Shown one piece after another: positions 1 to 64,000 of a DNA stretch of 64,000 nucleotides (position 1 is its first letter; every line of letters starts with the position of its first letter). The stretch is from Pseudoxanthomonas sp. YR558. Lineage in GTDB: Bacteria; Pseudomonadota; Gammaproteobacteria; Xanthomonadales; Xanthomonadaceae. The stretch is taken from NCBI RefSeq assembly GCF_900116385.1, contig NZ_FPCI01000002.1, positions 124,001 through 188,000 on the forward strand. Direction: 5' to 3'. The notes beneath the pieces were generated by a model. The model saw nothing but the letters and a program-made list of their open reading frames with translations, was not told the DNA's origin and made no database searches. Made by a program: the position numbers and the translations under genes.

Positions 1-980
1 GCGGTGTTGAGCAGGGAACGCGTGGCGTTCGCCTCCTCGCGGCGGCGGATCACGTTGGCTTGTGCCGTCTTCTCCGCCTGCACCACCCCGTTGAGGATCT
101 CCTTCATCTCGCCCGGCAGGATCACGTCCTTCACGCCCACGCCCAGCACCTCGACGCCGAGCCCGGCCATCTGGCCGCGCACGTAGGCGAAGATGTCGGC
201 GTCCAGCGAGGCCTTGTCGCCCAGCAGCTCGTCCAGCGTCTTGGCGGAGACCGCCTTGCGTAGGCCGTACTGCAGCTCGCGGTAGACGAAGTCGCCGACC
301 TTCGCGACCTTGGTGCGCGCTGCCACCACGTCGGTGACGCGGGTGCTGGCGGCCAGGTTCACGCGCAGGCTGACCTTGTCGCGGGTCAGGAGCTCCTGGC
401 CCGAGACCTCGATCGCCTGCACGCGCAGGTCGACGATGTCCACGACCACGTTCTTCTGGAAATTCCAGAAGGCGTAGCTGCCCGGGGCGAGCGTGCGATC
501 GAGCTTGCCGTCGATGAACACCAGGCCGGCGAACTCCGCCGGCACATCAGCCACCACGGCCAGCTTCGACAACGCGCCCAGCTGGCGCAGGCGTCGCGCG
601 ACGGCGACGTCCACGTCCGGCGTGGCGAGCGCCACCGCCTGCACTTCGACCTTCACCAGGCCGATCCAGTACAGACGCCGCGTGCCGGGCGGCAGCACGT
701 CTTCCAGCTTGCCGTTCTTCAGCACCAGGCCCACCTCGTCCACGCCGATGTCGGCGAGGACGAAGGTGTCGCCCAAACGCTCGCCGAGGCGCGCGATCAG
801 CGCGTCGACGTCGTTGCCGGCGTATTCCGGCGCTGCGATGTTGAAGGTGCGCACCTCGATCCGACCTATCGGGTCGAACCAGCGGTACACGCCGGGCGCG
901 AGCAGCTGCTCGAACCGACGGTTGCGATACACCAGGCCGCGCTCGCCGTCACCGATCACGACCCTCTTGGTCCAGAACAT
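1..980 (-). CDS. slipin (SPFH/band 7) family protein, C-terminus cut by window edge
   Basis: The minus strand is open from an ATG at 980 to base 1 and begins MFWTKRVVIGDGERGLVYRN. An AAGGAG ribosome site lies 9 bases before the ATG. The first 120 or so residues form a repeat-like N-terminal part. The SPFH/band 7 domain follows (SGQELLTRDKVSLRVNLAAS, then DVILPGEMKEILNGVVQAEK, then a RRREEANATRSLLN heptad-like helix), typical of slipins, which are membrane-associated scaffolds. About 326 residues are visible; the stop lies outside. In many bacteria this kind of slipin sits beside the RNA ligase gene rtcB (family knowledge from memory), which cannot be seen here because the downstream side is cut off. 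The two tRNA-like sequences upstream make that link worth testing. Confidence 0.85.
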   Translation of the reverse strand, partial: MFWTKRVVIGDGERGLVYRNRRFEQLLAPGVYRWFDPIGRIEVRTFNIAAPEYAGNDVDALIARLGERLGDTFVLADIGVDEVGLVLKNGKLEDVLPPGTRRLYWIGLVKVEVQAVALATPDVDVAVARRLRQLGALSKLAVVADVPAEFAGLVFIDGKLDRTLAPGSYAFWNFQKNVVVDIVDLRVQAIEVSGQELLTRDKVSLRVNLAASTRVTDVVAARTKVAKVGDFVYRELQYGLRKAVSAKTLDELLGDKASLDADIFAYVRGQMAGLGVEVLGVGVKDVILPGEMKEILNGVVQAEKTAQANVIRRREEANATRSLLNT

Positions 981-1317
981 GGCGTTGTTCTCCTTGTTGG
1001 CTCTGGTGGTTCGATCCGGATTCAAAGGATCGCCGCAGTGGATCGAATCCCGCGACGAAGGGTGCCCATCGCGATTCGCGATCGGCGGAAGAAGGTGGAA
1101 ACGCCCCTGGACGGCGGCGATGCGGGCGATCGGCGCTGTCGGCGGAAGCATCGCAACGAGGGCGCGGTCCGTGGACCGCATCGAACGCTGCACGCTTCCG
1201 CGTCGAGGGCGCGGTGCCGGCTCCGTCCCCGCTGCGTGCGTCGCCAGACCGCAATCCATCGCGGAGGGACGACACGCCGCACGGGGCGTTTCCTGGGCGG
1301 GACGTGCGTCCCTGATT
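981..1317 (-). other. long leader between tRNA-like sequences and slipin gene, no gene seen
   Basis: About 340 bases on the slipin strand contain no convincing reading frame. I see small hairpins only, for example GGGACG-CA-CGTCCC near 1300-1314. The slipin ribosome site is at the downstream end. The stretch could be a long 5' leader if the tRNA-like RNAs and slipin are co-transcribed, or it could hold the slipin promoter. I could not pick out a good promoter. Confidence 0.4.
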
Positions 1318-1334
1318 CCAGATTTACAGTCTGG
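1318..1334 (-). ncRNA. isolated anticodon-type stem-loop (Tyr GTA-like)
   Basis: On the minus strand, CCAGA-CTGTAAA-TCTGG forms a perfect 5-bp stem with a 7-base loop. The loop reads C-T-GTA-A-A, exactly like a tRNA-Tyr anticodon loop with T33 and purines at 37 and 38. No D arm, T arm or acceptor surrounds it. Its first three bases are the CCA end of the neighbouring tRNA-like sequence. It may be a tRNA fragment, a mimic or a chance hairpin. Confidence 0.35.
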
Positions 1335-1407
1335 TGTTGGAGCGGGAGTCGAACCCGCGACCGTCGGATTAATAGTCCGATGCTCTACCCATCTGAGCTA
1401 TCCAGTG
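1332..1407 (-). tRNA. tRNA-like sequence, Asn-type body with anticodon ATT, poor acceptor stem
   Basis: The 76-base element has a good D arm (GCTC/GAGC), a perfect anticodon arm TCGGA-CTATTAA-TCCGA, a 5-base variable loop, a perfect T arm GCGGG-TTCGACT-CCCGC and an encoded CCA. The body resembles tRNA-Asn, but the anticodon is ATT rather than the usual GTT. The acceptor is abnormal: only four pairs next to the D arm form, the outer three positions mismatch, and the 3' strand is one base short. It abuts the upstream tRNA-like element, sharing bases with its CCA. It may be a pseudogene or a specialised tRNA-like RNA rather than a translating tRNA. I am sure of the tRNA resemblance, not of function. 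Confidence 0.55.
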
Positions 1408-1475
1408 GTGGACGAACCGGATTCGAACCGGTGGCCAACGGCATGCGCCGCTGCTCTGCCTCTGAGCTTCCGTCC
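1406..1475 (-). tRNA. tRNA-like sequence with abnormal anticodon arm
   Basis: The element shows a 6-bp acceptor stem (GGACGG pairing with TCGTCC), a D arm GCTC..GAGC, a perfect T arm ACCGG-TTCGAAT-CCGGT, a discriminator A and an encoded CCA. The anticodon region does not make the normal 5-bp stem with 7-base loop. Instead it folds as CAGCGGC-GCAT-GCCGTTG, seven pairs (one G-T) with a 4-base loop and no T33, so no anticodon can be assigned. Like its neighbour it has 10 instead of 11 bases after the T stem. It could be a decayed tRNA, but the intact T arm, acceptor and CCA argue for a maintained tRNA-like RNA. Confidence 0.5.
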
Positions 1476-1815
1476 GCTCGAGGAACACCGTCTCCCACGC
1501 TTCGGCATACGCCACGGCAGCGCCGCGCGCACCGGACGGGACGCTAGCCCGTACCGCTGTAGCGTGTTCGATCGATGTTCCCCATTGCCGGCTGTCGCCA
1601 ACCGGCAATCCGTTCGGGCGCGACGCGCCCTTGTGGGTGTTCTCTCCACGTGCAGCCCGCGTCGGGGCATCACGACGCAGCGCACATGCGCCAGTCGCAG
1701 CCGCGCCCCTGCATCGGGGCGCGCACGCGCGCTACCCGGATGCCCCAGGGCGGAAAGGAACTTCCGTGGTGGAAAGAAACGAACCTCGATGCATGCGCAT
1801 CCTCCGCGAACGCTG
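1476..1815. other. intergenic stretch, no gene recognised
   Basis: About 340 bases lie between the tRNA-like sequences and the terminator at 1816. Reading frames here are short and unlike coding sequence. I see GC-rich inverted repeats, for example around 1705-1722 (GCGCCCC..GGGGCGC), but no convincing sigma-70 or sigma-54 promoter. A promoter for the minus-strand tRNA-like RNAs should lie in this stretch. Confidence 0.4.
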
Positions 1816-1854
1816 AAAACAAAACGCCCCCGGGTACGGCGACCCGAGGGCGTT
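1816..1854 (-). terminator. Rho-independent terminator (minus strand)
   Basis: On the minus strand, AACGCCCTCGGGT pairs across a 6-base loop with ACCCGGGGGCGTT (one mismatch) and is followed by a T-rich tail TTGTTTT. It ends a minus-strand transcript that can only come from the short region 1860-2110. Confidence 0.75.
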
Positions 1855-1864
1855 CGCGTTCCTC

Positions 1865-1889
1865 GGGAGATCGGGGTGGCCGATCTCCC
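1865..1889 (-). other. perfect inverted repeat/hairpin in 3' UTR
   Basis: GGGAGATCGG and CCGATCTCCC form a perfect 10-bp stem with a 5-base loop. It lies between the stop of the small reading frame (1907) and the terminator at 1816-1854, so the transcript would end in two stacked hairpins. Confidence 0.6.
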
Positions 1890-1906
1890 AGGGAGTCAGC
1901 CGGATG

Positions 1907-2029
1907 TCAGAAGTCCAGGTGCCGTGCGCGTTCGATATCGCGCAGGTCGCTGCCGTTCGCACGCAGCGCCAGGCCGCAGCGCGATGGCTGCAGGGCGGGC
2001 TTGCTGTCGAAGGAATAGGCGGGCTTCAT
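1907..2029 (-). CDS. putative 40-residue small protein
   Basis: ATG at 2029 opens a 40-codon frame, starting MKPAYSFDSKPALQPSRCGL and ending RARHLDF. There is no signal peptide or membrane segment; it is arginine-rich and mixed charge. I do not recognise a family. Support is indirect: the frame sits between two hairpin/T-run structures (2048-2068 upstream, 1816-1854 downstream), which define a short minus-strand transcript. Against it, no clear ribosome site precedes the ATG. The locus could instead be a small regulatory RNA. Confidence 0.4.
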   Translation of the reverse strand: MKPAYSFDSKPALQPSRCGLALRANGSDLRDIERARHLDF

Positions 2030-2047
2030 GGGAAGAATTCGATTGAT

Positions 2048-2068
2048 GAAAAAACGGCCACGTGGCCG
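2048..2068 (-). terminator. hairpin plus T-run, terminator or attenuator
   Basis: On the minus strand CGGCCAC-GTGGCCG is followed directly by six Ts. It lies only about 20 bases before the small reading frame at 2029, and downstream of an A/T-rich, promoter-like patch at 2107-2129. Its position suggests a leader attenuator for the small gene, or the end of a transcript antisense to the rsmC upstream region. Confidence 0.5.
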
Positions 2069-2177
2069 ACGGGCGCGCACGATACGCCGCTTGTTCGCGA
2101 TGCGCAACACTTTTTTTATTTTATTTTCGAAGCCCGACCGACGGTGGTGGAATCGGTCGCGAGTGGCTGCCGTTAGA

Positions 2178-3263
2178 ATGACGCCTCATTCCCTGCCTGC
2201 GCGTCGCATCGTGGCCTCTCCCTTCTCCGATCCCGCTCTCGATGCCCTGATGCTGCCCTTCGCGCAGGGCGTACTCACTTGGCCGTCCGGGCCGGTGCTG
2301 TTCCTGCGCGCGCGCGATGGCGCCGCGTTGCGCCAGTTCCCGCTGTCGCAGCTGGTATGCGAACAGAGTTTCCGTCCCGACGCCGAACTGCTGGAACGCG
2401 CCGGCCTGCGCGTCGTCGCCGATGCAGCAGCCGAGCAGGCACGCTACGCCCTGGTATTGGTGTTGCCACCGCGCCAGCGCGAAGAGGCGCGCGCGTTGCT
2501 TGCGCGCGCCGTGCAGCTGGCGGGGCCCGACGGCGTCGTCGTCGCCGCGATGACCAACAACGAGGGCGCCAAATCGGGCGAAACCGACCTGAAGCAACTC
2601 GCGGGACTGGCGGGCACGCTGACCAAGTTCCATTGCCGCACGTTCTGGACGCGCAAGCGCGCGGACAGCGTCGACGACGCGTTGCTCGCGCAATGGTCGG
2701 CGCTGGACGCGCCGCGCCGGATCGAGAGTGGCCGCTACCTCAGCCGTCCGGGCGTGTTCGCCTGGAACCGGATCGATCCGGCCTCCGCGCTGCTGGTCGA
2801 ATGCCTGCCGACGGATATCGCCGGACACGGCGCCGACCTGGGCGCGGGATGGGGATTCCTGTCGCTGTCGCTGCTGGCGCGAAATCCCGGCATCACCGCG
2901 CTCGATCTGTACGAGGCCGAGGCACGCGCGTTGTCGCTGGCCAAGGAGAACCTCGCGGATACCGGTGCGAGCGCAACGCTCGATTTCCACTGGCACGACG
3001 TCACGGCGGGATTGCCGCAGCGCTACGACTTCATCGTCAGCAATCCGCCGTTCCACACGCAGAGCCGTGCGGACCGTCCGGACATCGGCCAGCGCTTCAT
3101 CACTGCCGCGGCCGCCGCGCTCAAGCCGGGCGGGCGCCTGTGGCTGGTGGCCAACCGCCACCTGCCGTACGAGCAGACCTTGAACGAGCGCTTCGGCGAG
3201 GTGCGGGTGGCGGGCGAACGCGATGGTTTCAAGGTCATCGCCGCGGTAAAGGCAAGGCGGTGA
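2178..3263 (+). CDS. rsmC: 16S rRNA (guanine1207-N2)-methyltransferase, RsmC family
   Basis: The 361-residue protein has the two-part layout of RsmC: an N-terminal degenerate methyltransferase-like half and a C-terminal catalytic Rossmann half. The SAM site is ADLGAGWGFLSL near residue 220. The catalytic N2-guanine motif is VSNPPFH near residue 285, followed by RFITAAAAALKPGGRLWLVAN. E. coli RsmC is about 343 residues. RsmC methylates G1207 of 16S rRNA in the assembled 30S subunit. I chose ATG 2178, where MTPHSLPARRIVASPF begins; the frame is open further upstream but that part is compositionally unlike protein. It is followed after 4 bases by rsuA, so two 16S rRNA modification genes are probably co-transcribed. 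Confidence 0.9.
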   Translation: MTPHSLPARRIVASPFSDPALDALMLPFAQGVLTWPSGPVLFLRARDGAALRQFPLSQLVCEQSFRPDAELLERAGLRVVADAAAEQARYALVLVLPPRQREEARALLARAVQLAGPDGVVVAAMTNNEGAKSGETDLKQLAGLAGTLTKFHCRTFWTRKRADSVDDALLAQWSALDAPRRIESGRYLSRPGVFAWNRIDPASALLVECLPTDIAGHGADLGAGWGFLSLSLLARNPGITALDLYEAEARALSLAKENLADTGASATLDFHWHDVTAGLPQRYDFIVSNPPFHTQSRADRPDIGQRFITAAAAALKPGGRLWLVANRHLPYEQTLNERFGEVRVAGERDGFKVIAAVKARR

Positions 3264-3267
3264 GCGC

Positions 3268-3975
3268 ATGAAAATCGTCAAGCACATTGCCAACCTCGGC
3301 TATGGCAGCCGCAAGGACGTGCAATGGATGTTCCGCGAAGGCCGCATTACCGACGCCGCGGGCGAGGTGCTGTATGCCGATGATCCGGTCGACCACGACG
3401 CCATCCGCGTGGATGGCGAGCCGCTCGACCCTGCACCGGGCGTCGCGATCCTGCTGCACAAGCCGGTGGGCTACACCTGCTCGACCAAGGACACCGGGCG
3501 CGTCGTCTACGACCTGTTCCCGCCCCGGTTCCGCGAACGCTCGCCGGTGCTGTCCACGGTGGGGCGCCTGGATCGCGAGACCAGTGGCCTGCTGCTGCTC
3601 ACCGACGACGGTGGCCTGCTGCACCGGATCATCTCGCCCAAGGCCAACCTGCCCAAGGTCTACGACGCGACGCTGGCGCAGGACCTGCGCGGCGACGAAG
3701 GCGCGCTCTTCGCCAGCGGCACGCTGATGCTGGAATCGGAGCAAACACCGCTTGCGCCGGCCCGCCTGCACGTCATCGATCCGCGCCATGCGCAGCTGAC
3801 GCTCACCGAGGGCCGTTACCACCAGGTGCGCCGCATGTTCGCCGCCGTCGGCAACCACGTCGACGCGTTGCATCGCAGCCGCATCGGCGGACTGACGCTG
3901 GACGATCTTGCGCCGGGCCAGTGGCGCGTGCTCGCCGAGGAGGACCTGCGCCGACTCTTCGAGGCCGGCGCGTGA
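3268..3975 (+). CDS. rsuA: 16S rRNA pseudouridine(516) synthase RsuA
   Basis: This 235-residue protein matches RsuA in length (about 231 in E. coli). It starts with an S4-type RNA-binding domain (KHIANLGYGSRKDVQWMFREG) and continues into the pseudouridine synthase fold. The catalytic motif GRLDRETSGLLLLTDDG places the nucleophile at Asp102, and the family motif GRYHQVRRMFAAVGN follows near residue 190. RsuA makes pseudouridine 516 in 16S rRNA. It starts 4 bases after rsmC and its stop overlaps the GTG start of the next gene by 4 bases. RluE-type large-subunit enzymes are similar, so the exact target base is family inference. Confidence 0.9.
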   Translation: MKIVKHIANLGYGSRKDVQWMFREGRITDAAGEVLYADDPVDHDAIRVDGEPLDPAPGVAILLHKPVGYTCSTKDTGRVVYDLFPPRFRERSPVLSTVGRLDRETSGLLLLTDDGGLLHRIISPKANLPKVYDATLAQDLRGDEGALFASGTLMLESEQTPLAPARLHVIDPRHAQLTLTEGRYHQVRRMFAAVGNHVDALHRSRIGGLTLDDLAPGQWRVLAEEDLRRLFEAGA

Positions 3976-4661
3976 ATCCTCCATCGCTGCCCTTCGCGCC
4001 GGCCGCGGTGATCTTCGACATGGACGGGCTGATGCTGGACAGCGAGCGCGCCATCATCGCGTGCCTGGCGGAGGCGGCGCGCGAGCGCGGCCACGACCTG
4101 CCCGAGCTGTTGTGGTTGTCGATGGTCGGCCATAGCGAAGCCGTCTGCCGCCACCTGCTGGACGAAGCGGTCGGCGAAGCGGAGCGCGAACAGATCCTGC
4201 AACGCTCGCACGTGCTGTACGACGCCGTCGTCGCGGCCGGCGTGCCGCACCGTCCCGGAATCCTGGCGATGCTGAATTTCCTCGACGCCCGTGGCATTCC
4301 GCGCGCGGTCGCCACGTCCACGCGACGACCGCTCGCGCTACGCAAGCTGGAAGCGGCCGGCCTGCTGTCGCGCTTCGACGCCATCTGCACCAGCAGCGAT
4401 GTCGAACATCCCAAGCCTGCGCCCGACGTCTACCTGCTCGCGGCGCGCGCGCTCGGCGTGGATCCCGCGCGTTGCCTGGTATTGGAGGATTCGCCGACCG
4501 GCGTGCGCGCCGCGCTCGCCGCGGGCATGCACCCTATCCAGATCCCCGACCTGCTAGAGCCGGACGACACCGTCCGTGCGCTGGGCCACACGATCCTGCC
4601 GTCGCTGGACGATGCGCGACTGTTGCTGGAGCAGCGGTTGGCGACACCTCTGCGCGCCTGA
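3972..4661 (+). CDS. HAD superfamily (subfamily IA) phosphatase
   Basis: The 229-residue protein carries all HAD motifs: motif I VIFDMDGLMLDSE near residue 14, motif II ATSTRR, the conserved Lys in KPAPDVYLL and motif IV LVLEDSPTGVRAA. It is a soluble phosphatase of the YniC/phosphoglycolate phosphatase/beta-PGM-like group; substrate not predictable. The start is taken at GTG 3972, overlapping the rsuA stop by 4 bases (GTGA), which fits translational coupling. A REP sequence begins immediately after the stop codon. Confidence 0.85.
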   Translation: MNPPSLPFAPAAVIFDMDGLMLDSERAIIACLAEAARERGHDLPELLWLSMVGHSEAVCRHLLDEAVGEAEREQILQRSHVLYDAVVAAGVPHRPGILAMLNFLDARGIPRAVATSTRRPLALRKLEAAGLLSRFDAICTSSDVEHPKPAPDVYLLAARALGVDPARCLVLEDSPTGVRAALAAGMHPIQIPDLLEPDDTVRALGHTILPSLDDARLLLEQRLATPLRA

Positions 4662-4662
4662 T

Positions 4663-4686
4663 GTGGGAGCGACGTAAGTCGCGAGG
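4663..4686 (+). repeat. REP element, left copy flanking RAYT
   Basis: GTGGGAGCGACGTAAGTC followed by GCGAGG contains the imperfect hairpin GCGAC-GTAA-GTCGC. The same sequence occurs inverted at 5263-5284, on the other side of the transposase gene. A related pair (GTAGGAGCGACGTCAGTC...) lies at 60266 and 60377. Confidence 0.85.
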
Positions 4687-4781
4687 CTTTCTCGTGGAAC
4701 GCCGATACGCCGGCGAGCGGTTCTCCGATGGTGATCGACATCGTGCTTGCCATGCTCACCTTCTTCCACAGGAGGTGAGCG

Positions 4782-5234
4782 ATGTCGGGTTACTCGGAGC
4801 TGAGAAAGGGCCGCTCTTCTATGGCTGGCCAGGCCTACATGGTGACTTTCACGACGGCGGATCGCCGCCCGCTCTTCCTCCATCCGGAGCGCGCCATGGA
4901 TGCCTGCCGCGCGATGACCTGCCCGCGGCTGTGGTATCGCTCAAGGCTGTTGTGCTGGGTGCTGATGCCGGACCATTGGCATGGCGTGATCGAACTGGGT
5001 GCGCTGGACAGCCTGTCAACGACGGTGCAGCGATTGAAAACCAACAGTAGCCGGATCATCCGCCTGCATCACCCCGGGTCGGGCATCGTGTGGGAGAGGG
5101 GATTCCACGACCACGCACTACGCAGCGAGCGCTCGATCCTTGCTGCGGGACGCTACCTCGTGGCCAACCCCATGCGCGCTGGACTGGCGCGAAGTGTCTC
5201 CGAGTATGCGTGGTGGGATGCGGTCTGGCTTTGA
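4782..5234 (+). mobile_element. REP-associated tyrosine transposase (RAYT), 150 aa
   Basis: This Y1/HUH transposase has the HUH motif as LMPDHWHGVIEL (His65, His67). The likely catalytic tyrosine is Tyr125 in GRYLVANPMRAGLA, the RAYT signature (Y..NP.RA). A strong AGGAGGTG ribosome site precedes ATG 4782. The gene looks intact. RAYTs are single-copy, domesticated relatives of IS200/IS605 transposases and are thought to move or process REP sequences. Here it is bracketed by two REPs in inverted orientation (4663 and 5263), the classical RAYT arrangement. Which cellular role it plays is unknown. Confidence 0.92.
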
Positions 5235-5262
5235 TCGGTGTTATGCGGCTGAAGGAGAAGCA

Positions 5263-5284
5263 TCGCGACTTACGTCGCTCCCAC
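5263..5284 (-). repeat. REP element, right copy flanking RAYT
   Basis: TCGCGACTTACGTCGCTCCC then AC is the inverse complement of the left copy at 4663-4686, apart from one base near the inner end. The two REPs face inward around the transposase gene. Confidence 0.85.
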
Positions 5285-5307
5285 ACCAAGCATCACGGGC
5301 GGCTTCG

Positions 5308-5871
5308 TCACTCAGAAAACAGCTTCGCCCAGCCCGCATGTCCCAGCGCATCCAGCGTCTTCACGTTGCGCTCGACGATGATGTCGGGGTCCGGGAAGGC
5401 TTCCACCGCACGATCGATGCTGGCTTCGCGTAGCAGGTGCAGGGTGGGGTAGGGCGAACGGTTGGTGTAGTTGCTGATGTCGTCCGGCATCGTGCCGGCG
5501 AACTGGTAATCCGGATGGAAGCTGGCGACCTGGATGACGCCTTGCAGATCGAGCGCCTCGACGGCCGCATCGGCATTGTCGAGGAAGTCGTTGTAGTCCA
5601 GGAAATCCGTCAGTACGTCCGGGTGCACGATCAGCGTGGTGTCGACCTGCTCGGGATCGGTGTCGCGCAACAGCACCAGTTCTTCCGCCAGTTCTTCGAG
5701 TAAGGCTTCCGGCGTACTGGCATCGCTCAGCACGAAGCGCACCTGCTGTTTCACGTACACCGCCTTGGCGAACGGGCACAGGTTCAGCCCGATCACGGCT
5801 CGCTCCACCCAGCGACGCGTGGCGTCGATGGGGTCGTTTGCTGCGCCCGCCGTGGCCGTCGTATCAGTCAC
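5308..5871 (-). CDS. DUF1415 domain-containing protein
   Basis: The 187-residue soluble protein matches the DUF1415 pattern: TRRWVERAVIGLNLCPFAKAV at the start, then LIVHPDVLTDFLDYNDFLD, and VASFHPDYQFAGT..SNYTNRSPYPTLHLLRE. The family has no established biochemical role; the conserved NLCPFA cysteine and the HPDYQF motif suggest a catalytic or ligand site. Its ATG overlaps the end of yajQ by 8 bases, so the two are translated from one minus-strand message. Confidence 0.88.
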   Translation of the reverse strand: MTDTTATAGAANDPIDATRRWVERAVIGLNLCPFAKAVYVKQQVRFVLSDASTPEALLEELAEELVLLRDTDPEQVDTTLIVHPDVLTDFLDYNDFLDNADAAVEALDLQGVIQVASFHPDYQFAGTMPDDISNYTNRSPYPTLHLLREASIDRAVEAFPDPDIIVERNVKTLDALGHAGWAKLFSE

Positions 5872-6346
5872 GGAAGTTGTCGAACTGCAGCGGCAGCTCG
5901 AATTCGGTCTTCTTCAGCAGCGCGATGACGTCCTGCAGGTCGTCGCGCTTCTTGCCGGTGACGCGCAGCTTGTCGCCGTTGATCTGTGCTTCGACCTTCA
6001 GCTTGGCGTCCTTGATCGTGGTGACGATCTTCTTCGCCAGCTTCTGCTCGATGCCTTGCTTGACGGTGATCTTCTGGCGCGCGCCGGCCAGGTTGGTTTC
6101 CACATCGCCGAACTCCAGGCAACGGGCGTCGATCTGGCGCGCGATCAGGCGCGCGCGCAGGATGTCGGTCATCTGCTTGAGCTGGAAATCGCTGGGCGCG
6201 GACTGGGTGATCAGCTTCTCTTCCAGCACGAACTTGGCGTCCACGCCCTTGAAGTCGAAACGGGTGGAGAGTTCGCGGTTGGCCTGGTCCACGGCGTTGG
6301 TGAGCTCGTGGACGTTGACTTCGGAGACGACGTCGAAGGAGGGCAT
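5864..6346 (-). CDS. YajQ family nucleotide-binding protein
   Basis: This 160-residue protein is a clear YajQ: it begins MPSFDVVSEVNVHELTNAVD and has DFKGVDAKF, then VKQGIEQKLAKKIVTTIKDAKLKVEAQI near residues 105-135. YajQ has two ferredoxin-like domains. In Xanthomonas campestris a YajQ protein binds cyclic di-GMP and acts with a LysR-type regulator on virulence genes; whether that holds here is inference. It is the first gene of a two-gene operon with DUF1415. Confidence 0.92.
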   Translation of the reverse strand: MPSFDVVSEVNVHELTNAVDQANRELSTRFDFKGVDAKFVLEEKLITQSAPSDFQLKQMTDILRARLIARQIDARCLEFGDVETNLAGARQKITVKQGIEQKLAKKIVTTIKDAKLKVEAQINGDKLRVTGKKRDDLQDVIALLKKTEFELPLQFDNFRD

Positions 6347-6376
6347 GGGGGGAATCCTGTTACCGGGCGCGGAATT

Positions 6377-7075
6377 CTACCGTGCGCCGGGAAGCGGGAT
6401 CGCGTCGGTCGAGGGCGGCGCGCTGGCGGGACGTCGCCGCCCCACAAGGCGGCGCACCGTTTCGCACAGCAACAGCGGGACGATCCAGCTGCACCAGAGC
6501 AGGGTCGCGATCAGGATCGGCGACGGCACGAGTCCGCCGGCAATGGCGAGGGGCAGCGACAGGCGGAAGACGATCGGCGCCAGCGTCACCGCGTAGTTGC
6601 GGACCATCCAGCGGCGGTGCCGGTCCACGAGGCCGTGGCGGATGGCGATCAGGCCGGTCAGTCCCGTGGTCAGCCAGGCCAGGGCGGTCGCGGAGAACGC
6701 GAGACGGATGGAGAACGGAGCCGGCGAGGTGGCGATCAGACCGATGGCGCCGGTCGCGGCGACCAGCATGCCGGCCAGATAGAGGCGGCCGGTGACGCGA
6801 TGCAGGCGCAGACGGCGCTGGCGCCACTGGGTCAGGAACTGCACCGGTCCGAGCAACACCGTGGTGAGACCGCCGGCCAGGTGCATCCACAGCCAGCCCC
6901 GCCGCGTCATGAACATGCCATAGGCGGCCGAATCGAGATGCCGGTACTTGCCATAGGCGGCGACCAGGAACTCGATGCTGGCAAGCCCGAGCAATAGCCA
7001 CAGCACGGCCCAGGCCAGGCGCACGGCAAGCCGCGAGCGGGGCGATGCAGGGGTGCCTGGAGCGATCGCTGTCAT
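6377..7075 (-). CDS. DUF2306-type multi-pass membrane protein
   Basis: The protein has 232 residues and about six hydrophobic helices. The start is chosen at the ATG giving MTAIAPGTPASPRSRLAVRLAW, because the open frame upstream runs over the divergent transporter gene. Segments such as GGLTTVLLGPVQFLTQWRQRRLRLHRVTGRLYLAGML and RRWMVRNYAVTLAPIVFR are typical of DUF2306 (predicted heme-binding-like or redox membrane proteins of unknown role). It ends 30 bases from yajQ, so it may be co-transcribed with yajQ and DUF1415. Confidence 0.75.
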   Translation of the reverse strand: MTAIAPGTPASPRSRLAVRLAWAVLWLLLGLASIEFLVAAYGKYRHLDSAAYGMFMTRRGWLWMHLAGGLTTVLLGPVQFLTQWRQRRLRLHRVTGRLYLAGMLVAATGAIGLIATSPAPFSIRLAFSATALAWLTTGLTGLIAIRHGLVDRHRRWMVRNYAVTLAPIVFRLSLPLAIAGGLVPSPILIATLLWCSWIVPLLLCETVRRLVGRRRPASAPPSTDAIPLPGAR

Positions 7076-7153
7076 GGGCCTGCCTGCATGGATGGACGCG
7101 CGCAGGGTAGCGCACGCGCGGCGGAACGTGGCCAAGGAAGGCGATAATGACGC

Positions 7154-8038
7154 ATGACCACCGCCCGTTCCTCGCTTACGTCCGCCGTCCTGCTGATGCT
7201 CGCCGCGGTGCTGCTGTTCGCGCTGATGGATGCCGGTCTGAAGCTGCTCTCTGCGCAGTACCCGCCGCTGCAGGTCGCGGCGTTGCGCGGGCTGTCGTCG
7301 CTGCCGCTGGTGGCGATCTGGGTGCTGGCGACCGTGCCGGCCGCTTCGCTGTTGCGTGTGCACTGGCCGCTGCACTTGCTGCGCGGCGTGCTGGGCATCG
7401 CGATGATGGCCGGGTTCGTGTACGGCTTGCGCACCATGCCCTTGTCCACGGCCTATGCGATCACCTTCGTGGCGCCGCTGCTGGTCACCGCGATGGCGGG
7501 GCCGCTGTTGAAGGAGCGGGTGGGGGCGGGGCGCTGGATCGCGATCGTCATCGGTCTGGTCGGCGTGCTGGTGATCCTGCGGCCGACCGGCGAAGGCATG
7601 CTGACCGCCGGCGGATTGGCCATTCTCGTCGCGGCCATCTGCTATGCGCTGGGCGCGGTCACCGTGCGCATGCTCGCGCAACGCGACAGCACGCAGGCGC
7701 TGGTGTTCTGGTTCGTCGTGCTGCTTTCGCTCGGGGCGTCGTTGCTGGCGCTGCCCGCATGGAAGCCGCTGCAGGCCTCGCACGGCTGGATCATCGCCGG
7801 GGTGGGCGTGTCCGGTTCGCTGGCGCAGGTCGCGCTGACCGAAGCTTTCCGCCGCGGCGAGGCGTCGTTGATCGCGCCGCTCGAATACACCGCGCTGATC
7901 TGGGGCGTGATCCTGGATGTCACGCTGTGGTCGGTGCTACCCGATGGCGTGACCTGGATCGGCGCCGGCATCATCGTCGCCAGCGGCTTGTATCTGCTGC
8001 GCCGGGAGAAGGTGCACGTGGAAACCGAGCATCCCTGA
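7154..8038 (+). CDS. EamA/DMT family transporter
   Basis: This 294-residue protein has ten predicted membrane helices in two EamA repeats, the usual size for a drug/metabolite transporter superfamily exporter. Motifs include PLSTAYAITFVAPLLVTAMAGPLLKERVGAGRW in the first repeat and GEASLIAPLEYTALIWGVILD in the second. Such proteins usually export amino acids or small metabolites; the substrate cannot be read from sequence. It is divergent from the DUF2306 gene, with 78 bases between them. Confidence 0.88.
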   Translation: MTTARSSLTSAVLLMLAAVLLFALMDAGLKLLSAQYPPLQVAALRGLSSLPLVAIWVLATVPAASLLRVHWPLHLLRGVLGIAMMAGFVYGLRTMPLSTAYAITFVAPLLVTAMAGPLLKERVGAGRWIAIVIGLVGVLVILRPTGEGMLTAGGLAILVAAICYALGAVTVRMLAQRDSTQALVFWFVVLLSLGASLLALPAWKPLQASHGWIIAGVGVSGSLAQVALTEAFRRGEASLIAPLEYTALIWGVILDVTLWSVLPDGVTWIGAGIIVASGLYLLRREKVHVETEHP

Positions 8039-8068
8039 TGCCGTGTGTTTTTCGGGCATGATGCGGCC

Positions 8069-8626
8069 ATGCCCATCGTGCTCGCCCTGCTCATCCTGTT
8101 CCTGTTGCTCGCACTGTGGGTGGTGGCCCTGCCGCTGACCCTGTGGCAGCGCTATCGCTATGGGCGTGCACGCCGGATGGCGCGCGACTGGTTGCTGGCG
8201 CTCAACGCGTGGAGTCTGTTGATATCAGTGGCGATCTTCATCGCGGTCAGTGCGGTGGGTTTGTTCTGGTGGCCGGACAGCTTGCGCGGCGCCGGGTTTG
8301 GGCTGGCGATCGGCGCGCTGCTGGGTCTGCTCGGCGTCTGGCTCACCCGCTGGGATGTCGCGCCGCAAGGCGTGTTCTACCAACCCAATGCGTGGCTGTC
8401 CCTGCTATTGGTGGCGATCGTGGCGGGGCGCATCGTGCTCGGGTTTGTGCAGATGTGGCAGTACTGGCAGGCCGGCGAGATCGCCCCGACGCATGCGCTG
8501 CTGAGCGGCCATGGCAGTCTGCTTGCCGTGGCCGGCGTGCTGCTGGGCCACTATCTGGTCTACGCGTGGGGCGTGAAGTGGCGCGTGGCGCGCCTGCGCC
8601 GCCTGCAGGGGCGCGGTGGCCGCTGA
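8069..8626 (+). CDS. uncharacterised five- to six-helix membrane protein
   Basis: The start is taken at ATG 8069, giving 185 residues beginning MPIVLALLILFLLLALWVVA. Hydrophobic segments lie near residues 1-25, 48-68, 75-95, 110-130 and 145-165. There is an arginine-rich cytoplasmic tail (RVARLRRLQGRGGR). I do not recognise the family. It follows the EamA gene by 30 bases and may be co-transcribed. Confidence 0.65.
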   Translation: MPIVLALLILFLLLALWVVALPLTLWQRYRYGRARRMARDWLLALNAWSLLISVAIFIAVSAVGLFWWPDSLRGAGFGLAIGALLGLLGVWLTRWDVAPQGVFYQPNAWLSLLLVAIVAGRIVLGFVQMWQYWQAGEIAPTHALLSGHGSLLAVAGVLLGHYLVYAWGVKWRVARLRRLQGRGGR

Positions 8627-8630
8627 AATG

Positions 8631-8660
8631 AAAAGGCGGCGGGCCCGGAAGCCCGCCGCC
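8631..8660 (-). terminator. Rho-independent terminator for ompW-like gene
   Basis: On the minus strand GGCGGCGGGC and GCCCGCCGCC form a perfect 10-bp stem around a 6-base loop, followed by TTTTCATTTC. It lies 25 bases after the stop of the OmpW-type gene. The plus-strand side has no T-run. Confidence 0.8.
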
Positions 8661-8684
8661 GTATCGACGCGATGGAGCGATGGA

Positions 8685-9326
8685 TCAGAAGCGCGCGCCG
8701 ATACCCACACCCACGACCCACGGGTCGATCGTCAGTTCTTCGCCGGTGCCCTCGCCAGCGACGCGAACGCCCGCGTCGCCCTTCAAATAGCGGGCATCCG
8801 CACGGGCGAACCAGGTCTGGTTGATGTTGAAGTCCACGCCCGCGGTCGCGATGGCGCCCTTGGCGGTCTCCAAGCCCACATGCGCATCGTCGGTGCCGAT
8901 GCTCTCGTTGCTGAAGTTGGACTCGTAGTAGCCCAGGCCCACGAAGGGGCGCATCACCTTGTCGGGCGCACCGAAGTGGTACTGGCCGCTCAACGCGATC
9001 GGCTGCTGGTCGACAGTACCGATCTTGCCGGCGCCATCGGCCTTCACGCGATGGTTGAACTTGTCGGCCGCGCCCCACAGTTCCACCGCGATATTGTCGG
9101 TGGCGTACCAGCTGGCGCTGATCACCGGCGCGACGTCGCCATCGATCTTCAGGCCCGGGGCCGGGTCGTGGTCGGGCTTCAGGATGGCGGCACCACCGAC
9201 CACGGCAAAACGCTTACCGCTGGTCGAGGAAGACGATGCGGTGTCGGTCGAATTTTCCTGTGCGAACGCGGCCGGGACAGCCATCAGCGAAGCAAGGGCG
9301 ATCGTGAGAGTACGGATCGAAGTCAT
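8685..9326 (-). CDS. OmpW-family outer membrane beta-barrel protein
   Basis: The ATG at 9326 is preceded by an AGGAG ribosome site and gives 213 residues. A signal peptide (MTSIRTLTIALASLMAVPAAFA, cleavage after AFA) is followed by a serine-rich linker. The barrel has alternating strands: NIAVELWGAADKF, RPFVGLGYYESNF, TWFARADARYLKGD, and a terminal IDPWVVGVGIGARF ending in Phe, the outer-membrane C-terminal signal. OmpW proteins are 8-stranded barrels with a hydrophobic channel, often responding to stress and oxygen. It is a single-gene unit with its own terminator. Confidence 0.88.
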   Translation of the reverse strand: MTSIRTLTIALASLMAVPAAFAQENSTDTASSSSTSGKRFAVVGGAAILKPDHDPAPGLKIDGDVAPVISASWYATDNIAVELWGAADKFNHRVKADGAGKIGTVDQQPIALSGQYHFGAPDKVMRPFVGLGYYESNFSNESIGTDDAHVGLETAKGAIATAGVDFNINQTWFARADARYLKGDAGVRVAGEGTGEELTIDPWVVGVGIGARF

Positions 9327-9599
9327 GCGGCGAATCTCCTGTTGTGTTCTTATCGCCACCGATGAAGCAATGCGGAGCACGTGCGGCATCGGAGGCGTGG
9401 GCACCGTAACCAGCCACGCATGAACGCCATCCGCCCTTCGACGTGAACCAAACGCAACGTCGGCAATATCCAGCGCAGGTTCATCGGCTTTTCACCGCAC
9501 TTCGACACGAGGCATCGATGCGAGGGGCTCGCGCGTATGCGGATTCCGCATGACGCGGCGTCACGGCTGCGCTAATGTCGCGCCGGAGAGGAGGCGCCC

Positions 9600-10049
9600 A
9601 TGGCCAGCAGCAAGGCGAAGACGGTGGAGGAGTACCTCGCGGAACTGCCCGAGGATCGCCGCACGGTGATCGCTTCGGTCCGCGACCTGGTCAATCGGCA
9701 CCTCCCCGACGGCTACGTCGAGGCGATGAGCTGGGGCATGATCGCGTGGGAGGTGCCGCTGTCGCGCTATCCGACCACCTACAACAAGCAGCCGTTGCCG
9801 TACGTGGCGCTCGCCGCGCAGAAGCAGTACTACGCGCTCTACCTGACGGTGTGCTACGCGAACTCCGCGCAGGACGTGGTACTGCGCAACGCCTACGCGG
9901 ACGCCGGCATGAAGCTGGACATGGGCAAGAGCTGCCTGCGCTTCAAGAAACCGGACGACCTGCTGCCCGAGGTGATCGGCCGCGTGATCGCTTCGACGCC
10001 GGTGGACACGCTTATTGCACAATACGAAGCCAGCCGCGCACGGACGTGA
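9600..10049 (+). CDS. DUF1801 domain-containing protein (YdhG-like)
   Basis: This 149-residue soluble protein fits the DUF1801 fold (iron-chaperone/frataxin-like): TVEEYLAELPEDRRTVIASVRDLVNR, GYVEAMSWGMIAWEVPLSRYP, then a C-terminal IAQYEA. GAGAGGAG lies 5 bases before the ATG at 9600. Function is unknown; iron or quorum-type roles proposed for relatives are not established. It is followed after 5 bases by the LacI regulator gene and may share its promoter. Confidence 0.85.
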   Translation: MASSKAKTVEEYLAELPEDRRTVIASVRDLVNRHLPDGYVEAMSWGMIAWEVPLSRYPTTYNKQPLPYVALAAQKQYYALYLTVCYANSAQDVVLRNAYADAGMKLDMGKSCLRFKKPDDLLPEVIGRVIASTPVDTLIAQYEASRART

Positions 10050-10054
10050 CCCGC

Positions 10055-11089
10055 ATGCCCCCTGCCAAACGCAAGCGCCGTACCGGCACCGCCACGACGG
10101 CGCTGCCGTCGCCCGGCGACCACCTGACCATGGCGGACCTGGCGAAGGTGGCTGGCGTATCGGCGATCACCGTCTCGCGCGCGCTCCGCGACAGCCCGCT
10201 GGTGAACGCGGAAACGCGCGCCCGCGTGCGCGAGGTCGCGCAACAGTACGGCTATTCGTTCAATGTCAGCGCGCGCAACCTCAAGCTCCGCCGCAGCATG
10301 ACGGTCGCGGTGGTGGTGGAAATGAAGCCTACCGTCGAACGGCAGATGTCCGGTCCGTATCCGCTTGACCTGCTGGGCGGCATCACCCAGGAACTGACCT
10401 CCACCGGTTACAGCGTGCTGCTGACCTCGCTGCAGGGCGGTTCGCTGCCGAACGTGCAGGCCGCGGACGGCGTGATCCTGCTCGGCCAGGGCGCGCACGA
10501 GGACGCGATGCACGAAGTGCAGCGCTGGGGCCGGCCGATGGTGGTGTGGGGTGCGGTCAGCCGGCACGAATCGCAGGTCGTGGTCGGCAGCGACAATCGC
10601 CGCGGCGGTGCATTGGCGGCGGAGCGTTTCATCGCGCTCGGTCGCAGTCGCCCCGCGTTCCTCGGCGATCCGGCCCACGGCGAGTTCGCCGAACGCCTCG
10701 AAGGTTTCAGCGCCGCGTTGGCGCGCCATGGCATCGCGCCGATCGCGCCGACCGTCACCAGTTTCACCGTCGGCGCGGGCGCGGATGCGGTACACGCACT
10801 GCTGCAGGCACATCCCCAAGTGGACGCGCTGTTCGCCGCCAGCGATCTGTTGGCCATCGGCGCGATCCGCGCCTTGATCGAGCGTGGGCGGCGGGTACCC
10901 GAGGACGTCTCGGTGATCGGCTATGACGACTCCCCGCTGGGCGCGACCTACGTGCCGCCGCTGACCTCGGTGCACCAGAACTTCATCGATGCCGGCGTGC
11001 TGCTGGCCCGCAAGGTGCGCGCCCTGATCGAGGGCGACGAGGCGGTGTCCGAGACGCTGCCGACCCATCTGGTCGTCCGCACGACCTGA
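10055..11089 (+). CDS. LacI-family transcriptional regulator of the GH65 sugar locus
   Basis: The 344-residue protein has a basic N-terminal tail and the LacI helix-turn-helix MADLAKVAGVSAITVSRALRDSP at about residues 26-48. The hinge region follows, then a periplasmic-binding-protein-like effector domain with DGVILLGQ, FLGDPAHGEFAERLEGF and SVIGYDDSPLGATYVPPLTSVHQN. These regulators bind sugars or sugar phosphates. It sits immediately upstream of, and in line with, the GH65-phosphorylase, TonB receptor and MFS genes. The tandem repeat at 11240-11267 contains the ATCGAT centre often seen in LacI-type operators, so this protein is the likely repressor (inference). A GTG nine bases upstream is an alternative start. 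Confidence 0.9.
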   Translation: MPPAKRKRRTGTATTALPSPGDHLTMADLAKVAGVSAITVSRALRDSPLVNAETRARVREVAQQYGYSFNVSARNLKLRRSMTVAVVVEMKPTVERQMSGPYPLDLLGGITQELTSTGYSVLLTSLQGGSLPNVQAADGVILLGQGAHEDAMHEVQRWGRPMVVWGAVSRHESQVVVGSDNRRGGALAAERFIALGRSRPAFLGDPAHGEFAERLEGFSAALARHGIAPIAPTVTSFTVGAGADAVHALLQAHPQVDALFAASDLLAIGAIRALIERGRRVPEDVSVIGYDDSPLGATYVPPLTSVHQNFIDAGVLLARKVRALIEGDEAVSETLPTHLVVRTT

Positions 11090-11239
11090 GCGCATTGTGC
11101 TGCTGCATCGCAGCGGCTACCCGGTGGACATCCGGGCGCGTCGATTCGCGTTTAAACTCACCTAAATCATTGAATAAAAAGGCTTCTGTCTGCGTCCCTG
11201 CCTCGGCGTTAGCAGTACCCCGGGCTTTTGGAGGCTTCT

Positions 11240-11267
11240 TTGACATCGATAACTTGACATCGATAAC
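11240..11267 (+). promoter_or_regulatory. tandem 14-bp direct repeat, probable LacI-type operator
   Basis: TTGACATCGATAAC occurs twice back to back (11240-11253 and 11254-11267), about 60 bases before the GH65 gene. Each copy has a palindromic ATCGAT core and each starts with a consensus -35 hexamer TTGACA. Repressor binding here would cover the promoter. Confidence 0.65.
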
Positions 11268-11329
11268 AACGACTTCTAGCGTGCCCCCGCCCGTGGCCCC
11301 GCCACGGCCGGTAACAGGTGAGCACGAGG

Positions 11330-14300
11330 ATGTCGGTGGAACAGAAGCTGGCGCACACATCGGGTCAGGGCACGGCGGCCGAAAGCCGGTCCGATCCCTG
11401 GCGGCTCACCCAACGGGCGTTCGACGCCGAACGCGCGGCGCGCGATGAAACCCTGTTCGCCCTCGCCAACGGCACGCTGGGTGTGCGCGGTGCGCTGGAG
11501 GAAGACGACAGCCCCAGTGATGGCACGTTCCTGTCGAGCGTGTTCGAGCAGAACCCCATCCACTACCACGAGCGTTTCCCCGGCTTCACCCGCAGCACCG
11601 ACACGCGGGTGCCGGTCGCCGAGGGCAAGCACCTCCGGCTGCAACTCGGCGACATGCCGCTGCGCCTGCAGGAAGCGGAGTGGCTCGACTTCGAGCGCAC
11701 GCTGGATCTTGCCGCCGGGGCGCTCGACCGCCGCCTGCGCCTGAAAACCGCGCAGGGGCATACGCTCGAGATCCGCGCGCGCCGCGTGGTGCCGTTGGCC
11801 GAGCGCGCATTGCTCGCCATCCGGTTCGAAGTGGCGTCCATCGACTATGCGGGCCCACTGACGCTGTGTTCATCGATCGAGACCGGACGGCAGGCCGTCG
11901 AACAGGGCGATGATCCCCGCATCGGCGTGCACGGCGGCAAAGAGCTGCACGTCGCGGACGAGCATGCCGATGCCGAAGGCGCCCGGCTGACGCAGCGCAC
12001 CCATCACAGCGGCGTCGCCCTAGTGTGCGCACAGCAGCATCGGCTGTCGCCGGGCTTGGCGTTCACCGTGGCGCAGGCGGGCGATGGCCGCGTGGAGCAG
12101 CGCTTCGGCGCGACGCTGACGCCAGGCGCGTCCGTGGTGATCGAGAAGTACGTCGCTTACGACGATGGCAATGGCCAGGCGCAGGACAGCGTGGACGCCG
12201 TGCTGGCGCGCGCGTCGCGCGACGGTTTCGACAGCATCGCGGCCGCGCAGGCCGACGCCCTGCATGCGTTCTGGCAGCGTGCCGGCTTGTCGGTAGAGGG
12301 CGATGCCGCGGCGGAACTCGCGCTGCGCTTCAACCTGTTCCACCTGCTGCAGTCGGCCGGACGCGACGGCATCAACGGCACGGCCGCCAAGGGCATCACG
12401 GGCGAAGGCTATGAAGGCCACTGCTTCTGGGATACCGAAGCTTTCGTGTTGCCGGTCATGGCGTTCACCGCGCCGGACGTGGCGCGCGCGATGCTGATGT
12501 ACCGCTTCCGCACGCTGGACGGCGCACGCGACACCGCCCGCGCGATGAATCATTCCCGCGGTGCGCTGTACCCCTGGCGCACCATCGCCGGCCGCGAATG
12601 TTCCGCGCACTATCCCAGCGGCTCGGCGGCGTACCACATCAATGCCGCCATCGCCTACGGGATCGGGCTTTATCTCGACGCCAGCGATGATCTCGACTTC
12701 CTCAGCGAGGCTGGCGCCGAGATTCTTTTCGAGACCGCGCGCATCTGGCCGCAGGCCGGCCATTTCAATCCGCGGCTCGACGGTGCGTTCTGCATCCACG
12801 AGGTCACGGGACCTGACGAATACACCACGCTGGTCAACAACAACTGGTACACCAACCGCATGGCGCAGCGGCACCTGCAGCGCGCCGTCGCGGCCTGGGC
12901 CCGCCTGTCGGCGGATCGCCCCGACGCACTGCGCGCCCTCGCCAGTCGCATCGGGCTCGAGGCCGATGAAGTCGCGCTCTGGCAGCGCGCCGCCGACGCG
13001 ATGCACTTGCCGGTGGACGAAGCGCTCGGGATCCATCCGCAGGACGACGATTTCCTCGCCAAGCCGCGTTGGCCGTTTCCCAAGCGCGAAGGGCCGCATC
13101 GCCCGCTGTTGCTCGATTACCACCCGCTCACCCTGTATCGCCACCAGGTCTGCAAGCAGGCCGACGTGGTGATGGCGATGGTGCTGGCTGGCGATGGCGT
13201 CGACCTGGGCGCGAAGCGCCGCGACTTCGATTACTACGACGCCGTCACCACCCACGACTCCACGTTGTCGGCGCCGGTCTACGGCATCCTGGCCAGCGAA
13301 GTCGGCCAAGAAGGCAAGGCCTGGGACTACTTCGACGCCAGCCTGCGCGTGGACCTGGACGACCTGCACGGCAACACCGACCACGGCGTGCACATGGCGG
13401 CGATGGCCGGCAGCTGGTTGGGGCTGGTGCAGGGTTTCGGCGGCTTGCGCATCGTCGCGGGCCGGCTGCAGTTCGCCCCCACCTTGCCGCAGGCCTGGAA
13501 GGGTTACGGCTTCAACCTCCGCTGGCGCGGCTGCGCGCTGCGCGTGGATGTGGACGCGCGCGGTGCCCGCTATCGCCTCGATGAAGGCGACGCGTTGGCG
13601 TTCGGCCACGCCGGCAGCGAAGTGATACTGAAGGCTGGGCGCGAAGTCGCGCTGCCGCTCGCCATGCCATCGCCACCGAAGCTGGCGCTGCCCCGCGCTT
13701 GCGACGCGCTGATCTTCGATCTCGACGGCGTGCTGACCGATACCGCGCACACGCATTACCGGGCATGGAAGCGGCTGGCCGACGAGATCGGCGTGCCGTT
13801 CGACCTGCAGGTCAACGAGCGCCTGAAGGGCGTGGACCGGATGGCGTCGCTGGAGATCATCCTCGAGCGCGCCACGCGAAGCTATTCCAACGACGAGAAG
13901 CGCGCGCTGGCCGATACGAAGAACGGCTACTACGTGCAGGAGATCGCGCACGTCGGTCCGCAGGATCTGTTCGACGGCGTGAGCGAGGCGCTGGATGCGG
14001 CGCGCGCGGCGGGTCTGAAGCTCGGCCTGGCGTCGGCGAGCCGTAATGCGCCGACGCTGCTGCAGAAGCTGGGCATCGCGGACCGCTTCGACTACATCGC
14101 CGATGCCGGACGCATCGTTCGCGCCAAGCCCGATCCGGCCATCTTCCTCGACGTCGCCGCCGCTCTAGGTGTGCCGGCGCACCGCTGTATTGGCGTGGAA
14201 GACGCCGCGGCCGGCATCGAAGCCATCCATGCGGCGGGCATGGCCGCGATCGGCATCGGCGACGCGCGCGCGTTGCGCCATGCCGACGCTGTCATCCCGC

Positions 14301-14341
14301 ACATCAACGCGTTTGACCTGAGGACGTTCGTATCGCCTTGA
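11330..14341 (+). CDS. GH65 disaccharide phosphorylase fused to beta-phosphoglucomutase
   Basis: This is one 1003-residue protein with two enzymes. Residues 1 to about 780 form a GH65 phosphorylase: N-terminal beta-sandwich, then the (alpha/alpha)6 barrel with GITGEGYEGHCFWDTEAF and the catalytic acid Glu497 in HEVTGPDEYTTLVNNNWYTN. Residues from about 790 form a HAD-type beta-phosphoglucomutase (LIFDLDGVLTDTAHTHYRAW, nucleophile Asp797, acid/base Asp799; GLASASRNAPTLLQKLG; KPDPAIFLD; VEDAAAGIEA). GH65 phosphorolysis of an alpha-glucobiose releases beta-glucose 1-phosphate, which the second domain turns into glucose 6-phosphate, so the fusion couples consecutive steps. Maltose, trehalose, kojibiose or nigerose are all possible substrates. 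No signal peptide, so it acts in the cytosol. A GTG at 11318 is an alternative start. Confidence 0.9.
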   Translation: MSVEQKLAHTSGQGTAAESRSDPWRLTQRAFDAERAARDETLFALANGTLGVRGALEEDDSPSDGTFLSSVFEQNPIHYHERFPGFTRSTDTRVPVAEGKHLRLQLGDMPLRLQEAEWLDFERTLDLAAGALDRRLRLKTAQGHTLEIRARRVVPLAERALLAIRFEVASIDYAGPLTLCSSIETGRQAVEQGDDPRIGVHGGKELHVADEHADAEGARLTQRTHHSGVALVCAQQHRLSPGLAFTVAQAGDGRVEQRFGATLTPGASVVIEKYVAYDDGNGQAQDSVDAVLARASRDGFDSIAAAQADALHAFWQRAGLSVEGDAAAELALRFNLFHLLQSAGRDGINGTAAKGITGEGYEGHCFWDTEAFVLPVMAFTAPDVARAMLMYRFRTLDGARDTARAMNHSRGALYPWRTIAGRECSAHYPSGSAAYHINAAIAYGIGLYLDASDDLDFLSEAGAEILFETARIWPQAGHFNPRLDGAFCIHEVTGPDEYTTLVNNNWYTNRMAQRHLQRAVAAWARLSADRPDALRALASRIGLEADEVALWQRAADAMHLPVDEALGIHPQDDDFLAKPRWPFPKREGPHRPLLLDYHPLTLYRHQVCKQADVVMAMVLAGDGVDLGAKRRDFDYYDAVTTHDSTLSAPVYGILASEVGQEGKAWDYFDASLRVDLDDLHGNTDHGVHMAAMAGSWLGLVQGFGGLRIVAGRLQFAPTLPQAWKGYGFNLRWRGCALRVDVDARGARYRLDEGDALAFGHAGSEVILKAGREVALPLAMPSPPKLALPRACDALIFDLDGVLTDTAHTHYRAWKRLADEIGVPFDLQVNERLKGVDRMASLEIILERATRSYSNDEKRALADTKNGYYVQEIAHVGPQDLFDGVSEALDAARAAGLKLGLASASRNAPTLLQKLGIADRFDYIADAGRIVRAKPDPAIFLDVAAALGVPAHRCIGVEDAAAGIEAIHAAGMAAIGIGDARALRHADAVIPHINAFDLRTFVSP

Positions 14342-14412
14342 CCGCACGTGGCCACAGAAGCCGCGGTGGTGGGTGCCACTACCACAACACGCTGTACCTG
14401 GAGGGAGAGACC

Positions 14413-16911
14413 ATGCAGTACCGCAAGCCGCACCTGATCCGTTACGCCCTGTCCGCCGCCATCGCCGCAGCGTTGACGCCTGCCGTCGTCCTGGCGCAGA
14501 ACGCTGCGCCCGCCGAGAAATCGAGCGACGCCACCACGCTGGATGCCGTCGTGGTATCCGGCTCCGCCGCTGGCGGCGTGCGCAAGCTGGAGGCCAGCTT
14601 CAACATCGTCACCGCCAACGCCGAGCAGATCAAACAGGCCAATCCGAAGAGCACCGCCGACCTGCTGAAGATCTCGCCCGGCATGTGGCCGGAATCCACC
14701 GGTGGCCAGACCGGCGCCAACATCGAGATCGCTGGTTTCCCCGGTGGCGGCGATGCGCCGTACTTCTCCACGCTGCTGATGGGTTCGCCGATCTACGGCA
14801 TGCCTACGCTGTCGTTCTTCGAGACCACGTCCATGTTCCGCCTGGACGACACGATCGAATCCGTCGAAATCCTGCAAGGCGGTCCCTCGGTGGTGTTCGC
14901 CGACGGCCAGATGGGCGCGAGCGCGAACTTCTTCCTGAAGACCGGCACTGACGAGCCTTCCGGCAGTGTCGGCCTGACCTACGGTAGCGAAGGACTGTGG
15001 AGATTGGACGGCTTCTCCGGCTTCAAGGTCTCCGAGAACTGGTACGGCAGCATCGGCGGTTTCTGGCGCGAGTCGGACGGCGTGCGCGATCCGGGCTTCA
15101 AGGCCGACAAAGGCGGACAGCTGACCGGCACGCTCTCACGCGATTTCGACAACGGACGCCTGACGCTGTACGCGCGCTACCTCAACGACAAGAACCAGTT
15201 CATCACGCCGATTCCGCTGATCCAGCGTGGTCGAGACGACTTCAGTGCGTACCCGGGCTTCGACCCGCTGGAGGACACCTACTACAGCCAGGCGATCCGG
15301 CATGTGCGCCTGCCGAACTACCCGGGTGGACCGGTCGACGCGGATCTGGCCAACGGCCGCGGCGCCGACGTGGTGTTCGCCGGCGGCAACTTCGACTACT
15401 CGTTCGGCAACGGCTGGTCGATCAGCGACAAGTTCCTGTTCACCCAAGGCGACATGGACACCAACGCGCTGTTTTCGGGCAACAATCCGGCGACGTTGCA
15501 GGACATGCTCTACACGGCGGGCACACCAGGCGGCTTCCAGCTGCCGGCGGGCTCGGCCACGGCCACCTACGTGGGGGGCGGTGCGGTTCCGCTGACGCAG
15601 AGCGTGATCCAGCAGGGCTGGTGGTACATCCACAAGGAACTGAAGGCGTTCAACAACGACTTCCGCCTAAGCAAGGACCTGTTCGAGGGCAACACGCTGA
15701 CGATCGGCCTGTACGTCAACCACTACTCGATGAGCGACAAGTGGTCCCTCGGCAATCAGATGCTGATGACCAACGAGCCCAACGCCACGCCGATCACCGT
15801 CAGCTACGTCAATGGCGGACAGACCTACCAGCGCACCGACAGCCAGGGCTTCGCCGACTTCGGCGGTTACCACATCGCGCAGAACGGCAGCGCCACCAAC
15901 CTGGCGCTGTACCTCTCGGATTCGTGGCGCGTCGGCCAGTGGTTGTTCGACCTGTCCGGTCGTCTGGAGAACCAGGATGCGACCAGCAACGTCTGCAACC
16001 GCTCCTCATCCGGTGCCGGCGGTCTGGACGGCAATCCGAACACGCTGTACGACAACAATGTGGAAGTCTGCAACGGCACGTTCGCACGCAATACATACAA
16101 GAAGAGCCATCCCGCGTTCACCGCCGGCGCCAACTATTCGTTCACGGACCACATGTCGGCCTACGGTCGGGTCAATACCGGTGGCCACTTCCTTGACTTC
16201 GACAACGGCATCCGCGGCACGACCAACGGCAACTACCCGCCGATGCAGAAGATCCGCAACTACGAGGTGGGCTTCAAGTACCAGTCGCCGCTGCTTTATG
16301 CGGATATCAGCGCGTACCGCCGGGTATTCAGCGGCCTTCAGTACCAGCCGACCGACGGCTTGGGTACGCCCATCGGCGCGCCGGCCATCTATGGTTCCGA
16401 GTCCGTTGGCGTGAACTTCATCGGCGCGCTGACTCCCACCGATGCGCTGCGCCTGCAGCTGGTGGCGAACTATCTGGATGGTGAATACACCGACTACGAC
16501 GCCTGCGTTCCGTATACCGACATCAACGGCAATCAGAATTGCGCGACGATCGAAGGTCAGCAGCTGCAGCGCCAACCGAAGTTCCGCGCCATGTTCACGC
16601 CGAGCTACCGCTTCGATGCCAGTTGGGGCGACGTGACGCCTTACATCACCTACACCTATGTCGGCGATCACACCCAGGACCAGTCGGGCCTGCAGCAGCT
16701 GGGTTCGTACCACACCCTGGATTTCGGCGTGACCGCGAACGTCGGCCAGAACTGGCAGTTCAACCTGCGCGGCACCAACATGACCAACGAGCTGGGCCTG
16801 ACCGAGAGCAACTCGCGCATCTTCGGCTCGGCGACCACAGCGGGCGGCGTACTGCTGGCGCGTCCTTTGGAAGGACGTGAGGTCAACCTGCAGGCCAAGT
16901 ACAGCTGGTAA
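14413..16911 (+). CDS. TonB-dependent outer membrane receptor of the GH65 sugar locus
   Basis: The 832-residue receptor has a signal peptide (MQYRKPHLIRYALSAAIAAA, cleavage near VVLAQ) and a TonB-box-like TTLDAVVVSGSA at residues 42-53. The plug domain includes NPKSTADLLKISPGMWPES and IESVEILQGGPSVVFADGQMGASANFFLKTG. A 22-strand barrel follows, ending GREVNLQAKYSW with a terminal aromatic. ATG 14413 has a GGGAGAGA ribosome site. Position between the GH65 gene and an MFS importer suggests uptake of an oligosaccharide or glycoside. Unlike siderophore receptors it has no linked iron genes. Substrate is inference from context. Confidence 0.9.
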   Translation: MQYRKPHLIRYALSAAIAAALTPAVVLAQNAAPAEKSSDATTLDAVVVSGSAAGGVRKLEASFNIVTANAEQIKQANPKSTADLLKISPGMWPESTGGQTGANIEIAGFPGGGDAPYFSTLLMGSPIYGMPTLSFFETTSMFRLDDTIESVEILQGGPSVVFADGQMGASANFFLKTGTDEPSGSVGLTYGSEGLWRLDGFSGFKVSENWYGSIGGFWRESDGVRDPGFKADKGGQLTGTLSRDFDNGRLTLYARYLNDKNQFITPIPLIQRGRDDFSAYPGFDPLEDTYYSQAIRHVRLPNYPGGPVDADLANGRGADVVFAGGNFDYSFGNGWSISDKFLFTQGDMDTNALFSGNNPATLQDMLYTAGTPGGFQLPAGSATATYVGGGAVPLTQSVIQQGWWYIHKELKAFNNDFRLSKDLFEGNTLTIGLYVNHYSMSDKWSLGNQMLMTNEPNATPITVSYVNGGQTYQRTDSQGFADFGGYHIAQNGSATNLALYLSDSWRVGQWLFDLSGRLENQDATSNVCNRSSSGAGGLDGNPNTLYDNNVEVCNGTFARNTYKKSHPAFTAGANYSFTDHMSAYGRVNTGGHFLDFDNGIRGTTNGNYPPMQKIRNYEVGFKYQSPLLYADISAYRRVFSGLQYQPTDGLGTPIGAPAIYGSESVGVNFIGALTPTDALRLQLVANYLDGEYTDYDACVPYTDINGNQNCATIEGQQLQRQPKFRAMFTPSYRFDASWGDVTPYITYTYVGDHTQDQSGLQQLGSYHTLDFGVTANVGQNWQFNLRGTNMTNELGLTESNSRIFGSATTAGGVLLARPLEGREVNLQAKYSW

Positions 16912-16921
16912 GCGCGGCAGG

Positions 16922-16954
16922 GGGACGCCTCTCTCCTCTCCCGGGAGGCGTCCC
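16922..16954 (+). other. intercistronic hairpin between receptor and MFS genes
   Basis: GGGACGCCTC and GAGGCGTCCC form a perfect 10-bp stem with a 13-base loop, 8 bases after the receptor stop. No T-run follows on either strand, so it is more likely an mRNA-stabilising or processing hairpin than a terminator. Confidence 0.5.
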
Positions 16955-17062
16955 ACGGAGGGCCGCGCCGCATCGGTGGCGTGGCGCGCCGTGGAGGTTC
17001 CGTTGCCGCGTCCGCGGTGACACAGTGATGTGCGCATCCCGTCGGTGCGCCGGAGGCGATAG

Positions 17063-18313
17063 ATGAAGCGAAGCCGCATGGTGCTGGCGTTGATTCTGAC
17101 CTACATGATCTTCGCGATGCTGCTCAACTCGGTGGGGGCGGTGATCCTGCAGGTAATGCAGGGCTTCGGGGTCAGCAAGACGGCGGCGTCCACCCTGGAG
17201 GCGTTCAAGGACCTGCCCATCGCCGTCGCGTCGTTCCTGGTGGCGTCGACGCTGCCCAGGCTGGGCTACCGGCGCGCGATGATGCTGGGCCTGCTGCTGG
17301 TCGCGGTCGCCTGCGCCGGCATGCCGCTGCTGAAGGCGTTCTGGGCGACCAAGCTGCTGTTCGCCACCGTGGGCGTTTGCTTCGCGCTGGTGAAGGTGTC
17401 GGTGTATTCCAGCATCGGTCTGTTGACCGACGACGCCAAGGCGCATGCCGGCCTGACCAGCACGGTGGAAGGCTGGTTCATGGTGGGCATTCTCGGCAGT
17501 GCGTGGTTGTTCGCCGCCTTTATCAACCCTGATGCACCGGGCGATCCGGTCTGGTTGAACGTGTACTGGGTGATCGCCGGCCTGTGCCTGGCAGTCATCG
17601 CCTTGCTGGCCACCGCCGAGATGGACGAGACCGCCGCGCGCGACGGCCATGCCGTTGGCGAGTCGTTCGCCGACATGCTGCGCCTGCTCGGTCGACCGCT
17701 GGTAGTCGTGTTCCTGGTGTCGGCGTTCCTGTACGTGCTGATGGAACAGGCCATCAACACCTGGTTGCCGACGTTCAATCGAGAGATCCTGCACCTGCCC
17801 ACCACGCTCAGCGTGCAGGCGGCCGGCATCTTCGCCGGTTCGCTGGCGGTGGGGCGGCTCGGTGGCGGCGTCCTGCTGCGCCGCATGCCCTGGTTCCCTG
17901 TGCTGGGCGGTTGCGTCGTCGCGATGGCGGGACTGGTGCTGCTGGCGCTGCCGTTGGCCGCCAGCGTGCAGCCGCGGGCCGAGCACAGCTGGTGGAACGC
18001 ACCGGCGGCGGCGTATGTCTTCCCGCTGATCGGCCTGCTGATGGCGCCGATCTATCCGACCATCAATTCGGTGGCGTTGAGCGCGTTGCCGAAGGCGCGG
18101 CACGCCGCAATGACGGGTCTGATCGTGGTGTTCTCCGCATTGGGCGGCACCACCGGCTCGTTCATCACCGGCCAATTGTTCGCGCATTTCGATGGCACGC
18201 GCGCCTTCTACCTGCTGTTGGTGCCGATGGCGCTGCTGCTGCTCTCCCTGACGCTGCTCAACCGCCGTAGCCGTACATCCGAGATCGCGGCCGTGCCGAC
18301 GGGAGGACACTGA
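17063..18313 (+). CDS. MFS sugar transporter
   Basis: This 416-residue protein has twelve predicted membrane helices. It starts MKRSRMVLALILTYMIFAML and includes LGYRRAMMLGLLL (motif A-like loop), AAYVFPLIGLLMAPIYPTINSVAL and GLIVVFSALGGTTGSFITGQLF, a pattern seen in FucP-like and related proton-sugar symporters. It probably moves the disaccharide released in the periplasm to the cytosolic GH65 phosphorylase. Its stop overlaps the start of the next gene (TGATG), indicating translational coupling. Confidence 0.88.
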   Translation: MKRSRMVLALILTYMIFAMLLNSVGAVILQVMQGFGVSKTAASTLEAFKDLPIAVASFLVASTLPRLGYRRAMMLGLLLVAVACAGMPLLKAFWATKLLFATVGVCFALVKVSVYSSIGLLTDDAKAHAGLTSTVEGWFMVGILGSAWLFAAFINPDAPGDPVWLNVYWVIAGLCLAVIALLATAEMDETAARDGHAVGESFADMLRLLGRPLVVVFLVSAFLYVLMEQAINTWLPTFNREILHLPTTLSVQAAGIFAGSLAVGRLGGGVLLRRMPWFPVLGGCVVAMAGLVLLALPLAASVQPRAEHSWWNAPAAAYVFPLIGLLMAPIYPTINSVALSALPKARHAAMTGLIVVFSALGGTTGSFITGQLFAHFDGTRAFYLLLVPMALLLLSLTLLNRRSRTSEIAAVPTGGH

Positions 18314-20370
18314 TGCATCATCGCTTGCGTTTTCGGTGGTCGCCGCCATGCGCCGCGCTTCTGCTCGTACTTATCGCAATGCCGGCGTTGGCCCGCGGGG
18401 CTGCGGTCATCACCCCGCCGCTCCAATTCCGCATCACTGAAGGGCGCATCGAGAACGCGTTCTACCAGCAAGGTCCTATCGCGGCGCATCTTCTCCTCAG
18501 CTCCGGTACCAGGCCGCGGGTACTGGTTGCATTTCCGGCGGGGAACAGCGGCGTGGGCGTATGGTTCGAGGAAACGGCCACGCCGGTGCAGTGGACCTTG
18601 GTCGGGATGGACGCCGATGCGTCGACGCCGGCCGGCGCGTGGCATGGCATCCGCGCGCAGACCACGGTGGAAGCGGAGCGCCTGGTGATCACCGACGCCG
18701 TGCTGGGAAGCGTGCGCGTGCTGCGCGACTACCAACTGGGGCAGGACTATCCGCCCGAGACGCGGGCGACCCCTAAAGTGACGCCGCGTGAGGTGACTTG
18801 GGAGCGCTTGCGGCTGGATGGCGCACCGGGCTACCGCATCGTGCTGGCTGTGGAGAACGGCCGCTTCGCCCGAGAAGCCGGCAAGCTTGTGCTGCGTGCG
18901 GATGTGTCCGATGCCCCTCTGAAAATTCAGGTGCGCGCGGCTACCGGCGAGACGCCGCTGACACCGTTCGCGAGCGAGGCACTGCTCAACGACAACGCGG
19001 CTAAGGACGTACGCAGCCGGCAGGCGTTGCAATTCCTGAGTTACGAAGAGAAGTTCCTGGCGGGCTCTTGGCGCTTCGATACCTACTTTGGCCGCGACAC
19101 GCTGATGTCGGTGCGTCTGCTGATGCCGGTGCTGCAGCCGGCGGCGGTCGAAGCAGGACTGAGTGCGGTGTTGGCGCGCCTGTCGCCGGGAGGCGAGGTG
19201 GCGCACGAAGAGGACATCGGCGAATTCGCGGTGCTGCGCCATCGCAAGGAGCAGGGAACGACCGCCGCCACGCCGATCTTCGACTACGTGATGATCGACG
19301 ACGACTACATGCTGCCGCCGGTGGCCGCCGCGTGGTTGCTCGATGACACCCGTGGCCGCACCCGGGCGGAGGCCTTCCTGCAGGCGAAGCAGGGCGGGGA
19401 AACGCGGGGAGCGGCGCTGGCGCGCAACCTGTTGTTCGTCGCCGGCCAGAGCGAGGCGTTCGCAAAGGCGCCTTCGTACGAGCACCTGATCGCCTTGAAG
19501 GCCGGCAAACCGGTGGGACAGTGGCGCGACAGCAACGAGGGCATCGGCCGCGGACGCTATCCCTACGACGTCAATGCGGTGTGGATGCCGGCGTCCCTGC
19601 GCGCGATCGGCGGCTTCCTCGACAGCGGCCTGCTGCAGCCTTACACCACGACGTTGCAACGCGAGCAACTGCGAGCGGCGGCAACGCAGGCCATGCGTTG
19701 GGAAACCGAGGCCGGCAAGCTGTTCGCGGTCAGCCTGACGGAGGCGCAGGCCGCAGCGCAGGTGAGCGCCTATGCTGCCGAGGTGAGCGTGCCGGATACG
19801 GACGCGGTCGCTGCGCTGGGCAAGGGCGGTGTGACCTTCCCTGCGATCGCACTGGACGCGCAAGGAAAGCCGATTCCCGTGCTGCATTCCGACGAAGGCT
19901 TCCGGCTGCTGTTCGGAATGCCGGATGCCGGATCGCTGGATCGCGACGTGGCGGCGCTGATGCGGCCGTTCCCCGCCGGCCTGATGACGGACGTCGGCCT
20001 GCTGGTGGCCAATCCGGCCTACGCGGATCGCGCGGTATGGCCGCGGCTGGGCAGCAGCGCGTACCACGGCACCGTCGTGTGGGCGTGGCAGCAGGCGGTA
20101 TTGGCCGCCGGTCTGCAGCGGCAGCTGGCGCGCAACGATCTGCCGGCCGCCACGCGCGACCGCCTCCGCGAGGCGCAGCGGACGCTGTGGCGCGCGATCC
20201 GCGGCGCCGATGCGGTGCGCACCTCCGAGCTGTGGACCTGGGCCTATCGCGACGGCCGGTACCACGTCGAGCCGTTCGGCGCGCAGGGCGCGCATGAAGA
20301 TGAATCCAACGCAGCGCAGCTGTGGAGCACGGTGTTCCTGGCGCTGACGCCGCCGATGGAAACGGATTGA
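18313..20370 (+). CDS. secreted (alpha/alpha)6-barrel glycosidase-like protein, 685 aa
   Basis: A signal peptide covers about residues 1-28 (LLLVLIAMPALARG). The N-terminal 250 residues look like a beta-sandwich. The rest resembles a six-hairpin glycosidase barrel: GSWRFDTYFGRDTLMSVRLL, HEEDIGEFAV, DYVMIDDDYMLPPVAAAWLL, QWRDSNEGIGRGRYPYDVNA and a late HEDESNAAQLWST. Similar acidic motifs occur in GH15, GH37 and GH63 enzymes, but I cannot assign a known family. It should act in the periplasm on the substrate taken up by the TonB receptor, giving the sugar imported by the coupled MFS protein. The catalytic acids are guesses among the conserved Asp/Glu. Confidence 0.7.
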   Translation: MHHRLRFRWSPPCAALLLVLIAMPALARGAAVITPPLQFRITEGRIENAFYQQGPIAAHLLLSSGTRPRVLVAFPAGNSGVGVWFEETATPVQWTLVGMDADASTPAGAWHGIRAQTTVEAERLVITDAVLGSVRVLRDYQLGQDYPPETRATPKVTPREVTWERLRLDGAPGYRIVLAVENGRFAREAGKLVLRADVSDAPLKIQVRAATGETPLTPFASEALLNDNAAKDVRSRQALQFLSYEEKFLAGSWRFDTYFGRDTLMSVRLLMPVLQPAAVEAGLSAVLARLSPGGEVAHEEDIGEFAVLRHRKEQGTTAATPIFDYVMIDDDYMLPPVAAAWLLDDTRGRTRAEAFLQAKQGGETRGAALARNLLFVAGQSEAFAKAPSYEHLIALKAGKPVGQWRDSNEGIGRGRYPYDVNAVWMPASLRAIGGFLDSGLLQPYTTTLQREQLRAAATQAMRWETEAGKLFAVSLTEAQAAAQVSAYAAEVSVPDTDAVAALGKGGVTFPAIALDAQGKPIPVLHSDEGFRLLFGMPDAGSLDRDVAALMRPFPAGLMTDVGLLVANPAYADRAVWPRLGSSAYHGTVVWAWQQAVLAAGLQRQLARNDLPAATRDRLREAQRTLWRAIRGADAVRTSELWTWAYRDGRYHVEPFGAQGAHEDESNAAQLWSTVFLALTPPMETD

Positions 20371-20382
20371 AGGAGTAGGGCC

Positions 20383-21456
20383 ATGATGCGGCGAGTGGCA
20401 GTACGTGCGTGCGGGTTGTGGCTGATCGTTGCGGTGGTGTCACCCGCGTGGGCCGGCGACCAAGCGTCTGCCCCGGATGCGGCCACGCTGGCATTGCCGG
20501 CGACGCCGCTGCCGTTCAGCGAGTTCGCCAGCGCGCCGGCGCGCGAACGCTTCATCGCGCTGCAGGCGGAGGCGCGTGCCGGCGACCTGCCGGATCCGAG
20601 TGATCTGGCCGAGCAGCGCCGCTTCTACCAGCGATACAACGACACCCGTCTCGCCGAGGTGCGCCGCGCGTATGACGCCGAAGTGCGCGAGACGACGCTG
20701 GGCGGCGTGCCGGTGCACGTGGTGACGCCTCGCGGTCATCGCGAAACGAAAGGTGGCCGCGTACTGGTCAACCTGCACGGCGGCGCTTTCATGTGGGGCG
20801 CCGGCAGCGGCGCCCTCGTCGAGGCAATACCGGTGGCGGTGGTCTCGGGGATACCCGTCGTCACCGTCGACTACCGGCTGGCGCCAGAGCATCCCTATCC
20901 CGCGGCGGTCGACGATGTCGAATCCGTCTACCGCGCGTTGCTGAAGGAACATCGTGCCGACGACATCGGCCTGTACGGATGTTCCGCCGGGGGCATGCTG
21001 GCGGCGCAGGCCGTCGCGCGCTTCCTCACGCAGGCTCTGCCGGCGCCAGGCGCGGTCGCTACGCTGTGCGGGACCGGGCTGCCTTTTTCCGGCGATACGC
21101 TGACGCTAGGCCAGATCGCCACCGCGTCCGCGCCGATGAAGCAAAGCGATCTGCAGCGCCTGCCCTACCTGCGCACGGCGCGTCTGGATGATCCGATCGC
21201 CTTTCCCGGCAACGACGCCGCGCTGCTGGCGCGATTCCCGCCTACGCTGCTGATGGCGGGCAGTCGCGACTTCTCCGTCAGCTCGCTGACCACCATGCAC
21301 CGCCGTTTGTTGGGCGCGGGCGTCGACGCCGACCTCGTCGTATTCGACGGCCTGTGGCATGCGTTTCTGGTGTTCCCGGACCTGCCGGAATCGAAGGAGG
21401 CGTACACGTTGATCGCGCGCTTCTTCGACCGCCACTTGGGTGAGGCACACCGCTGA
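20383..21456 (+). CDS. secreted alpha/beta hydrolase, HSL (family IV) esterase type
   Basis: The 357-residue protein starts with a signal peptide ending near SPAWAGD. The oxyanion motif is NLHGGAFMWG. The nucleophile elbow is GCSAG (usual GDSAG, so Asp is replaced by Cys). The Asp is probably in AGSRDFSVSS and the His in LWHAFLVFPD. HSL-type enzymes cleave short acyl esters. It starts 12 bases after the glycosidase-like gene with a GGAG ribosome site and is the last gene of the sugar operon. A carbohydrate esterase role, removing acyl groups from an imported glycoside, is inference from position. Confidence 0.85.
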   Translation: MMRRVAVRACGLWLIVAVVSPAWAGDQASAPDAATLALPATPLPFSEFASAPARERFIALQAEARAGDLPDPSDLAEQRRFYQRYNDTRLAEVRRAYDAEVRETTLGGVPVHVVTPRGHRETKGGRVLVNLHGGAFMWGAGSGALVEAIPVAVVSGIPVVTVDYRLAPEHPYPAAVDDVESVYRALLKEHRADDIGLYGCSAGGMLAAQAVARFLTQALPAPGAVATLCGTGLPFSGDTLTLGQIATASAPMKQSDLQRLPYLRTARLDDPIAFPGNDAALLARFPPTLLMAGSRDFSVSSLTTMHRRLLGAGVDADLVVFDGLWHAFLVFPDLPESKEAYTLIARFFDRHLGEAHR

Positions 21457-21501
21457 TCACACCCGGTGGCGTATCGTAGCGCTCCCTTCAAGGAGCGACC
21501 C

Positions 21502-21957
21502 ATGAACGCGACCGGCGTGGCCTTGGCCCTCTTCATTGGCATGTTGTTGCCGCTCCAGGCGCTGATCAATGCCTCGTTGGGGCGACAGTCGTTCGGCCCG
21601 GTGTTCGCGTCGCTGGCTTCCTTCATGGTCGGTACCGGCGTATTGCTGGCGTGGTGGTTGCTGACGCGGCCGGTGTTCGTGCCCGCGGCACTGGGCAAGG
21701 TGCCGTGGTGGGCGTGGACGGGCGGCGTGATCGGTGCGGTATTCGTTGCCTCCGCCACGCTGCTGGTGCCGCGGTTGGGCGCGGCGTCGCTGATCTGCCT
21801 GGTCGTCGCGGGCCAGCTGGTCGGGTCGGTGATGCTCGACCACTTCGGCGTGCTGCATGCGCGCCAGCCGGTGGACACGCTACGCGTGGTGGGCCTGCTG
21901 CTGGTGGTGGCCGGCGCAACACTGGTAGTCCGGCCCTGGCAGTCCGCGGGCGGCTGA
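21502..21957 (+). CDS. DMT family transporter, YdcZ/DUF606 type
   Basis: The 151-residue protein has five hydrophobic helices and the DUF606 pattern: GMLLPLQALINASLGRQ at the start and LVVAGQLVGSVMLDHFG..LGLLLVVAGATLVV at the end. These are short half-size relatives of EamA transporters that often act as pairs; no partner gene is adjacent. A good AAGGAG site precedes ATG 21502. The next gene starts 3 bases after its stop. Substrate unknown. Confidence 0.82.
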   Translation: MNATGVALALFIGMLLPLQALINASLGRQSFGPVFASLASFMVGTGVLLAWWLLTRPVFVPAALGKVPWWAWTGGVIGAVFVASATLLVPRLGAASLICLVVAGQLVGSVMLDHFGVLHARQPVDTLRVVGLLLVVAGATLVVRPWQSAGG

Positions 21958-21960
21958 GCG

Positions 21961-22479
21961 GTGGGCGAGGTGCTGGTCGGCTTGCCGCCGCGCGCGGATG
22001 CGCATTGCCGTGTGCTGGTGCTCGGTTCCATGCCGGGCAGCGCATCGCTGCGCGGGGCGCAGTACTACGCGCATCCGCGCAATCGGTTTTGGCCGGTGAT
22101 GGGCGCGCTGTGCGGCTTCGATCCGGAAGCGCCTTACGAAGCGCGCTTCGACGCATTGAGGCGCGCCGGTGTCGGCGTGTGGGATGTCATCGGCCGCTGT
22201 GAGCGCCCGGGTAGCCTGGATGCGGCCATCGTGCGCGGCAGCGAAGTGCCCAACGCCATCGGCGACTGGCTTGCGGCGCATCCTGAGGTCGCCGCGATCG
22301 CGCTCAACGGCGGCAAGGCGGCGGACGCGTTCCGCCGGCATGTGCGGACCACGCTCGCCGATCCGCTGCCCGCCCTGCTGGCATTGCCCTCGACCAGCCC
22401 CGCGCATGCCGCGATGGGATTACCCGCTTTGCTGGAGGCCTGGGGCGCGATCACACCGTTCCTGCGCCGATCCAACTGA
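21961..22479 (+). CDS. DNA-deoxyinosine glycosylase (UDG superfamily, mug-like)
   Basis: The 172-residue protein has the uracil-DNA glycosylase fold signature: LVLGSMPGSASLRGAQYYAHPRNRFWPVM at about residues 19-47 and the late LPSTSPAHAA motif near residue 142. The GSMPG..YY..PRN.FW pattern is that of hypoxanthine/deoxyinosine-acting members (UDG family 6 and relatives), with VWDVIGRCERPGSLD in the middle. It removes deaminated purines or related bases from DNA. The start codon is GTG 21961, only 3 bases after the preceding gene. Confidence 0.87.
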   Translation: MGEVLVGLPPRADAHCRVLVLGSMPGSASLRGAQYYAHPRNRFWPVMGALCGFDPEAPYEARFDALRRAGVGVWDVIGRCERPGSLDAAIVRGSEVPNAIGDWLAAHPEVAAIALNGGKAADAFRRHVRTTLADPLPALLALPSTSPAHAAMGLPALLEAWGAITPFLRRSN

Positions 22480-22551
22480 CAATGCGCCAGCGTATCGTGC
22501 GTGCGCATCGCGCCGAACCAAAGCGATACCAATGGCTGTCGCGGCCTGCAT

Positions 22552-22618
22552 TGTCCCGGCGGGGACAGTAATTAACACCAAGGGATGGTTGGCGCATCGC
22601 GCCACTGCGGACACAATA
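22552..22618 (+). promoter_or_regulatory. probable aceF promoter with palindrome
   Basis: TTGGCG (22589-22594), 18 bases, then ACAATA (22613-22618) is a fair sigma-70 promoter 38 bases before aceF. Just upstream, TGTCCC-N4-GGGACA (22552-22567) is a perfect 6-bp inverted repeat that could bind a regulator. A second dyad TGGCGC-ATC-GCGCCA overlaps the -35 region. Confidence 0.45.
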
Positions 22619-22655
22619 GGGGTTCCCCTCTTCACGCCCGCACCGGAGTAACGCC

Positions 22656-24083
22656 ATGTCCGACATCAAGGAAGCCAAAGTCCCCGATATCGGTGACTAC
22701 GACGGCGTACCGGTGATCGAGATCCTGGTCGCCGTGGGCGACACGGTGAAGAAGGACCAGGGCCTGGTCACGCTGGAATCGGACAAGGCGACCATGGAAG
22801 TGCCGTCGCCGTTCGCCGGCGTCGTGAAGGAGATCAAGGTCAAGCTGGGCGACGAGATCGCCGAAGGCGCCGTCGTCGCAATCATCGAAACCAGCGAAGG
22901 CGCCGCCGAGGCCAAGCCGGCTGCGGCTCCGGCCGCGGTGCCCGCCGCCGAGACCGGTACCAAGGTCGAACCCGTCGCCGTTTCGCCGACGCCGGACAAG
23001 ATCGCCCAGCGCGAGATCGCGCAGGAACGCGCCGCACCCGCCGTGGCGCCCGCCGCCTCGCGCGTGCTGGACGACAAGCCGGGCATCGATCCGGAAGCCT
23101 CGCCGCCGCGTACGCCGCCGGTCGAGTTCAATGCCGACCGCGTGCTCCCCGAGAAGGTCGCCTACGCCAGCCCGGCCGTGCGCCTGTTCGCGCGCGAACT
23201 GGGCGTGGACCTCAACCAGGTCAGTGGCAGCGAGCGCGGTGGCCGCATCAGCAAGGAAGACGTGCAGAAGTACGTCAAGGGCGTGCTGGCCGGCGGCGTC
23301 TCGGCGCCTGCCGCAGCGGGCGCACCGGCCGCTGCGGGGGGTGGCCTGAACCTGCTGCCGTGGCCGAAGGTTGACTTCAGCAAGTTCGGCGAGACCGAGG
23401 TCGTCGCGCTGTCGCGCATCAAGAAGATTTCCGGCGCCAACCTGGCGCGCAACTGGGCGATGATTCCGCACGTCACCCAGCATGACCACGCCGACATCAC
23501 CGATCTGGAAGCGCTGCGGGTGGCGCTGAACAAGGAGAACGAGAAGGCCGGCATCAAGCTGACCATGCTCGCCTTCCTGATGAAGGCCAGCGTCTCGGCG
23601 CTGAAGAAGTTCCCCGACTTCAACGCGTCGCTCGATGCCAGCGGCGAGAACCTCACGCTGAAGAAGTATTTCCACGTCGGCTTCGCCGCCGACACGCCGA
23701 ACGGTCTGGTCGTGCCGGTGATCCGCGACGTCGACAAGAAGGGCGTCAACGAGATCGCGCAGGAAAGCGGCGAACTGGCGAAGAAGGCGCGCGACGGCAA
23801 GCTCGGCCCGGCTGAGATGTCCGGCGGGTGCTTCTCCATCTCCTCGCTGGGCGGCATTGGCGGCGTGGCCTTCACGCCGATCGTCAATGCGCCGGAAGTC
23901 GCCATCCTCGGCGTTTCCAAGTCGTCGATCCAGCCGGTGTGGGACGGCAAGCAGTTCCAGCCGCGCCTGATGCTGCCGCTGTCGCTGAGCTACGACCACC
24001 GCGTAATCGACGGCGCCGCCGCGGCGCGCTTCACCGCCTACCTCGCCCAGCTGCTCGGCGACATGCGCCGCGTGCTGCTGTAA
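22656..24083 (+). CDS. aceF: pyruvate dehydrogenase E2, dihydrolipoyllysine acetyltransferase
   Basis: The 475-residue E2 has one lipoyl domain (residues 1-80, lipoyl Lys44 in LESDKATME), an Ala/Pro linker, and a peripheral-subunit binding domain near residues 168-209 (ASPAVRLFARELGVDLNQV). The catalytic domain ends with SYDHRVIDGAAAARF (catalytic His448 and Asp452). It transfers acetyl groups from E1 to CoA in the pyruvate dehydrogenase complex. E. coli E2 has three lipoyl domains; here one is on E2 and two are on the E3 encoded next. The E1 gene aceE is not in the window. Confidence 0.93.
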   Translation: MSDIKEAKVPDIGDYDGVPVIEILVAVGDTVKKDQGLVTLESDKATMEVPSPFAGVVKEIKVKLGDEIAEGAVVAIIETSEGAAEAKPAAAPAAVPAAETGTKVEPVAVSPTPDKIAQREIAQERAAPAVAPAASRVLDDKPGIDPEASPPRTPPVEFNADRVLPEKVAYASPAVRLFARELGVDLNQVSGSERGGRISKEDVQKYVKGVLAGGVSAPAAAGAPAAAGGGLNLLPWPKVDFSKFGETEVVALSRIKKISGANLARNWAMIPHVTQHDHADITDLEALRVALNKENEKAGIKLTMLAFLMKASVSALKKFPDFNASLDASGENLTLKKYFHVGFAADTPNGLVVPVIRDVDKKGVNEIAQESGELAKKARDGKLGPAEMSGGCFSISSLGGIGGVAFTPIVNAPEVAILGVSKSSIQPVWDGKQFQPRLMLPLSLSYDHRVIDGAAAARFTAYLAQLLGDMRRVLL

Positions 24084-24096
24084 GGAGACCGAGACC

Positions 24097-26238
24097 ATGG
24101 CGAACACGATCGAAGTCAAAGTCCCCGACATCGGCGATTACAGCGATGTGCCGGTCATCGAAATCCTGGTTGCCGTCGGCGACACGGTGAAGAAGGACCA
24201 GGGCCTGGTCACGCTGGAATCGGACAAGGCCACGCTGGAAGTGCCCTCGTCGGCCGCCGGCGTCGTGAAGGAAATCAAGGTCAAGCTGGGCGACGCGCTG
24301 TCCGAAGGCAGCGTCGTGGCCGTGCTGGAAGCCGAAGGCACTGTTGCCTCCGCGCCGGCACCGGTCGCCCCGGCGGCCCCTGCAGCGCCGGCCCCGACGC
24401 CGGCTGTCGCGCCTGCGGCTGCGGCTGCTGTGCCGGCCGCCGCGCCGGCCGCGTCCGGTGGCGGTGGCCTGATCGAAGCCAAAGTGCCCGACATCGGCGA
24501 CTACGATGGCGTGCCGGTCATCGAAATCCTGGTCGCCGTCGGCGACACCGTGAAGAAGGACCAGGGCTTGGTCACGCTGGAGTCGGACAAGGCGACGATG
24601 GAAGTACCGTCGCCGGCCGCCGGCGTCATCAAGGAGATCAAGGTCAAGCTCGGCGACTCGCTCGCCGAAGGCAGCCTGGTCGCGATCCTGGAAGGCGAGG
24701 GCGCCGCGGCGCCTGCCAAGACCGCGCCGGTGGCTTCGTCCCCGGCAGCGCCCGCTGCCCCGGCGACCTCCGCGCCGAAGCCGGCGCTAGGCACCGGCAA
24801 GCCGGCCGACATCGAATGCCGCATCGTCGTGATCGGTTCGGGCCCGGGCGGCTACACGGCGGCGTTCCGCGCGGCCGACCTCGGCCTGGATACCGTGCTG
24901 ATCGAGCGCTACGAGACGCTCGGCGGCGTCTGCCTCAACGTGGGCTGCATCCCGTCGAAGGCGCTGCTACACGCGGCCGCGCTGATCGAAGAGGCCTCGC
25001 ATTCGGAGGACATCGGCATCAGCTTCGGCAAGCCGAAGATCGACCTCGACAAGCTGCGCGGCTTCAAGCAGGACAAGGTGGTCGGCCAGTTCACCAAGGG
25101 CCTGGCCGGCATGGCCAAGCAGCGCAAGGTGCGCACGGTGACCGGCGTGGCGAAGTTCGTCTCGCCGAACGAGCTCGAGATCGTCGGCAGCGACGGCAAG
25201 ACGCAACTGCTGCGCTTCGAGCAATGCATCATCGCCGCCGGTTCGCAGGCGGTGAAGTTGCCGAACTTCCCGTGGGACGATCCGCGCGTGATGGATTCCA
25301 CCGATGCGCTGCAGCTGGCCGACGTGCCGAAGAAGCTGCTCGTGGTCGGCGGCGGCATCATCGGCCTGGAAATGGCGACGGTGTACCGCGCGCTGGGCGC
25401 GGAGGTGACCGTGGTCGAGTTCATGGACCAGCTGATGCCGGGCGCCGACAAGGACCTGGTGAAGCCGCTGGCCGATCGCCTGAAGAAGCAGGGCGCGGTC
25501 GTGCACCTGAAGACCAAGGCCGCCAAGGTCGAGGCGTCGAAGAAGGGCATCACCGTGCACTTCGAGAGCGCCACCGAAGGCCAGAAGCCGGAACTGGAAA
25601 CGGGCACGTGGGACCGCGTGCTGGTCGCCGTCGGCCGTTCTCCCAATGGCGGCAAGCTGGACGCCGGCAAAGCCGGTGTGACGGTCACCGACCGCGGCTT
25701 CATTCCGGTCGATGCGCAGATGCGCACCAACGTGCCGCATATCTTCGCCATCGGCGACCTGGTCGGCCAGCCGATGCTGGCGCACAAGGCGACGCACGAG
25801 GGCAAGCTGGCGGCGGAAGTCGCGGCCGGCGAGAAGAAGGAGTGGGTGGCGCGGGTGATCCCGTCGGTGGCCTACACCGATCCGGAAATCGCTTGGGTCG
25901 GCGTGACCGAGACCGAAGCCAAGGCCAAGGGCCTGAAGATCGGCGTGGGCAAATTCCCGTGGGTGGCGTCGGCGCGCGCCGTCGGCATCGGTCGCGGCGA
26001 GGGCTCCACCAAGCTGATCTTCGACGAACACACCCATCGCATCATCGGTGCGGGCATCGTCGGCGTGCATGCAGGCGACCTGATCAGCGAACTGGCGCTG
26101 GCGATCGAGATGGGTGCGGAAGCCGGCGACATCGGCGCAACCATCCATCCACATCCGACGCTCAGCGAATCGGTGGCGATGGCCGCTGAAGTCTACGAAG
26201 GCACGATCACCGACCTGTACATCCCGAAGAAGAAGTAA
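24097..26238 (+). CDS. lpdA: dihydrolipoyl dehydrogenase (E3) with two N-terminal lipoyl domains
   Basis: The 713-residue E3 carries lipoyl domain 1 (residues 1-80, Lys44), an Ala/Pro linker, lipoyl domain 2 (about 124-205) and a second linker. The flavoprotein follows: FAD motif VIGSGPGGYTAAF, redox pair GGVCLNVGCIPSK, NAD motif VVGGGIIGLEMA, and the C-terminal interface with HPHPTLSES. Ordinary E3s are about 470 residues; Neisseria- and xanthomonad-type E3s carry one lipoyl domain, so two is unusual. The lipoyl domains of aceF and lpdA share almost identical DNA, suggesting duplication and gene conversion. It is 13 bases downstream of aceF. Confidence 0.93.
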   Translation: MANTIEVKVPDIGDYSDVPVIEILVAVGDTVKKDQGLVTLESDKATLEVPSSAAGVVKEIKVKLGDALSEGSVVAVLEAEGTVASAPAPVAPAAPAAPAPTPAVAPAAAAAVPAAAPAASGGGGLIEAKVPDIGDYDGVPVIEILVAVGDTVKKDQGLVTLESDKATMEVPSPAAGVIKEIKVKLGDSLAEGSLVAILEGEGAAAPAKTAPVASSPAAPAAPATSAPKPALGTGKPADIECRIVVIGSGPGGYTAAFRAADLGLDTVLIERYETLGGVCLNVGCIPSKALLHAAALIEEASHSEDIGISFGKPKIDLDKLRGFKQDKVVGQFTKGLAGMAKQRKVRTVTGVAKFVSPNELEIVGSDGKTQLLRFEQCIIAAGSQAVKLPNFPWDDPRVMDSTDALQLADVPKKLLVVGGGIIGLEMATVYRALGAEVTVVEFMDQLMPGADKDLVKPLADRLKKQGAVVHLKTKAAKVEASKKGITVHFESATEGQKPELETGTWDRVLVAVGRSPNGGKLDAGKAGVTVTDRGFIPVDAQMRTNVPHIFAIGDLVGQPMLAHKATHEGKLAAEVAAGEKKEWVARVIPSVAYTDPEIAWVGVTETEAKAKGLKIGVGKFPWVASARAVGIGRGEGSTKLIFDEHTHRIIGAGIVGVHAGDLISELALAIEMGAEAGDIGATIHPHPTLSESVAMAAEVYEGTITDLYIPKKK

Positions 26239-26265
26239 GCCGCTTCCGGGCGTCGAAGCAACGAG

Positions 26266-26298
26266 AAAGGCCGCGCAGGAGCGCGGCCTTTTTCTTTT
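26266..26298 (+). terminator. Rho-independent terminator after lpdA (works both ways)
   Basis: AAAGGCCGCGC pairs with GCGCGGCCTTT around a 4-base loop and is followed by TTCTTTT on the plus strand. The symmetrical A-run could also stop the facing DUF2061 gene. Confidence 0.9.
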
Positions 26299-26309
26299 CG
26301 GCGAATGCG

Positions 26310-26513
26310 TCAGGCGGGCAGGGGCATCGCCCTCGCTGCACGCCGTGCTTCGATCCTCTTCCACACCTTCTCGTGAAAGTGGAACACCACCGTATTGGTC
26401 GCCGGCTCGATCAGCGCCAGCATGCCACCCACCAGCAGACTGCCAGTGAACAGGTAGCCCAAGGTGAAGGCCACCGAGAAGTGCAGGATCGCGAAGCTCA
26501 GGGTCTTGTTCAT
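26310..26513 (-). CDS. DUF2061 small membrane protein
   Basis: The 67-residue protein has two membrane segments, HFSVAFTLGYLFTGSLLVGG and MLALIEPATNTVVFHF, and a basic tail HEKVWKRIEARRAAR, matching DUF2061. The family has no known function. Its upstream region carries a 19-bp Fur-box-like palindrome 21 bases before the ATG, and a tandem OxyR-like site further upstream, so expression may respond to iron and peroxide. It converges on lpdA across a shared terminator. Confidence 0.85.
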   Translation of the reverse strand: MNKTLSFAILHFSVAFTLGYLFTGSLLVGGMLALIEPATNTVVFHFHEKVWKRIEARRAARAMPLPA

Positions 26514-26533
26514 GGCCGCACCGGACGCTCAAA

Positions 26534-26552
26534 AATGAGAATGGATCTCATT
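26534..26552. promoter_or_regulatory. Fur-box-like 19-bp palindrome
   Basis: AATGAGA-ATGGA-TCTCATT has perfect 7-bp arms. Compared with the AATGAGAATNATTCTCATT form of the Fur box common in xanthomonads, two of the 18 defined positions differ. It lies 21-39 bases before the DUF2061 start, where Fur would block transcription. Naming is by pattern only. Confidence 0.5.
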
Positions 26553-26577
26553 GTGGGGCCGGCCATCGGCAAGTCCA

Positions 26578-26614
26578 ATGGATTGATCGTTTTTAATTGA
26601 TAGTGCCTGGCTAT
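26578..26614. promoter_or_regulatory. OxyR-like tandem binding site
   Basis: Read on the plus strand, four tetramers are spaced by exactly seven bases: ATGG-N7-GTTT-N7-ATAG-N7-CTAT. The last two match the OxyR consensus ATAG-N7-CTAT perfectly; the first matches three of four positions on the complementary reading and the second two of four. The spacing is that of a tetrameric OxyR site. It lies 65-100 bases upstream of the DUF2061 start. Confidence 0.5.
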
Positions 26615-26630
26615 CGATGCCGTTTTCCCG

Positions 26631-26663
26631 AAAAGGCGAAGCCCCGGGGGCAGCCGGGGCTTC
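26631..26663 (-). terminator. minus-strand hairpin terminator of an unassigned transcript
   Basis: GAAGCCCCGG and CCGGGGCTTC form a perfect 10-bp stem with a 6-base loop, followed on the minus strand by GCCTTTTC. No gene precedes it on that strand between 26664 and 26880. Either it ends a small RNA transcribed from the atp upstream region or it is a boundary hairpin. No protein frame of note is in 26664-26850. Confidence 0.5.
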
Positions 26664-26850
26664 GGGAGGCCTGCGACGGAGCATCGGACGAGGAAGTTGA
26701 GCAGCAGGCCTTGCAAGGACTGACACACCGTTTTCGCCAAAGTTCCGGAGAATCCACAGGAAAATTCTGAATAGGGGAAACGGTTACATGCAGGCAGGCC
26801 AAGGGCTGGCGGCCAAATGGGCTTCCACCAGCGTTTTCGACCTTTGGCGG

Positions 26851-26880
26851 TTGTCCCGGAAATTGTCCCGCTGCTATACT
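26851..26880 (+). promoter_or_regulatory. sigma-70 promoter of the atp operon
   Basis: TTGTCC (26851-26856), 18 bases, then TATACT (26875-26880). It lies about 60 bases upstream of the GTG start of atpI. The motif TTGTCCCG occurs twice here, at 26851 and 26864, the second within the spacer. Confidence 0.65.
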
Positions 26881-26940
26881 TTTGCGGCTCGGCGAGGCGC
26901 TTTACCGCCTTGTACCCCGCCAATTCCGTAGGGCTTTCGT

Positions 26941-27312
26941 GTGCTGAATTCCGTCGCTGCGGGCCGGCGGCTAGTGTTGCGCGCCGCCGTCTGGCAGACG
27001 GTCGCGGTATTGCTGGTCGCGCTGCTGTTCCTGCTCTGGGGCGTGCCCCACGCAGTCTCGGCGGCCGTCGGAGGGTTGGCGATCGTGGCTGGCGCGCTGC
27101 TGGCGGCCTGGATGGCCTTCGGCGGTGGCGTACTCGGGGCCGTTTCGGCGGTGCTGAGGCTGGTCGCGGGGATGGTGGTGAAGTGGGTCGTGGTGATCGG
27201 CGTGCTGGTGATGGGCGCGGGGCTGTACAAGCTGCCCCCGCTGCCCCTGATGGCAGGCGTGGTCGCCGGACTGGTGGCACAGATGCTGGCTGCGGTTGGT
27301 AAGCAGCGATAA
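26941..27312 (+). CDS. atpI: F0F1 ATP synthase assembly protein, subunit I
   Basis: The 123-residue, four-helix membrane protein starts at GTG 26941 (MLNSVAAGRRLVLRAAVWQT) and heads the atp cluster. Segments VAVLLVALLFLLWGV, AVSAAVGGLAIVAGALLAAWM, VLRLVAGMVVKWVVVIGVLVMG and LPLMAGVVAGLVAQMLAA match the AtpI layout. AtpI helps assemble the c-ring. It is 29 bases before atpB. Confidence 0.88.
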   Translation: MLNSVAAGRRLVLRAAVWQTVAVLLVALLFLLWGVPHAVSAAVGGLAIVAGALLAAWMAFGGGVLGAVSAVLRLVAGMVVKWVVVIGVLVMGAGLYKLPPLPLMAGVVAGLVAQMLAAVGKQR

Positions 27313-27341
27313 ACCCAATCTAGACGAAAGGTTTCCGACAC

Positions 27342-28139
27342 ATGGCGGGCGAGGCTCTAACTCCCACCACCTACATCCAGCACCACCTGAAGAACCTCAC
27401 GGCCCAGGTGGGCGGTGATGGTCCCTTCTGGACGATCAACGTCGACACCTTCGTGACGGCCGTGCTGATGGGGCTGCTGATCGTGTTCGCGTTCTGGCTG
27501 GCGACCCGCAAGGCGACCGCCGGCGTGCCGGGCAAGTGGCAGGCCTTCGTCGAGATCATGCTCGAGTTCGTCGACAAGCAGGCCCGCGACACCTACCACG
27601 GGACCAGCAAGCTGGTGACGCCCATCGCGATCACCATCTTCTTCTGGATCCTGATGATGAACCTGCTGAAGATGATCCCGGCAGACTTCATCGCCAAGCC
27701 GCTCGAACTGCTGGGCGTGCACTACTGGAAGCCGGTCCCCACCGCCGACGTCAATGCCACCCTGGGCATGTCGATCAGCGTGTTCTTCCTGATGATCGTC
27801 TTCGCATTCCGCTCGAAGGGCTTCGGCGGCTTCGCCAAGGAGTTCCTGACGGCACCGTTCGGCAAGTGGATGATGCCGTTCAACCTGATCCTCAACATCG
27901 TCGAATGGGTCAGCAAGCCCATCTCCCTGGCGATGCGACTGTTCGGCAACATGTTCGGCGGCGAGATCGTGTTCCTGCTGATCTGGGTGCTGGGCGGCGC
28001 GGGCATTGTCGGCATGTTCGGCGGCGCGGTATTCGGCCTGGGCTGGATGCTGTTCCACCTGCTCGTCATCCCGCTGCAGGCGTTCATCTTCATGATGCTG
28101 TCGATCGTCTACCTCAGCTTGTCGGAAGACAGCCACTAA
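27342..28139 (+). CDS. atpB: ATP synthase F0 subunit a
   Basis: The 265-residue membrane protein has the proton half-channel helices, including the essential arginine in SKPISLAMRLFGNMFGGEIVF (E. coli Arg210 equivalent), and the final LVIPLQAFIFMMLSIVYLSLS helix. Subunit a works with the c-ring in proton translocation. It follows atpI in the order I-B-E-F-H-A-G-D-C, the classical proteobacterial operon. Confidence 0.96.
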   Translation: MAGEALTPTTYIQHHLKNLTAQVGGDGPFWTINVDTFVTAVLMGLLIVFAFWLATRKATAGVPGKWQAFVEIMLEFVDKQARDTYHGTSKLVTPIAITIFFWILMMNLLKMIPADFIAKPLELLGVHYWKPVPTADVNATLGMSISVFFLMIVFAFRSKGFGGFAKEFLTAPFGKWMMPFNLILNIVEWVSKPISLAMRLFGNMFGGEIVFLLIWVLGGAGIVGMFGGAVFGLGWMLFHLLVIPLQAFIFMMLSIVYLSLSEDSH

Positions 28140-28190
28140 CGTTTCCGCTTCACCGTTTCGCCTTTTACCATCCACCTTTCAAGCACTTAA

Positions 28191-28508
<318 letters not shown>

Positions 28509-28614
28509 GAAGCCGCGTGAAGCCTGACCGCGGCGGTTCGCCTCCGCGGTCGGCCATCAGGCGTCGCTGGGCGCGCGCGTCGTGCGCGGGCCCTTCCTCA
28601 CCGGCAGGTTTACG

Positions 28615-29085
28615 ATGAATATCAATCTCACTCTGTTCGCCCAGGCGCTGGCCTTCGCTGGCCTGATCTGGATCATTGCGACCAAAATCTGGCCGCCGCT
28701 GCTGGCTGCCATCGAAGAGCGCCAGCAGAAGATCGCTGACGGCCTCGCCGCTGCAGACCGCGCCAAGCGCGACCTGGAGCAGGCTGGGGACCAAGTCAAC
28801 GAGGCGTTGAAGGAAGCCCGCGTCAAGGCCAACGAGATCATCGATCAGGCCCATGCGCGTGCGAACCAGATCGTCGATGCGGCCAAGAACGAAGCGATCG
28901 CCGAAGCCAACCGCCAGAAAGAACTGGCGCAGGCCGAAATCGACGCCGCCGCCACGCGTGCCCGCGAGGACCTGCGCAAGCAGGTGTCCGCGCTGGCCGT
29001 CAGCGGTGCCGAGAAGCTGTTGAAGCGCGAGATCGACGCCAACGCCCACAAGGCGCTGCTCGACGAACTCGCCGCCGAAATCTGA
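28615..29085 (+). CDS. atpF: ATP synthase F0 subunit b
   Basis: This 156-residue protein has one N-terminal membrane helix ([25 protein letters not shown]) followed by a long charged coiled coil ([24 protein letters not shown]...), the peripheral stalk. The length equals E. coli b. I chose ATG 28615 ([10 protein letters not shown]); the open frame runs 11 codons further upstream into the spacer. Confidence 0.95.
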
Positions 29086-29102
29086 TCCGGACGATCTGAT
29101 CG

Positions 29103-29630
29103 ATGAGCCAGGCCCTGACTGTCGCCCGCCCCTACGCCCGCGCCGCCTTCGCGACGGCGCGCGACGAAGGCAACTTCGCCGCCTGGTCGCAGGCGCTGGG
29201 TTTCGCCGCGCATGCCGCGGCGGACCCGCGCGTCGCCGCGCTGCTGCCGAATCCGCAGCTGCTGCCCGCGGTGGCGGTGTCGCTGCTGGCGCCCGATGGT
29301 GCCAGCGAAGCGTTCACCCGCTTCCTGAGCGTCCTCGCGGATGCCCGCCGCCTGCCGCAGCTGCCGGAAATCGCCGGCCTGTTCGAAGAGCTGCGCGCCG
29401 AGGCCGAGCATGTCGTGAAGGCGAAGGTCACCTCCGCCACGACGCTGCCCGCCGGCGAACTCGACGTGATCAAGGTCGCGCTGAAGAAGCGCTTCGGCCG
29501 CGAGGTCGAGGTGGAGACGGCGGTCGACGCGTCGCTGATCGGCGGCGCCGTGATCGATGCCGGCAGCGTGGTGATCGACGGCTCGCTGAAAGGCAAGCTG
29601 GCGCGCCTGCAGTCGGCGCTGACGCACTGA
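29103..29630 (+). CDS. atpH: ATP synthase F1 subunit delta
   Basis: The 175-residue delta subunit begins with [18 protein letters not shown], the conserved N-terminal helix that binds alpha subunits. It ends with [29 protein letters not shown], the standard C-terminal signature. It links the b stalk to the top of F1. It lies 17 bases after atpF. Confidence 0.95.
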
Positions 29631-29676
29631 ATTCCCATTGAACCGCCGCGCGCAAGCCGGCACACAGGACTTACCC

Positions 29677-31224
<1,548 letters not shown>

Positions 31225-31232
31225 TTGCGTAG

Positions 31233-31280
31233 GGTGGGCCCCGGCCCACCGTTCGTAGGCAGGCGGATCGCAGGTCCGCC
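31233..31280. repeat. two intercistronic palindromes, atpA-atpG
   Basis: GGTGGGCC-CC-GGCCCACC (31233-31250) and GGCGGA-N7-TCCGCC (31262-31280) fill most of the 84-base gap. The first follows GTAG, like the REP-type GTAGG start. Similar palindromes lie between atpD and atpC. They may set mRNA stability between genes. Confidence 0.55.
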
Positions 31281-31308
31281 CGACGAAGACGAAACAAGCG
31301 AGCGAGAC

Positions 31309-32172
31309 ATGGCAGGCGGACGCGAAATCAAAACCAAGATCAAGAGCGTGCAGAACACCCGCAAGGTGACGCGCGCGCTCGAGATGGTCTCGGCCTCCAA
31401 GATCCGCAAGGCGCAGGACCGCATGAAGACCTCGCGCCCGTACGCGCGTGCGATGAAGCAGGTGATCGGCCACCTGGCCCAGGCCAACACCGACTACCAG
31501 CACCCCTTCATGGTGGAGCGCAAGGACGTCAAGCGCGTCGGCTTCATCATCGTGTCGTCCGACCGCGGCCTGGCCGGCGGTCTGAACAACAACCTGTTCC
31601 GCAAGATGCTCGGCGAGATCCGCCAGTGGAACGAGAAGGGTGTCGAGGTCGACGTGGTCACCATCGGCCAGAAGGCCTCGGTGTACTTCCGCCGGGTCAA
31701 GGTCAACATGCTGGCCAGCGTGTCCCACCTGGGCGATGCGCCCAAGCTGGACCAGCTGATCGGCGTGATCAAGGTGATGCTGGACGCCTACACCGAAGGC
31801 TCGCTGGACCGCGTGTTCGTCGTCTACAACGACTTCGTCAACACGATGACCCAGCGCGCGGCGTTCGACCAGCTGCTGCCGCTGCCCGCCGCGGAAACGC
31901 AGGTCGCGCACCACGACTGGGACTACATCTACGAACCCGATGCCGAGACCGTGCTCGACCACGTGATCACGCGCTACATCGAGTCGCTGGTGTACCAGGC
32001 CGTGCTGGAGAACATCGCGTCCGAGCATGCGGCGCGCATGGTGGCCATGAAGGCCGCCAGCGACAACGCCAACAAGCTCATCGGCACCCTGCAGCTGGTC
32101 TACAACAAGGCTCGCCAGGCGGCGATCACCCAGGAAATCTCCGAAATCGTCGGCGGCGCGGCGGCAGTCTGA
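31309..32172 (+). CDS. atpG: ATP synthase F1 subunit gamma
   Basis: The 287-residue gamma subunit has the two rotor coiled-coil helices: N-terminal [29 protein letters not shown] and C-terminal [39 protein letters not shown]. The conserved [10 protein letters not shown] loop is in between. E. coli gamma has 287 residues too. The start at ATG 31309 follows the palindromic spacer. Confidence 0.96.
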
Positions 32173-32199
32173 CGCGCGTAGTCACAAGAATTCATCTAG

Positions 32200-33618
<1,419 letters not shown>

Positions 33619-33626
33619 GCACCTGA

Positions 33627-33677
33627 GGCGGGCTTCGGCCCGCCTTCGCGGCAATCCGTGGCGGACCCAGGTCCGCC
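33627..33677. repeat. two intercistronic palindromes, atpD-atpC
   Basis: GGCGGGC-TTCG-GCCCGCC (33627-33644) is a UUCG tetraloop hairpin. GGCGGAC-CCAG-GTCCGCC (33660-33677) follows, ending in the complement of GTAGGGCGG. The second resembles the spacer repeat between atpA and atpG. Confidence 0.6.
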
Positions 33678-33698
33678 CTACACGGCAAAGAGAGTTCC

Positions 33699-34121
33699 AT
33701 GAGCACCATCCGTTGCGACATCGTCAGTGCCGAGCAGGAAATCTTCCACGGTGAAGCCACCCTGGTCGTCGCCACCGGCGAACTGGGCGAGCTGGGCATC
33801 GCGCCGAAGCATGCGCCGCTGATCACCCGCCTGAAGCCGGGCAAGGTCGTGGTGACGCTGGCCAGTGGCGAGCAGCTGGACTTCGCCATCTCCGGCGGCA
33901 TCCTCGAGGTGCAGCCGCAGGTCGTCACCGTGTTGGCGGACACCGCCGTGCGTGCGACCGACATCGATGAAGCGCAGGTCCGCAAAGCCAAGGAAGAAGC
34001 CGAGCGCGTGCTGTCCCACAAGGACCCGAAGATGAGCGTGGAAGAAGCCCAGGCCCAGTTGGCCATGAGCATCGCCCAGCTCAGCGCGCTGGAGCGCCTG
34101 CGCAAGAACCTCAAGCACTGA
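33699..34121 (+). CDS. atpC: ATP synthase F1 subunit epsilon
   Basis: The 140-residue epsilon subunit has the beta-sandwich start [40 protein letters not shown] and the two-helix C-terminus ([17 protein letters not shown].. [20 protein letters not shown]) that can brake ATP hydrolysis. It is the last gene of the operon, followed by a terminator. Confidence 0.95.
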
Positions 34122-34146
34122 GGTCCAGGCCCGAACGCTGTATTGG

Positions 34147-34172
34147 AAACGCCGGCCTCGTGCCGGCGTTTT
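34147..34172 (+). terminator. Rho-independent terminator of the atp operon
   Basis: AACGCCGGC pairs with GCCGGCGTT across CTCGT and is followed by a short TTTTCG tail, 26 bases after the atpC stop. The symmetrical flank AAAC could also serve the converging minus-strand gene. Confidence 0.75.
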
Positions 34173-34180
34173 CGTAGGCG

Positions 34181-34585
34181 TCAGCGGTAGACCACGTGCC
34201 GCCAGAGGAAGAAGGCCATGAGGGCCAGCACGCCTTCCACCAGCGGTTTGGCCAGCCAGGCGTGCGCCAGGCCCAGTGACGTGGCCACCCAGGTCACTGC
34301 CAGCGTGCTCACCACCGTCAGCGGCACCCACACCAGCAGAAACTTGGCGAACCGCCACCAGCCCAGGCGTGCGGCGCCCTCGCGCGCGAAGGTCACGCGT
34401 CCGTTCAACCAGAAACCGAGCAGCGCGCCACTGATGCGCCCGGCCAGGTTGCCCGGCGCTGCCGGCACACCGAGTGCAGTCAGTCCAACAAAGACCAGCC
34501 AGTCCAGCAACAACTGCGCGAGGCCGACGGCGATGTAGCTGCCGCCTTGGCGGAACAGTAGATGGCGCGGAGAGGGTGGGGGCAT
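34181..34585 (-). CDS. GtrA family membrane protein
   Basis: The ATG at 34585 gives 134 residues with four membrane helices. The start HLLFRQGGSYIAVGLAQLLLDWLVF, then GNLAGRISGALLGFWLNGRVTF and KPLVEGVLALMAFFLWRHVVYR, matches GtrA. GtrA proteins help flip undecaprenyl-linked sugars for glycosylation of surface polymers. No glycosyltransferase is adjacent, so the substrate is unknown. It faces the atp operon and is divergent from glmU. Confidence 0.85.
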   Translation of the reverse strand: MPPPSPRHLLFRQGGSYIAVGLAQLLLDWLVFVGLTALGVPAAPGNLAGRISGALLGFWLNGRVTFAREGAARLGWWRFAKFLLVWVPLTVVSTLAVTWVATSLGLAHAWLAKPLVEGVLALMAFFLWRHVVYR

Positions 34586-34706
34586 GCGCGCATGGTAACT
34601 GCGGGATACGCAGCGATGGCACCGGGAGGGCGTGATTTGCGTTGGAGGGGGAATTGCTACCATGCGACGACATCGCGACGCCGCACAGCCACAGGGACAT
34701 GCGCAC

Positions 34707-36074
34707 ATGAAGCCACTCCACGTCGTCATCCTCGCCGCCGGCGAAGGCAAGCGCATGAAATCCGCGCTGCCGAAGGTGCTACAGCCCATCGCCGGGCGCC
34801 CGATGCTGGCGCATGTGATCGAGGCGGCGCGCGCGCTGTCGCCGGCCGGCGTGCATGTGGTCTACGGCCATGGCGGCGACCAGGTGCAGGCGGCCTTCAC
34901 CGACCAGCCCGACCTGCACTGGGCGCACCAGGCGCAGCAGTTGGGCACCGGCCACGCCGTCGCGCAGGCGATCCCGGCCATTCCCGACGGCGCGCGGGTG
35001 CTGGTGCTGTACGGCGACGTGCCCTTGACCCGCAGCGAGACGCTGCAGCGCTTGCTCGATGCGCCCGGTCGTCTGGCGGTGCTGGTCGCCGAGCCGGTCG
35101 ATCCCACTGGCTACGGCCGCATCGTCCGCGATGAAGCGGGCCGCGTGGCCGCCATCGTCGAGCACAAGGACGCCGATGAGGAGCAGCGCCGCATCCGCAT
35201 CATCAACACCGGCATCATCGCCGCCGACGGCAGCGCGCTGAAGGGTTGGCTCGCCCGCTTGTCGAACGACAACGCGCAGGGCGAGTACTACCTGACCGAC
35301 GTCTTCGCGATGGCGGCGGATGAATTCACGCCGGCCGAAATGGTGCTCGTCGGCGAGCCTATCGAAGCGGAAGGCGCGAACGATCCCTGGCAGCTGTCGC
35401 AGCTCGAACGCGCCTACCAGCTGCGCGCCGCGCGCGCGCTGTGCGTGCAGGGCGCGCGCCTGGCCGACCCGGCGCGCTTCGACCAGCGCGGCACGGTGAC
35501 GGTGGGGCGCGACGTGCAGATCGACGTGGACGTGGTGCTGGAAGGCAAGATCGAACTGGGCGATGGCGTCGTCATCGGTCCGTTCACGCGCCTGAAGGAT
35601 GTTTCGCTCGCGGCCGGCACGCAGGTGCGCGCGCACTGCGACCTGGAAGGCGTCGCCAGCGAAGGCGCCGCGTTGATCGGCCCTTATGCGCGCCTGCGTC
35701 CCGGCACCGTGCTCGCCGATGGCGTGCACGTGGGCAACTTCGTCGAGACGAAGAACGCGCGCATCGGCGTGGGCAGCAAGGCGAACCACCTGACGTATCT
35801 CGGCGACACCGTCATCGGCACCGGCACCAACATCGGCGCCGGCACCATCACCTGCAACTACGATGGCGTGAACAAGTCCACCACGACGATCGGCGATCGC
35901 GTCTTCGTCGGTTCGAACTCCTCGCTGGTCGCACCGGTGACGCTGGCGGACGGCGCGACGATCGGTGCCGGCTCGGTGATCTCGAAGCATGCCCCGGCCG
36001 ACAAGCTGACCGTCGCGCGTGCGCGGCAGATGACGGTCGAGGGTTGGCAGCGGCCGGTGAAGCAGCCGAAGTAA
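34707..36074 (+). CDS. glmU: bifunctional GlcNAc-1-phosphate uridyltransferase/GlcN-1-phosphate acetyltransferase
   Basis: The 455-residue protein has the N-terminal nucleotidyltransferase ([27 protein letters not shown], then [12 protein letters not shown] and VLYGDVPL). A C-terminal left-handed beta-helix acetyltransferase follows, with hexapeptide repeats ([39 protein letters not shown]). It makes UDP-GlcNAc for peptidoglycan and LPS. ATG 34707 is the start matching the family. glmS lies 8.8 kb downstream on the same strand, separated by the minus-strand export block. Confidence 0.96.
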
Positions 36075-36090
36075 GGCGCGCTTCGCGTCG

Positions 36091-37424
36091 CTACGCCGCC
36101 GGCGCGTCCGGCAACTGGATCGCCACGCACAGGCCGCCGCCATCGCGGTTGTGCAATGACAGGCGGCCACCGTGCGCTTCGATGATCTCGCGCGTCAACG
36201 CCAGGCCCAGGCCGGTGCCGTTGCGTTTGGTGGAATAGAACGGCACCAGCGCGTTCTGCAGCACGGCGTCGTTCATGCCCGTGCCGCGGTCCATCACCTC
36301 GATACGGACCCAGCCGGGCAGGCGGGTGACGCGCACGGACACGCCGTCGGCCGTGGTGCCGGACTCATGCGCGTTCTTCAACAGGTTCAGTAGCGCCTGC
36401 TCGATCTGCGCCAGGTCGATGCGACCGTCGATGTCGGTTTCCTGCATCGACAGTTCGAAGCCGATCTGCCGCTGCAGGCCTTCCAGGAAGGCGCGCCAGT
36501 GCACGGTATGCAACTGCGGTTGGGGCAGCTTGGCGAACCGCGCATAGCCACGGATGAAACCTTCCAGGTGGCGCGCGCGGTCCTCGATGGTGCCGAACAC
36601 TTCTTCCAGGCGCTCGTGCTTGCCGCGGCGGACCAGCTCCGCGCCCGAGTGCGCCAGCGAGGCGACCGGCGCCAGCGAATTGTTGAGCTCGTGGCTGATC
36701 ACGCGGATGACCTTCTTCCAGGTCATCACTTCCTGCCGGCGCAGCTCGTTCGTCAGCAGGCGCAGCAGCAGCAGTTCGTGCGGACGCCCGTTGAGGCGGA
36801 AGTTGCGCCGCGCGAGGTGGTAGACCTGTTCTTCCTCGTCGTCCTCTTCGCTGCCCATGGCGAACAGGCTGTCGCCGCTCCGGGCGAGCGCCTCGCGCAT
36901 CTCCACCGGCGAAGCGGCCACCAACGTGTCGTAGTCCTGGCCTTCCAGCTTCCATCCGCCGTGCAGCAGCTTGCGCGCGGCGACGTTGGCGAAGACCACG
37001 CGGCGAACGCCATCGCCGCCGGGGGCGACCAGCAACATGGCCACCGGGGTGTTCTGCACCATCGTGTCGAGCAGCAGTTCGCGCTGCACCAGGGTCTGCC
37101 GCTGCTCGCGCAGGACCTCGCCCAACGCGCCGTGCGAGCGCACGAGTTCTGCAAGTTCGTCGCTGCCCTGCCAATGGATGCCGAAGTTGTACTCGCCATC
37201 CCGATAGCTGTTGACGCTGCCAGCGAGCGCGCGGAATAACGAGCGCGTGCTGCGCAGGCCGCGGTGGATCGCCCAGGCCGCCAGCGGAAGCACGACCAGC
37301 GCGGACACCAGTACCGCCAGCAGGTCGTCCTGCAGCCAGTGCGACAGCGCGACCGGCAGCACCAGCGCCACCACCAGCAACGGCAGCAGCCAGGACAACA
37401 CGCGGCCGGCGAGCGAACGACGGA

Positions 37425-37428
<4 letters not shown>
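36091..37428 (-). CDS. sensor histidine kinase, NtrY-like
   Basis: This 445-residue membrane kinase has two N-terminal helices (about residues 10-31 and 36-54), a HAMP-like linker and a PAS-like region (TMVQNTPVAMLLV..VVFANVAARKLLHG) with an acidic loop EEDDEEE. The phosphorylation helix is VIRVISHELNNSLAPVASL (His246). The ATPase domain carries ALLNLLKNAHES (N box), MDRGTGMND and GTGLGLALTREIIEAHGG. There is very little periplasmic sequence between the helices, so it may sense a membrane signal. Its start overlaps the end of the regulator gene by 4 bases. It pairs with that sigma-54 activator. Confidence 0.9.
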
Positions 37429-38762
<1,334 letters not shown>

Positions 38763-38765
38763 GCG

Positions 38766-39977
38766 CTATAGCCTAACCGAAGGGCTGCGACTGACGAGGT
38801 GCGGCGGGATGCGGCGGGCCAGGTACGCGGGCCACGCGGCGGCCAACTGCACGGCCAACGCCACCCAAGCGGCGATGGCCACCATCGATCCCAGCGATGG
38901 CGTACTCGCCAGCCACGCCGGCGCGATGCGCGGCAGCAGCCAGCCGCCGCAGGCCAGGCCGAGCAATGCCGCTGCGCAGGCCAGCCACAGGTATTCGAGA
39001 CGCAACCGACGCGCGAGTTGGCGGCCGGTGGCCCCGGCGGCGCGGCGCAGACTGAATTCCTGCGCATGTTCCTGCACCCACCGTTGGCCGCCGAGCATCA
39101 ACAGGCCGAGTGCGGAGACCCACCAGGCGATGCAGGCGCCCACCGACCAGCCTGCACGCAGGCGGGGCGCATGCAGCGACACGTCGCGCAATGCAGCTAT
39201 GTCGACAGGGTCGGCGGCGACGACGTCGGGATGGGCGGCCGACAGGACCGACCGAATGCGCGCTGCCATGTCGTCGGTGGGACCCGTATGGCGCACCAGG
39301 AACTGCGCATCTCCGGCACGTACCATCCGCACCGGCAGCATCATGGCCAGGTCGCGCGCATCGGGCGCACTCGCCGGTGGCGGCAGCCGCTCGATCACGC
39401 CGATGACGCGCAACTGCGCGCCCGGTGCGGTCGACAGGGTGCGGCCGAGCGGGTCGACGTCACCGTACAGGCGCGTGGCCAGCGCGGAGGAAATGACGGC
39501 CGGCCCCGGGCCTGCGTGCAGGTCGTCCTGATCACCGGCATAGTCGCGGAACTCGCCCGGCAGGAAATCGCGTCCACGCACCGTGGCGATGCCCAGCGTC
39601 TTGCTGAAGTGTTCATCGGCGAGGAACACTGACACGACGTTGCGCTCGGCGGGACGCGCCGGCGTCCACGCGTGCACGCTCCACGCGTTGTTCCCATACG
39701 GCACTTGGTTGGCCGCCGTGACGGACAGCACGCCGGGCACGCTGCGCAAGCGATGCAGCACGTCGTCCACGCCCGGATCCGACGCCGGCGTCATCTGCAT
39801 CCACGGCACTAGCATCAGACCAGTGTCGACGATGCCATCCGGCGAGGTGCGCGCGACCTGCAGGTCCGTCAGCGCTTGCCAGGCCTGCAGGCATAGCACC
39901 ACGCCGATCGCCAGTTGCACGGCGATCAACCAGGTGCCCGCATGGTGGCGCCCCAGCAGCAGGAAAGGAGGAGACAT
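38766..39977 (-). CDS. FtsX/MacB-like permease-type membrane protein
   Basis: The 403-residue protein has an N-terminal membrane helix (TWLIAVQLAIGVVLCLQAWQAL), a large periplasmic MacB-type domain (about residues 45-280; includes NQVPYGNNAWSVHAW and LGRTLSTAPGAQLRVIGVIE), then three helices with SLRRAAGATGRQLARRLRLEYLWLA, the FtsX coupling region. It resembles the two permeases upstream but is more diverged and shorter at the N-terminus. It is probably a third subunit of the same exporter, or a regulator-linked accessory. Confidence 0.8.
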   Translation of the reverse strand: MSPPFLLLGRHHAGTWLIAVQLAIGVVLCLQAWQALTDLQVARTSPDGIVDTGLMLVPWMQMTPASDPGVDDVLHRLRSVPGVLSVTAANQVPYGNNAWSVHAWTPARPAERNVVSVFLADEHFSKTLGIATVRGRDFLPGEFRDYAGDQDDLHAGPGPAVISSALATRLYGDVDPLGRTLSTAPGAQLRVIGVIERLPPPASAPDARDLAMMLPVRMVRAGDAQFLVRHTGPTDDMAARIRSVLSAAHPDVVAADPVDIAALRDVSLHAPRLRAGWSVGACIAWWVSALGLLMLGGQRWVQEHAQEFSLRRAAGATGRQLARRLRLEYLWLACAAALLGLACGGWLLPRIAPAWLASTPSLGSMVAIAAWVALAVQLAAAWPAYLARRIPPHLVSRSPSVRL

Positions 39978-40034
39978 GGGAACCCCATCGGGCCGCGCAC
40001 GCCGGTGGGGCGTGCGCGGCAGGGAGCCGAAGGA

Positions 40035-41258
40035 TCAGGCGGTGCGCGTGGCGACCGCAGGCGGCACCGATGCTGCCTTGCGCGCAGGGCCGTACACGGC
40101 CACCTGGCCCAGCAGCCACAGCAGCACGGCACCGACCGGCAGATAGAGCAGCGGCAGGCGCGGCAGTTCGTACTTGCCCATCAGCAACTGGTTGATGCCG
40201 TAGGCCAGGATCATGCCGATGACGATGCCCAGCGTGGCCAGCAGGAAGTTCTCCGTCTGGAAGTAGCGCAGGATCTGGCCTTTGGTCGCGCCCAGCGCAC
40301 GGCGGATGCCGATCTGCTTGGTGCGCTGCTGCACCCAGAAGCTGGCCAGGCCAACGATGCCCAGCGCGGTGACCACCAGCAGCGAGATGATCACGGTGAT
40401 CAACAGCCAGGCCATCGCGCGGTCGCCGCGGTAGTAATCGCTCTTGATGTCGCTGAAGGTGCCGTCGCGCAGCACCAACCGGCGTGCGCTGTTCTTCTCC
40501 AGCGTCGCAAGCGCGGCCTTCAGGACTTCCGTGCGCCGTTCCGGCGTGGTCCGCAGCACGAAGGTCCCCATGGTGAGGTCCTTCGCCGGCAGGATCATCG
40601 TGTAGCCGGCTTCGGCAGGGCCGCCGTTGTCGTTGGTGCGGATCAGCCGGTCCACCACGCCGACCACGCGGTGCGGCACGTTGTCGGCGTTCCACGAAAT
40701 GATGTTCTTGCCGATCGCGCTCTCACCCGGGAACAGCTTGTTCGCCAACTCCCGGCTGAGGATCACCGCAGGCATCATGACCTTCGCGTTCTGCTTGTTG
40801 ATCTCGGTCCAGTTGACGTACTCGTCCGGCGTGAAGTCGCGGCCTTCTGCCAACCGCAGGCCCAGCGTATCGATCACCGCATCGCCCAGATAGACGTTCG
40901 CTTGGGCGGTGGGACGCTCCTGATCCGGCACCAGTTGGATCGAGGTGTTCCACGAGGAGTTGTCGAACGGCACGTGGTTGATGCTGCCGGCGGCTTTCAC
41001 GCCCGCCAGCGCGCGCAGGCTGGCGACGTCCTGCTTCACTAGTGCGTCGGCTTCGGGGTTTTCACCGAGATTGCCCATGCTGATGCGCACGATCTCCTCG
41101 TTGGCCATGCCGGTGGGGCGATCGATGCGCTCCAGCCGCTGGGTGATGAGGAACACCGCGTTGCAGATGATGGCGCACGACAGCGCCACTTCCAGCACGA
41201 TCAGGGCGGCGGCCGTCTTGTGGCGGGCCAGGGTGGAGAGGATGGGGCGGATGTCCAT
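40035..41258 (-). CDS. ABC transporter permease, FtsX/MacB type
   Basis: The 407-residue protein has one N-terminal helix (AALIVLEVALSCAIICNAVFLI), a periplasmic MacB-PCD domain to about residue 270 (AGSINHVPFDNSSWNTS, NADNVPHRVVGVVDRL), then three helices with KQIGIRRALGATKGQILRYFQTENFLLATLGIVIGMILAYG, the typical FtsX cytoplasmic coupling motif. The start is ATG 41258 (MDIRPILSTLARHKT). MacB-like transporters do not pump across the inner membrane; they drive extrusion of substrates from the periplasm. Confidence 0.88.
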   Translation of the reverse strand: MDIRPILSTLARHKTAAALIVLEVALSCAIICNAVFLITQRLERIDRPTGMANEEIVRISMGNLGENPEADALVKQDVASLRALAGVKAAGSINHVPFDNSSWNTSIQLVPDQERPTAQANVYLGDAVIDTLGLRLAEGRDFTPDEYVNWTEINKQNAKVMMPAVILSRELANKLFPGESAIGKNIISWNADNVPHRVVGVVDRLIRTNDNGGPAEAGYTMILPAKDLTMGTFVLRTTPERRTEVLKAALATLEKNSARRLVLRDGTFSDIKSDYYRGDRAMAWLLITVIISLLVVTALGIVGLASFWVQQRTKQIGIRRALGATKGQILRYFQTENFLLATLGIVIGMILAYGINQLLMGKYELPRLPLLYLPVGAVLLWLLGQVAVYGPARKAASVPPAVATRTA

Positions 41259-41281
41259 GACGTGCCTCTTGAATGGATGGG

Positions 41282-42592
41282 TCACTGGCTCTTGAGCTGG
41301 ATGGCGGGCGTCACCTGCATGGCGCGCCACGCGGGCAGCATGCCGGCGAGCAGGCTGGCGATGATCGCCAGCGCGAAAGTGGCCAGCAGCATCTTCAGGT
41401 CCATGTGCGCGAGGTCGGCATAGCCGGCGGGCTGTTGGCGAACGGCCAGCAGGCCCAGCCAGGCGAGCACGAGGCCCAGCAGGCCACCGACCAGCCCGAC
41501 CGTGCCCGCTTCCACCAGGCACTGCGCGAAGATCGCCTTGCGCGTCGCACCCAGCGCTCGCCGCACGCCGATCTGCGAAGCGCGGCCCAGGAACTTCGCC
41601 AGCAGCAAGCCGACGGTGTTGAGCAGGCACACGGCCAGGAAGCCGAACGCCAGCCACACCTGCAGGCGAACATCGGCGGGCACCGCGCCCTGCTTGTCCA
41701 GCCACTGCATCACGTTGTGCAGGTCCACGTTGGCGGGCCGTTCGAAACGACCGGCGGCGCGCTGCTGGTCGGAGTAGTTCTTCAGGTATTGCTTGTAGGC
41801 CTCGACTTTCTCCGGCGTGCCCAGCTCGACCCAGTACTGCAGCCACGAGCACGGCGCGTTCGGGCCCTGCGAGCCCTCTTCTTCCGCGCTGGAATCGCCC
41901 CAGCAGTTCATGTTGCCCTGCGTGCCCATCTTCAGTGCGCGCGAAGTCCAGAACGGCACGAAGAGCTGCTCCACTTCGGTGAAGCGGTCCTGGGTCATAT
42001 CGTAGAACTTCGGTGCCGGACGCCATTCGTCCAGCACGCCGATGATGCGGAACGTCGCGCCTGAGGCCTTGATCTCGCGGCCGACGCTGTTGGCGCCGCC
42101 GAACAGTTTCTCGTTCAGCGCCTTGGAGATGACGGCCACGCGCGCGCGCGATTCGTCGTCGGCCGCCGACCAGCCGTTGCCGTAGCGGAACGGCACCTCG
42201 AACATCGGGAAGAAATCGGCGGTGGTGTAGCGCGAGTCGATGCGGAAGGGTTCGATCCTGCCGTCTTCCGTTTCGATCGAGGACGCGCCGCCGGTCATGA
42301 AGGCTTGCCGATCGCCCTTCTTGTCGCGCAGCATGCGCTCGGCATCGTGGCGGGTGAACTGGTCTTCCGGCTCGTCGCCGGGGGTGAAGCCATTCGCCGA
42401 GCGCGGGTCGATGCGCGGATAGAACAGCTTGTCGCTCTTCTGCGGAATCGGGTCGCCCGACAGCACGTAGAACACGGTCAGCGTGGTCATGCTGGCGCCG
42501 ATGCCGAGTGCGATGGCCAACACCATCAGGAAGGTCAGCGCCTTGTTGCGCTTGAAGCTGCGCAGCGCGAGAGTGAAGTAGTAGCCGAACAT
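41282..42592 (-). CDS. ABC transporter permease, FtsX/MacB type
   Basis: The 436-residue protein starts MFGYYFTLALRSFKRNKALT, typical of MacB-type permeases, with a helix TFLMVLAIALGIGASMTTLTV. A large periplasmic domain follows (VAVISKALNEKLFGGANSVGREIKASGATFRIIGVLDEW), then three helices including QIGVRRALGATRKAIFAQCLVEAGTVGLVGGLLG. It pairs with the next permease to form the membrane part of a heterodimeric exporter. An insertion near residues 220-240 (MNCWGDSSAEEEGSQGPNAPC) contains two Cys that might form a disulfide. Confidence 0.88.
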   Translation of the reverse strand: MFGYYFTLALRSFKRNKALTFLMVLAIALGIGASMTTLTVFYVLSGDPIPQKSDKLFYPRIDPRSANGFTPGDEPEDQFTRHDAERMLRDKKGDRQAFMTGGASSIETEDGRIEPFRIDSRYTTADFFPMFEVPFRYGNGWSAADDESRARVAVISKALNEKLFGGANSVGREIKASGATFRIIGVLDEWRPAPKFYDMTQDRFTEVEQLFVPFWTSRALKMGTQGNMNCWGDSSAEEEGSQGPNAPCSWLQYWVELGTPEKVEAYKQYLKNYSDQQRAAGRFERPANVDLHNVMQWLDKQGAVPADVRLQVWLAFGFLAVCLLNTVGLLLAKFLGRASQIGVRRALGATRKAIFAQCLVEAGTVGLVGGLLGLVLAWLGLLAVRQQPAGYADLAHMDLKMLLATFALAIIASLLAGMLPAWRAMQVTPAIQLKSQ

Positions 42593-42603
42593 GGCAGGTC
42601 TCC

Positions 42604-43326
42604 TCAGGCGGAGGCGTTGGCTTCAGCGGCGTGCGCCGCACGGATCAGCGCAGGCTCCACCGACAGGTCGGTGGCCATGCCGTCCACGATGTGCACGTTG
42701 CGCTGCGCGCGCGCGGCGAGTTCGGGGTCGTGCGTGACCATGATGATCGTGGTGCCCTGGCGGTTGATCTCCTCCAGCAGCTCCATCACGCCGCGCGCCA
42801 TCTGTGAGTCCAGGTTGCCGGTGGGTTCGTCCGCCAGCAGCAGGCGCGGGCTGCCGGCCAGCGCGCGTGCGATCGCCGTGCGCTGCTGCTGGCCGCCCGA
42901 CAGTTCGGCGGGGTAGTGCTTCATGCGCGAGCCCAAGCCCACGCGGGCGAGCGCGTCTTCGATGCGCTGCTTGCGCTCGGCGGCGGGCATGCCGCGGTAG
43001 CGCAGCGGCACGTCGACGTTGTCGAACAGGTTGAGGTCGGGGATCAGGTTGAAGCCCTGGAAGATGAAGCCGATCTTCTGGTTGCGCAGGCGCGAGCGTG
43101 CGTCGTCGCCGAGGTGGCTCACGTCCTGGCCGTCGAGCAGGAACTGACCGCCGGTGAAGGTCTCCAGCAAGCCGGCGATGTTGAGGAAGGTGGTCTTGCC
43201 GGAACCCGACGGGCCGGTGACCGCGACGAACTCGCCCTCGCGGACATGCAGGTCGAGCGAACGCAGCGCATGCGTTTCCACCTGTTCGGTGCGGTAGACC
43301 TTGGCGACTTGGCGCATCTCAAGCAT
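42604..43326 (-). CDS. ABC transporter ATP-binding protein, MacB/LolD type
   Basis: The 240-residue ATPase has Walker A GPSGSGKTTFLN, Q-loop GFIFQGFNLIPDLN, signature LSGGQQQRTAIARAL, Walker B LLLADEPTGNLDS and the switch His in MVTHDPELAARA. The start is ATG 43326 (MLEMRQVAKVYRTEQVETHALRS); the open frame upstream is Ser/Pro/His-rich, not homologous. It powers the two adjacent FtsX-type permeases. Confidence 0.93.
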   Translation of the reverse strand: MLEMRQVAKVYRTEQVETHALRSLDLHVREGEFVAVTGPSGSGKTTFLNIAGLLETFTGGQFLLDGQDVSHLGDDARSRLRNQKIGFIFQGFNLIPDLNLFDNVDVPLRYRGMPAAERKQRIEDALARVGLGSRMKHYPAELSGGQQQRTAIARALAGSPRLLLADEPTGNLDSQMARGVMELLEEINRQGTTIIMVTHDPELAARAQRNVHIVDGMATDLSVEPALIRAAHAAEANASA

Positions 43327-43402
43327 GGCGGGTTCCTTCTTCGGGTTCGGGTGCGGAGGGGATGACGTGGGGGAGGACGCGGGGGAAGGCGGATGATGCG
43401 GA

Positions 43403-44671
43403 TCAGTTGACCGAGACGCGCTCGGCATCGCCGAACAGGTCGCTGCCGGAAACGACGACCTTGTCGCCGGGTTGCAGGCCGCTCAGCACTTCGACATTGC
43501 TCAGGCTGCTGACGCCCAACTGCACCGGGCGACGCACCGCAGAACTGCCGTCCATGACGTAGGCGTAGCGGCCGCCGCTCTGTTCGACGAACGGGCCACG
43601 CTCGACCATCAGCACGTTGCGGCGGGTGTCCATCAGGATGCGCGCGGACAGGCGCTGGTTCTGGCGCAGGCCGGGCGGCTGTTTCTCGGAGAAGCGCAGG
43701 CGGGTGACGACTTCACCGTTCACCACTTCCGGCGACACCGCGGAAATCTCGCCCGGGTACGGCTGGCCGGCGCTGGTCAGCGTGGCCGGCATGCCGATGG
43801 CGAGGTCGCGCGCGAAGCTCTCCGGCACTTTGATCTCGACTTCGAAGACGGACAGGTCGACCACGCTCAGCACCGGCGCGTTGATCGCCACGTTGGAGCG
43901 CTGCACGGCCTGCACCTGGCCGACCTGGCCATCGAACGGCGCGCGCAGGGTCAGTGCATCGACCTGGCGCTGCACTTCGGCCACCACCGCGCGCTGGCGC
44001 TCGGCCAGAAGCTGCTTGTTGCGGGCATCCAGGCCGGCACCCTGGCCCTGCAGGCCGGCGTCCTTGCGGGCGTGGGAAAGGGAGATCTCGGCCTTGCGCA
44101 GGTTGTCCTGGGCCTCCAGCACATCGACCTGCGGCACGGCGCCGCCTTCGAAGCCGCGCTGGTAGCGCTGCAGGGTGCGTTCGGCGGCCTGGCGTTCGAT
44201 CTCCGCCTGGTCCAGCGCCTTCTGCGCGTTGGCGCGGGTGACGCTGGCGTCCAGCGTGGCGCGGCTGGATTCGGCTTCCAGGCCAGCCAGCATGGTCTGT
44301 TCCTGCGCCAGTTTGCTGCGCAGTTCCGGGCTGTCGATCTCGGCCAGGGGCTGGCCCTTGGCGACCTTGTCGCCGGCCACGACCTTCAGGGTGACCACGC
44401 CACCGGCGACGGCGTACAGGGTGGGGCTGTTGGCGGCGATGACGCGGCCGTCGGCGGCGATGTCGCGGACCAGGTCGCCGCGGGTGACTTCGCCGAAACG
44501 CAGGCGGGCCCCGTCCACCGAGGCGGTGCCGGAGAGCCAGCCGCGGGCGGCGAACACGATGCCGGCCAGCAGCAGGGCGCCACCAGCCGCAGGCCACACC
44601 CAACGGCGCCAGGCCGGGCGGGTCTGGGTGGAGCTGAGCACTCGGTCTTGCGCGGAGGTGTCCCGAATCAT
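43403..44671 (-). CDS. HlyD/MacA-type periplasmic adaptor
   Basis: The 422-residue adaptor has one N-terminal helix (PAAGGALLLAGIVFAARGW), split lipoyl motifs (AVAGGVVTLKVVAGDKVAKGQPLAEIDSPEL and LTLRAPFDGQVGQVQAVQRSNV), a long coiled-coil hairpin between them (about residues 95-215) and a beta-barrel with GMPATLTSAGQPYPGEISAV. It should link the ABC permeases to an outer membrane channel; no TolC gene is nearby. It is the first gene of the operon. I chose ATG 44671 (MIRDTSAQDR); ATG 44680 is also possible, and a TTG at 44731 is excluded because it lies upstream of the predicted transcription start. Confidence 0.9.
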   Translation of the reverse strand: MIRDTSAQDRVLSSTQTRPAWRRWVWPAAGGALLLAGIVFAARGWLSGTASVDGARLRFGEVTRGDLVRDIAADGRVIAANSPTLYAVAGGVVTLKVVAGDKVAKGQPLAEIDSPELRSKLAQEQTMLAGLEAESSRATLDASVTRANAQKALDQAEIERQAAERTLQRYQRGFEGGAVPQVDVLEAQDNLRKAEISLSHARKDAGLQGQGAGLDARNKQLLAERQRAVVAEVQRQVDALTLRAPFDGQVGQVQAVQRSNVAINAPVLSVVDLSVFEVEIKVPESFARDLAIGMPATLTSAGQPYPGEISAVSPEVVNGEVVTRLRFSEKQPPGLRQNQRLSARILMDTRRNVLMVERGPFVEQSGGRYAYVMDGSSAVRRPVQLGVSSLSNVEVLSGLQPGDKVVVSGSDLFGDAERVSVN

Positions 44672-44708
44672 CGGTGGCATGCGTTCTTTGGAATGACCTG
44701 CTCGTATC

Positions 44709-44724
44709 AGCAGGATGCGTGCCA
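44709..44724 (-). promoter_or_regulatory. sigma-54 promoter of the exporter operon
   Basis: On the minus strand TGGCACG-CATC-CTGCT matches the -24/-12 consensus with exact 10-base spacing between GG (44723-44722) and GC (44711-44710). Predicted start near 44698, leaving about a 20-30 base leader before the adaptor ATG. Confidence 0.8.
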
Positions 44725-44752
44725 AACGCAAGCGGTTGATTCAAAAGGGGGT

Positions 44753-44833
44753 TGTCCGGCGCAACAGGCTGTCCGGGTGTCCGCGGACACTCGCCGGACA
44801 GGGCCTGTCCAGTGCCGGACACGTAGAATGTCC
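44753..44833. promoter_or_regulatory. array of TGTCC/GGACA half-sites, probable enhancer for the sigma-54 activator
   Basis: Eight half-sites lie in 81 bp. Two are arranged as perfect palindromes: GTGTCCGCGGACAC (44777-44790) and GGACAGG-G-CCTGTCC (44796-44810). A wider GGACA-N7-TGTCC spans 44817-44833, with single TGTCC at 44753 and 44770. They sit 30-110 bases upstream of the -24 element, the usual distance for NtrC-type enhancers, and run into the glmS promoter region. Confidence 0.7.
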
Positions 44834-44865
44834 ACACGACTCATCCAGAAGGAAGGCACAGGCCT

Positions 44866-46692
44866 ATGTGCGGAATTGTGGGCGCGATCGCCGATCGCGA
44901 CGTGGTGCCAGTACTCATCGAAGGACTGAAGCGGCTGGAATATCGGGGCTACGATTCGGCGGGCATTGCGGTGGTCGACCAGCAGGACGTGCGTCGCGTG
45001 CGCCGCACCGGCCGCGTGGCCGAAATGGAGGGCGCCGCCGCTGCCGAGGGCTTCAACGCGAGCCTGGGCATCGGCCACACACGCTGGGCGACCCACGGTG
45101 GCGTCACCGAGGCCAATGCGCATCCGCACATCAGCCACGGCGTGGCGCTGGTGCACAACGGCATCATCGAGAACCACGAAGAGCAGCGCGAGAAGTTGCG
45201 CGCGCTCGGCTATGTGTTCGAGTCGCAAACCGATACCGAAGTCATCGCGCACCTGATGCACCACCACCTCAAGGGCGGCGACGACCTGCTGACCGCGCTG
45301 CAGCGCACGGTGAAGGAACTGACCGGCGCCTACGCGTTGGCCGTGGTGAGCCGCAAGGAACCCGAGCGCATGGTGTGCGCGCGCATGGGCTGCCCGCTGC
45401 TCATCGGCCTGGGCGAGGGCGAGAACTTCATCGCCTCCGACGTATCCGCGATCATCCAGGCCACCCGCCGCGTGATCTTCCTCGAGGAAGGCGATACCGC
45501 CGAAGTCACCCGCCAGTCGGTACGCGTGTTCGACGGCAAGGACCAGCCCATCGAGCGCGACGTGCACGTGTCCGACGTGTCGCTGGCCTCGCTGGAGCTG
45601 GGCCCGTACCGCCACTTCATGCAGAAGGAAATCCACGAACAGCCGCGCGCGATCGCCGACACCATCGAGGCGGTCATCGACGGCGGCTTCTCGCCCACCC
45701 TGTTCGGCGCGAACGCCGAAGCGGCGTTGAAAGACATCGAGGGCGTGCAGATTCTCGCCTGCGGCACCAGCTACTACGCCGGCATGACCGCGCGCTATTG
45801 GCTGGAAGCCATCGCCGGCGTGCCATGCAACGTCGAGATCGCCAGCGAATACCGCTATCGTGCCGCGTACGCGAACCCCAAGCACCTGATCGTCACCATT
45901 TCGCAGTCGGGCGAAACGCTGGACACGATGGAGGCGCTGAAGTACGCCAAGTCGTTGGGCCACCAGCACACGTTGTCGATCTGCAACGTGCCCGAGAGCG
46001 CCATCCCGCGCGCCAGCGAACTGGTCTGTTACACCCGCGCCGGCGCCGAGATCGGCGTGGCGTCGACGAAGGCCTTCACGACCCAGCTGGCGGCGCTGTT
46101 CCAGCTGACCGTCGTGCTGGGCAAGTTGCGCGGCAAGGTCACGCCGGAGCAGGAGGCCGACTACCTGGAACAGCTGCGCCACCTGCCGGGCAGCGTGCAG
46201 CACGCATTGAACCTGGAGCCGCAGATCGCCGCGTGGGCGGAGCGTTTCGCGCCGAAGTCCGACGCGTTGTTCCTCGGTCGCGGCCTGCATTACCCGATCG
46301 CGCTGGAAGGCGCGCTCAAGCTGAAGGAAATCTCCTACATCCACGCGGAAGCCTATCCGGCGGGTGAGTTGAAGCACGGGCCGCTGGCGCTGGTGGATGC
46401 GGACATGCCGGTAGTGGTGATCGCACCGAACGATGTCCTGCTGGAAAAAGTGAAATCCAACATGCAGGAAGTGCGCGCGCGCGGTGGCGAACTGTTCGTG
46501 TTCACCGACCAGGACAGCCATTTCAGCGAATCCGAGGGCGTGCACGTGATCCGCACGCCGCGCCATGTCGGTGTGCTCAGCCCCATCGTGCACACCATTC
46601 CGGTGCAGCTGCTGGCGTACCACACCGCGCTCGCGCGCGGCACCGACGTGGACAAGCCGCGCAACCTCGCCAAATCGGTGACGGTGGAATGA
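44866..46692 (+). CDS. glmS: glutamine-fructose-6-phosphate aminotransferase (isomerizing)
   Basis: The 608-residue enzyme has the glutaminase domain with nucleophile Cys2 ([21 protein letters not shown]), [13 protein letters not shown] and [12 protein letters not shown]. Two SIS sugar-isomerase domains follow ([46 protein letters not shown]), and the end is LAKSVTVE. It makes glucosamine 6-phosphate, the entry to UDP-GlcNAc synthesis together with GlmU. There is no glmS ribozyme, as expected outside Firmicutes. Its upstream region is shared with the sigma-54 exporter operon. Confidence 0.97.
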
Positions 46693-46770
46693 CGGTTGTC
46701 GCGCCGCTGTAACAGTCGGCACCGACAATGGCGCCTGCAACGAGGATCCTCTCTCCTCCCGCGTTGCTCC

Positions 46771-46805
46771 AAAGCCCGGTCTCTGCCGGGCTTTGTGCTT
46801 TCTGG
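46771..46805 (+). terminator. Rho-independent terminator after glmS
   Basis: AAAGCCCGG pairs with CCGGGCTTT across TCTCTG, followed by GTGCTTTCTGG. It is 78 bases beyond the glmS stop and just before the end of the converging diguanylate cyclase gene, for which it could also act. Confidence 0.75.
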
Positions 46806-46807
46806 TT

Positions 46808-48892
46808 TCAGTCCGTCAGGCAGGGTGCGGGTGCGGCGTGGCGGGTATGTACGAGGCGGTCCGCCGCCACGGGTTCGCCGAGCAGGTAGCCCTGGTAGAA
46901 GTCGCAGCCCAGCTGCCGCAGCTGCTGTTGCTGGCCGGGCGTTTCGACCCCTTCGGCGACGACCTTGAGGTTTAGCGTGCGGCCCAGTGCCACGATCGAC
47001 GCCACGATCGCCGCGTCGTCGGCGTTGGATTCCAACTCGCGGACGAAGGCGCGGTCGATCTTCAGCTCGGTGGCCGGCAAGCGCTTGAGATACAGCAGGC
47101 TGGAGTAGCCGGTACCGAAATCGTCGATGGAGATCCGCACGCCCATGCGCGTCAGTTCGTCGAGGATGCCGACGCTGGCGTCGGCATCGCGCATGGCGGT
47201 GGTCTCGGTGATCTCCAGGGTCAGGCGCGTCGGGTCCAGCGCATGCCGCGCCAACGTATCGCGTACCGTTTCCACCAGCGATGGCGAGGAGAACTGCAGC
47301 GGCGACAGGTTCACCGCGATGGTGGGCACATCGTGGCCGGCGTTGTCCCAGGCGTGCAGTTGCCGGCAGGCTTCGTCCAGCACCCATTCGCCCAGACTCA
47401 GGATCAGCCCGCTGCGCTCGGCCGCGGCGATGAATGCCCCCGGCGGCAGCAGCCCCATGTCCGGATGCTGCCAGCGCAGCAGGGCTTCCACGCCCGCCAT
47501 GCGGTAGTCGGGTGCGGCAAACTTGGGCTGGTAATGCAGCACGAGCTCGTTGCGCTCCACTGCGCGACGCAGGTCGTTCAGCAGCTTCAGCTGCTGGTGC
47601 GCGCTGATGTTCATCGACGGCGCGAAGAACGTGTAGCCGTTCCGGCCGTTGTCCTTGGTGTGGTACATCGCGGCATCGGCGTGCGCCATCAGGTCGCGCT
47701 CGGTCATGCCGTCGGAGGGATACATGGCGATGCCGATGCTAGCGGTGACCTGCACGTCGATCCCCTGCGCCTGGATCGGCAGCGCCACCGCATCGAGGAT
47801 GCGTTGTGCGACCACCGCGGCATCGTCCGGGTCGGTGGTGGGGGCGACCAGCACGAACTCATCGCCGCCGAGCCGCGACAGCGTGTCCTGGCTGCGCAGC
47901 AGGCCGCGGACGCGGGTGGCGACGTCGGCGAGCAGCAGGTCGCCGGCCTGGTGGCCGTAGGCATCGTTGACGCTCTTGAAGCCGTCGAGGTCCAGGAACA
48001 TCACCGCCAGCGACTCCTGCTTGCGCTTGGCTTTCTCGATGGCCTGTTCGATGCGGTCCTGCAGCAGCACGCGGTTCGGCAGCTTCGTGAGCGGGTCGTG
48101 CAGCGCGGCCTGCACCAGTTCCTCATTGGCGCGCGCCAGCGAGATCGCGAGGTGGCGGGTGCGCAGGTGCATCTGCCGGTCCAGCACGGACACGATCAAC
48201 GCGATGCCCATGATCGCCACGGTGGCCACCACCACCAGCACGGCCAGCCACTGCGTCGGCACACCACCATCGCGCGCCGCGCCGCACCAACTGTCGGCCG
48301 GGAAGCGGGCGGCGGCCATGCCGGTGTAGTGCATGCCGACGATGGCGAAGCCCATCACCACCGCGGCGATCAGGCGCATGCCGTGCCGGCGATGGCCACG
48401 ACGCAGATGGAAGGCGATCCACAGTGCGGCACCGGAGGCGACCACCGCGATCACGATGGAAAGCGCGAACCACAGCGGGTCGTAGTCGATGCCGGGTTGC
48501 ATGCGCAGCGCCGCCATGCCGATGTAGTGCATCACCGCGATGCCCGCGCCCATCAGCACGGCGCCGAGACACAGCAGGCGCACGGGCAGGTCCGGTCGCG
48601 ACACCAGCCACAGGGCGAAGGCGGAGACGCCTACCGCCGCAAGCATCGAGTAGAGAGTGATGGCGAGGTCGTAGCCGAGCGGGATCGGCAGGTCGAACGC
48701 GAGCATGCCGACGAAATGCATCGACCAGATGCCCAGGCCCATCGCCATCGCGCCGCCCGCCAGCCACCAGCGCGCTGCGGAGGTGCCTTGCGTGGTCGTG
48801 ACGCGGCCGGCCATGTCCAGCGCGGTGTAGGACGCCAGGATGGCGACCAGCAGCGAAAAGAGGACGAGGACCTCGTTGTAGGTTCCGGACAT
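46808..48892 (-). CDS. MHYT-GGDEF-EAL membrane protein (cyclic di-GMP turnover)
   Basis: The 694-residue protein has seven N-terminal helices with three MHYT-type motifs (MHFVGM, MHYIGM, MHYTGM), a proposed copper-linked sensor of O2, CO or NO. The GGDEF domain is intact (RLGGDEF, near residue 350). The EAL domain keeps its key residues: VEALLRW, NLSPLQF, LEITETTAM, DDFGTGYSSL, LKIDRAFV and VAEGVET. Both synthase and phosphodiesterase activity are possible; which dominates cannot be told. It is monocistronic, on the strand opposite glmS. Confidence 0.93.
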   Translation of the reverse strand: MSGTYNEVLVLFSLLVAILASYTALDMAGRVTTTQGTSAARWWLAGGAMAMGLGIWSMHFVGMLAFDLPIPLGYDLAITLYSMLAAVGVSAFALWLVSRPDLPVRLLCLGAVLMGAGIAVMHYIGMAALRMQPGIDYDPLWFALSIVIAVVASGAALWIAFHLRRGHRRHGMRLIAAVVMGFAIVGMHYTGMAAARFPADSWCGAARDGGVPTQWLAVLVVVATVAIMGIALIVSVLDRQMHLRTRHLAISLARANEELVQAALHDPLTKLPNRVLLQDRIEQAIEKAKRKQESLAVMFLDLDGFKSVNDAYGHQAGDLLLADVATRVRGLLRSQDTLSRLGGDEFVLVAPTTDPDDAAVVAQRILDAVALPIQAQGIDVQVTASIGIAMYPSDGMTERDLMAHADAAMYHTKDNGRNGYTFFAPSMNISAHQQLKLLNDLRRAVERNELVLHYQPKFAAPDYRMAGVEALLRWQHPDMGLLPPGAFIAAAERSGLILSLGEWVLDEACRQLHAWDNAGHDVPTIAVNLSPLQFSSPSLVETVRDTLARHALDPTRLTLEITETTAMRDADASVGILDELTRMGVRISIDDFGTGYSSLLYLKRLPATELKIDRAFVRELESNADDAAIVASIVALGRTLNLKVVAEGVETPGQQQQLRQLGCDFYQGYLLGEPVAADRLVHTRHAAPAPCLTD

Positions 48893-49005
48893 GGGGGACG
48901 CACCGATGCCCAGTGAGGGCTGTCGGAACCGTATCGGCCGCTACGCTTTGAACTTGAGCGCCGCGGCCGCCGCCGAGGCGACCGCGGGCAGGACCGGACG
49001 CCCGG

Positions 49006-50214
49006 TCAGACGCGCCCGAACACCAGGCTCGCGTTGGTGCCGCCGAAGCCGAAGCTGTTGGACATCACCGTATCCAGCGTCGCGTCGCGGCTCGCCTGCA
49101 CGATGGGGAAGCCCGACGCACCTTCATCGAGCGTTTCGATGTTGGCCGAGCCCGCGATGAAGCCGTCGCGCATCATCAGCAGGCAATAGATGGCCTCGTG
49201 CACGCTGGCCGCGCCGAGTGAGTGACCGGACAACGCCTTGGTCGAGGAGATCGGCGGCAGGGTGTCGCCGAGCGCGGTGCGGATCGCGTCGAGTTCGATC
49301 ACGTCGCCCAGCGGCGTCGAGGTGCCATGGGTGTTGAGGTAGTCCAGCGGCGCGGTGACGCCTTCCAGCGCCATCTGCATGCAGCGCACCGCGCCTTCGC
49401 CGGATGGCGCCACCATGTCGGCGCCGTCGGAGGTCACGCCGTAGCCGAGCAGTTCGGCATGGATGCGCGCGCCGCGCTTGACCGCATGGTCGTAGTCCTC
49501 GAGCACCAGCATGCCGCCGCCACCGGCGATGACGAAGCCGTCGCGGTCCGCGTCGTAAGGACGCGACGCGTGGGTCGGGTCGTCGTTGCGCTTGCTCGAC
49601 AGCGCGCCCATGGCGTCGAACATCATCGTCAGCGCCCAGTGCAGTTCCTCGCCACCGCCGGCGAAGACGATGTCCTGGCGGCCGGCGCGAATCAGGTCCG
49701 CCGCCGCGCCGATGCAGTGCGCGGAGGTCGCGCAGGCCGCGGAGATCGAATAGCTGACGCCCTTGATCTTGAAGGCGGTGGCCAGCGTCGCCGATACCGT
49801 CGAGCACATCGTGCGCGGGACCATGTACGGGCCGACCTTGCGAATGCCGCGCGCACGCAGCAGGTCGGCCGCTTCGATTTGCCACTCGGCCGAACCGCCG
49901 CCGGAACCGGCGATCAGACCGGTACGCGGCTGGCTGACCAGGGCCTCGTCCAGGCCGGCATCGGCGATCGCATCGCGCAGCGCGATGTGCGCGAACGCCG
50001 CGGCGTCGCCCATGAAGCGCTTCTGCTTGCGGTCGATCTGCGCATCGAGGTCGATCTCGGGCGCACCGCCGACCTGGCTGCGGAAGCCGAGCTCGGCGTA
50101 CTGCGGGATATGGCGGATGCCGGAGCGGCCTTCGCGCAACGCGGCCGACACGGTGTCCGCGTCGTTGCCCAGGCAGGACGTGATGCCCAGGCCGGTGATG
50201 ACGACACGGCGCAT
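49006..50214 (-). CDS. fabB: beta-ketoacyl-ACP synthase I
   Basis: The 402-residue synthase has the active-site Cys in [16 protein letters not shown], the two His in [11 protein letters not shown] and [12 protein letters not shown], and the terminal [14 protein letters not shown]. FabB elongates unsaturated acyl chains made via FabA. Its ATG shares one base with the fabA stop (TGATG), the classical fabAB operon for anaerobic-type unsaturated fatty acid synthesis. GTG/ATG extensions upstream would run through fabA and are rejected. Confidence 0.95.
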
Positions 50215-50729
50215 CAGAAGCTCTCCGTCGACGTGAACAAGCCCACGCGCAGATCGCGCGCGGTGTAGATCTCGCGGCCATCGACCAGCATGCGGCCATC
50301 GGCCACCGCCAGCACCAGCTTGCGATTGACCACGCGGCTGATGTCGATCTCGTAGCTCACGCGCTTGGCCGTGGGGAGTACCTGGCCGGTGAACTTCACT
50401 TCGCCGGAACCCAGTGCGCGGCCGCGGCCGGGCGCGCCGATCCACGTCAGGAAGAAGCCGGTCAGCTGCCACATCGCATCCAGGCCCAGGCAGCCGGGCA
50501 TCACCGGATCGCCGAGGAAGTGGCACTGGAAAAACCACAGGTCCGGATGGATATCGAGTTCGGCGCGCACCATGCCCTTGCCATGCGTACCGCCGTCCTG
50601 GCGGATCTCGGTGATGCGGTCGAACATCAGCATCGGGTCGTTCGGGAGACGGCCGCTGTCGGGGCCGAAGAGTTCACCGCGCGCGCTGGCCAGCAGCTGT
50701 TCGCGCGAGAAGGAAGCGGGGGCGTTCAT
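50214..50729 (-). CDS. fabA: 3-hydroxydecanoyl-ACP dehydratase/isomerase
   Basis: The 171-residue FabA matches E. coli (172). Active-site His is in [24 protein letters not shown], with the acid in GLDAMWQ. It dehydrates 3-hydroxydecanoyl-ACP and isomerises the double bond, the branch point to unsaturated fatty acids. First gene of the fabAB pair. A 16-bp palindrome sits 31-46 bases upstream of the ATG. Confidence 0.96.
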
Positions 50730-50759
50730 TGCGTCGTCCGTTCTGCGAAGGCGCAAATA

Positions 50760-50775
50760 ATGCACACATGTGCAT
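50760..50775. promoter_or_regulatory. palindromic operator candidate in the fabA promoter
   Basis: ATGCACA-CA-TGTGCAT is a perfect 7-2-7 inverted repeat. On the minus strand TTGATT, 16 bases, TATGCA forms a plausible promoter whose -10 overlaps the repeat. A fatty-acid repressor of the FabR/DesT kind could bind here; the binding protein is not in the window. Confidence 0.5.
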
Positions 50776-50943
50776 ACGCTTGTCTTGATGCAAATCAACC
50801 AGGTTTTTCCATACGCCGGCGTACCATTGCGGAAGTGCAATTGCGGCAAGGGTTTCACGCGATCCGCCCGCATCTCCACACGCGTGCGTATCCAACGTGC
50901 ACGCATCCATGCGATCGCGTACGGCCGCCGATATCATCGCGTG

Positions 50944-52026
50944 ATGCGCAAGATCATCCACATCGACATGGACGCCTTCTACGCGTCGGTGGAGCAGCGC
51001 GACGATCCGTCGCTGCGCGGGCGACCGGTGGTCGTGGCGTGGCGCGGCGAGCGCTCGGTGGTGTGCGCGGCGTCCTACGAAGCGCGCGTGTTCGGCGTGC
51101 GCTCGGCGATGCCGGCGGTGCGAGCGGAGCGTTTGTGCCCGCAGGCGGTGTTCGTGCCGCCCGATTTCATCCGCTACAAAGCGGTGTCGCGGCAGGTGCG
51201 CGAGATCTTCTTTCGTCACACCGACCTGGTCGAACCGCTCTCGCTGGACGAGGCCTACCTCGACGTCACCGCGCCGAAGACCGACCTGCCGACAGCCACC
51301 GCCGTGGCGGAAACCATCCGCGCGCAGATCCGCGAAGAAACGCAGCTCACCGCGTCGGCCGGCGTGGCACCCAACAAGTTCCTTGCCAAGATCGCCTCGG
51401 ACTGGCGCAAGCCGGATGGCCAGTTCGTCCTGCGCCCGCACCAGGTGGAAGCATTCCTGACGCCGCTGCCGGTGGAGCGCATCCCGGGCGTCGGCAAGGT
51501 GATGCAGGGGCGCTTGAATGCGGATGGCATCCACACCGTCGGCGACCTGCGCCTGCACGCGCAGCACGAACTGGAAGCGCGCTACGGCAGCTTCGGCGGC
51601 AGCCTGTACCGGCGCGCGCGCGGTATCGACGAACGGCCCGTGGAGCCCGACCAGCCCGTGCAATCGATCTCCTCCGAAGACACCTTCGCCACCGACCTGC
51701 TGTTGTCGGAACTGGAGCCGCACATCGTCCGCATCGCGGAAAAGGCGTGGCAGGCCAGCCGCAAGACCGAGCGCGTGGGCCGCACGGTGGTGCTGAAGCT
51801 GAAGACCGCACAGTTCCGCATCCTCACCCGCAGCTTCACGCCGGAATCGCCGCCATCCTCCGCGCAGGAATTCATCGATATCGCCCTGGCGCTGCGCGAA
51901 CGCGTCGACCTGCCGGGCGCCACCCGCTACCGGCTGGTGGGCGTGGGGCTGTCGGGCTTCCGGGATCGGGATGAGATGGCGACCCAACCGGGCTTGTTCG
52001 ACGGAGCGGAGTTGGCTGCCGGTTGA
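50944..52026 (+). CDS. dinB: DNA polymerase IV (Y family)
   Basis: The 360-residue Y-family polymerase begins RKIIHIDMDAFYASVEQRD with the catalytic Asp pair region. It has SLDEAYLDVT (second catalytic acids), GVAPNKFLAKIASDWRKPDG and helix-hairpin-helix IPGVGKVMQGRL. The C-terminal tail TQPGLFDG looks like a beta-clamp binding motif (Q-x2-LF). It performs translesion synthesis. ATG 50944 is chosen; GTG 50941 is adjacent. I saw no clear LexA box in the preceding gap shared with fabA. Confidence 0.95.
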   Translation: MRKIIHIDMDAFYASVEQRDDPSLRGRPVVVAWRGERSVVCAASYEARVFGVRSAMPAVRAERLCPQAVFVPPDFIRYKAVSRQVREIFFRHTDLVEPLSLDEAYLDVTAPKTDLPTATAVAETIRAQIREETQLTASAGVAPNKFLAKIASDWRKPDGQFVLRPHQVEAFLTPLPVERIPGVGKVMQGRLNADGIHTVGDLRLHAQHELEARYGSFGGSLYRRARGIDERPVEPDQPVQSISSEDTFATDLLLSELEPHIVRIAEKAWQASRKTERVGRTVVLKLKTAQFRILTRSFTPESPPSSAQEFIDIALALRERVDLPGATRYRLVGVGLSGFRDRDEMATQPGLFDGAELAAG

Positions 52027-52031
52027 GCCAG

Positions 52032-52060
52032 AAAAAAGCCCGGCAATGCCGGGCTTCTTC
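52032..52060 (-). terminator. terminator between dinB and btuB (stronger on minus strand)
   Basis: AAGCCCGGC pairs with GCCGGGCTT around a 3-base loop. The minus side ends in TTTTTTC, the plus side in CTTCC. It probably ends both converging transcripts. Confidence 0.85.
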
Positions 52061-52081
52061 CTGTTGCGTGCCGCCGTCGAA

Positions 52082-53947
52082 TCACTCGGCCGGCTGGTAG
52101 CGCAAGCTCAGGCCGTAGGTGCGGCCGGCCTGGTTGTACCAGGCGACGGTTTCGTACTCGCGATCGAATACGTTGCCCACCTTCGCCTGCAGCGTCCATG
52201 CCGGTGCGATGGCGTACTCCAGGCGCAGATCCAGCGTGCTGTAGCCGCCCAGGCGGACGGTGTTAGCCAGGTTGTCGTAGCGCTCACCCGCGGCGTTGAA
52301 CGTCACGCCGGTACGGAACGCGCCGAACGCGCGGTCCACGTCGATGCGCGCGGTGTTGCGCGGACGGCGTGCCAGCAGGTTGTCGTCGTTGAAGCCGGCC
52401 GACCGATTGCGTGGATCGGTGTGGCTCAGCTGGGTGGCGACGTCGAAGCCTGCGACCGCGAAGTCGACGGTGAACTCCGCGCCGCGGATGCGGGCTTCGT
52501 CGATGTTGTTGGGCAGGAAGATCGCCGCGTCGTAGGAGATCAGCTGGTCAACTTTGTTCTGGTAGACGTTGAACGTCCAGTTCCAGGTGTCCGCGTACTG
52601 CGCGATGCCGAGGTTGACGCTCTCGGACTCTTCCGGCTTCAGGTCCGGATTGCCGAAGAACGGGTAGTAAAGGTCGTTGAAGCTCGGCGCCTTGAAGCCG
52701 GTGGCCACGCTGGCGGTCAGCTTCAGGCCGTTACCGAAGCCGAACCCGTAGCCCAGGCTACCGGTGGTGTGGTTGCCGAACTGCTCGTTGTCGTCGTTGC
52801 GGACGCTGGCCTGCAGCTGGTGCGCGCCGAAGCGGCCCTGGTATTCGACGAAGCCGGCCAGGTTGTCGCGCTGGGTGATGTCGAAGGCGGTGGCGCTTTC
52901 CACGTTGTCGTCCTGCCAGTCGATGCCGGCGGTCAGCAGCTGGTTGGCGGCCACGGCGAAGTCGCCCTGCGCCGACGCCACGTAGCGACGCGTCTCGAAG
53001 TAACCGGACGGCACGTCATCGTGGAAGTCGTCGGACTTGTCGTCGTTGCGGCCCAGGCTCAGCAGCAGGTTGACCTTGTCGCTCGGCGCGTAGCGCAGCT
53101 TGGTGCCCAACACCTGCTGCACGGTTTCGGAGCGGTTGGTGAAGCTGCCGTCGAACTCGCTCTCGCCATCGGCGCGCAGCGCGTTGGCTTCCAGCGTCAG
53201 CGTATCGGTGAACGAGTAACCGCCGCGCAGGTTGGCCGAAGTGTTGCGGTAGCCGTCGCGGTCGGGTTCGTCGGCGAAGCAGCCGGCGCCGAACGGGTTC
53301 GCGGCATCCCCGCTGGTGCCGCGGCAGGCATTGAAGCCGTCGGTGCGCGTGTACGCCACGTCGGCGCCGAACCAGCCGCGGCCGATGCCGCCGCCGATAC
53401 CGGCACTGGCTTCACGCGTGCTATCGCTCCCCACGCCGATGCGGAAGTTCGGCCGCACCTTGCCGGTGTTGCGGCGGGTGAACACCTGGATCACGCCGCC
53501 GATGGCTTCGGAGCCCCACAGGCTCGAGCGCGGACCGCGCACGATTTCGACGCGATCGATCTGGTCGATCGGCAGGTCCTGCAATGCCGGCAGGCCGGCG
53601 GTCGCCGAGCCCATGCGCACGCCATCCACGAGCACCAGCACGTGGTCGGATTCGGCGCCGCGCAGATTGAGCGTGGTGATCTTGCCTGCACCGCCCTGGT
53701 TGGCGATCGAGATGCCGGCGCGTCCCTGCAGGAGTTCGCCCAGCGAGCGCGCCTGGCTGCGCTGGATTGCGTCGCGGCCAATCACCTCTGCTGGGACCAG
53801 GCTGTCTTCGATGGACACCTCGGTACGCGTGCCCGAGACGACGATTTCGTCGAGGTTGGTGGCGTCCTGCGCCTGCGCCGCGATCGGCAGCGCCATCGCG
53901 ACCGCGAGGGCCAGCAGGGAAGGGGAGGAAAAAGTACGGCTCTGCAT
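52082..53947 (-). CDS. btuB: TonB-dependent vitamin B12 receptor BtuB
   Basis: The 621-residue receptor has a signal peptide (LLALAVAMALPIAAQAQ), a TonB box (TNLDEIVVSGTRT), the plug (GRAGISIANQGGAGKITTLNLRGAESDHVLVLVDGVR; DRVEIVRGPRSSLWGSEAIGGVIQVFT) and a barrel ending TYGLSLRYQPAE. BtuB proteins are about 610 residues. The cobalamin riboswitch directly upstream supports the assignment. It imports cobalamin across the outer membrane; no btuCDF genes follow in this window. Confidence 0.95.
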   Translation of the reverse strand: MQSRTFSSPSLLALAVAMALPIAAQAQDATNLDEIVVSGTRTEVSIEDSLVPAEVIGRDAIQRSQARSLGELLQGRAGISIANQGGAGKITTLNLRGAESDHVLVLVDGVRMGSATAGLPALQDLPIDQIDRVEIVRGPRSSLWGSEAIGGVIQVFTRRNTGKVRPNFRIGVGSDSTREASAGIGGGIGRGWFGADVAYTRTDGFNACRGTSGDAANPFGAGCFADEPDRDGYRNTSANLRGGYSFTDTLTLEANALRADGESEFDGSFTNRSETVQQVLGTKLRYAPSDKVNLLLSLGRNDDKSDDFHDDVPSGYFETRRYVASAQGDFAVAANQLLTAGIDWQDDNVESATAFDITQRDNLAGFVEYQGRFGAHQLQASVRNDDNEQFGNHTTGSLGYGFGFGNGLKLTASVATGFKAPSFNDLYYPFFGNPDLKPEESESVNLGIAQYADTWNWTFNVYQNKVDQLISYDAAIFLPNNIDEARIRGAEFTVDFAVAGFDVATQLSHTDPRNRSAGFNDDNLLARRPRNTARIDVDRAFGAFRTGVTFNAAGERYDNLANTVRLGGYSTLDLRLEYAIAPAWTLQAKVGNVFDREYETVAWYNQAGRTYGLSLRYQPAE

Positions 53948-54064
53948 CGGAACAACTCCATCGCGCGCCCCGCGCGCATTCTTCGGCGTGGAGTCGCGAT
54001 GGAAAGGGGTGCGGAGCGGACAGCGCAGGCGAAGCGGCGCGGCACGCCGCGACGCCCTCCGCAT

Positions 54065-54288
54065 CGCAACCAGTGGACTCCCAGGCCGGTCTCCGGGCTT
54101 GCGAACGAGTGCAGGGCACTCCGCCGTGGCGCCTTCCCATGCGTCGTGGACGCACAGTGGCCGATGCCGCGGCTGTCTTCGCCTACCGTTGCGGGGGCAG
54201 CGCCGGAATGCCGCCGTGGGGCGGGTCACCGGCTTCCCGTTTCAACCCGGCACGAGGCGCGGGTCACCTGAAAGCGCGCGCAGTATAC
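54065..54288 (-). promoter_or_regulatory. cobalamin riboswitch and promoter of btuB
   Basis: On the minus strand the B12-riboswitch hallmarks are in order: GGGAAGCCGGTG (near 54240), the B12 box GCTGCCCCCGCAACGGTA (near 54195), and AGCCCGGAGACCGGCC (near 54085). A -10 box TATACT lies at 54288-54283, just upstream. Cobalamin binding is expected to shut off btuB. About 120 bases separate the aptamer from the ATG, room for an expression platform. Confidence 0.93.
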
Positions 54289-54334
54289 GGGAAGCGCTCG
54301 CGTCGCCGTCAGGCCACGCGGTCACTCCAGGCGA

Positions 54335-54703
54335 TCAGTCGTCGCCGCGCGAGTCAAACAGGTTCAGGGACGGGCCCGTGTCTTCTTCCTGCTCGGTGTG
54401 GGTCGTCGTCACCGGGCCAGCCGCGGGGCGGCCACGTGGCGGCGGCAGCAGGGCCGCGGCCGCGTCGTAGGCCACCAGCAGTTCGCCGCGGCGTGCTTCC
54501 GGCAACTGCTGCCAGTGGCAATCCAGCAGCGCGCCTTCCAGCGCGTACAGCAGGTTGAGGCTGGGGCGGAACCCCGCACGCTTGACCCGGATGAAGGCCT
54601 CGACCGCGCCGACCGACTCCAGGTCCTCCTGCGTGCGCAGGCCGACCTGGCGGAGCCAGGCGGCGGACTTGGGGCCGATGTTGCGCAGCTTGGTGCCTGT
54701 CAT
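54335..54703 (-). CDS. TfoX/Sxy C-terminal-domain protein
   Basis: This 122-residue protein contains only the helix-hairpin-helix-like TfoX_C domain: LRNIGPKSAAWLRQVGLRTQEDLESVGAVEAFIRVKRAG..LNLLYALEGALLDCHWQQLPE. The N-terminal Sxy domain is absent. The tail is Pro/acidic (HTEQEEDTGPSLNLFDSRGDD). Full-length Sxy activates competence genes with CRP; stand-alone C-domains have no settled role. Its ATG overlaps the end of the preceding gene by 4 bases. Confidence 0.88.
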   Translation of the reverse strand: MTGTKLRNIGPKSAAWLRQVGLRTQEDLESVGAVEAFIRVKRAGFRPSLNLLYALEGALLDCHWQQLPEARRGELLVAYDAAAALLPPPRGRPAAGPVTTTHTEQEEDTGPSLNLFDSRGDD

Positions 54704-55185
54704 GTCAGTGAATCCAGGAAAATGGCGGCGATGCGTTCCATGCCTTCCTGGTCGTCCGCATCGAACCGGGCCAGGCGAGGGCTGTCCAGGTCGAGCACGC
54801 CGACGAGTTCGCCCCCTTTCACCAGCGGGACCACCAATTCCGAGCGCGATGCGGAATCGCAGGCGATGTGGCCCGGGAAGGCGTCCACATCGTCCACGCG
54901 CTGGGTCTGGCGGGTGCGTGCGGCGGCTCCGCAGACCCCCTTGTCCAACGGGATCCGCACGCAGGCTGGTAAGCCTTGGAACGGACCGACCACCAATTCC
55001 CGGCCATCGAAGAAGTAAAAGCCCACCCAGTTGAAGTCCGGAAGGGCGTGGTAGACCAGCGCGGCCAGGTTGGCGGCATTGGCGATCCGGTCCGGTTCGC
55101 CGGCCAGCAGGGCGCGCGCCTGTTCGACCAGCTGCGCGTATTGTTCCGGCTTGCTGCCGGTGAGCGTTTGGGAGGCGAATGACAT
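54700..55185 (-). CDS. msrC: free methionine-(R)-sulfoxide reductase (GAF domain)
   Basis: The 161-residue protein is a single GAF domain: YHALPDFNWVGFYFFDGRELVVGPFQG, then LPACVRIPLDKGVCGAAARTRQTQRVDDVDAFPGHIACDSASRSELVVPL. The three conserved Cys of the family (in ACVR, KGVCG, IACD) are present, so it should reduce free Met-R-sulfoxide using thioredoxin. The start is ATG 55185 (MSFASQTLTG). It is translationally coupled to the Sxy-like gene. Confidence 0.92.
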   Translation of the reverse strand: MSFASQTLTGSKPEQYAQLVEQARALLAGEPDRIANAANLAALVYHALPDFNWVGFYFFDGRELVVGPFQGLPACVRIPLDKGVCGAAARTRQTQRVDDVDAFPGHIACDSASRSELVVPLVKGGELVGVLDLDSPRLARFDADDQEGMERIAAIFLDSLT

Positions 55186-55267
55186 GCGGTCGATTCTACC
55201 CCCGGCCCCTCGCGACGGCCCGATATGATGCATTCCATCGGCAGGCCTGACGGGGAGACGGGTGGGC

Positions 55268-55993
55268 ATGAGCGCAGGTGACGACGAGGCCAGCTGGCGC
55301 GGCCATGGGGTGACGAGGCTTGAGGCGTTCGTGGATGCGGCCTTCGCATTCGCGGTCACGCTGCTGGTGATCTCGGTGGATCGCATCCCGGACAGCATCG
55401 GCGCGCTGCTGCAGGCGCTGAAGAACGTGCCGGCGTTCGCTGCCAGCTTCGCGATGGTGGCGATGTTCTGGTACGCGCACGTGCGCTGGAGCCGGCGCTA
55501 CCGCCTCGGTAGCGTGCCGGCCACCTTGCTCAGCCTGCTGCTGGTGTTCCTGGTGCTGGTCTACGTATATCCGCTGCGCCTGCTGCTGGGCACCTTCTTC
55601 GCGTGGATCACCGGCGGCTGGCTGCCGATGCCGCTGAACGACGCCAACGGGGCGCGTCCGCTCGCCTTCATGTTCACCTTTTACGGATTGGCGTTCGCGT
55701 CGATGTCGGCGTGCATCGGCGGCTTGTACGCGTTGGCCTGGCGCGCGCGCGCGCGCCAGGGACTGGATGGCGAGGCCGCCGCCAACGCCGCGGGCGAGTT
55801 CGCCTCGCATGCGTATTTCGTCCTGGTCGGGCTGCTGTCGGTGCTGATCGCCAGCCTGCTGACCGAAGACTCGCGCTCGTGGCAGGTCGCGCTGCCAGGC
55901 AGCGTGTACTTCCTGCTCTCGTTCACCGGCCTGCTCCACGTGGCGGGACAGCGCTGGGGCGCACGCCGCTGGCCGGCGCGCGCGGAGGATTGA
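55268..55993 (+). CDS. TMEM175/DUF1211-like membrane protein
   Basis: The 241-residue protein has about six helices. The first carries RLEAFVDAAFAFAVTLLVISV, matching the R..F.D..FA...TLL signature of bacterial TMEM175 potassium-channel relatives, though the usual FSD is FVD here. Later segments: FAASFAMVAMFWYAHVRW, LLSLLLVFLVLVYVYPLRLLL, FYGLAFASMSACIGGLYALAW. Ion conduction is a family inference. ATG 55268 is preferred to GTG 55262. It is followed by bioD after 4 bases. Confidence 0.78.
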   Translation: MSAGDDEASWRGHGVTRLEAFVDAAFAFAVTLLVISVDRIPDSIGALLQALKNVPAFAASFAMVAMFWYAHVRWSRRYRLGSVPATLLSLLLVFLVLVYVYPLRLLLGTFFAWITGGWLPMPLNDANGARPLAFMFTFYGLAFASMSACIGGLYALAWRARARQGLDGEAAANAAGEFASHAYFVLVGLLSVLIASLLTEDSRSWQVALPGSVYFLLSFTGLLHVAGQRWGARRWPARAED

Positions 55994-55997
55994 GGCG

Positions 55998-56663
55998 ATG
56001 GACAGGCTGTTCGTCACCGGCACCGATACCGGCGTGGGCAAGACCGTCGCCAGCGCCGCGCTGCTGCATGCGTTCCGTGCGCGTGGCCTGCGTGCGGTGG
56101 GCATGAAGCCAGTCGCCAGCGGCTGCGAACGCACCCCCGAAGGCTGGCGCAATGAAGATGCGCTGGCGCTGCAGGCGGCCAGCGATCCAGTACCGCCGTA
56201 CGAGGACGTCAATCCCTATGCCTTGCCCGCGCCGCTGGCACCGGAGATCGCCGCACGCGATGCCGGCGTGGACGTGCAACTGGGTGTGCTGGTGTCCGCG
56301 TTCGAACGGCTGCATCCGCTGGCCGACATGGTGCTGGTGGAAGGTGTCGGCGGTTGGGCCGCACCGCTGACCGCCACGCTCGACCAGCGGCACCTGGTCG
56401 AACAGCTACGCCTGCCGGTGGTGCTGGTGGTCGGCATGCGCCTGGGTTGCATCAACCATGCGCGGCTCAGCGCGCGCGCGATCCAGGACGACGGCGCGCG
56501 GCTGGTGGGTTGGATCGCGAACGAAGTAGACCCCGACATGGCGCGCCGCGATGAAAACTTCGCCCTGCTGTCGGCGCGCATGCCCGTGCCGTGCTGGGGA
56601 CGGTTGCCGCATGCCCCGGGCGCGCAGGCCCAGGCGCTGGCGGCGTCCCTCGCGTTGCCCTGA
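55998..56663 (+). CDS. bioD: dethiobiotin synthase
   Basis: The 221-residue ATP-dependent enzyme has P-loop FVTGTDTGVGKTVASAAL, GMKPVASGC, and VEGVGGWAAPL, the BioD signature. LVVGMRLGCINHARLSARAIQ follows. It closes the ureido ring of dethiobiotin, the next-to-last biotin step. No other bio genes are in the window. The spacing of 4 bases suggests co-transcription with the TMEM175-like gene. Confidence 0.95.
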   Translation: MDRLFVTGTDTGVGKTVASAALLHAFRARGLRAVGMKPVASGCERTPEGWRNEDALALQAASDPVPPYEDVNPYALPAPLAPEIAARDAGVDVQLGVLVSAFERLHPLADMVLVEGVGGWAAPLTATLDQRHLVEQLRLPVVLVVGMRLGCINHARLSARAIQDDGARLVGWIANEVDPDMARRDENFALLSARMPVPCWGRLPHAPGAQAQALAASLALP

Positions 56664-56674
56664 TCTCGGGCAAT

Positions 56675-56705
56675 AAAAAACCCGGCAGCGTGGGGGCTGC
56701 CGGGT
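56675..56705 (-). terminator. Rho-independent terminator of the phasin gene
   Basis: ACCCGGCAGC and GCTGCCGGGT form a perfect 10-bp stem with a 6-base loop; on the minus strand it runs into TTTTTATTG. It lies 53 bases past the phasin stop and also just behind bioD. Confidence 0.85.
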
Positions 56706-56757
56706 CGGGTTTGCGCGGAGGGAGGGGAGGGCCGCGCAATAACCGGTTGAAGCGGGC

Positions 56758-57150
56758 TTACTTGGCCTTCGCGGCCTTGGTCGCCTTGGCCACGGAGGCC
56801 TGGACGTTGTCGGTCGCGGTTTCGAACTGGGTCTTCACCAGCTGGCCAAAGGCTTCGCCGGTCTTCAGGCTCAGGCCGAACACTTCCTGGCTGGCGGCGA
56901 CGACGCGCTCGGCGTTGTCCTTGGCGACCTGCAGGCCCTTCGGCCACAGGTTCTTGTAACCGTCGAGGTCACGGGTCTCGGCCAGCTCGCCAAAGAAGGC
57001 GGTGGTGGCGTCGACGTTCTTTTCGAAGGTCTTCAGCTGCACGCCGAACACCGTCTCGGCGCTTTCCAGGGCCAGGCGGTTCGCACGGGCCGCAGCGGCC
57101 GCGAACTGGTGCGTGAACTGGCTGAAGCTTTCGTTGAATTGCGTGGTCAT
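56758..57150 (-). CDS. phasin family protein
   Basis: The 130-residue, mostly helical amphipathic protein begins TTQFNESFSQFTHQFAAAAARANRLALESAETVFGVQLKTFEKN and ends with an Ala/Lys tail (SVAKATKAAKAK). This is the phasin pattern (polyhydroxyalkanoate granule coat). No PHA synthase is in the window, so granule binding is inference. Its promoter is covered by a long dyad (57181-57218). It is a single-gene unit with its own terminator. Confidence 0.88.
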   Translation of the reverse strand: MTTQFNESFSQFTHQFAAAAARANRLALESAETVFGVQLKTFEKNVDATTAFFGELAETRDLDGYKNLWPKGLQVAKDNAERVVAASQEVFGLSLKTGEAFGQLVKTQFETATDNVQASVAKATKAAKAK

Positions 57151-57180
57151 GGCGTGCTCCTAAAAGGGGATTTCCATCTG

Positions 57181-57218
57181 TTGCGCCGCAGCATAGAGGG
57201 ATCTATGTTGCAGCGCAA
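57181..57218 (-). promoter_or_regulatory. phasin promoter covered by a long dyad
   Basis: On the minus strand TTGCGC (57218-57213), 17 bases, TATGCT (57195-57190) is a good sigma-70 promoter. The same stretch is a 38-bp imperfect palindrome: TTGCGC..GCA.CATAG at one end and CTATG.TGC.GCGCAA at the other. A repressor such as PhaR could bind here (inference). Confidence 0.6.
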
Positions 57219-57305
57219 TAACCGGCGTATGGAAATCCGACGAACGGTCAGGAGCCGTTAAAAATCAAACGCTTGTATGGAGTGGTCTGGAACCGGTTCC
57301 AGCGC

Positions 57306-57662
57306 TCAGGGGCCGGTATAGCGGCAGCCGGAGGTGCAGGTTTCATGCACCACGACGGCGCTCAGCAGCGGCAGCGCCGGCTTGGTCTGGTCCCAGATCC
57401 ACGTGGCCAGCTGCTCGCTGGTGGGGTTGTCCAAGCCCGGGATGTCGTTGAGGTAGTGATGGTCCAGCCGGTCGTAGATCGGCTTGAAGGCCGCCTTCAC
57501 GTCAGCGAAGTCCATCACCCAGCCGGCGCGCGGGTCGATCGGCCCGGACAGGTGCAGCTCGATGCGGAACGAATGGCCATGCAGGCGCGCGCACTTGTGG
57601 CCGTCCGGTACGTGCGGCAGGCGGTGTGCGGCTTCGACGGTGAAGACCTTGAAGATGTCCAT
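57306..57662 (-). CDS. queD: 6-carboxy-5,6,7,8-tetrahydropterin synthase
   Basis: The 118-residue protein has zinc ligands His13, His28 and His30 ([24 protein letters not shown]) and the catalytic Cys24. [25 protein letters not shown] and [12 protein letters not shown] follow, all standard for QueD. It makes carboxytetrahydropterin from 7,8-dihydroneopterin triphosphate in queuosine biosynthesis. It lies upstream of the phasin gene on the same strand and directly follows rhlE. Confidence 0.94.
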
Positions 57663-57725
57663 GCGGCGGATCCTGGAGCGTGGAAGCGCGCGGCACCGGC
57701 GAGGGTGCCGCGCGCAGGGTGCAGC

Positions 57726-59084
57726 TTAGCGGGCCGGGCGCGACTGGCCCTGGCGGGCGCCACCGGGGCGACCGTCGCGACGCTGGCCGCCGTGCTTCTT
57801 CGGGCCGGCATGCGCGTGCCGCGGCGCATCGCCGTGCGGGCGACGCGCGTGCTTCTGCGGACCGTTGCGGCGTGGGGTGCGCTCGCCGCCCGGCAGGTCG
57901 GCCTTGCCCGGCGCGCTGTTGCCCCAGCGGATCGGCGTCTGCGGCTCGAAGCCCGGCACGTCGCGCAGGTCCACGTCGCGGCCCAGCATGCGCACGATGG
58001 CGCGCAGGTACTTCGCTTCATCCTGTGCCACCAGCGAGATCGCTTCGCCGGTCGAGCCGTTGCGGCCGGTACGGCCGATGCGGTGCACGTAGTCCTCGGC
58101 CACCATCGGCAGGTCGAAGTTGATCACCTGCGGCAGCTGGTCGATGTCGATGCCGCGGGCGGCGATATCGGTGGCGACCAACACGTTGATGCGGCCGGCC
58201 TTGAAGTCGCTGAGCGCGCGCTGGCGTGCACCCTGCGACTTGTTGCCGTGGATCGCCGCGGTCTTGATGCCGCTCTTGTCCAGGAACGTGGCCAGCTTGT
58301 CGCTGCCGTGCTTGGTGCGGGCGAACACCAGCGTCTGCACGCGGCTGTCCTTGGCCAGCAGGTGCAGCAGCAGGTCGCGCTTGCGGCTGCCATCGACCGG
58401 ATGCACGCGGTGGGTGATGGTCTCGGCCACCGTGTTCTTCGGCGTGACCTGGATCTGCTTCGGGTCGTGCATGAACTCCAGCGCCAACTCGCGGATCGGA
58501 TCGGCGAAGGTCGCGGAGAACAGCATGGTCTGGCGGTTCTGGCGGGGCAGCTTGGCGAGGATGCGCTTGATCGACGGCAGGAAGCCCATGTCGAGCATGC
58601 GGTCGGCCTCGTCCAGCACCAGCACCTCGATGCCCGACAGGTCCACGCTGCGGCGCTCAAGGTGGTCGATCAGGCGACCCGGGCAGGCGATCACGAGATC
58701 CACGCCACGGCGCAGCGCGTCCAGCTGGTTGCCCATGCCAACGCCGCCGTAGATGGTGGTGCTGGGGATGCGCAGGTACTTGCCGTAGCCACGCAGGCTG
58801 TCGTGCACCTGCACGGCCAGCTCGCGGGTGGGGGTCAGCACCAGGGCGCGCGGCTTGCGCGGGCCGCCCCGCTGGACTTCCTGCGGGGTGGTGGCCAGGT
58901 ACTGGATGAGCGGCAGGCCGAACGCGGCGGTCTTGCCGGTGCCGGTCTGGGCGCCCGCCAGCAGATCGTGGCCGGCGAGGGCCAGCGGAATAGCCTGTTC
59001 CTGGATGGGAGTGGGCTGGGTGTAGCCCTGTTCGTCCAGCGCGCGCAGCAGGGCGGGCGCCAGGCCCAAGGTTTCAAACGTCAT
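57726..59084 (-). CDS. rhlE: DEAD-box RNA helicase RhlE
   Basis: The 452-residue helicase has the Q motif (TQPTPIQEQAIPLAL), Walker A AQTGTGKTAAF, PTRELAVQ, VLDEADRMLDMGF, FSATFA and HRIGRTGR. A basic Arg/Gly/His-rich tail from about residue 385 probably binds RNA. RhlE acts in ribosome assembly and RNA turnover. I chose ATG 59084 (MTFETLGLAP) with a GGAG site; longer frames upstream run into non-coding sequence. queD follows after 63 bases. Confidence 0.94.
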   Translation of the reverse strand: MTFETLGLAPALLRALDEQGYTQPTPIQEQAIPLALAGHDLLAGAQTGTGKTAAFGLPLIQYLATTPQEVQRGGPRKPRALVLTPTRELAVQVHDSLRGYGKYLRIPSTTIYGGVGMGNQLDALRRGVDLVIACPGRLIDHLERRSVDLSGIEVLVLDEADRMLDMGFLPSIKRILAKLPRQNRQTMLFSATFADPIRELALEFMHDPKQIQVTPKNTVAETITHRVHPVDGSRKRDLLLHLLAKDSRVQTLVFARTKHGSDKLATFLDKSGIKTAAIHGNKSQGARQRALSDFKAGRINVLVATDIAARGIDIDQLPQVINFDLPMVAEDYVHRIGRTGRNGSTGEAISLVAQDEAKYLRAIVRMLGRDVDLRDVPGFEPQTPIRWGNSAPGKADLPGGERTPRRNGPQKHARRPHGDAPRHAHAGPKKHGGQRRDGRPGGARQGQSRPAR

Positions 59085-59484
59085 TGTCGAAGCTCCAAAG
59101 CCGGTCGGCCGGACGCGCGCGCAACACCGGCACGAGAGCGTGCGGCGGCATGGAACGCGCGGAATGCGGCAAGATCGTGACTCGAAGCGTTCCCTGAAAC
59201 CGCGCTGCGAGAAGGGGTGCGGAGGCGCCAAAACGGCGCTACCGAGCTTGCGCAACGAAAGAAGTCGGAGCGGGGCGGGCGCGGGAATTCGCGGGGAATT
59301 CCCTGCGCCGGCGGACCATCGGGGAAACGAACGGCCGCAGGCAAGCGGCGCGCACTGTACCCGAATCCGCGCCTGAATGGGGGAATCCACGCTGAAAGAG
59401 GGTGCTGCGACCGATTGTCGCAGTACGGAAATCAAGGGTTTGCGGGCGTATCATGGCCCGTGAAGACCCACGTAGCCGACCGCC
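59085..59484. other. 400-base divergent intergenic region, rhlE and fnr-like genes
   Basis: No gene is visible. Short hairpins occur, for example AGGCGCC..GGCGCT near 59222-59241. A possible -10 TATCAT for the fnr-like gene is at 59449-59454. I looked for an FNR-type TTGAT-N4-ATCAA dyad and found only separated half-sites (ATCAA at 59431). The rhlE transcript may have a long leader, as is common for RNA helicase genes. Confidence 0.4.
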
Positions 59485-60252
59485 ATGAGCCTTCGCATCC
59501 TCCGCCAGAACGACGCCCCGGTGCCCGGTTCAGGGACCGGCGACGCCGTGGTCTGCCAGGCCGCGCGCGGCTGCAGCGGCTGCCTGGTCCGGCATCTGGC
59601 TGTCTGTGCGGCGCTGCCGGTGCAGAAGGCCCAGGTCATGGAATCGCTGGCCGATGACGTCCGCCTGGTGGCCGGCGAGGCGCTGGTGCGCGAAGGCGAA
59701 CCCCGCCGTGGCGTGTTCACGGTGACCAAGGGCGCCCTGCGCCGGATCCGCCTGCTGCCGGATGGTCGTCGCCTGGTCGCCGGCTTCCTGATGCCGGGCG
59801 ATTTCATTGGTTTCAGTGGCACCTCGCACTACCGGCACACCATCGAGTCGATCACCGACAGTACCCTGTGCGAGTTCTCGATGGCCGACATGCGCAGCCT
59901 GTGCAACGACCATCCCGAACTCGAGCGCGAACTGCTCGAGCGGGCCTGCGTGGAACTGGACGCCACCCGCAGCAATCTGATGTCGCTCGCGCGCCTGAAC
60001 CCGATGGAGCGGTTGGCCGGCTTCCTCGTCGACATGGCACAGCGCCGCCGCCGCCAGGGCCAGGACGACACCGAAGTGATCCTGCCGATGACGCGCACCG
60101 ACATCGCGGACTACCTGGGCCTGACCGTGGAAACCGTCAGCCGCAGCTTCACCCGCCTGCGCCAGGAAGGCAGCATCGCCACCGACGATCCGCACCATGT
60201 ACGCCTGCTCAACCGCGCGCGCCTGGACGCCTTGGCCGAAGCACGGGCCTGA
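59485..60252 (+). CDS. Crp/Fnr-family regulator with Fe-S-type cysteines
   Basis: The 255-residue regulator has an N-terminal Cys cluster C24-x5-C30-x2-C33-x7-C41 (VVCQAARGCSGCLVRHLAVC) and a fifth Cys129 (DSTLCEF) at the place of FNR Cys122. The cyclic-nucleotide-like barrel has RRGVFTVTKGALRRIRLLPDGRRLVAGFLMPGDFIGF, and the helix-turn-helix is TRTDIADYLGLTVETVSRSFTRLRQEG with the E..SR readout of FNR. A C-x2-C-x7-C plus late Cys is the FnrN-type [4Fe-4S] oxygen sensor pattern. It probably governs low-oxygen respiration; cydDC lie next to it. Confidence 0.9.
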   Translation: MSLRILRQNDAPVPGSGTGDAVVCQAARGCSGCLVRHLAVCAALPVQKAQVMESLADDVRLVAGEALVREGEPRRGVFTVTKGALRRIRLLPDGRRLVAGFLMPGDFIGFSGTSHYRHTIESITDSTLCEFSMADMRSLCNDHPELERELLERACVELDATRSNLMSLARLNPMERLAGFLVDMAQRRRRQGQDDTEVILPMTRTDIADYLGLTVETVSRSFTRLRQEGSIATDDPHHVRLLNRARLDALAEARA

Positions 60253-60265
60253 GACTCTGCTTTTT

Positions 60266-60403
60266 GTAGGAGCGACGTCAGTCGCGACCGCACGCCGCAC
60301 TTGCAAAGACATGCATCGCGCACGCGGAACTCATACCTTCATCGCGCGATCCGTCCGTGCAAAGGTACTTCATTCTTGCGGTCGCGACTGACGTCGCTCC
60401 TAC
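60266..60403. repeat. inverted pair of REP elements (BIME-like)
   Basis: GTAGGAGCGACGTCAGTCGC followed by GACCGCA (60266-60292) is repeated inverted at 60377-60403, with an 84-base unique spacer. The two arms are perfect complements. They belong to the same class as the REPs around the RAYT gene. The right arm supplies the TAG stop codon of cydC (60402-60400). Confidence 0.9.
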
Positions 60404-62076
60404 AAGGGTCCGGCCTCCCTGAGCAGCTTCCCGTCCTGCAACCTGTAGCGTGCATCCGCCACGCCGTCCGGTAACACGGCATGGCTGATGATCAGCGCGC
60501 TGCGTCCATGCGCGGCATCCGCGAAATCGCGCATCAGCGCGTCGGCGGTGTCCTGGTCCAGGCCTTCGGTGGGTTCATCGAGCAGCAGTAGCGGCGCGTC
60601 ACGCAACAGCGCGCGCGCCAGCGCCAGCCGGCGCGCCTGTCCGACGGACAGCGTGGCCCCGTTCTCGCCGACCCACGCGTCGAGTCCATCGGTCAGGCCG
60701 CGGACGTGCGTATCCAGATGCACCTGGGTGAGGACGGACCACATGCGCGCGTCGTCGGCGTGCGGATCACCGAGCCGGAGGTTCTCGCGCACGGTGCCCG
60801 AGAACACTGGCGCGTCCTGCGGCAGCCATGCGATGCGCGCATGCCAGTCCGCGGATGCCAGCGCGCGCAGGTCGATGCCGCCGAACGAGACCTCGCCGTT
60901 CTGCGGTTCGCACAGCCCGAGCACCAGCGCCACGAGCGACGATTTCCCCGCGCCGCTGTCGCCGGCGATGAGCACGTGCTCGCCGGGTTCGACGCGCAAG
61001 GTCGCGTGGTCGAGTACGTGGCGCGACGTGCCCGGCCAGGCGAACGTCACCTCGTGCAGCACGAGCGCGCCGTGTGCCGCAGCCCGTTGCGTGCCGACAC
61101 CGACGTGCGTTCCCGGTGCTTCGACCACCTCTTCCAGTCGTCGCGCGGCGATGGCGGCTGCATGCCATGCCTGCCAGGCGGGCGCGATGGCGCTGCAGGC
61201 CTCGAGGACCGCGACCGTCATGAAGAACAGGCCGCCGGCGAGCGCGGCATCGAGCCGTCCCGCGTCTACCGCCGACAGCAGCAACCACAACATCGCGGGC
61301 AGCCCGCATGCGGCCACCAGCGCCTGCAGCAGCGTGGCATCGGCGAGCCGGCGACGGCGCAGGCCGTCCCAGTGCGCGACATCGCGACCGCGCGCGTCCA
61401 GCGCTTGCAGCCAAGCCGATGTCGCCTCCATCGCTGCGAGATCCACCTGGCCCTCGATGCCTTCCTGCACGCCGGCCCGCAGTCGCATGCGCGCGTCGGC
61501 GCGGGCATCTTCGAGTGCGGCCGCGCGACGGACCGACCACCAGGGCGCCGCCACGCCGAGCAGCAACAGCACCACCAGCAACACACCACCTGCCGAGGGA
61601 AGGATGCTTGCTGCGATGCCTACCGCCAGCGCGCACAGCGCCAGCACGGCGAGCAGGGGGCCGACGGCGCGGACGAGCCGTCCGTCCACCGCCTCGATGT
61701 CGGCCAGCAATCGCGTGACCAGCTCGCCGACGCGATGGTGGCCGAGCCCCAGCGGCGCCCGCGGCAATGCGCGTCGGAAGAACCACACCCGCAGGTCGCG
61801 CGCGATGCGCAACGTGGCGTCGTGGCCCACCAGCTTTTCCGCATACCGCGACAGGATGCGCACGAAGGTCAGCGCGCGGATGCCGGCGGACGGACCGAAG
61901 AAGTTGAAGCCGAGCGCGCCGACACCTGCCAACGCAGCGGCGGTCAGGAAATGCCCCGAGACCGCAAGCAATGCAGTGCCCGCCAGCAACGTCAGCAGCA
62001 GCAGGACCACGGCCAACGTCGCCAGACGGCGATGGACGCGAAGGACATCACGCAGGCGAGGCTCCTGTGCGCTCAA
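60400..62076 (-). CDS. cydC: heme/thiol ABC exporter subunit CydC
   Basis: The 558-residue fused permease-ATPase has six helices, then Walker A IAGDSGAGKSSLVALVLG, LPQDAPVFSGTVRENLRL, signature-like ATLSVGQARRLALARAL (LSVGQ instead of LSGGQ) and Walker B LLLLDEPTEGLD. CydDC exports cysteine/glutathione and is needed for cytochrome bd assembly. I chose TTG 62076: it overlaps the cydD stop (TTGA) and has GGAGG seven bases upstream. ATG 62121 has no ribosome site. Its stop codon lies in a REP element. Confidence 0.88.
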   Translation of the reverse strand: MSAQEPRLRDVLRVHRRLATLAVVLLLLTLLAGTALLAVSGHFLTAAALAGVGALGFNFFGPSAGIRALTFVRILSRYAEKLVGHDATLRIARDLRVWFFRRALPRAPLGLGHHRVGELVTRLLADIEAVDGRLVRAVGPLLAVLALCALAVGIAASILPSAGGVLLVVLLLLGVAAPWWSVRRAAALEDARADARMRLRAGVQEGIEGQVDLAAMEATSAWLQALDARGRDVAHWDGLRRRRLADATLLQALVAACGLPAMLWLLLSAVDAGRLDAALAGGLFFMTVAVLEACSAIAPAWQAWHAAAIAARRLEEVVEAPGTHVGVGTQRAAAHGALVLHEVTFAWPGTSRHVLDHATLRVEPGEHVLIAGDSGAGKSSLVALVLGLCEPQNGEVSFGGIDLRALASADWHARIAWLPQDAPVFSGTVRENLRLGDPHADDARMWSVLTQVHLDTHVRGLTDGLDAWVGENGATLSVGQARRLALARALLRDAPLLLLDEPTEGLDQDTADALMRDFADAAHGRSALIISHAVLPDGVADARYRLQDGKLLREAGPL

Positions 62077-63755
62077 GCGCCGTCCTCCGTCGTGCTCAAT
62101 CGGCCATCGCGCAAGTGCCATACCGTCGTCATGGCTGCCATCGCGGCCGCGCTGTGCGTCGCCATCACCACGCAGCGACCTTCCGCGAAGCGCACGATCG
62201 CCTGCAACACGGCCGCTTCGGTGTCCGGGTCGAGGAAAGCGGTGGGCTCGTCGAGCAGCAGCACGTCCGGTGAGCGAAGGAACACGCGTGCCAACGCCAC
62301 GCGCCTCGCTTCGCCTCCCGACAATCCGAATCCACGCTCGCCGATCACGGTGTCCAGTCCGTCCGGCAGCCGGTCGGCGAAGCGCAGCACCTGGGCGGCA
62401 TCCGCAGCGGCGCGCAGTTCCTCGTCGCTCGCCTCAGGCCTGGCCATCCGCAGGTTGTCGCGCAGGCTGCCGGCGAACAGGAACGGGCGCTGCGGCGCGT
62501 AACCGATGCGCAGGCCATTCGTGTGGATCAGCTCGCCTGCGGTCGGCGGCATGAGATCCGCGAGGACATCGAGCAAGGTGCTCTTGCCGCCACCGCTGGG
62601 GCCGATGAGTGCCACGCGCTGCCCGCGGTGCAAGGCAATGTCAGCGGCTTGCACGGCATCGCGCGTTGCACCGGCGTGCCGCACCGTCACGCCGCGTGCC
62701 ACGACGAGCGGTGCTAAAGGAGCGTTGAGCGGCGGGATCGGTTTGGAAGACGAATGCGCCGGCGTATCGAGCAGGGTCGCGAGCTCCTCCATGGTCGCGC
62801 GCGCACCGGCGCGGTCGTGGTAATGCGTGGCGAGCCGGCGCAACGGCGCGTAGAACTCCGGCGCGAGCAGCAGGCAGAACACGCCCGCGCCGAGCGTGAG
62901 CGGCGCGCTGCGCAGGTCGAGCATGCCGAGATAGCTCAGGCCCAGGTACAGCGCGATCATCGCTACGCTGAGCGAGGCGAAGAATTCCAGCACCGCCGAC
63001 GACAGGAAGGCGATGCGCAGCACGCGCAGGCTGCGCACGCGCAATTCCTCGGCGGCCGCGCGGATACCTTGCAGCTCCGCCTCGCCTTGCCCGTAGACGC
63101 GGATCAGCCCCAGCCCGCGCAGGCGGTCGGCGAAGTGGCCGCCCATCCGCGCCAATGCCTGTAACTGGCGACGGCTGGCGGCTTCGGCGCCCCAACCGAC
63201 CAGCATCATGAAGACCGGCACCAGCGGCATCGTCAGCAGCAGGATCAGGCCGACGGTGCGATCCACCGCGAACACGGCCAGCAGGATGGCCAGCGGAACG
63301 CCGACGACTTCCGCCCGCACCGGGACGAAGCCGCCGTAGTAGCCCTCGACGGCATCGACGTGCGTGCCCAGGTGTTCGGCCAGCGCACCGCTCTGCTGCG
63401 TGCGCGTCCACGCCGGACCGCGCGACACCACGGCGCGTGCGAGGTGGGTGCGCAGGGCGATGCGGATGCGTTCCACCGCCTGGTCTGCCCAGCGCCGCCC
63501 TGCCCAGGCGAGCAGCGCGCGCGCGACGAGCACGGCGAGCAACGCGGCGAGCAACGGCGACTGCGCCGCCACCGATTCGCCGGCGACGAAGACGCGCTGG
63601 ATGCACAGGGCGATCAAGGCCGCCTGCGGTACCAGCAGTACGCCGGCCAGCACGGCGCAGGTGCTGGCGCCGCGCAAGGGCAGCGCGGCGTCGCGGCCCA
63701 GCGCTTTCAGCCGCAGCGCGGCGGCCGGCGCCTGATCGGTGGCAGTCCCCGTCAT
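62073..63755 (-). CDS. cydD: heme/thiol ABC exporter subunit CydD
   Basis: The 560-residue partner of CydC has six helices, with LYLGLSYLG and LAPEFYAPLRRLATHYHDRAGA typical of CydD. The ATPase has Walker A IGPSGGGKSTLLDVLA, GYAPQRPFLFAGSLRDNLRM, signature FGLSGGEARRVALARVF and Walker B LLLDEPTAFLDPDTE. The start at ATG 63755 overlaps the upstream gene by 4 bases (ATGA), so the three genes are translated as a unit. The cydAB oxidase genes themselves are not in the window. Confidence 0.92.
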   Translation of the reverse strand: MTGTATDQAPAAALRLKALGRDAALPLRGASTCAVLAGVLLVPQAALIALCIQRVFVAGESVAAQSPLLAALLAVLVARALLAWAGRRWADQAVERIRIALRTHLARAVVSRGPAWTRTQQSGALAEHLGTHVDAVEGYYGGFVPVRAEVVGVPLAILLAVFAVDRTVGLILLLTMPLVPVFMMLVGWGAEAASRRQLQALARMGGHFADRLRGLGLIRVYGQGEAELQGIRAAAEELRVRSLRVLRIAFLSSAVLEFFASLSVAMIALYLGLSYLGMLDLRSAPLTLGAGVFCLLLAPEFYAPLRRLATHYHDRAGARATMEELATLLDTPAHSSSKPIPPLNAPLAPLVVARGVTVRHAGATRDAVQAADIALHRGQRVALIGPSGGGKSTLLDVLADLMPPTAGELIHTNGLRIGYAPQRPFLFAGSLRDNLRMARPEASDEELRAAADAAQVLRFADRLPDGLDTVIGERGFGLSGGEARRVALARVFLRSPDVLLLDEPTAFLDPDTEAAVLQAIVRFAEGRCVVMATHSAAAMAAMTTVWHLRDGRLSTTEDGA

Positions 63756-64000
63756 GCCGGCAAGGGCTGGCAGCCCAGTGCGGCGAGGATGCCGTGCAGC
63801 GCGGGATGCTGCATCAGCCACGGCGAGGCGATGGTCAGCACGCCCGCGGCGAGCACGAAGCCCGCGGCGACGCGACGGAAGGCCGGTTGCTGCCAACGTC
63901 GGCCGAGGCGTGCACCGGACCATGTCAGCGTCACCATCATCGGCAGCGTGCCGAGGCCGAAGGCCGCCATCGTCAACGCGGCATCGCGCGCATTCGCCTG
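63752..64000 (-). CDS. TauE/SafE-type (UreH domain) membrane protein, N-terminus outside window
   Basis: The frame is open to the window edge. The visible 82 residues hold two helices: LTMAAFGLGTLPMMVTLTWSGARLG and RRVAAGFVLAAGVLTIASPWLM, ending HPALHGILAALGCQPLPA. GLGTLPMM is the repeat motif of sulfite exporter TauE/SafE-like (UreH domain) proteins often found beside cbb3 oxidase maturation genes. A role in metal or thiol handling for oxidase assembly is inference. It overlaps cydD by 4 bases. Confidence 0.75.
   Translation of the reverse strand, partial: QANARDAALTMAAFGLGTLPMMVTLTWSGARLGRRWQQPAFRRVAAGFVLAAGVLTIASPWLMQHPALHGILAALGCQPLPA

What the first reader, a model, noticed from the sequence alone, without database searches (positions are those of the whole stretch)
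1318..1475. Two abutting tRNA-like sequences plus an anticodon-type stem-loop upstream of a slipin gene
Seen: both tRNA-like elements have perfect T arms, good D arms and encoded CCA, but each lacks one normal part. One has a 4-base loop in place of an anticodon loop. The other has anticodon ATT and a broken acceptor. Each has 10 rather than 11 bases after the T stem, and the first ends where the second begins. A Tyr-like anticodon hairpin follows directly. Known: in Salmonella the sigma-54/RtcR-controlled RNA-repair operon encodes tRNA-like Y RNAs beside rtcB, and slipin genes are, as I recall, frequent neighbours of rtcB. Inference: these may be specialised tRNA-like RNAs of an RNA-repair operon whose protein genes lie left of base 1, rather than dead tRNAs.
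Basis: partly seen in the sequence, partly recalled or inferred. Interest (0 to 1): 0.78.

Follow-up and report, generated by a model that had tools for sequence, protein, structure and literature searches.

The report
Twin tRNA-like RNA beside RNA-repair genes
Just ahead of two RNA-repair genes this bacterium encodes a conserved folded RNA containing two incomplete tRNA look-alikes, one of whose 'anticodon' changes unusually fast between species, which suggests a tRNA mimic (perhaps a decoy for tRNA-cutting enzymes) rather than dead tRNA genes.

Summary
On the minus strand (1318-1475) lie two abutting cloverleaves and an anticodon-type hairpin, followed by a slipin/Band-7 gene; rtcB lies just left of the window. 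They are not dead tRNAs. A covariance model finds the pair upstream of slipin in 78 of 80 named loci (the other two contigs start too close), with rtcB downstream in 77 of 80; 24 of 38 base pairs show compensatory changes. Among 13 distant slipins found by profile, 12 have a full-length match upstream and 1 a partial one; five loci carry rtcR with a sigma-54-like site. This genome lacks RtcR, RtcA and TROVE, so Salmonella-type control does not apply. RNA2's anticodon-type loop differs at 35 of 91 sites in close species pairs, against 9.8% at fourfold-degenerate sites and 10.9% in flanking noncoding DNA. Best reading: a tRNA-mimic RNA working with a probably soluble slipin and RtcB, possibly a repairable decoy. 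As I recall, a Band-7-linked tRNA-like RNA was announced in 2016; that paper was not held.

The parts
1497..1567 (-). Upstream structured domain: three-way junction with strongly conserved hairpin GUGCGCGCGGC..GCCGUGGCGUAU
   Evidence: RNAalifold on 29 relatives: 24 pairs, 9 with compensatory changes; coordinates
1410..1475 (-). tRNA-like unit 1 (RNA1): intact D and T arms, 6-bp acceptor, 4-nt loop on the anticodon stem; followed by ACCA (1406-1409)
1438..1451 (-). Anticodon-type stem of RNA1 capped by the tetraloop GCAU
   Evidence: stem covaries (helix 3); coordinates
1338..1404 (-). tRNA-like unit 2 (RNA2): intact D, anticodon and T arms, 4-bp acceptor remnant UGGA/UCCA
1369..1375 (-). Fast-evolving 7-nt 'anticodon' loop CUAUUAA of RNA2
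   Evidence: loop against neutral proxies; loop composition; triplets
1318..1334 (-). Anticodon-type hairpin 3, loop CUGUAAA identical to this genome's tRNA-Tyr loop
1299..1312 (-). Hairpin 4: covarying stem, mostly GNRA-type tetraloop (GCAA/GAAA) in relatives, GCAC here
   Evidence: coordinates
1271..1293 (-). Conserved GC-rich stretch GGAAACGCCCCGUGCGGCGU that could form a hairpin
   Evidence: conserved in the alignment; local hairpin not predicted
1..980 (-). Slipin (SPFH/Band-7) gene, 372 aa, start codon at 980; stop lies left of the window (C2:123862)
   Evidence: Band_7 PF01145 107.5 bits

Best explanation
This is a conserved multi-domain noncoding RNA of a slipin-RtcB RNA-repair cluster (shown by comparison), transcribed ahead of slipin and rtcB (inferred from strand and synteny). 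Its two cloverleaves mimic the elbow and anticodon arm of tRNA but lack a normal acceptor stem. The most likely mechanism (inferred): the RNA is bound by the slipin and offers RNA2's anticodon arm as bait or docking site for enzymes that cut tRNA in the anticodon loop; RtcB, encoded in the same cluster, can reseal the cut (2',3'-cyclic phosphate to 5'-OH), so the decoy is reusable. The changing 'anticodon' would then reflect changing attackers. That it is a functional structured RNA tied to slipin, and usually to RtcB, I hold at about 0.93; the repairable-decoy mechanism at about 0.4.
For: Synteny: R1 match upstream of slipin on the same strand in 78 of 80 named loci, rtcB downstream of slipin in 77 of 80. 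Covariation: 13 of 38 pairs with compensatory changes in an independent MAFFT alignment (shuffles 4.8, 0 of 500 reach it) and 24 of 38 with 98.6% of cells paired in the larger, model-fitted alignment (one search printed 29 with one spurious row included). Distant slipins from the profile search (38-50% identity where measured): 12 of 13 with a full-length match upstream and 1 partial. Five rtcR-linked loci have a 1-mismatch sigma-54-like site. RNA2 loop divergence 35/91 against 274/2801 at fourfold sites, 506/4628 in noncoding DNA and 40/598 in the D and T arms of RNA2, over 13 equal-length pairs of 15; 14 of the 15 pairs are branch-disjoint on a slipin tree, and without the overlapping one the loop count is 30/84. 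The loops keep tRNA habits (Y32 43/50, U33 32/50, A37 43/50, A38 33/50 of distinct 7-mers) and lie nearer to real loops than column shuffles (1.34 against 1.60, 0 of 300). 30 different triplets in 71 loops. RtcB chemistry: established knowledge.
Against: No expression, binding or cleavage data. Fourfold sites in these GC-rich genomes and the partly structured flank may evolve more slowly than neutral DNA, so fast loop change could be partly plain freedom; one of the 13 pairs had an unchanged loop. Exact matches to real tRNA loops are no more than column shuffles give (7 against 4.9, P 0.19). In 7 of 16 fetched regions (L173-L178, L182) no rtcB was found within about 4-5 kb, so the RNA is tied to slipin more tightly than to RtcB. 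The single-sequence fold is not special.
Confidence: 0.5

Rival explanations
1. Scaffold RNA: the tRNA-like units only hold slipin and RtcB (or tRNA-handling enzymes) together, as Y RNA tethers Rsr to PNPase in Deinococcus; the variable loop is simply free.
For: D and T arms, acceptor remnant and three-way junction are the conserved parts; the slipin model is an SPFH protein with three extra beta repeats and no convincing transmembrane stretch, fit for an RNP.
Against: A merely free loop should not keep Y32/U33/A37/A38 preferences nor outpace fourfold sites about fourfold.
Confidence: 0.3
2. Cis-acting leader: the RNA is the 5' leader of the slipin-rtcB mRNA; cutting or resealing of its loop changes expression of the downstream genes (a damage sensor).
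For: Directly upstream of slipin on the same strand in the loci examined; in four rtcR-linked loci a sigma-54-like site lies shortly before it.
Against: Spacer of about 357 nt to slipin; no switch element was recognised (not searched for systematically); in L172 the order is rtcB, RNA, slipin.
Confidence: 0.17
3. Working tRNAs with unusual decoding, or a stress-induced tRNA reserve.
For: ARAGORN gives many of them a standard anticodon; loci L167 and L168 have ordinary-looking tRNA genes further upstream.
Against: Acceptor stems of 6 and 4 pairs, no conserved CCA on RNA2, U33 not kept, RNA1 with a 4-nt loop in many relatives.
Confidence: 0.03
4. Decaying tRNA pseudogenes.
For: Broken acceptor stems and low tRNA scores in this genome.
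Against: Compensatory changes in 24 of 38 pairs and conserved synteny.
Confidence: 0.01

Closest known systems
tRNA-like RNA linked to SPFH/Band-7 genes in RNA-repair systems (Burroughs and Aravind 2016, NAR gkw722; recalled from its abstract, nothing of it seen here)
   Same: As recalled: a novel tRNA-like molecule as cognate RNA of Band-7 modules in RNA-repair systems. Same setting here.
   Different: I could not check whether the tandem form, the capped first unit, the three-way junction and the fast-changing loop were described.
YrlA / bacterial Y RNA (Rfam RF02553) of the Salmonella rsr-yrlBA-rtcBA operon
   Same: tRNA-like noncoding RNA beside rtcB.
   Different: Window score 29.8 bits against a gathering score of 69, within the range of ordinary tandem tRNAs (23.8-32.1); 2 of 7 relatives tried score a little above that range (39.0 and 34.0), all far below 69. 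No TROVE/Rsr gene in this genome.
RtcR/sigma-54 rtcBA operon (E. coli, Salmonella, P. aeruginosa)
   Same: RtcB; an SPFH gene lies in the P. aeruginosa rtc locus (passage of PMC13086221); rtcR-linked relatives of this element exist.
   Different: This genome has no RtcR and no RtcA.
Anabaena TrcR regulon with the trn tRNA array
   Same: Loss of TrcR raises rtcB and a slipin-family gene, and TrcR represses a silent tRNA array (passages of PMC10272220).
   Different: Scattered genes and tRNAs named by amino acid and anticodon; here one cluster with tRNA-like units.
Eukaryotic vault (MVP with vault RNA)
   Same: SPFH part plus long helix; Foldseek E 2.9e-11 to MVP for the whole slipin model, after stomatin at 4.3e-15.

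Membership tests
Ordinary tRNA gene | 7-bp acceptor, 7-nt anticodon loop with U33, CCA end | tested here: not met
   RNA1: 6 bp and 4-nt loop; RNA2: 4 acceptor pairs, U33 in 32 of 50 distinct loops
tRNA pseudogene | stems decaying without compensation | tested here: not met
YrlA Y RNA (RF02553) | score at or above gathering cut-off | tested here: not met
   29.8 of 69 bits; ordinary tandem tRNAs 23.8-32.1 in 4 of 6 control loci; relatives of the element 25.5-39.0 in 6 of 7
YrlA Y RNA (RF02553) | Ro/Rsr (TROVE) partner gene | tested here: not met
   no PF05731 match in this genome
RtcR/sigma-54 rtcBA operon | RtcB ligase gene in the cluster | tested here: met
   PF01139 415 bits, same strand, downstream of slipin
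RtcR/sigma-54 rtcBA operon | RtcR regulator | tested here: not met
   no PF06956 in this genome; present divergently in 5 related loci
RtcR/sigma-54 rtcBA operon | RtcA cyclase | tested here: not met
   no PF01137 in this genome
RtcR/sigma-54 rtcBA operon | sigma-54 promoter | tested here: not met
   no site with at most 2 mismatches in the 675 bases upstream of the RNA; none there either
Band-7-associated tRNA-like RNA (2016, recalled) | tRNA-like noncoding gene beside a Band-7 gene in an RtcB cluster | tested here: met
Band-7-associated tRNA-like RNA (2016, recalled) | sequence and structure as published | not testable with these tools
   paper not held
Vault (MVP) | MVP-type N-terminal repeats | tested here: inconclusive

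The most novel reading that the evidence does not exclude
A recyclable tRNA decoy under an arms race: a soluble slipin assembly displays a tRNA-mimic RNA whose anticodon arm is diversified by selection to attract different anticodon nucleases (of phages, rival bacteria or the cell's own toxins), and RtcB reseals the cut bait. The 'anticodon roulette' would be a record of past attackers.
Probability: 0.3. Interest if true: 0.9.

Novelty: new variant of a known kind. Interest (0 to 1): 0.7.

Why it matters
RNA-repair ligases are widespread in bacteria but their natural substrates and partners are poorly known. A conserved RNA in this setting, with a tRNA-like arm whose loop changes faster than the DNA around it, gives a concrete molecule to test as substrate, bait or scaffold, and a reason why slipin genes keep company with RtcB.

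Tried and rejected
YrlA membership: not supported by the control with ordinary tandem tRNAs. RtcR/sigma-54 control in this genome: rejected. The covariance model R1 as a stand-alone detector: rejected, because it matched all 274 class genomes searched (ordinary tRNA pairs such as Val-Asp score up to 101.6 bits); among the 29 fetched loci other than the window's own, the three with a match of 155 bases or less sit beside a slipin, and the other 26 are ordinary tRNA pairs with no slipin within the 1.5 kb held. Exact copying of real tRNA anticodon arms into RNA2: no exact 17-nt match to this genome's tRNAs (its reference set of 43 loops includes one doubtful ARAGORN call). Phage origin: of 55 candidate stretches in viral contigs 1 encodes a distant slipin, not followed. 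The 252-aa gene between slipin and rtcB: no Pfam, NCBIfam or PADLOC hit, found in 10 of 80 loci, so accessory. Vault-like cage from the slipin fold: weak. Literature: of ten searches I saw the listings, and passages of eight papers; none of these mentions a tandem tRNA-like RNA beside slipin and rtcB. Most listed papers were not opened, and papers outside the library were not searched.

Full report
1. The thing itself. On the minus strand between 1475 and 1318 lie two abutting cloverleaves and a hairpin. RNA1 (1475-1410) has normal D and T arms, a 6-bp acceptor and a 4-nt loop (GCAU) on its anticodon stem, then ACCA. RNA2 (1404-1338) has normal D, anticodon and T arms with loop CUAUUAA, but only four acceptor pairs. 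The hairpin (1334-1318) has the loop CUGUAAA, which is the loop of this genome's own tRNA-Tyr. Of 48 tRNA-family matches in the genome the two rank 42nd and 47th (54.8 and 41.6 bits). Folding this one sequence gives nothing special; the case rests on comparison.

2. Neighbours. The window is G000:C2:124001-188000. Downstream on the same strand come a slipin (start at 980; Band_7 107.5 bits), a 252-aa protein without a family match, and rtcB (PF01139, 415 bits) left of the window. The genome has one RtcB-family match and no RtcR, RtcA or TROVE match.

3. Conservation near home. A DNA search of 297 family genomes gave matches at E 1.1e-15 or better in 81 of them (my count of the printed rows); the weaker matches I looked at in the table are mostly short stretches such as ordinary tRNAs would give, and were not inspected one by one. 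The 30 best were aligned, 29 of them distinct. With a hand-drawn two-cloverleaf structure, 99.2% of cells pair and 13 of 38 pairs have changes on both sides, against 4.8 in shuffles (0 of 500). A slipin-protein scan of named genomes kept the best 80 of 216 loci. By record title nearly all are Xanthomonadales (Pseudoxanthomonas, Luteimonas, Lysobacter, Xanthomonas, Dyella, Rhodanobacter, Frateuria); five are assembled bins with broader labels, one of them Planctomycetota. A covariance model (R1) hit upstream of slipin on the same strand in 78 of 80; the two misses (L091, L097) are contigs that begin 231 and 360 bases before slipin. rtcB lies downstream of slipin in 77 of 80 (not found in L087, L103, L110). 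On that larger, model-fitted alignment, 24 of 38 pairs show compensatory changes and 98.6% of cells pair, one spurious row left out (with that row printed 29).

4. A larger RNA. Upstream, 24 predicted pairs form a three-way junction with 9 compensated pairs. Downstream, a hairpin with mostly GNRA-type loops covaries. A 5-bp, 7-nt hairpin soon after RNA2 was found in 64 of 78 loci by a simple scan, a few of these in another register; 38 carry a loop identical to the tRNA-Asp, Glu or Tyr loop of this genome. In Rfam 15 no family matched these parts of the window up to E 5.

5. Conservation far from home. A slipin profile found 16 of 299 phylum genomes at E 1e-40 or better. Three are family members. 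Regions around the other 13 were fetched (L167-L179), with three more (L180-L182) that R1 itself had picked. R1 matches upstream of slipin on the same strand in 12 of the 13 over its full length (55-113 bits) and in the thirteenth, L172, over part (34 bits; its sequence, by eye holds one cloverleaf-like unit with a long capped anticodon stem). Scores of L168 and L169 (55 and 61 bits) are within the range of an ordinary tRNA pair in L167 (69 bits), so there the place is the evidence. rtcB lies in 7 of the 13 regions and rtcR in 5. All five rtcR loci have a one-mismatch sigma-54-like site downstream of rtcR (core GG/GC intact in 4 of 5): before the RNA in four, before rtcB in L172; none was found upstream in this genome. 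Control: R1 also matches all 274 class genomes; among 29 fetched loci other than the window's own, three short matches lie beside slipins and 26 are ordinary tRNA pairs.

6. The fast loop. In 78 elements the RNA2 loop is 7 nt in 71, with 50 distinct sequences and 30 different middle triplets, while its stem is kept by compensation (helix 7, 99.7% paired). In 15 disjoint closest pairs of loci (fourfold divergence up to 0.16), 13 have loops of equal length: these differ at 35 of 91 sites, against 274 of 2801 fourfold sites of slipin, 506 of 4628 noncoding sites between RNA and slipin, and 40 of 598 sites of the D and T arms of RNA2. Reading the same table, the loop exceeds the noncoding value in 12 of 13 pairs. 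On a slipin tree 14 of the 15 pairs share no branch; without the overlapping pair the loop count is 30 of 84. The loops still resemble anticodon loops, but exact matches to real loops are not in excess. Selection for change is therefore suggested, not proven; codon bias and structure in the flank may make both yardsticks too slow.

8. Mechanism. Shown: a conserved, structured RNA tied to slipin and usually to RtcB. Inferred: it is transcribed, bound by slipin, and presents a tRNA-like anticodon arm. Best guess: a decoy or sensor for tRNA-cutting enzymes that RtcB can reseal. A pure scaffold and a cis-acting leader are the serious rivals.

9. What is known. Salmonella's rtc operon responds to broken tRNAs, and its YrlA contains a tRNA-like domain that its authors suggested might competitively inhibit the nuclease (passages of PMC7790460). 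An SPFH gene lies in the P. aeruginosa rtc locus (passage of PMC13086221); PA4582 of that operon is called of unknown function (passage of PMC8619066). In Anabaena, TrcR controls rtcB, a slipin-family gene and a tRNA array (passages of PMC10272220). From memory, the abstract of Burroughs and Aravind 2016 names a novel tRNA-like molecule as the cognate RNA of Band-7 modules in RNA repair; it was not held. Hence I class this as a new variant of a known kind.

Noticed in passing
L167 (tRNAs 6373-8541) and L168 (tRNAs 7051-7333): Ordinary-looking tRNA genes lie in arrays further upstream of the tRNA-like element, slipin and rtcB, as if a tRNA bank had joined the locus.
   Followed up: partly
L173-L178: Slipin plus tRNA-like RNA without rtcB within about 5 kb: the RNA seems tied to slipin more than to RtcB.
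   Followed up: partly
L168:1336-4028: Slipin followed by an RlaP (PF10127, RNA repair pathway DNA polymerase beta family) gene and a diverged RtcB; a closer RtcB lies at the other end of the region.
   Followed up: partly
L002:11046-11804 (window genome, left of base 1): 252-aa protein between slipin and rtcB with no Pfam, NCBIfam or PADLOC match, found in 10 of 80 relatives.
   Followed up: partly
window 38833-38918: ARAGORN tRNA-Pro call that the Rfam tRNA search of the genome does not list: probably a false call.
   Followed up: partly
window 4782-5234, + strand: 150-aa ORF that looks (by eye, recalled motif) like a REP-associated tyrosine transposase.
   Followed up: no
L179, 4169-4383 (same place as L138): Three tRNA-like units in a row instead of two, beside rtcR and slipin.
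   Followed up: partly
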